Part shown: one piece after another, positions 1-20,141 of the stretch | How positions within the stretch are numbered: the first letter of the stretch is position 1 | How the letters are laid out: each line of letters begins with the position of its first letter | Source of the DNA: a virus | Strand: one strand, 5' to 3' | IMG/VR virus record: IMGVR_UViG_3300024343_000146 | Span: 1-20,141 of that record | Length of the DNA stretch: 20,141 nt | Notes under the pieces: generated by a model | What the model saw: the letters and a program-made list of their open reading frames with translations, nothing else | Database searches by the model: none | What the model was told of the DNA's origin: nothing | Translations under genes and position numbers: made by a program

Positions 1-682
1 GAGTAATATCATTTTCTTTTTTACAGCCAGTACAGTTAAACTGAAGAGTGTGCTGTAATTTTGGAGTGTTTGATATATACTCTTCAATTTTATTAAGCTG
101 CGCGCGATTTAAGCTGTTTACAAACGTTAATAGTTCTTCACGAGTTGACTGCGCTGCTGTATAGACTCCGCTGTCATCAAAAATTGATTCGATTGACGCA
201 ATAAGCATGTTTGTTATTGTGTCAACATTAACTTCGGACGCAGACACTATGGATGACATGTCATCAACACATATATGACGTAAAATTACCCCAATTTTAT
301 CGGTTAGCATAATTTTGTTATTAACCTGCTGTTTTGGCCACGTAATTTCAATGTCGTCTATGTTTACTGAAACTTCGTTGTACGTTTCGCAGTGATCGCA
401 CTTGCAGCGTATGTTGCTAATTTCTCCTACGCTTTTAGCGCGCAGTTTTAAGAAAATATACTCGAGGTCAAACGACGTTAATTGTTCTGGTTTGCATACG
501 TTGAAAGTGCATGCGCGTATAATGTCTTTGATTGCTGACATCATTTCGCCCGAGTTATTAGACTCCTGTGCGAGCAATAATATTTTTTCTTCTTTTACGA
601 GGAATGGACGATATTCAATTGACTGCGAAGTTGATGGCACAGTCAGTATATATTTTGGTGATTCAAGTGTTGGTAATGGCAT
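1..682 (-). CDS. gp26: gp26-like baseplate hub protein (T4 baseplate family), 3' end missing
   Basis: This is a leftward reading frame that starts at 682 and runs off the window at base 1, so 227 N-terminal residues are visible and the C-terminus is missing. I recognise the T4-like gp26 / 'T4 bacteriophage base plate protein' type from the segments YRPFLVKEEKILLLA (25-39) and FDLEYIFLKLRAKSVGE (71-87). In T4, gp26 (about 208 residues) belongs to the central hub of the baseplate. Four cysteines form two knuckles, C95-x2-C98 and C217-x2-C220, with C93 nearby, which suggests a zinc-ribbon-like fold. The ATG lies 11 bases after the stop of the upstream tube gene, with no promoter octamer and no Shine-Dalgarno sequence, so it is probably co-transcribed and last or near-last in the leftward operon. 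A + strand frame at 402-704 is a shadow of it. The family assignment is from memory of conserved segments. Confidence 0.75.
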   Translation of the reverse strand, partial: MPLPTLESPKYILTVPSTSQSIEYRPFLVKEEKILLLAQESNNSGEMMSAIKDIIRACTFNVCKPEQLTSFDLEYIFLKLRAKSVGEISNIRCKCDHCETYNEVSVNIDDIEITWPKQQVNNKIMLTDKIGVILRHICVDDMSSIVSASEVNVDTITNMLIASIESIFDDSGVYTAAQSTREELLTFVNSLNRAQLNKIEEYISNTPKLQHTLQFNCTGCKKENDIT

Positions 683-693
683 AATGTTATATA

Positions 694-1221
694 TTAGTGT
701 ATAATTTTCAATTTATCGTATGTAAATACTACTGTTACTTTTTGAATAGTAGATTCACTGTTGTTGTCTAATTCCATGGAGTTTAGAGTAATTGGATAGG
801 CTCCCTGCAAAGTTACTTTATGAACCTCTTTATTTTGTTCATCTAGTTGAGTAATACCTATTTCAGTCTTATAGTCACTATAATTAGAAGTTAGCAGATA
901 CGAATCGATATTTATTATCTTTTGCATCCACTTGTCTATCGCAGTTTTAATAAAATTATTATTAGTCGCAATAAATGTCATTGTAATGTCATCCTCAATA
1001 TATCCAGTTGGTATTTTTAGTGGACGACGAGTGCCGATATCATAGTCTAAAGTCGTTATTTGTTTTCCAGGAATGCTAGCCGTCTCACACAAGTATGGTA
1101 TGTCTCGTGTTGATTCAGACGACCCAGGAATTGCAGCAAACGTTACGTAAAAGCGATTTGGTTTAGCAATGCCGCCATTTCTAATTATGGCAGATTTAAA
1201 ATCATTTATTGATGAAGACAT
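694..1221 (-). CDS. Tail-tube-family protein (gp19/gp54-like), probably the tube initiator
   Basis: This 175-residue protein looks like the phage T4 gp19 tail-tube family: an N-terminal KPNRFYVTF strand, CETASIPGKQ (45-54), then alternating strands ending in QKVTVVFTYDKLKI. Tube proteins of this fold stack as hexamer rings in the tail tube. The T4 baseplate proteins gp48 and gp54 share the fold and cap or initiate the tube. T4 gp19 has 163 residues and gp54 about 320, so length favours gp19. The position beside gp2 and gp26 rather than beside the sheath and portal genes favours a gp54-type initiator, so the exact identity is open. Its ATG begins one base after the gp2-like stop codon (TAA T ATG) with no Shine-Dalgarno sequence, so translation is probably coupled to the upstream gene. 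Confidence 0.7.
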   Translation of the reverse strand: MSSSINDFKSAIIRNGGIAKPNRFYVTFAAIPGSSESTRDIPYLCETASIPGKQITTLDYDIGTRRPLKIPTGYIEDDITMTFIATNNNFIKTAIDKWMQKIINIDSYLLTSNYSDYKTEIGITQLDEQNKEVHKVTLQGAYPITLNSMELDNNSESTIQKVTVVFTYDKLKIIH

Positions 1222-1222
1222 A

Positions 1223-1807
1223 TTAGACTAGAGTGCGTGTTTTTTGCCAAATTGAAGCGTTCTTTTGACCTACGAAAGAATCAGTTGGTAGAAAGAGTGC
1301 TATTTCCCATTCGGGTGGAAGCACTTCGACTGTTTTAGAAACGACATGTTTGTACAAGTAGTGTTTAAAGCAAGGGGCGTATGCTCGTAACTTTGCAGTG
1401 CTGCTTAACATGTCGTATGACAGCCTAAAACGAGTTGTCTCGTCTAGCTTTTTATTATTCATATGATCCATAAGACGGTCAAAAAAGACTGCCCGCTGCC
1501 GTGGCGGCAAGTAGTGTAAGTTTAGACCATAGAATCCTCCTTTTGCCGGTCCTACCATGAGTATAAGCGGAAACTTATCGTAGTATGGCAGTGTCTCTTT
1601 GTATTTGGGGTCATACAAAAACATAAACATACGACCAATGAGTGGTTTGCCACGTGTCTGTAATGAGTCGTCATTTAACACCCTTGACGGGGATATGTTT
1701 GACAGGCTACGTATTTTACGTATAAACCAGTCACGCGACTCTGCAGTACGCGGTAAAAAGCCGGCGCGTTCTGCATCGGCTTGAATCTTAGAAAAAAGAG
1801 ACGGCAT
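1223..1807 (-). CDS. gp2: gp2-like DNA end protector
   Basis: This 194-residue protein matches what I remember of gp2 proteins of T4-like environmental phages. The recognisable core is GRMFMFLYDPKYKETLPYYD (58-77), followed by KFPLI and GFYGLNLHYLPPR (91-103), and a C-terminal FLPTDSF. In T4, gp2 (274 residues) caps packaged DNA ends so that the host RecBCD nuclease cannot destroy them after injection, and it also acts in head completion. This copy is shorter than T4 gp2. It follows gp4, another head-completion gene, with 21 bases between them, and those bases hold an exact late promoter octamer (1820-1813). The start at 1807 lies five bases after that octamer. The family match is by remembered motifs; the biochemical role is inferred from T4. 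Confidence 0.68.
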   Translation of the reverse strand: MPSLFSKIQADAERAGFLPRTAESRDWFIRKIRSLSNISPSRVLNDDSLQTRGKPLIGRMFMFLYDPKYKETLPYYDKFPLILMVGPAKGGFYGLNLHYLPPRQRAVFFDRLMDHMNNKKLDETTRFRLSYDMLSSTAKLRAYAPCFKHYLYKHVVSKTVEVLPPEWEIALFLPTDSFVGQKNASIWQKTRTLV

Positions 1808-1812
1808 ATATC

Positions 1813-1820
1813 TATTTATA
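1813..1820 (-). promoter_or_regulatory. Late promoter octamer for the gp2-like gene
   Basis: Read leftward, this is an exact TATAAATA, the T4 late promoter element recognised by the phage sigma-like factor gp55. Only GATAT (5 bases) separates it from the ATG at 1807. The start of transcription in T4 late promoters lies roughly six bases after the octamer, so the mRNA should begin at or next to the start codon. Confidence 0.75.
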
Positions 1821-1828
1821 ACGTTTTT

Positions 1829-2284
1829 TTACGTCAATAATTTTATGCCAAGCGCCTTTATGGTGTCTTCGGTCCATACCTCAAAAATCCATCCTCGATC
1901 GGCGCAATATTCTCTGGCTGCTTCCCATTTTGATATGTTTTTAGCGTATGTAAGAACCTCTGTAATGTATGCCTTTGTTTTTCTAGATTTCACAGTTGGT
2001 TCCTGTGTTTGTTTTTTTGGTTTTATCTCGATCAGATACGTTTCACCGGTTTTAAATGTAATTTTTAAATCCACAAAATATCTATGACTCTTTCCGTCTG
2101 ACCTACACCGGTATGGCACGACTGTTTCTTCGCTGCTCCAAGAGACTACTGCAGCGTTTTCGTCACACCACTTAAAAACTTGACGCTCCCACAACGAACG
2201 ATAGACGACTCCAGACGCGTCGCCATCATATTTTTCTCGATGTATTATGCGATATTTACCGCTATAATAATGTTTTTTCGCCAT
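1829..2284 (-). CDS. gp4: gp4 head completion nuclease (TnsA-like fold)
   Basis: This is a 151-residue protein, the same size as T4 gp4 (150). It carries the signature of head-completion nucleases: YRSLWERQVFKWCD (28-41), then SSEETVVPYR (50-59), RYFVDLKI (68-75) and LIEIKPKKQT (84-93). Candidate PD-(D/E)xK catalytic residues are E33, D72, E86 and K88, the arrangement of TnsA-type endonucleases. In T4, gp4 acts after packaging to finish the head so that a tail can attach; it may trim DNA at the portal. It is the first gene of the leftward block. Its start is only 12 bases from the start of the divergent gp48 gene. An approximate late octamer (TATAAGTA, one mismatch) ends five bases before the ATG. 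No Shine-Dalgarno sequence is present. Confidence 0.87.
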   Translation of the reverse strand: MAKKHYYSGKYRIIHREKYDGDASGVVYRSLWERQVFKWCDENAAVVSWSSEETVVPYRCRSDGKSHRYFVDLKITFKTGETYLIEIKPKKQTQEPTVKSRKTKAYITEVLTYAKNISKWEAAREYCADRGWIFEVWTEDTIKALGIKLLT

Positions 2285-2291
2285 ATAAATA
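2284..2291 (+). promoter_or_regulatory. Late promoter octamer for the rightward gp48 operon
   Basis: This is an exact TATAAATA in the 12-base gap between divergent start codons; its first base is also the first base of the gp4 start codon on the other strand. It is followed by CTTAT and the gp48 ATG at 2297. It probably drives gp48, gp53, the hub and the following genes as a long late transcript with almost no leader. Confidence 0.75.
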
Positions 2292-2297
2292 CTTATA
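2290..2297 (-). promoter_or_regulatory. Approximate late promoter for gp4, overlapping the gp48 promoter
   Basis: Read leftward this is TATAAGTA, seven of eight bases matching the T4 late octamer, followed by TTTAT and the gp4 ATG at 2284. The spacing of five bases equals that of the exact promoters for gp2 and gp48. It overlaps the rightward octamer by two bases and reaches the A of the gp48 start codon. The call rests on spacing and context because of the mismatch. Confidence 0.5.
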
Positions 2298-3055
2298 TGA
2301 CATATGGTTTTCCAAGTGATCGAGCAAAGCTGTCATCACGCCCGTTTATTAAATTTTCATGCAAAGGCGCGGCGGCTGCTACAATAGTATTGCCTATACC
2401 AGGCTCGCTACAATTTGGTGACGGCGCAACATACAATAATTCCGAATTGGGATTTTTGGGAGGCAGTATCGCAGGCATAGCGTCAGCTGCTTCTGGCGCA
2501 AATACATTTAAAGGTGCCGGCGAAGCTGCGATTAAGCAGATGGGTAATATATACAACAACGCAAAGGCAGGACTTGCAAATTCATCGATTTCTTCACTTG
2601 TACAAGGAGTGACTGCCTTAACTGGAGCAAATGAATCAATACAAAGTGCAATAAGCATTGGCACCGGAACGACCTTAAACAAAAATATAAACACTGAATT
2701 TACTGCGACAAATACCCGAGTTTTTACGTTTGCCTTTCAACTAATACCGTCTTCAACGACTGAAGCAACTGCTATAAAAAATATTGTAGAAGCATTTCGT
2801 AAAAACCTTTATCCAGAAGGCGGCGAGTTTCAATTAAAATATCCACCAAAATGGACTATAGAGTTTAGAAAGGGCGGAAGCGGAGACGTCATAACTGATA
2901 TACCAAAAATAGGACAAACATATTTAACTGAAGTTAGCACTACGTTTAACAGTACCGCCAATATGTGGAGGGCTGACGGCTCACCAATCGAAACATCCAT
3001 TCAGTTACAGTTTATGGAAACGCGAGCCCATAGACGAGACACCTTACCAACATAA
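2297..3055 (+). CDS. gp48: gp48 baseplate tail tube cap
   Basis: This is a 252-residue protein from the ATG at 2297. A longer open frame extends upstream to 2180 but runs through the divergent gp4 gene and past the promoter octamer, so 2297 is the better start. The C-terminal half carries the gp48-type pattern: RVFTFAFQLIPSSTTEA, then FRKNLYPEGG, LKYPPKWTIEF, and the ending DGSPIETSIQLQFMETRAHR. The N-terminal 110 residues are rich in Ala, Gly and Ser and probably flexible. In T4, gp48 (364 residues) sits on the baseplate hub and, with gp54, starts tail tube polymerisation. This copy is shorter. The next gene (gp53) follows after three bases, so the two are surely in one operon. Confidence 0.82.
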   Translation: MTYGFPSDRAKLSSRPFIKFSCKGAAAATIVLPIPGSLQFGDGATYNNSELGFLGGSIAGIASAASGANTFKGAGEAAIKQMGNIYNNAKAGLANSSISSLVQGVTALTGANESIQSAISIGTGTTLNKNINTEFTATNTRVFTFAFQLIPSSTTEATAIKNIVEAFRKNLYPEGGEFQLKYPPKWTIEFRKGGSGDVITDIPKIGQTYLTEVSTTFNSTANMWRADGSPIETSIQLQFMETRAHRRDTLPT

Positions 3056-3058
3056 ACT

Positions 3059-4123
3059 ATGTCTTTTTTTACAAAATATCCTAAAATAAACTATGATTTA
3101 TTTTCAGACGGTTCTATATTTGAACTCACTGATATTTCTCGTGCTGTAATTATAAATTCGACCCGCATCGCTGATGACAGCGCGCTATATACATACTATA
3201 GCGTAAATGACGGCGATCGCCCCGACGTAGTTTCACATAAGCTTTATCAAAACTCCTCTTATTACTGGACATTTTTTATCGTAAATGATTTTTTACGCGA
3301 CGGCTATACTTCGTCTTGGCCGCTGTCATACAGAAACTTTACGCGAATGATAGAACAAGAATACTCTAAATATTCATCGCTATCAATTAAACCGACTACA
3401 AACCCACAGTTAGAGTTGGACGGCACCGGATTTTTAGATATGTCGTTTATACCACTAACTTCTCAATATTTGCCATATCTAAAGTTTGTGTCTGGTGACG
3501 GCGAGTATCGTTCAAATTTTATTCGATACGACGCAAAAAGACACCAATGCATTATAAGTGACATACACAAAATTATTAATGCAAAAAGAATTGAAGTAGC
3601 GTCTAGAGAAGATTTTGTAGAAAGTAATAATTACGCATATAAAATAGCTTGGGACGACTCGATACGCGAGTTGGAACTGTCTTCTGCAGACGCCAAAGAT
3701 AAAGATAAAGTTTTAAAGGCAGAAACAGATGCGCAAAATAAAAATATTGCTTTAAAGGCGGAATGGATTGATTCAATCTATTCTATGATTACTCAATATG
3801 ATATTACTGGCGCTAGTGAACATGTTGCCGCAAAAACAACAAAGGAAGACTATATTGCCTCTAAGAGACTTATGATAGCAAAGCCGGAGTTTAGGTGGAG
3901 TGACTATTCAAACGCTGCATACGAGTATTATTCGCCAAGCGACGCCGTATTAAGCGCATACGACGCTCTAACAAATGATCTTATAGTTAACCCAAAAATA
4001 ACATCATTTTTTGAGTATGAAACGTCTATTAATGATTCGAAACGAATGATAAGAGTAATACGTCCAGAATTTATAAGTGAATTTTCTGATAGATACTTTA
4101 ATACTATAAATGATGTAGAATAA
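3059..4123 (+). CDS. gp53: gp53 baseplate wedge protein, long form
   Basis: The N-terminal 100 residues are clear gp53: MSFFTKYPKINYDLFSDG at the start, RPDVVSHKLYQNSSYYWTFF (54-73), FIVNDFLRDGY and SWPLSYR. In T4, gp53 helps join neighbouring wedges around the hub and carries a LysM-like fold. The protein has 354 residues against 196 in T4. The extra part includes a charged helical stretch (about 205-245, rich in Lys, Asp, Ala, probably coiled coil) and a C-terminal region with RPEFISEFSDRYFNTI. It starts three bases after the gp48 stop and ends two bases before the hub gene. There is no Shine-Dalgarno sequence. The identity is confident from the N-terminus; the role of the extension is unknown. 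Confidence 0.87.
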   Translation: MSFFTKYPKINYDLFSDGSIFELTDISRAVIINSTRIADDSALYTYYSVNDGDRPDVVSHKLYQNSSYYWTFFIVNDFLRDGYTSSWPLSYRNFTRMIEQEYSKYSSLSIKPTTNPQLELDGTGFLDMSFIPLTSQYLPYLKFVSGDGEYRSNFIRYDAKRHQCIISDIHKIINAKRIEVASREDFVESNNYAYKIAWDDSIRELELSSADAKDKDKVLKAETDAQNKNIALKAEWIDSIYSMITQYDITGASEHVAAKTTKEDYIASKRLMIAKPEFRWSDYSNAAYEYYSPSDAVLSAYDALTNDLIVNPKITSFFEYETSINDSKRMIRVIRPEFISEFSDRYFNTINDVE

Positions 4124-4125
4124 TT

Positions 4126-6063
4126 ATGTCAGCCAAACCAATAGCGCCAGCTCATTCAAAAAATACTCCTAAGATTGGTTATAGCGATCAGGCAAACGTC
4201 AAGTTGCCAGGCGCCTTTGAGGTTGAAAAATTAGATATAATTGACTCTCAAGGAGTTAGAAAAGACATAAGAAGTCTAGTTGAATCGTTTACAATTACCA
4301 GTGAGCTATTTTCTCCAGTACTAACTCTTTCTGCATCCGTACGTGACACTGAAAAATTATTTGAACCAGTTGGCGGCAAACAACTCCAAATATGCGGACA
4401 AGAAAATATTGAAATAAAAATTAAGCCAGCGATTGGAGATGCGATAGAACATACATTTTCAGTAAAGGAATATCCAACTCTTGTTCGTACTTTAGACTTT
4501 CCTCACACACAGATTTATACGCTTTTAGCAATTTCAGAATTTGCTTATCGTAGCAGTCTTATGAATATATGTCGTGTGCTTGATGACGGAAAACGACTAG
4601 ATCAAAATATTGAAACTATTTTTAAAGATGACTTGGGACTAAAAGAATTTAATGTAGAAGGAGAGATAGAAACCAAATTTAAGGGAATTATAAACATTCA
4701 ACGCCCATTGCAAGCCGCTGAGTGGTTGCGTTCACGCTGCTTTACAGAAAACGGCTCTCCGTTTTTCTTATACAGCAACACCACTCGTCCTGGAGAAATA
4801 TTTTTATCTTCGTGGTCCAATCTTTCCGGAAAGACTTCTCCAATCGTTGCAAAATATGAGTTTAAACCATTTATCAAAGAAGAACCTGGAACAGAAAAGC
4901 ATACAGTAGCCGAAAGAAATCGTCTGCTGAGCATGACCTCTTCAATCAAACTCGATCGGCTAAAGGCATCAAACGCTGGTGCCTATGCAAGTCGGTATAA
5001 CGTTATAGATTTTTCTTCGAAAGCATTTTATATTCTAGACTTTAACGGCAAAGAAACGTCTGACTGGAAACCACGTAAATATAACATCAAAGACAGAAGT
5101 GGAAACTCACAAACTGCCACGATGCACACAATTGCAAGCTCGAACGTCGTCAGCGTGCACGTAAATCGTGGTATTTCTGAGTTTGGAGACGGCAACAGCG
5201 GGGGAGTTGCGTATAATTCTATTACTGCGTGCGAACGATACTTACCGCCGTCAAGGGCGCTCTATGCTCGGTTAAACGAGGTTAACCATGATATTGTAGT
5301 CTATGGAGACAGCGCGATGCAACCTGGAGTAAAAATAAATCTAAAGGTGCCAAAGCCAAAATTAGAAAATGATAGACAAGAATCAGAAATTGATGAGCTT
5401 GCGTCTGGAGACTATGTTATTCTCGTCGCGGCATCTGTTTTTTCTAACGGCATATACACAAATAAGTTAAAGGTTGCCAAACTTGTTCCTAGCGTAGAAG
5501 GAAATATATTAGAATCAGTTAAAGGCAGCGCCGGTGATCAAACTGGACAGGGCGCTAGCAACACAAACGTAAATCCAAATGGCGTTGGAAAAACTACACC
5601 CTCAACCGAAAGTCAAAAGGCATACTACAATAAAATGTATAACGCGCTATACAAAGAAGCTGTTGCTAAGGGACTGCCAAATCCAGACGTCGTTGCTCGT
5701 CTTGGAGCTGCCCAAACGTGCTTAGAAACAGGATATGGCACACGAATGGTTGGAAACAACGCGTTTGGAATAAAAGCACACACTGGCACTGGCAACGCTG
5801 GAGCAGTCACTGCCTCAACAAAAGAAGTTATAAATGGGAAAACTGTCACTATAAATGATAGTTTTAGGGCGTATAGCAGCGTAGAAGACAGCGCAAAGGG
5901 CTATATTGATTTCTTGTCTGATAATAAACGATATTCACAGGTACTAGCTTCAACAAATGTTAGTGACGCCGTAACAGCAATAGGACAATCAGGATACGCA
6001 ACTTCGCCAGAGTATGCGCGAGACGTTGGCTCAATCGCTAGAAAATTCCAGTATGAAAATTGA
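4126..6063 (+). CDS. gp27: gp27-type baseplate hub protein fused to a GH73-like glucosaminidase
   Basis: This 645-residue protein has two parts. Residues 30-460 resemble the gp27/gpD-type hub: FEVEKLDIID, RSLVESFTITSELFSPVLTL, then IQRPLQAAEWLRSR (191-204) and FFLYSN. Hub trimers sit at the baseplate centre, below the tail tube, and hold the puncturing spike. Residues 462-497 form a Gly/Asn/Thr/Ser-rich linker. Residues 498-645 look like the GH73 peptidoglycan glucosaminidase family (FlgJ-like): GAAQTCLETGYGTRM with candidate catalytic E534, then NNAFGIKA (544-551), FRAYSSVEDSAKGYIDFL (580-597) and GYATSPEYA (623-631). In T4, gp27 has 391 residues and no enzyme, and a different lysozyme sits in gp5. 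The C-terminus overlaps the start of the next gene by 11 bases. Domain boundaries are estimates by eye; the fusion is directly visible as one frame. Confidence 0.87.
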   Translation: MSAKPIAPAHSKNTPKIGYSDQANVKLPGAFEVEKLDIIDSQGVRKDIRSLVESFTITSELFSPVLTLSASVRDTEKLFEPVGGKQLQICGQENIEIKIKPAIGDAIEHTFSVKEYPTLVRTLDFPHTQIYTLLAISEFAYRSSLMNICRVLDDGKRLDQNIETIFKDDLGLKEFNVEGEIETKFKGIINIQRPLQAAEWLRSRCFTENGSPFFLYSNTTRPGEIFLSSWSNLSGKTSPIVAKYEFKPFIKEEPGTEKHTVAERNRLLSMTSSIKLDRLKASNAGAYASRYNVIDFSSKAFYILDFNGKETSDWKPRKYNIKDRSGNSQTATMHTIASSNVVSVHVNRGISEFGDGNSGGVAYNSITACERYLPPSRALYARLNEVNHDIVVYGDSAMQPGVKINLKVPKPKLENDRQESEIDELASGDYVILVAASVFSNGIYTNKLKVAKLVPSVEGNILESVKGSAGDQTGQGASNTNVNPNGVGKTTPSTESQKAYYNKMYNALYKEAVAKGLPNPDVVARLGAAQTCLETGYGTRMVGNNAFGIKAHTGTGNAGAVTASTKEVINGKTVTINDSFRAYSSVEDSAKGYIDFLSDNKRYSQVLASTNVSDAVTAIGQSGYATSPEYARDVGSIARKFQYEN

Positions 6064-6568
6064 TCATTGGTTTACCGCTATTGTAGAGAATATTGCAGAT
6101 CCGCTAAATGCAGGTCGTGTGCAGATACGTTGTTACGAGTATCACGAACTTGATGACGCAAATAGTATACCCAGTGAAAAATTGCCATGGGCAACTCCAC
6201 TCCTACCAATCACCAGCGCTAGTAATTCGGCTGTAGGCGCGAGCGCAACTGGGTTAATGGTTGGTAGTTGGGTTTTTGGTTTTTTTAGAGACGAAGACCT
6301 ACAAGATCCTGTTATAATTGCAACAATACCAGGAACAACAAATTTAAGCGGAGGCGGCGCCGACATCCCACAAGACGCAATATCATCCTCGGTAGGAAAC
6401 TCATTTGTAAGCGGAACAAATGTTTCGCAGTATGTAGACGGCTCTCCAATAGCAAATTCGGCAAATACTTCTGCGCTTGACGGCGCGCCAGCCGCATGGG
6501 CTGATGAGAAGGTTGCAAAAGGAGCGGTGGATTCATTTGTCAACGATGTACTTAATTCTTCACAATAA
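6053..6568 (+). CDS. gp5: Stand-alone gp5 N-terminal OB-fold protein of the hub
   Basis: This is a 171-residue protein starting at MKIDHW (6053). The frame is open from an upstream ATG at 6014, but the conserved family N-terminus begins here and the start has T directly before ATG as in most genes of the window. Residues 1-93 match the OB-fold of T4 gp5: WFTAIVENIADPLNAGRVQI, EKLPWATPLLPITSA (42-56), GLMVGSWVFGFFRD. In T4 this domain connects the gp27 hub to the lysozyme and needle of the same polypeptide. Here the protein ends in a low-complexity Ser/Ala/Asn tail with no lysozyme and no needle, which are replaced by neighbouring genes. It overlaps the hub gene by 11 bases and the peptidase gene begins eight bases after it. 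How the OB protein binds the needle protein is inferred, not visible. Confidence 0.88.
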   Translation: MKIDHWFTAIVENIADPLNAGRVQIRCYEYHELDDANSIPSEKLPWATPLLPITSASNSAVGASATGLMVGSWVFGFFRDEDLQDPVIIATIPGTTNLSGGGADIPQDAISSSVGNSFVSGTNVSQYVDGSPIANSANTSALDGAPAAWADEKVAKGAVDSFVNDVLNSSQ

Positions 6569-6576
6569 TTATAATT

Positions 6577-7461
6577 ATGTCTAACGTTTCAAATCAATGG
6601 TGCGCTGAAAAATTAACTGGATTTCTAAAATCATCGGTTAAACCAGACAACGCAGATCTTCCTGCAGACACTAGTAGTTTAACTAATTGGCTAAACTGGC
6701 CTCTAGGCAAGGGAGCCAAATATATGACACAAATAGCAAGCCCCAAAACGCTGTATAAGGGCGATATTATTATTAGAAGCGGCGCAGAAGACTATGTTGC
6801 TGTCGTGTATGACGGGGGTCCAGTATCAGGAACCTATAAAATTGCAGAATTTGACTATATTTCTAAAAAGATCACTAAAAAAAGTACTACAGGGCCAGTG
6901 GCGTATATACTACGAATCAGAGGCGCGTATGGAGACCCAGGAATTACAAGTACCGCAGCTGACGGCAAAAAAGTTAGCAGACGATCAAGTTTTCTAACAA
7001 AGTCTGGCTCAGTTGAGGTTGATAAGAGGCTTATTGATATAATTGAAAGTGCTGGTATGGCTATGCCAGACGGCTATACTACGCAGCTAACTTCTGGTGT
7101 ACGTCCAGGAGACTCTAGATTTCACGGTCGTGGAAAAGCAATTGATATACAACTATACCTAAATGGCAAAGCACTAGGACGATATCAAGTTGCGTCAGAC
7201 TTTAGGCACTACGAAATTTTTGCTCAAAAGGCGCGTCAGATTCAAACAGCTAAATATCCAGAGTTAAACGTTGCATTTAGGTTTGGCGGTTATTTCTCAG
7301 GAACACGAGCAAACTATGGCGCGCTAGACTCTATGCATTTTGATATAGGCGGCTCGGCGGGTCTTGGTACCGGTGGCGGGTCTTGGGCAAATGGATTAAC
7401 TTCTACTATGAGAAACTACTGGGCAGGCGTTACGAGTATCGGTATGGGCGGCGTTGCATAA
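6577..7461 (+). CDS. M15-like zinc peptidase with a CHAP-like N-terminal domain
   Basis: This 294-residue protein lies between the gp5 OB and needle genes. Residues 145-256 look like a D,D-peptidase of the M15 (VanY/endolysin) type: TSGVRP (172-177), then HGRGKAIDI giving H183-x2-G-x-A-x-D190, and DSMHFDI giving D251-x2-H254. H183, D190 and H254 would bind zinc and D251 act as base, cutting the peptide part of peptidoglycan. Residues 1-115 resemble a CHAP/NlpC-like domain (NQWCAEKL with C9, KGDIII at 61-66, YVAVVYDG at 73-80). The usual histidine of the G-H-V motif is absent there, so that half is probably inactive or only structural. A Gly-rich tail ends the protein. The context says it is a tail-associated lytic enzyme used during injection, not a holin-dependent endolysin, though the second is possible. 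Confidence 0.78.
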   Translation: MSNVSNQWCAEKLTGFLKSSVKPDNADLPADTSSLTNWLNWPLGKGAKYMTQIASPKTLYKGDIIIRSGAEDYVAVVYDGGPVSGTYKIAEFDYISKKITKKSTTGPVAYILRIRGAYGDPGITSTAADGKKVSRRSSFLTKSGSVEVDKRLIDIIESAGMAMPDGYTTQLTSGVRPGDSRFHGRGKAIDIQLYLNGKALGRYQVASDFRHYEIFAQKARQIQTAKYPELNVAFRFGGYFSGTRANYGALDSMHFDIGGSAGLGTGGGSWANGLTSTMRNYWAGVTSIGMGGVA

Positions 7462-7465
7462 GGCT

Positions 7466-7473
7466 TATATATA
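7466..7473 (+). promoter_or_regulatory. Weak late-promoter-like octamer before the needle gene
   Basis: The 25-base gap before the needle gene holds TATATATA, one mismatch from the late octamer, 13 bases before the ATG at 7487. The spacing differs from the exact promoters, and such strings are common in AT-rich DNA, so this is tentative. Confidence 0.25.
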
Positions 7474-7486
7474 GAATAGACAAATT

Positions 7487-8341
7487 ATGGCAAACAGCAG
7501 CTTTAGTACACCGTTTCCAACCAATCAATCGGTATATCCATACAACAACGTGAATCAGTCGCGTTCAGGGCACGTTTTTGAAGTTGATGACACGCTTGGT
7601 CACGAGCGCATAAAGGAAAAACATAAGTCTGGAACGTATCGTGAAATACACGCAGACGGTTCAAGCACCGTAGTTATAGTTTCGAAGCATCACACAACTA
7701 TACATAGAGACGGCCACGTTACGGTTATTGGCAACGCCAACGTTGATATAGGCGCGGCTGGTTCGGTGTCTAACGTAAATATAACAGTTCATGGCAACGT
7801 TAAAATGGAGGTAACTGGCAACTACGAACAGACTGTTACAGGTGAATATAAATTAAAATGCGGCTCATATAAAAACGAAGTGCTTGGCGATAAAGCTGAA
7901 AGTGTTGTTGGTAAAAAGGACAGCATAATTGGTAACGGCGTAAATAATACCGTTCGGGCCGGCGGCGTAAAAAGCATGGTTGTTGGCAGCGTTGAAAAAA
8001 CCGTTCTTGGAGGATACACTGGAATATACACCGGCGCGGCTGATACGACTGCACTTCTTGGAGTGAGTATGTCATCGCCAGCAGGCCCAGCCACAATTGG
8101 AGGCCTCTCTGCATGCGTTGACAGCGCGACTACATTAAACATGACTTCGCTTGGGCTGACAAATATGACTTCATCATTTACAAATATAACTACGCCGCTA
8201 GTTACTGTACTTGGAGGAGGGGTTGTGGCGGCCGGAGACGTACGAGCAGCTGCTGGAACTACCGGGTTGTTAACTCACCTTCACCTCGGCGACGGATCGA
8301 AGGGCATTCCAACCCCGACGGTGCCTGGAGCTCTTGGATAA
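7487..8341 (+). CDS. gp5 C-terminal/VgrG-like beta-helix needle with His-x-His tip
   Basis: This 284-residue protein corresponds to the C-terminal needle of T4 gp5. Residues 28-60 carry the known neck motif: GHVFEVDDTLGHERIKEKHK, then GTYREIHADGSS. From about 60 to 180 short strands repeat every eight or so residues with Val, Gly and Asn (VTGNYEQTVTGEY, VLGDKAESVVG, VGSVEKTVLGG), typical of the intertwined trimeric beta-helix that pierces the outer membrane. The C-terminus ends with GDVRAAAGTTGLLTHLHLGD and a Pro-rich tail. H264 and H266 form a His-x-His like the iron-binding tips of P2 gpV-type spikes. T4 instead uses a separate PAAR tip protein, gp5.4, which I do not see here. It probably assembles on the OB-fold protein encoded at 6053. 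Confidence 0.87.
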   Translation: MANSSFSTPFPTNQSVYPYNNVNQSRSGHVFEVDDTLGHERIKEKHKSGTYREIHADGSSTVVIVSKHHTTIHRDGHVTVIGNANVDIGAAGSVSNVNITVHGNVKMEVTGNYEQTVTGEYKLKCGSYKNEVLGDKAESVVGKKDSIIGNGVNNTVRAGGVKSMVVGSVEKTVLGGYTGIYTGAADTTALLGVSMSSPAGPATIGGLSACVDSATTLNMTSLGLTNMTSSFTNITTPLVTVLGGGVVAAGDVRAAAGTTGLLTHLHLGDGSKGIPTPTVPGALG

Positions 8342-8362
8342 AAATGTTATTAAACCAAAAAT

Positions 8363-11131
8363 ATGCCACTTACAATTTCTAATATTGCTGACCAAAACCT
8401 GCTTGGGGTGGCGGCAAGCACTGGCCCACTTGCCTTTACAATCGCATATCCAGAAAATCCGTCAGCAACATTTACAGTTAGTGCTAGCAGTAGCAACGTT
8501 GCTCTTGTGCCAAACAGCAACGTCGTGCTTGGAGGCAGCGGCGCAAGCCGTACCGTTACGGTGACGCCGCTAAGCAGCAAAAAGGGCACTGCAACAATCA
8601 CAATTACTGCAACAGTAAGCGGCACTGCAGTTACTGCGTCTAAAACATTTTTATTTACGGCAAATCGACCGTCGGTATACACCGATACGTATATGGACTG
8701 GACAGCGATAACTGGTCCGGTTGATACCTATTTGTATATAAATTTTAAGCCTGAAGTGTTTAACAGCGAAACACTTACTTATGGAAATTTTAAAGAACAA
8801 CATCGTCCAATAGAATTAATCTATAACGGTCAAGCTCGTTTTCAGGATCTAATAGAAAGTTTTACAATCGTTACTCAGGTTGGGGCAAATGGGATCAATC
8901 GAGCTCCTTTTAACGTTGAAACTCCAGTTAATCCATATAACTATGGTACGTCAGGGCCGACGATGCTAAAAAGACGACCATGGAGAGTTGAAATAATACC
9001 TGTAACAGACCCAGGTCTTACAGTTGATATACAATATGAAAGTAGAATGGCTGGCGTCTCTAATGTTCCAAAAAGAGTTGGCCGCTATGACATTACTATA
9101 AACGCTACATACGTTCGTAACTTACCAATAGTCTCCTATCCCGATATTCAAAACGGAATATATCCAACAGACTTGCATAATGGCACGTATCGTGGTTTTT
9201 GGAGCAGCTATCAAGACAAGCCAAATACGGTTCCATCCCAAGGCAGCATATTTTCAGAAATATCGTTTGGCAACCCATTTTTTGATATCAACGAGGATGT
9301 GTTAACTGAAGAGGAACTTAATAATCTTAAGTTTGAAACGGTTTTGTATGATTTTAATACACGCCGGGCTCCATACAAGGGTTATGGCGACCCTTCTAAA
9401 TATCTAGTAATACACCCACGCCCAATAGGGGCTACGTTTACTAAAACTGAATTTGCGTATTATGGAAATACACACGTTCCCGAATTTATTACCGATCCTC
9501 AAATACTAGACGTCGACGACCCGAACTATCCTGGCAATATACCTGTTAGGTTAACGTACGCAAAGGCAAACGAAACGTCTTCGGATCTTTTTTCTGCGTT
9601 GGCTCCTCCAATTGAAGTCGGAACATACACCGTTACCTTAGAAGCGGTAGATTTAAACTATACTGGCTCAGTAACCCAAGAAATTAAGGTAGTTCCAGTT
9701 TCGCCGTCTGCTGCGCAAGAAGCAGCAACAGAATATCAAGAGAAAATAGATATTTTTGAAGCAGAAGTAGTTTCTACTCCAAAAAATAGCAGTTTAAGCA
9801 GCTCATCCGTTATATCATACTCTGAAAATGTGTCAACTTCAGACTTTATAAAGAGTGGAGTACTTTCGTTTCTAGAAAAAAGTGATATTCCAGCACTTGG
9901 CACAGTAAAAACTCTCGCTGAATGCGCTCAAAATTTACCACAAAAATTGATGTTGTTTGTTGCAGCGAAGATTGCTGCGCTTGTACTTAGTTATATTCCA
10001 GGAACTGGCATTTTAAAATTGCTAACTAGTGTGATGGATCTTATTAAAAAAGTCCAACAAATAATGGCACTGATTGAATTTATTAAAGACAATCCATGGG
10101 CATTTGCAAATATGGTTCTTGAAGCCACCGGCGCGTATGCCAAACTGGGTGCCATTGCGAACGAACAAATTGATGCGCTTAAATCACAGTTTCCAGGCAT
10201 TACATCAGGCATTGGTGACGTCGCGGGATTTGTAAAAGATGCTGCAAATGGTCTTGTTGATATTTGTAACGCGGTTGATATAAATGGCAACCCACTCGCT
10301 AAGTATATAAAGGCAGACAACACAAAGGTGCCAGAGGCAATTGTAGCGTTTATTCCAGCCACTTCGCGACAACCTGTTGAGGCAAAGGGCAAGTATGATC
10401 TCTTTCAATTTAGGTTAAGAGAGGCGTTAAATAAAGACACTGATAAAATAAACACGTTAACAGCTGAAGGAGACACCGTTGGAGTGCAGGAGTATGTTTC
10501 AATGCTTACCGCGGTGCACGAACTCGCATACAACTATCACGACCGCATTGCAGCTACTGGGTCAGGCTCTGGGCTGTTGAGTGGAAGCAGCACGACCTCT
10601 GACGGCTTAGACTCGGTTTACAATATACTCAGTGAGGCGACAGGCATACTTTCTAGCGTCTATCCACAAAATTCTGGCACAACAAACATTACAACCACCG
10701 ATACGAGCGGAAGCAAAAAGAAAGCAGGTCTTTCAGTAGACACATTAAATTCTGGCTTTAATACTGCCGCAAATATAGTTAGCGGAATTACAAGTGGGGT
10801 AGGGTCTGTTGGAAGCTTCTTGTCCGGGGAGACCGGCTTTTCTTTAACCGGGCTTAAAAATGAGTTTAATTATTTTGCAAAAGAAACGTTGCTGAAAAAT
10901 CCTGCCTGGTCATCAGAAACCGTTAACGAGTATAACAAGCGGGTAAATAAAATAAAATACGAAATGGAAAACAACTCCGAAGCAATACGCAACAACCCAG
11001 CAAATGCGGGCGCGTCTGCTGCCTCAAGCGTGAATTCTGCCTCTTCCTCCTCGTCCTCTGGCAGTTCTTTTTTAAATAGAATAAGTTCATTTGCAGGCTC
11101 CCCGCTCGCTAGTACGTTTTTAAACAAATAA
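8363..11131 (+). CDS. Large structural protein: Ig-like domain, MBG-like region, helical C-terminal half
   Basis: This is a 922-residue protein I cannot assign to a T4 gene. Residues 3-100 form one Ig/cadherin-like domain of a type common in surface proteins (LTISNIADQNLLG, SSNVALVPNSNVVLGGSG, RTVTVTPL, GTATITITATV). Residues 120-250 and about 345-443 are beta-rich and resemble MBG-type domains (GRYDITINATY, VGTYTVTLEAVDLNYTGS). From 495 the character changes to helices: a hydrophobic stretch around 528-556, then amphipathic helices to about 615 and again 675-730. The end (730-922) is Gly/Ser/Asn-rich with a run of serines at 893-899. It lies between the needle and gp25 genes, where T4 has only small genes such as 5.4, and shares their strand. 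A baseplate, hub-associated or injected protein is plausible; a tape measure is less likely because the length is largely beta domains. Confidence 0.7.
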   Translation: MPLTISNIADQNLLGVAASTGPLAFTIAYPENPSATFTVSASSSNVALVPNSNVVLGGSGASRTVTVTPLSSKKGTATITITATVSGTAVTASKTFLFTANRPSVYTDTYMDWTAITGPVDTYLYINFKPEVFNSETLTYGNFKEQHRPIELIYNGQARFQDLIESFTIVTQVGANGINRAPFNVETPVNPYNYGTSGPTMLKRRPWRVEIIPVTDPGLTVDIQYESRMAGVSNVPKRVGRYDITINATYVRNLPIVSYPDIQNGIYPTDLHNGTYRGFWSSYQDKPNTVPSQGSIFSEISFGNPFFDINEDVLTEEELNNLKFETVLYDFNTRRAPYKGYGDPSKYLVIHPRPIGATFTKTEFAYYGNTHVPEFITDPQILDVDDPNYPGNIPVRLTYAKANETSSDLFSALAPPIEVGTYTVTLEAVDLNYTGSVTQEIKVVPVSPSAAQEAATEYQEKIDIFEAEVVSTPKNSSLSSSSVISYSENVSTSDFIKSGVLSFLEKSDIPALGTVKTLAECAQNLPQKLMLFVAAKIAALVLSYIPGTGILKLLTSVMDLIKKVQQIMALIEFIKDNPWAFANMVLEATGAYAKLGAIANEQIDALKSQFPGITSGIGDVAGFVKDAANGLVDICNAVDINGNPLAKYIKADNTKVPEAIVAFIPATSRQPVEAKGKYDLFQFRLREALNKDTDKINTLTAEGDTVGVQEYVSMLTAVHELAYNYHDRIAATGSGSGLLSGSSTTSDGLDSVYNILSEATGILSSVYPQNSGTTNITTTDTSGSKKKAGLSVDTLNSGFNTAANIVSGITSGVGSVGSFLSGETGFSLTGLKNEFNYFAKETLLKNPAWSSETVNEYNKRVNKIKYEMENNSEAIRNNPANAGASAASSVNSASSSSSSGSSFLNRISSFAGSPLASTFLNK

Positions 11132-11148
11132 CTCGTCGACTATATTTG

Positions 11149-11156
11149 TATAAATA
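11149..11156 (+). promoter_or_regulatory. Late promoter octamer for the gp25-gp6-gp7 operon
   Basis: This is an exact TATAAATA in the 29-base gap after the 922-residue gene, followed by GAAT and the gp25 ATG at 11161. Four bases is the shortest octamer-to-start distance in the window, which predicts transcription beginning at or even just inside the start codon. Confidence 0.75.
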
Positions 11157-11160
11157 GAAT

Positions 11161-11592
11161 ATGAGCCGCAACCTGTCTGACTATAATGATTCTAGAACGA
11201 CAGTGGTGTCTAGAAAAAATTTATATTCAGATATTGATAACGCCTTTGCGGCACACCCGATCTATAACGACATATTGCCAATTACTGATATTGATTCAAT
11301 AAAACAAAGCCTAAAAAACTTGTTATTGACAAACCGGTATGACCGCTGCTTTCAACCTGACATCTATTCTGACATAACATCATTGTTATTTGAACAGGTT
11401 GATATCTTTTCTGAAATTGAATTAAAGGAAAAAATAGAAAACGTAATTGATCAATATGAACCACGAATAAGCGACTATGAAGTTATGGTTTCAGACGACT
11501 CTGAAAAAAATGCATATCGCGTCTCTATTAAGTTTGAAACTTCATACGATTCGTCTTCTGAAATAGTAATATATTTAACTCGTATACGATAA
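11161..11592 (+). CDS. gp25: gp25 baseplate wedge protein
   Basis: This is a 143-residue protein of the GPW/gp25 family (T4 gp25 has 132). Recognisable parts are YSDIDNAFAAHPIYNDI (22-38), SIKQSLKNLLLTNRYDRCFQ (46-65), DITSLLFEQVD and ENVIDQYEPRISDYEV. gp25 is part of the conserved wedge core with gp6 and gp53 and contacts the first sheath ring, so it helps trigger contraction. The last base of its stop codon is the first base of the gp6 start codon, so the two are translationally coupled. It begins a new transcription unit through the promoter four bases upstream. Confidence 0.92.
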   Translation: MSRNLSDYNDSRTTVVSRKNLYSDIDNAFAAHPIYNDILPITDIDSIKQSLKNLLLTNRYDRCFQPDIYSDITSLLFEQVDIFSEIELKEKIENVIDQYEPRISDYEVMVSDDSEKNAYRVSIKFETSYDSSSEIVIYLTRIR

Positions 11593-13472
11593 TGGAAATT
11601 CCTACACAGTCAGTAGCAGTCACAGAATTAGACTTTGATGCGATAAAGGCATCTTTGATAGATTATTTTAAAACTCAAGATGGTCCGTTTAAAGACTGGG
11701 ACTATACTGGATCTGGTTTAAACTTATTGGTTGACGTACTCGCGCATAACACTCACTATAATGCTATACTCGCGCACATGGCGGTAAACGAAAGCTTTAT
11801 AGATTCGGCACAACTTCGTCAAAATGTTGTATCGGCAGCAAAGTTAATTGGCTACACTCCACGAAGCGCCGTTGCTGCAAAAGCAAAAATTGCGTGCAGC
11901 GTACCTCCTCGGACTGACTCAATAAATGAGTATGTGATACCATCCGGTTCGCTCTTTTATTCAAACATAACCGATCGTACAAAAAATAGAGGCTACAAAT
12001 TTACTAACCTAAACGATATTGTTTGTCGTAAAAATTCAAACGGCTTGCTGGTAGCAAATAACGTTGAAATACATCAGGGCGAAATTGTAACAAAACGCAT
12101 TCAAATAAATTCTGCACAAAGTAATAACGAATATATTATAGACGATAAAAACATTGATTTAAGCACCTTAAAGGTAGCAGTGTTTCAAAACGGAAGGTCT
12201 GAAATAAATGAAGTATACAGCAGATTTTCTGATATAAATGCAGTTAACGGCTCTACTCCAATTTATTTCGTGTATGAAAATTATAACGGAAACTATGTAA
12301 TATCATTTGGTAATGGTGTATTTGGTAAAAAGCCTGATAATCTTAATGTCTTAGAGCTTAGTTATTTGATTACTGACGGGGTTGGTTCAAATGGTTCAAA
12401 TATATTTTCATATTCAAGCTTTTTTGATTCCACTAAAATTACGAAGGTTGATCTATTTACTATAGATCGTGCTCTAGGAGGAGCCGACCAGGAATCGACA
12501 AGCAGCATAAAATACAACGCCCCGTTGCAGTATATCTCTCAAAATCGTGCCGTCACCGCAGAAGACTATAAAACGTTAATATACGGAAAATTTCCAAACG
12601 TAAAATCCATATCAGTATGGGGTGGTGAAGAAAATGAACCGCCTCAGTACGGTAAAGTTTTTGTGTCAATTAGAAAAAATAGAGACATTAACTACACGTC
12701 TGACTTTTTAACCTATGAAGAAAAGCAAGAAGTATTATCTTACTTAAGCGATAAAAAGGTACTTTCAATATTTCCTGAAATAGTTGATCCAGAATATGTA
12801 AATATTGTTCTTGACGTGTTGTTTAAATATAACCGCAACCTTACCACATACACAAAGGTACAACTTGAAAACAAAGTCAAAGAAACAATAAGTGCGTTTA
12901 ACACCCAATATCTAGATTCATTTGACGGCGTATTTCGTCATTCATTTTTAACAAAGACTATTGACGGCTCAAACCCATCAATATTAAATTCCCACGTAAG
13001 AATCTATATTTCTAAAAGCGCAACGCTTCTCGCAGATTCTCCAGAAAAGATAACTTTAAAGTATGGTGTTCCACTTACAGTTGACAATGACGTTACGATT
13101 ATAAATTCAACCGGATGGGACTATAACGGGGTAACGTATTATATCGGCGACACAAAAGATGACACTTCAAATGACGTTCGCTCGTTGTTTATATATTACT
13201 ACGACTCAAATAATATACCTATTGTAAAGGAAAAAAACGTTGGCAAAATAACATTAAGCACAGGAATATTAGAATTAAGTCCACTATTTGCTGACGAAAA
13301 TATTACTTTAACGCTAGATCTTATACCGCTTTCAAATGATCTTGCGCCAAAACGCAATCAACTTATACAAATTGATACTTCACGACTAAACGTCTATGGC
13401 GAAGTTGACGCTATTGCTGTTGGTGGATCAAACCGTGCAGTAGAATATACAACATTTAGTAGAGACCGTTAA
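11592..13472 (+). CDS. gp6: gp6 baseplate wedge protein
   Basis: This is a 626-residue protein close to T4 gp6 (660). The N-terminal signature is clear: FKDWDYTGSGLNLLVDVLAH (33-52), NTHYNAILAHMAVNESF, then LRQNVVSAAKLIGYTPRSAV (75-94). The middle has RAVTAEDYKTLIYGKFPNVK, typical of the baseplate J-like core shared with gpJ and gp6. Dimers of gp6 form the ring that holds the wedges together and changes shape when the baseplate opens. It overlaps gp25 by one base, and the gp7-position gene starts two bases after its stop. It is one of two genes in the window whose start lacks a T at position -1, consistent with re-initiation from gp25. Confidence 0.92.
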   Translation: MEIPTQSVAVTELDFDAIKASLIDYFKTQDGPFKDWDYTGSGLNLLVDVLAHNTHYNAILAHMAVNESFIDSAQLRQNVVSAAKLIGYTPRSAVAAKAKIACSVPPRTDSINEYVIPSGSLFYSNITDRTKNRGYKFTNLNDIVCRKNSNGLLVANNVEIHQGEIVTKRIQINSAQSNNEYIIDDKNIDLSTLKVAVFQNGRSEINEVYSRFSDINAVNGSTPIYFVYENYNGNYVISFGNGVFGKKPDNLNVLELSYLITDGVGSNGSNIFSYSSFFDSTKITKVDLFTIDRALGGADQESTSSIKYNAPLQYISQNRAVTAEDYKTLIYGKFPNVKSISVWGGEENEPPQYGKVFVSIRKNRDINYTSDFLTYEEKQEVLSYLSDKKVLSIFPEIVDPEYVNIVLDVLFKYNRNLTTYTKVQLENKVKETISAFNTQYLDSFDGVFRHSFLTKTIDGSNPSILNSHVRIYISKSATLLADSPEKITLKYGVPLTVDNDVTIINSTGWDYNGVTYYIGDTKDDTSNDVRSLFIYYYDSNNIPIVKEKNVGKITLSTGILELSPLFADENITLTLDLIPLSNDLAPKRNQLIQIDTSRLNVYGEVDAIAVGGSNRAVEYTTFSRDR

Positions 13473-13474
13473 GC

Positions 13475-16400
13475 ATGCTCCTAAGTATAGCAAATTCTCG
13501 TCCGCGTAACATGGAATCCATTGGAGTGGAGGGGCTCTACCCGCCGGCTCTACGAGAGTCAGCGAGTTCGCTTATTGGATTTATTGAACAATACTATAAT
13601 TATTTAAACAGCATTGGGTTGCCGTCAAACGAGATTGCAAACATTACTCGTGACAAAGACATTGATATTGTATCAAACAAGTATCTAACCGAAATACAGA
13701 GCCTTATAGCGCGAAACATACCAAACAGCCGCGCAGTTGATAAAGTTACTCTCTACAGAATTATTATACAGTATTATCGTACACGCGGGTCAGAAGACAG
13801 CATACACACCTTTTTTAAAATTTTCTTTGATGAAATTGTAGATATATTCTATCCACGAAACTATTTGTTTGACCTGTCTGGAGGTCGTGGGTCGTGGTCA
13901 CCTCTTAATATAGCTTCTCTTAGAGAGACCGCCACAAATCCAAATAAAGTTACTATAGAAGTAACATCAGACTATAAAATAGGGCCGTTTTCAATTTTTG
14001 ACCAGGCGCCATACGTGGTAACGCTAAAGGCATTTAGTAAGTATGTATGGACCTATGACGGCGGTCAAAAGTCATTTAACTTGCCGTATATTGAACGCGT
14101 AAATATATCTGAAGTTGGGCAGCCCGCAGTATTTAGATGGGTATACAAGTACCGAGACGAGGTTGAGTTATACAGCACCGACGACACCCCATGGCCTGAC
14201 GAGGCGCAGTGGCAAGTATTTTCTCGCAACATTGAAACATCATTTGCCCCTGTTGGGGCGATGGATCTTGAGTCAGGGTTGCTGTCGTTGATGGAAAATG
14301 GCGTAATCAATTTGGAAGAAAACGCAACGGGTGGTAGTTCGTTAATTATAAAAAATATACAATACGACACTGCAGAAATAATACCGATACTTCCGACGAT
14401 TGAACCCGAATTAATAACTGATGAATTTTCGTCAGTATTACTTGCTACTCCGCTATGGCAATTTTCTTCTGTTGCCGCTACACTGTCTGGCTTTAAAATT
14501 ACTACAGAATTTGCAGTTACGACTGAAATATCATGGGATGATTCGACGCCTCTTACAGTTGCTGCCAGTGGCGTGCCTGTTTCTCACTCATACGTATTAC
14601 CAATAGTCCCATCACCGATTGTACCAATTCCAGTGAGTGACATTGGTAGAAACTTTATTGATGAGTCGCAGCTATCAAACGAAATAGTTAGTGAAAACAT
14701 AATTGTTATTGGAGACGACGACATTGATATTTCACTCTATGGCTTAACAACTGAGGACGCCGAATTTTTAATCGTTGAAAGAGGACTTGAGCCAGAAAGA
14801 AATGCTCTTGCTGTTGAAAGTGGAGTACGCGAAGAAAGATTTATCGCTATCGTTGACAGCAAAAATGTTGAGTATTATCACATATTTAATGTAGAAGTAT
14901 TTCCGCAATACACTACGAAAATTGGAGACTTCGTTCATTCTTTAGAAGATGTTCAGGCCGGAGAATATAACGGTGACTTTAGACTGTCAAAAGTGTATCG
15001 TAGTATAGACCTTGATCCAATCTCTTGGGTTGAAATTGATAAAAACGTTGATGTTTGGACCTATGAAGACAACAAGTCATTTGCGTCTGACTTATACAAG
15101 CTGCATGACGGCGAGTATTGGCAAAAATATTCTTATCGCATACGGTGCGGCCTCCCTCAAGAGGATTGGATAAATGACTATTTACGATTTGTACACCCTT
15201 CAGGCTTAAAGTTGTTTAGCGCAATACTCTATGAATTTGTCTCTCGCACTGCATGGAACAACGCGATTGACTACAGAGCGAAAAAGCCACAAGACAGCTA
15301 TTTGTGGTTAAACACATATGACCCTCCAGTTGTTGGCTATCATACCCCACGCTATCAACCTGGCTGGTTAACTGGAAACGAACGTCTGCTAACAATTATT
15401 CTAGAATATCTAAAGAGTAGCGGAAGCGAAGATGATTTTATACGAATGATAAGAATCATTGTTAAACTTTTTTCGCAAAACGCTAATCCGCGAAATAAAA
15501 CCATTCGTACAGAATATCAGGGGTGGCTAAAGTATCTTGATCCCAATGAACTTATAGCTGGCTATGCAGACAAAACTTTTGACGAGGCAAACTCTCCTTG
15601 GGTTGACAACTCGCGAACGTTGTTTAATAATATTTCGTCATTTATCAGCTTTAGATACAAAGACACGTCTTATTATCCGTGGTTCTACAGTCAGCTGATA
15701 CCTCTTGACCCAGTATACGAAGACACCGACCTAAGTTATAACGAAGCGACTATAAGTTCGTTTGACATTGAAATGACGCCATACAATAACAGCACGCTTG
15801 AAGACCGGGAGCCGCTAACGTATCGCCACGCTCTTGAGCAACAAAATGGCGACGACTTTATAACAGAAGACAGCAGTAAGCAGTTTATTACGGAAGGTCA
15901 AGTGCACGCAAGAACCGTGACAAGTTTTACATCTAACAAGTCTGTTGTAAAAGAAAATGAAATTGTACGTTTCTATGCGCTGACAAAATATATACCTGAA
16001 GGTACGACTCTCTACTGGAACGTTTCAGAACCAAATATCTATCCTCAGTCTGGCACGTGTGTCGTAAAAAATGAAGTGGCAGTCTTTAGAGCAGTACCGC
16101 TTGTAAACTTTACTGACGGCGCCTCTCAAACATTTACTGCAACTATTCGTCAGGGCGGGCCAAACGGCGCAATACTTGCCAACAGCGAACCAGTTACTGT
16201 AAATAATAATTTAGATTTACCAACATACTTAATATCAGCAAATACAAACAGCACAATCGAAGGTGGCGGAGTAACATTTAATATAACAACAACCGGCGTT
16301 GATGACTACGAAGGGTTATACTACGTAGCTTCATTACCAAATGACGTAGCGCCAGCAATGGGAGGCCTGGTTGTTAAAAATAATGCTGCGTCATTTACTC

Positions 16401-16675
16401 TAATGGCGTCTCTAGACGACTTGAATTCTGAAGGCTCAGAATATTTTGACGTTAAAATATACGCGTGTGACTCCGCCGGATTAAGTGTCGCAACAAGTGA
16501 AAGCATAGAAATAAAAGATGCATACAGAGTGTGGGAATTTATTTCAAAGCCTGCACAACTTTCTGATTTTTCTGTGTCAACAAGCCCAGCATCACAAATA
16601 CAAATTGGATGGAATGACGGCTCACTCGCTCAAACACTTGATAGCGCCGACCTCGTGTCACACACCTATTCATAA
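13475..16675 (+). CDS. Large baseplate wedge protein at the gp7 position
   Basis: This 1066-residue protein follows gp6 directly, the place and size of T4 gp7 (1032 residues), the wedge protein that links the inner baseplate to the periphery. I infer gp7 equivalence from position and length. Residues 80-140 include YRIIIQYYRTRGSEDS and IVDIFYPRNYLF, a segment I associate with large wedge proteins of environmental T4-like phages. A related segment recurs at 642-675 (GSEDDFIRMIRIIVKLF ... NPRN). The C-terminal third is two tandem Ig/Calx-like beta domains (about 811-910 and 912-1016). A 47-residue module occurs at 327-373 and again at the very C-terminus (1019-1065), ending in SHSY and SHTY. 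The start has a weak AGAGA nine bases upstream and C at -1. The beta domains suggest surface exposure, perhaps holding fibres. Confidence 0.65.
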   Translation: MLLSIANSRPRNMESIGVEGLYPPALRESASSLIGFIEQYYNYLNSIGLPSNEIANITRDKDIDIVSNKYLTEIQSLIARNIPNSRAVDKVTLYRIIIQYYRTRGSEDSIHTFFKIFFDEIVDIFYPRNYLFDLSGGRGSWSPLNIASLRETATNPNKVTIEVTSDYKIGPFSIFDQAPYVVTLKAFSKYVWTYDGGQKSFNLPYIERVNISEVGQPAVFRWVYKYRDEVELYSTDDTPWPDEAQWQVFSRNIETSFAPVGAMDLESGLLSLMENGVINLEENATGGSSLIIKNIQYDTAEIIPILPTIEPELITDEFSSVLLATPLWQFSSVAATLSGFKITTEFAVTTEISWDDSTPLTVAASGVPVSHSYVLPIVPSPIVPIPVSDIGRNFIDESQLSNEIVSENIIVIGDDDIDISLYGLTTEDAEFLIVERGLEPERNALAVESGVREERFIAIVDSKNVEYYHIFNVEVFPQYTTKIGDFVHSLEDVQAGEYNGDFRLSKVYRSIDLDPISWVEIDKNVDVWTYEDNKSFASDLYKLHDGEYWQKYSYRIRCGLPQEDWINDYLRFVHPSGLKLFSAILYEFVSRTAWNNAIDYRAKKPQDSYLWLNTYDPPVVGYHTPRYQPGWLTGNERLLTIILEYLKSSGSEDDFIRMIRIIVKLFSQNANPRNKTIRTEYQGWLKYLDPNELIAGYADKTFDEANSPWVDNSRTLFNNISSFISFRYKDTSYYPWFYSQLIPLDPVYEDTDLSYNEATISSFDIEMTPYNNSTLEDREPLTYRHALEQQNGDDFITEDSSKQFITEGQVHARTVTSFTSNKSVVKENEIVRFYALTKYIPEGTTLYWNVSEPNIYPQSGTCVVKNEVAVFRAVPLVNFTDGASQTFTATIRQGGPNGAILANSEPVTVNNNLDLPTYLISANTNSTIEGGGVTFNITTTGVDDYEGLYYVASLPNDVAPAMGGLVVKNNAASFTLMASLDDLNSEGSEYFDVKIYACDSAGLSVATSESIEIKDAYRVWEFISKPAQLSDFSVSTSPASQIQIGWNDGSLAQTLDSADLVSHTYS

Positions 16676-16680
16676 GATAA

Positions 16681-16697
16681 TATAAATATAGCATATG
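16681..16697 (+). promoter_or_regulatory. Late promoter and start of the first fibre gene (duplicated 17-base block)
   Basis: An exact TATAAATA at 16681-16688 is followed by TAGCAT and the ATG at 16695. The whole 17-base block TATAAATATAGCATATG is identical to that at 18287-18303 before the second fibre gene. It lies in the 19-base gap after the gp7-position gene. Confidence 0.75.
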
Positions 16698-18230
16698 CCT
16701 GACGTAAAATTTTCACAGCTCACGCCAATAACTGCAGCGCAATCCGCTGACTATATACCAATTGTTGATGTTTCTGACCCTCTTATGTCAGAAAATGGAA
16801 GCAACGCAGTCATAAGTATTGGTGACCTTACATCTTCGCTGTTTGATGGCATGGCAAACGGCTCTATAAGCATCTCTAAACTACAAGCAAATCCAACCTT
16901 TACTGGAAACGTCACTCTGCCAAGCACGACGTCCATTGGTGAAGTAGGCGCAACCGAAATTGGTTTTTTATCTGGATTACGCAACAACATACAGTATCAG
17001 TTAGACAACCCATTTTTTCCAGTTCCTGGCACACTAACGATTGGACCTGGAACGACAACAAACGCGCCGCTTAGATTAATGGCTGGTACAAACCTAGCAA
17101 CTCCAGTCTCTGGAAGCGTTGAGTTTGACGGCACAAACTTGTACTACACAAATAGTACCCCCGCGCGCCAAATATTGGCTACTAAAACCTATGTAGACGC
17201 AGCAGTATCAAGTATAATAGACGGCGCGCCTGATCTTTTAAACACGCTTAACGAAATATCGATAGCACTCACTGCTAAGGCTCCTTTAGCCAGCCCAACC
17301 TTTACGGGAACAGTAACTCTACCAACTGGTACAGTCACAAGCGACATGATTGTAAACAGCACAATTGTTAATGCAGACATTAGTCTAACCGCAGCAATTG
17401 CAGGCACAAAGATTAGTCCAAATTTTGGATCAGGAAACGTTATCACTACTGGATCACTTACCGTTGGTGACGACGCTCAGTTTACAAGCCGTATTGGAAC
17501 AACCGACGTCACTCCACAATCTCAAGTGATTGGTGCGAGTGACAACGCCGGAGCTCTCTTTGGGCGCTTTTCAAACGACGGCGCGTCGTCACGACACAGT
17601 TTCATAAAGTCTCGCTCGACAACAAAGGGCGCCCACTCCATAGTATTTGCCGGCGACGACTTGGGCATGATCGTCGCTGGCGGCTCGGACGGAGTAAAAA
17701 TAGTCGAAGCGACTCGAATACACTCAGAAGTTGACGCCGCAGTCGCAGTAGCTGGAGGCTCATTTGTTGTTGGAAAGCGTTATCGTATAGTGGCTCTTGG
17801 AAACACCGTTTGGGCTGCTGTTGGATGGGTCGCTGTTCCGCCAGCAACAAACCCGGCAGTTGGAGACTTTTTTACAGCAACCGCGTCTGGTACAGTTAGT
17901 ACAGGAACTGCGAGCGAGGAGCCAAAACTTGATGTTATGCCAGGCCGCTTGATATTCAGTACAACTGGTAGAGGAGCAGCTACTGTCACCGCACGCATGC
18001 ATATCAACAGCGACGGCAACGTTGGCATCAATACAACCACGGTTGATCCAAGTTGTTTGCTTCAGCTGACAAGCACGGCTAAAGGATTTCGACCACCAGC
18101 AATGACGACGTCTCAGCGCAACCTTATTACTTCGCCAATCGCCGGCCTAATGATTTACAACAGCAGCACTAATAAATTAAACTTTTATAACGGGAATGCA
18201 TGGGAAGCAGTAACTTCAACACCCGCGTAA
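16695..18230 (+). CDS. Tail fibre protein 1
   Basis: This is a 511-residue fibre-like protein. The N-terminus (VKFSQLTPITAAQSADYIPI) shares a short attachment-type domain with the next two genes. Residues 67-105 hold a beta-cassette plus helix unit (PTFTGNVTLPSTTSIG, then EIGFLSGLRNNIQYQL), and 195-213 repeat the cassette. ATKTYVDAAVSSIIDGAPDL (162-181) is a coiled-coil motif common in trimeric fibres. Residues 354-407 match a small domain seen in phage fibres (GGSFVVGKRYRIVALGNTVW, VGDFFTATASGTVSTGTA). The C-terminus has the fibre motif MHINSDGNVGINT, GFRPPAMTTSQRNLI and GLMIYNSSTNKLNFYNGNAW. The low-complexity, modular build fits a trimeric receptor-binding fibre or fibre segment attached to the baseplate rim. 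The exact equivalent of T4 gp10, gp11, gp12 or long-fibre proteins cannot be assigned. Confidence 0.82.
   Translation: MPDVKFSQLTPITAAQSADYIPIVDVSDPLMSENGSNAVISIGDLTSSLFDGMANGSISISKLQANPTFTGNVTLPSTTSIGEVGATEIGFLSGLRNNIQYQLDNPFFPVPGTLTIGPGTTTNAPLRLMAGTNLATPVSGSVEFDGTNLYYTNSTPARQILATKTYVDAAVSSIIDGAPDLLNTLNEISIALTAKAPLASPTFTGTVTLPTGTVTSDMIVNSTIVNADISLTAAIAGTKISPNFGSGNVITTGSLTVGDDAQFTSRIGTTDVTPQSQVIGASDNAGALFGRFSNDGASSRHSFIKSRSTTKGAHSIVFAGDDLGMIVAGGSDGVKIVEATRIHSEVDAAVAVAGGSFVVGKRYRIVALGNTVWAAVGWVAVPPATNPAVGDFFTATASGTVSTGTASEEPKLDVMPGRLIFSTTGRGAATVTARMHINSDGNVGINTTTVDPSCLLQLTSTAKGFRPPAMTTSQRNLITSPIAGLMIYNSSTNKLNFYNGNAWEAVTSTPA
16893..17009 (+). repeat. Fibre cassette-plus-helix unit, copy in fibre 1
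   Basis: This encodes residues 67-105 of fibre 1. It aligns without gaps to residues 72-110 of fibre 3 (19934-20050), with 25 of 39 residues identical by my count. It marks divergent copies of one building block. Confidence 0.7.
17277..17333 (+). repeat. Fibre beta-cassette, second copy in fibre 1
   Basis: This encodes KAPLASPTFTGTVTLPTGT. Sixteen of 19 residues match the cassette at 19147-19203 in fibre 2, while many codons differ at third positions. The two copies are therefore old or under selection for protein sequence. Confidence 0.7.
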
Positions 18231-18300
18231 TTCTATAAAATACCAAAGAGAGACTCCCTATTAGCAATTAACCGCTAAATAACTATTATAAATATAGCAT
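18231..18300 (+). other. 70-base gap between fibres 1 and 2
   Basis: This is the longest intergenic gap in the window. It holds TATAAAATA near its start (18234-18242), a five-base inverted repeat TTAGC/GCTAA with an eight-base loop (18261-18265 and 18274-18278), and the late promoter at its end. The hairpin is too weak and lacks a T run, so I do not call a terminator. Confidence 0.5.
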
Positions 18301-18303
18301 ATG
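18287..18303 (+). promoter_or_regulatory. Late promoter and start of the second fibre gene (duplicated 17-base block)
   Basis: An exact TATAAATA at 18287-18294 plus TAGCAT comes directly before the ATG at 18301. It is identical over 17 bases to the block at 16681-16697, so the fibre gene appears to have been copied with its promoter. Confidence 0.75.
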
Positions 18304-19707
18304 GCTACAGTAAAAATTTCGCAGTTAAATGAGTTAAGCAACCCTACGCAAGTAACTGCGGGTGACCTACTGCATATTATTAACATAGAAGAATATTCGC
18401 AAAATTATCCGGCTGGCACAAACAAAAGAATCAAGGCAATAACACTTGCAAACGGTCTTGCTGGACTAGCAACTACTATTCCTCCAGTAATACAGTCAGC
18501 GCTAGACAGCAAGGTGTCACTTGAAAATTTTAATAATGCCGGACTAAAAATTGCTGCGCCAGTCGCTGCAGCGACTACAACAGGTATAAACCTAGCCAGC
18601 ACGCTAAATGGAGTCTTTATAGACGGCGTACAACTCGCTGTTAATGATCGCCTGCTTGTAAAAGATCAAACATTAAATAAATTTAACGGCATCTATGTAG
18701 TAAACGCTGGTGTGCCTACACGAGCAACTGACTTTGACACAATAACAGAAATTAACGGCGGCTATGTGCTTGTAAATGGAGGAGACACCCAAAGGGGCGC
18801 AGGATTTGCAGTAACTACTACAGTCGCGGTGGTTGACACCGATCCGATTGTATTTACTCAATTTACTTCCGCGGCTACAAATATCAACAAGGCTTCTATA
18901 GGTCTTGGTCAAGTTAATAACACGAGTGACCTCAATAAGCCGCTGTCGACAGCAACAATTGCTGCTCTAGCCCTCAAGCAAGGCACAATAACAGGTGCGG
19001 CATCAACAATAACCACGGACAACCTTGCTATCAATCGCGCACTAGTTTCGAGTAGCGGTGGTAAAGTAGCAGTAAGCGCGATAACAAGCACCGAGTTAGG
19101 ACGTCTTGGCGGCATCTCTGGCAACGTTCAAACTTTGTTGGATGCAAAGGCTCCAATCAACAACCCCACATTTACTGGAACTGTAACGCTACCAACAGGA
19201 ACAACGATCGGAGGAGCCCCAGTTGCCCTCATTCCGCCCGGTGCAGTTATGGCTTTTGCAATGCAAACGGCACCAAGCGGGTGGCTGCCTTGTGACGGCC
19301 GTCGCATAAGTCGCACAAACCCACTCTATGCGCCTCTCTTTGCTGCAATTGGTACCATATACGGCGCAGGAAACGGCTCTACAAATTTTGACATTCCAGA
19401 CCTTCGCGGGTATTTTGTTCGTGGCTGGGACGACGGCCGCAGCGTTGACGATGGACGGGCGTTTGGATCAAATCAGGCCGACGCTTTACAAAATATTACA
19501 GGCAAAATAAATTTAAACACAAATGCTGGTCTTGCGGCAAGTTTTAGTGGCGCTTTTTACTCTGAAGAAGGCAGTACTTCAACACAAGTTCGATTTGGAG
19601 AAGGAGGAGTACCTGGTGACTATACGTTTGATGCGTCACGTGTCGCCAGAACTTCAACGGAAACTCGCCCTAAAAACATCGCGATGCTCTATTGCATTAA
19701 ACTATAA
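18301..19707 (+). CDS. Tail fibre protein 2 with phage tail collar domain
   Basis: This is a 468-residue protein. It begins with the shared N-terminal domain (MATVKISQLNELSNPTQVTA, then GDLLHIINI). Residues 78-190 carry a domain frequent in phage fibres: NGVFIDGVQLAVNDRLLVKD, FNGIYVVNAGVPTRATDFDT. GLGQVNNTSDLNKPLSTAT (201-219) is a repeat motif of long fibres. The helix motif ELGRLGGISGNVQTLLDAK (265-283) leads into a beta-cassette. Residues 311-372 are a clear phage tail collar domain: PPGAVMAFAMQTAPSGWLPC, DGRRISRTNPLYAPLFAAIG, TNFDIPDLRGYFVRG. The ending RPKNIAMLYCIKL is the usual collar-fibre C-terminus. Such domains occur in T4 gp12 short tail fibres and many phage and prophage fibres, where the C-terminal part binds the receptor. 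The protein likely trimerises and sits at the baseplate edge. It has its own late promoter. Confidence 0.9.
   Translation: MATVKISQLNELSNPTQVTAGDLLHIINIEEYSQNYPAGTNKRIKAITLANGLAGLATTIPPVIQSALDSKVSLENFNNAGLKIAAPVAAATTTGINLASTLNGVFIDGVQLAVNDRLLVKDQTLNKFNGIYVVNAGVPTRATDFDTITEINGGYVLVNGGDTQRGAGFAVTTTVAVVDTDPIVFTQFTSAATNINKASIGLGQVNNTSDLNKPLSTATIAALALKQGTITGAASTITTDNLAINRALVSSSGGKVAVSAITSTELGRLGGISGNVQTLLDAKAPINNPTFTGTVTLPTGTTIGGAPVALIPPGAVMAFAMQTAPSGWLPCDGRRISRTNPLYAPLFAAIGTIYGAGNGSTNFDIPDLRGYFVRGWDDGRSVDDGRAFGSNQADALQNITGKINLNTNAGLAASFSGAFYSEEGSTSTQVRFGEGGVPGDYTFDASRVARTSTETRPKNIAMLYCIKL
19093..19212 (+). repeat. Helix-plus-cassette unit in fibre 2 (reversed order)
   Basis: This encodes residues 265-304. 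The helix motif ELGRLGGISGNVQTLL comes before the cassette PTFTGTVTLPTGTTIG, whereas in fibres 1 and 3 the cassette comes before the helix. Confidence 0.65.
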
Positions 19708-19720
19708 TAACTAAAGATCT

Positions 19721-20141
19721 ATGCCATTTAAAATTTCAGAACTTACTCCCAGTCTCTCAATCACAGCCAATGATCTTATACAGATTATTGATGTTGATGA
19801 CGGCACCATGGGAGCCAGCGGCACAAACAGAAGCGTGACAGCCGGAGTTGCGGCAAACGAAATTGCCGATCTTATTACAAGCGTGCCGTCTATTGTAGCG
19901 ACAGCCTTATCCACAAAGGCAGATATCAACGGCCCTACTTTTTTAGGAACTGTCACTCTTCCAACCACGACTTCTATTGGGCCTGTAAACAGCGCTGAAA
20001 TTGGACGCCTCAGTGGAGTTACAAGCAATATCCAAACACAATTAAATAGCAAATTATCTACATCAAGTCCAAGTTTTAGTAATACTGCGGTATTTTCAAA
20101 TTCTTCTGCCAATTCACTAACAGTTGGGGCGCTACACTGCA
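19721..20141 (+). CDS. Tail fibre protein 3, N-terminal part (cut by window end)
   Basis: This frame runs off the window; 140 residues are visible. It opens with MPFKISELTPSLSITANDLI and QIIDVDDG, the same N-terminal type as the two fibre genes before it. GPTFLGTVTLPTTTSIG (71-87) is followed by EIGRLSGVTSNIQTQLNSK (93-111), close to the unit in fibre 1. After that the Ser/Asn-rich SSPSFSNTAVFSNSSANSLT resembles fibre linker sequence. It starts 13 bases after the fibre 2 stop. Unlike fibres 1 and 2 it has no exact late octamer upstream (only TATAATAA near 19703), so it may depend on the fibre 2 transcript. The receptor-binding end is not visible. Confidence 0.82.
   Translation, partial: MPFKISELTPSLSITANDLIQIIDVDDGTMGASGTNRSVTAGVAANEIADLITSVPSIVATALSTKADINGPTFLGTVTLPTTTSIGPVNSAEIGRLSGVTSNIQTQLNSKLSTSSPSFSNTAVFSNSSANSLTVGALHC
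19934..20050 (+). repeat. Fibre cassette-plus-helix unit, copy in fibre 3
   Basis: This encodes residues 72-110 of fibre 3. It is the closest relative in the window of the unit at 16893-17009. Confidence 0.7.

Follow-up and report, generated by a model that had tools for sequence, protein, structure and literature searches.

The window analysed here, a 20,141-nucleotide stretch of viral DNA, contains four ORFs, all on the plus strand, that encode a baseplate hub, an OB-fold protein, a separate peptidase-type protein for which we use the label P3, and a needle (Table 1). These four spike and hub ORFs are flanked by genes for a T4-type tail tube, tube cap, gp53, gp25 and gp6, as identified by Pfam and PHROG profile matches in the window, and the gp6 is closest to those of the Methylophilales phage Melnitz and other Kyanoviridae (33-37%). 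The phage is a relative of T4 that is known from environmental DNA alone, and a search for photosystem genes as a hint to its host found none.

The original prediction, made from the sequence alone, held that the cell-puncturing device of T4 is here encoded by four genes in the order hub, OB, peptidase and needle, and that the T4-type lysozyme is gone. All four ORFs are present in this order, which is also that of the hub, OB, enzyme slot and needle in T4. In place of a single gp5 precursor as in T4, the window and its split relatives have separate ORFs, and between OB and needle, where T4 has its lysozyme domain, lies the CHAP-derived and M15-like P3 instead. In agreement with the loss of the lysozyme, no Phage_lysozyme domain was found in the contigs of four relatives, including the 173.8 kb record L110, nor did L110 yield a second Gp5_OB gene.

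Table 1. Positions of the hub and spike features in the window and the evidence for each assignment.
Feature	Position	Strand	Evidence or remark
Source, IMG/VR virus record IMGVR_UViG_3300024343_000146	positions 1 to 20,141		single metagenomic contig
Baseplate hub, gp27-type (residues 25-440), with C-terminal GH73 fusion	4126..6063	+	phrog_350 3e-31; hubs of relatives 53-92% identical
Predicted GH73 glucosaminidase domain, hub residues 521-641	5686..6048	+	Pfam PF01832 4.6e-22; FlgJ structures E 6e-16
Spike OB-fold protein, 171 aa, counterpart of the T4 gp5 N-terminal domain	6053..6568	+	Gp5_OB (PF06714) 8e-17
OB C-terminal helix AVDSFVNDVL (158-167), proposed CHAP helix 1 remnant	6524..6553	+	aligned with CHAP helix 1 of the fused chains
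P3, separate peptidase-type protein	6577..7461	+	
P3 front (residues 1-119), degenerate CHAP	6577..6933	+	38% identity, E 2e-26 (BLASTP) to the L179 OB-CHAP chain
P3 payload (131-263), predicted M15-type zinc peptidase	6967..7365	+	motif, profile, AF2 fold
Needle, triple-stranded beta-helix, T4 gp5C equivalent	7487..8341	+	T4 gp5 376-461 E 1.1e-25; phrog_430 3e-34
Needle apex THLHLGDG...PTPTVPGALG with HxH	8273..8338	+	kept in close relatives as THxHxGDG

Hub, OB-fold protein and needle

The hub was expected to be of gp27 type and fused to a GH73-like glucosaminidase, and of these the GH73 assignment is borne out while the gp27 type is probable. The phrog_350 match spans residues 25-440, and for the phiM12 member of this family the annotation records gp27 as its HHpred match. 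A search of the PDB with the hub profile matched no gp27 chain, and the gp27 type is backed by phrog_350 together with the gene order. The C-terminal region (498-645), singled out in advance for a check of whether it is an enzyme, matched GH73 over residues 521-641 in both profile and structure searches, scoring 79 bits against a Pfam cut-off of 30 and harboring the motif QTCLETGYG with its catalytic Glu at Glu534 (5725-5727). The domain is thereby a predicted glucosaminidase that would cut the glycan strands of peptidoglycan. GH73 is found on the hubs of the window and of the related contigs L005, L009, L113 and L243 and is absent from the hubs of L109-L112, including the 173.8 kb record. Because it is missing in these sister phages, the predicted two-cutter state is lineage-specific. 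Synonymous divergence between the window and L009 is 0.31 in GH73 and 1.63 in the hub core, and given this far lower value a recent exchange of the GH73 module would seem to have taken place.

For the OB gene, the first listed ATG (6014) lies too far upstream: the relatives begin at MKI-HWF, which corresponds to window position 6053. The start was therefore moved there, and with this start the hub and OB genes share 11 overlapping bases. The product is, as anticipated, an OB-fold protein without an enzyme. The needle likewise has an ORF of its own, and its match to T4 gp5 comes from a profile search over solved structures. The gene starts close to the maturation cut of T4 gp5, as the alignment begins at gp5 residue 376 and the cut lies at 351/352. 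By likeness to the spikes of Mu and P2, it is possible that the HxH apex forms the needle's own metal-binding tip, and no PAAR gene was found in the contigs of the four relatives searched, again including L110.

The separate protein P3

P3 consists of two distinct modules, residues 1-119 and 131-263. The second, its C-terminal payload, is a predicted M15 zinc peptidase, nearest to the L-Ala-D-Glu endopeptidases, in keeping with the separate M15-like peptidase of the original prediction. Its putative zinc ligands are H183 (7123), D190 (7144) and H254 (7336) and its putative base is D251 (7327). These residues, which form the motif HxxxxxxD...DxxH, are kept in the relatives with the same type of payload (type A), and the same H183-x6-D190 / D251-x-x-H254 pattern occurs in domains of other phages, some of which sit within tape measure genes. 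Queried alone against Pfam, the window P3 gave zero matches at the curated cut-off; a profile comparison of the payload with M15_3 (hhalign) gave a P of 5e-6, with negative controls at 0.01-0.14. The AF2 model of P3 is moderate over the payload, and its VIA-align matches were led by ChiX (Z 7.5) and the T5 L-Ala-D-Glu endopeptidase (Z 6.1), with MepA and VanX also among the structural matches. All rows with a Z of at least 5.3 are M15 or Hedgehog, the best of them (7.5) lying below the tool's caution level of 8. M15 and Hedgehog domains have a common fold, and Foldseek alone returned nothing below an E of 0.001 for the P3 model, its top match being a Hedgehog domain.

It would seem unlikely that P3 is a lysis enzyme or a helper encoded in the operon rather than a component of the spike. 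M15 domains are frequent in endolysins, the related type A domains of other phages lie in tape measure genes, and the presence of P3 in the virion is predicted from the genes. However, the position of P3 between OB and needle is constant, in sister phages this CHAP is part of the OB chain, and further relatives join peptidases to their OB or needle chains.

The front of P3 had been described as CHAP-like, and it is a true CHAP homologue. A single chain of 451 residues in contig L179, with the domains OB-CHAP-GH75, is collinear with the window OB (71% identity over OB residues 1-147) and the P3 front (38%). A profile built from the fused CHAPs alone matched the split fronts at 1.4e-7 to 6e-4 (3e-4 for the window and 1.4e-7 for L109) and gave zero matches to reversed control sequences. 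The AF2 model of the front has low confidence (block means 33-80), at which the absence of CHAP from its structural match list carries no weight; a search for relatives of the front in the genome collection found none.

What did not survive is the notion of the front as a working cutter. Cys9 is retained (6601-6603) and Tyr73 (6793-6795) stands in place of the catalytic His. Both Cys and His are present in 60/60 complete non-split CHAPs, fused or separate; five rows that the alignment assigns to the non-split class, L114-L118, are duplicates of the window lineage. Tyr replaces His in every split member (16 database contigs), one of which, L243, also has Ser for Cys (WSA). Given the loss of the catalytic His in the split fronts, their CHAP homology and a low dN/dS (0.05 for the P3 front), the front is, as judged from its sequence, a CHAP that has been stripped of its chemistry yet stays under purifying selection. 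It is therefore predicted to be dead and no third cutter, so that of the "two or three" wall-cutting domains originally proposed, two are predicted to be active and the third lacks its catalytic His.

We consider it very unlikely that P3 is instead a two-headed active peptidase whose CHAP front works via altered residues (Cys with Tyr), which would make three cutters. Retention of Cys9 and of the WCA motif in nearly all split members, along with the strong purifying selection on the front, would fit such an activity. Yet CHAP activity requires the Cys-His pair, the change to Tyr is common to all split members and absent from the 60 others, and L243 lacks the Cys as well.

Split and fused spikes among relatives

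Fronts that are 56-79% identical to that of the window precede four kinds of modules, namely a type A M15 (window and L005), a type B M15 (L007-L011), an M15_3 domain in L109-L112 (Pfam 8e-15; 55 bits for L109) and a further domain in L113. This last module received no assignment from Pfam or the PDB, and its reading by eye as an L,D-transpeptidase (motif HRGG...SLGCQT) was dropped, as neither database supported it. Between the window and L009, dN is 0.13 for the front and 0.96 for the payload. Other arrangements are found in fused chains. The L179 chain has a GH75 chitosanase-like module behind its CHAP, and the contigs L179-L190 encode a bare OB, an OB-CHAP-GH75-type chain, mostly another CHAP protein, and a needle. 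In L233 and L234, the OB is 84-86% identical to that of the window and VanY is joined to it directly, with no CHAP. Surveys anchored on gp6 and on OB also revealed that in a large group of phages a single chain combines OB with an intact CHAP, the needle being encoded apart.

In a first OB tree, the split members fall inside the OB-CHAP clade (100/99), and because of this nesting the OB-CHAP fusion looks older and the split derived. A larger OB tree is less resolved, and the hub tree groups L109 and L110 with the fused L184 and L188. Given this disagreement between the two kinds of tree, hub and OB have likely recombined, and the splitting events can be counted only with uncertainty.

The fused chains also offer a clue to how P3 may be held on the spike. 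Their CHAP opens with a helix some 20-40 residues ahead of the Cys, and in the split phages a matching helix lies at or near the end of the OB chain. In a shuffle test of this helix against the L179 chain, p was <=0.001 for L109, L243 and L009, in favor of homology, a marginal 0.045 for L113 and 0.10 for the window, which is not significant alone; the controls, L233 and OB1 (OB proteins without such a CHAP joined), were not significant. These data suggest that P3 may be docked non-covalently, by fold complementation with a CHAP helix that stayed behind on OB. More specifically, the gene break would cut through the CHAP fold, leaving helix 1 on OB and the rest on P3, and the two would rebuild a dead CHAP that serves as a non-covalent socket for different wall enzymes. 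We put this forward tentatively and think it somewhat more apt to be wrong than right; if true, an enzyme has been turned into a docking joint within a viral injection device. A read-through model of the L113 OB and P3 had a mean pLDDT of 33 and gave no structural support for packing of the OB helix on the front.

Slightly less probable again than an active front is that OB and P3 are partly joined by recoding, by stop read-through or frameshift, and so still yield an OB-CHAP-M15 chain. In L113, the two are in one frame with only TAA and ATT ahead of the ATG, but the window P3 does not share the frame of OB and upstream its own frame is closed at 6553, L109 has a 38-base spacer and another frame, and a common recoding signal was not seen. 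That sequencing or assembly errors broke up a single gp5 into these four genes, as might be feared of one 20 kb metagenomic contig, is rejected as next to impossible, since 16 database contigs have the split front, independent contigs from several samples share the layout with differing sequences and gene junctions, and every part is under strong purifying selection (dN/dS 0.03-0.06 against L005, at a dS of 0.64-1.05).

The proposed device and known systems

Taken as a whole, the locus probably encodes a T4-type central puncturing device with an exchangeable enzyme cartridge mounted on a degenerate CHAP adapter. Three hub subunits bearing GH73 would surround a trimeric OB protein, and the needle would be a separate chain from near the T4 gp5 cut point. 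P3 would occupy the place of the T4 lysozyme domain. Its front, descended from an OB-CHAP fused chain and without the catalytic His, would only seat P3 on the spike, and its C-terminal domain would be the working cutter, here of M15 type and in relatives replaced by other modules at the same place. Upon contraction of the sheath, the needle would pierce the outer membrane and be shed, after which GH73 and the peptidase would break glycan and peptide bonds to let the tube through. The sequences themselves establish the anatomy of the locus, the homologies, the missing His, the module exchange and the purifying selection. The presence of the device in the virion, its trimeric state, the activity of its enzymes, the docking and the timing are what we infer here.

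Close relatives have at least six wall-enzyme arrangements at one position of a T4-type spike, a series that lets the rules of enzyme loading on a contractile needle be compared. If a dead CHAP does serve as the mount, an enzyme would have become a structural part by an unusual path, which would offer a ready model for how spikes gain cargo. Spackle-like proteins inhibit the gp5 lysozyme domain of T4 by binding to it (PMC7677548), and we speculate that escape from such proteins may be one driver of the exchange of enzymes.

In T4, gp5 is cut at Ser351/Ala352 and the mature device, (gp27-gp5*-gp5C)3, is already multi-chain (PMC3004832). The four genes are therefore a departure from T4 in being separate, as originally claimed, but a less radical one than it appeared, because the T4 spike is itself cleaved and the needle starts near the cut. 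The T4 gp27-gp5-gp5.4 assembly resembles the window in its order of hub, OB, enzyme slot and beta-helix, with a homologous needle (gp5C). It differs from the window, which has separate genes, no T4-type lysozyme, a GH73 hub and an M15 domain on a degenerate CHAP. Its tip is gp5.4, whereas the window needle has its own HxH apex and the largest relative has no PAAR protein.

The pairing of a glycan cutter with a peptide cutter in one hub or spike, also raised in the original prediction, is already known. The hub protein gp15 of the Anabaena myophage A-1(L) has demonstrated endoglucanase and peptidase activities (PMC10966104). Wall cutters of two kinds are present as in the window, but all on the hub chain, and a split spike or degenerate CHAP adapter is not described there (PMC10966104). 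A second precedent is gp5 of the Synechococcus phage BUCT-ZZ01, with contigs L051, L065 and L094, a T4-type spike with GH19 and M15_3-like domains. This type of gp5 is a single chain of ~940-1060 aa that comprises OB, GH19, needle and M15_3, unlike the split window. The Methylophilales phage Melnitz joins OB and a VanY-like peptidase in one gene and has its needle in the next, the latter bearing another M15_3-like domain, and neither a GH73 hub nor a CHAP was found there. The Sinorhizobium phage phiM12 shares a gp27-type hub and wall enzymes in two genes, with an adjoining separate M15_3 protein, but its OB, needle and muramidase are in one chain and the M15_3 protein is long and probably helical. 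The cutters of BUCT-ZZ01, Melnitz (two peptidases) and phiM12 are known by annotation or domain search.

The direct relatives are the OB-CHAP phages (L019, L022 and L140-L193) and the OB-CHAP-GH75 phages (L179 and L188), which have the same OB and CHAP and a separate needle. Their CHAP is on the OB chain with intact Cys and His and, unlike in the window, there is neither a split nor an M15 payload. In the part of the literature that was covered, neither a split spike that retains a remnant of CHAP nor such an exchange was found described. Compared with these known systems, what appears to be new is an enzyme slot on a degenerate CHAP that is exchanged among close relatives.

Hub modules and hub history

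Between the window and the related contig L009, the GH73 module of the hub has a dS of 0.31, against 1.63 for the hub core. Because its silent-site likeness is so far above that of the core, this comparison of sequences suggests that the GH73 module was recently exchanged. The hub and OB trees conflict over the hub genes of L109/L110 and L184/L188, and the hub of L110 groups closely with those of L184/L188 despite a different OB/CHAP arrangement. The L233 hub is about 170 residues longer at its C-terminal end; this extension is not a GH73 domain, gave no Pfam family match and is possibly another exchanged module.

Composition of the spike locus

Features of the spike region in the window and in related contigs
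Feature	Source	Positions
GH73 module of hub	window	5611-6060
GH73 module of hub	L009	5062-5511
Hub with C-terminal extension	L233	3115-5001
OB-P3 junction	L113	2876-2884
C-terminal module of P3	L113	3236-3784
Double-OB spike locus	L179	1471-5063
Double-OB spike locus	L188	6001-9589
Double-OB spike locus	L176	5980-8982
922-aa protein, 3' of needle	window	8363-11131

The sister phages L179, L188 and L176 have two OB genes, one bare and the other joined to CHAP (and, in L179/L188, also to a GH75 chitosanase-like domain), with an additional, separate CHAP protein ahead of the needle. This set of genes points to a possible hetero-oligomeric spike. In L113, OB shares a frame with P3, the protein between OB and needle, and TAA ATT ahead of the ATG divides the two; read-through, if it occurs, would give a single fused chain. 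The 922-aa protein has a conserved C-terminal part and an N-terminal half that varies among relatives and weakly matches an Ig-like (MBG) domain.

C-terminal modules of P3

Pfam and PDB searches did not identify the L113 module, which is linked to phrog_3000. It contains HRGG...SLGCQT, which by eye resembles L,D-transpeptidase motifs. The predicted M15-type zinc-peptidase module of the window P3 (type A) is common to many other phage and prophage contigs (L119-L138); in the Rhizobium phages L338C and RHph_I4 it sits within tape measure genes.
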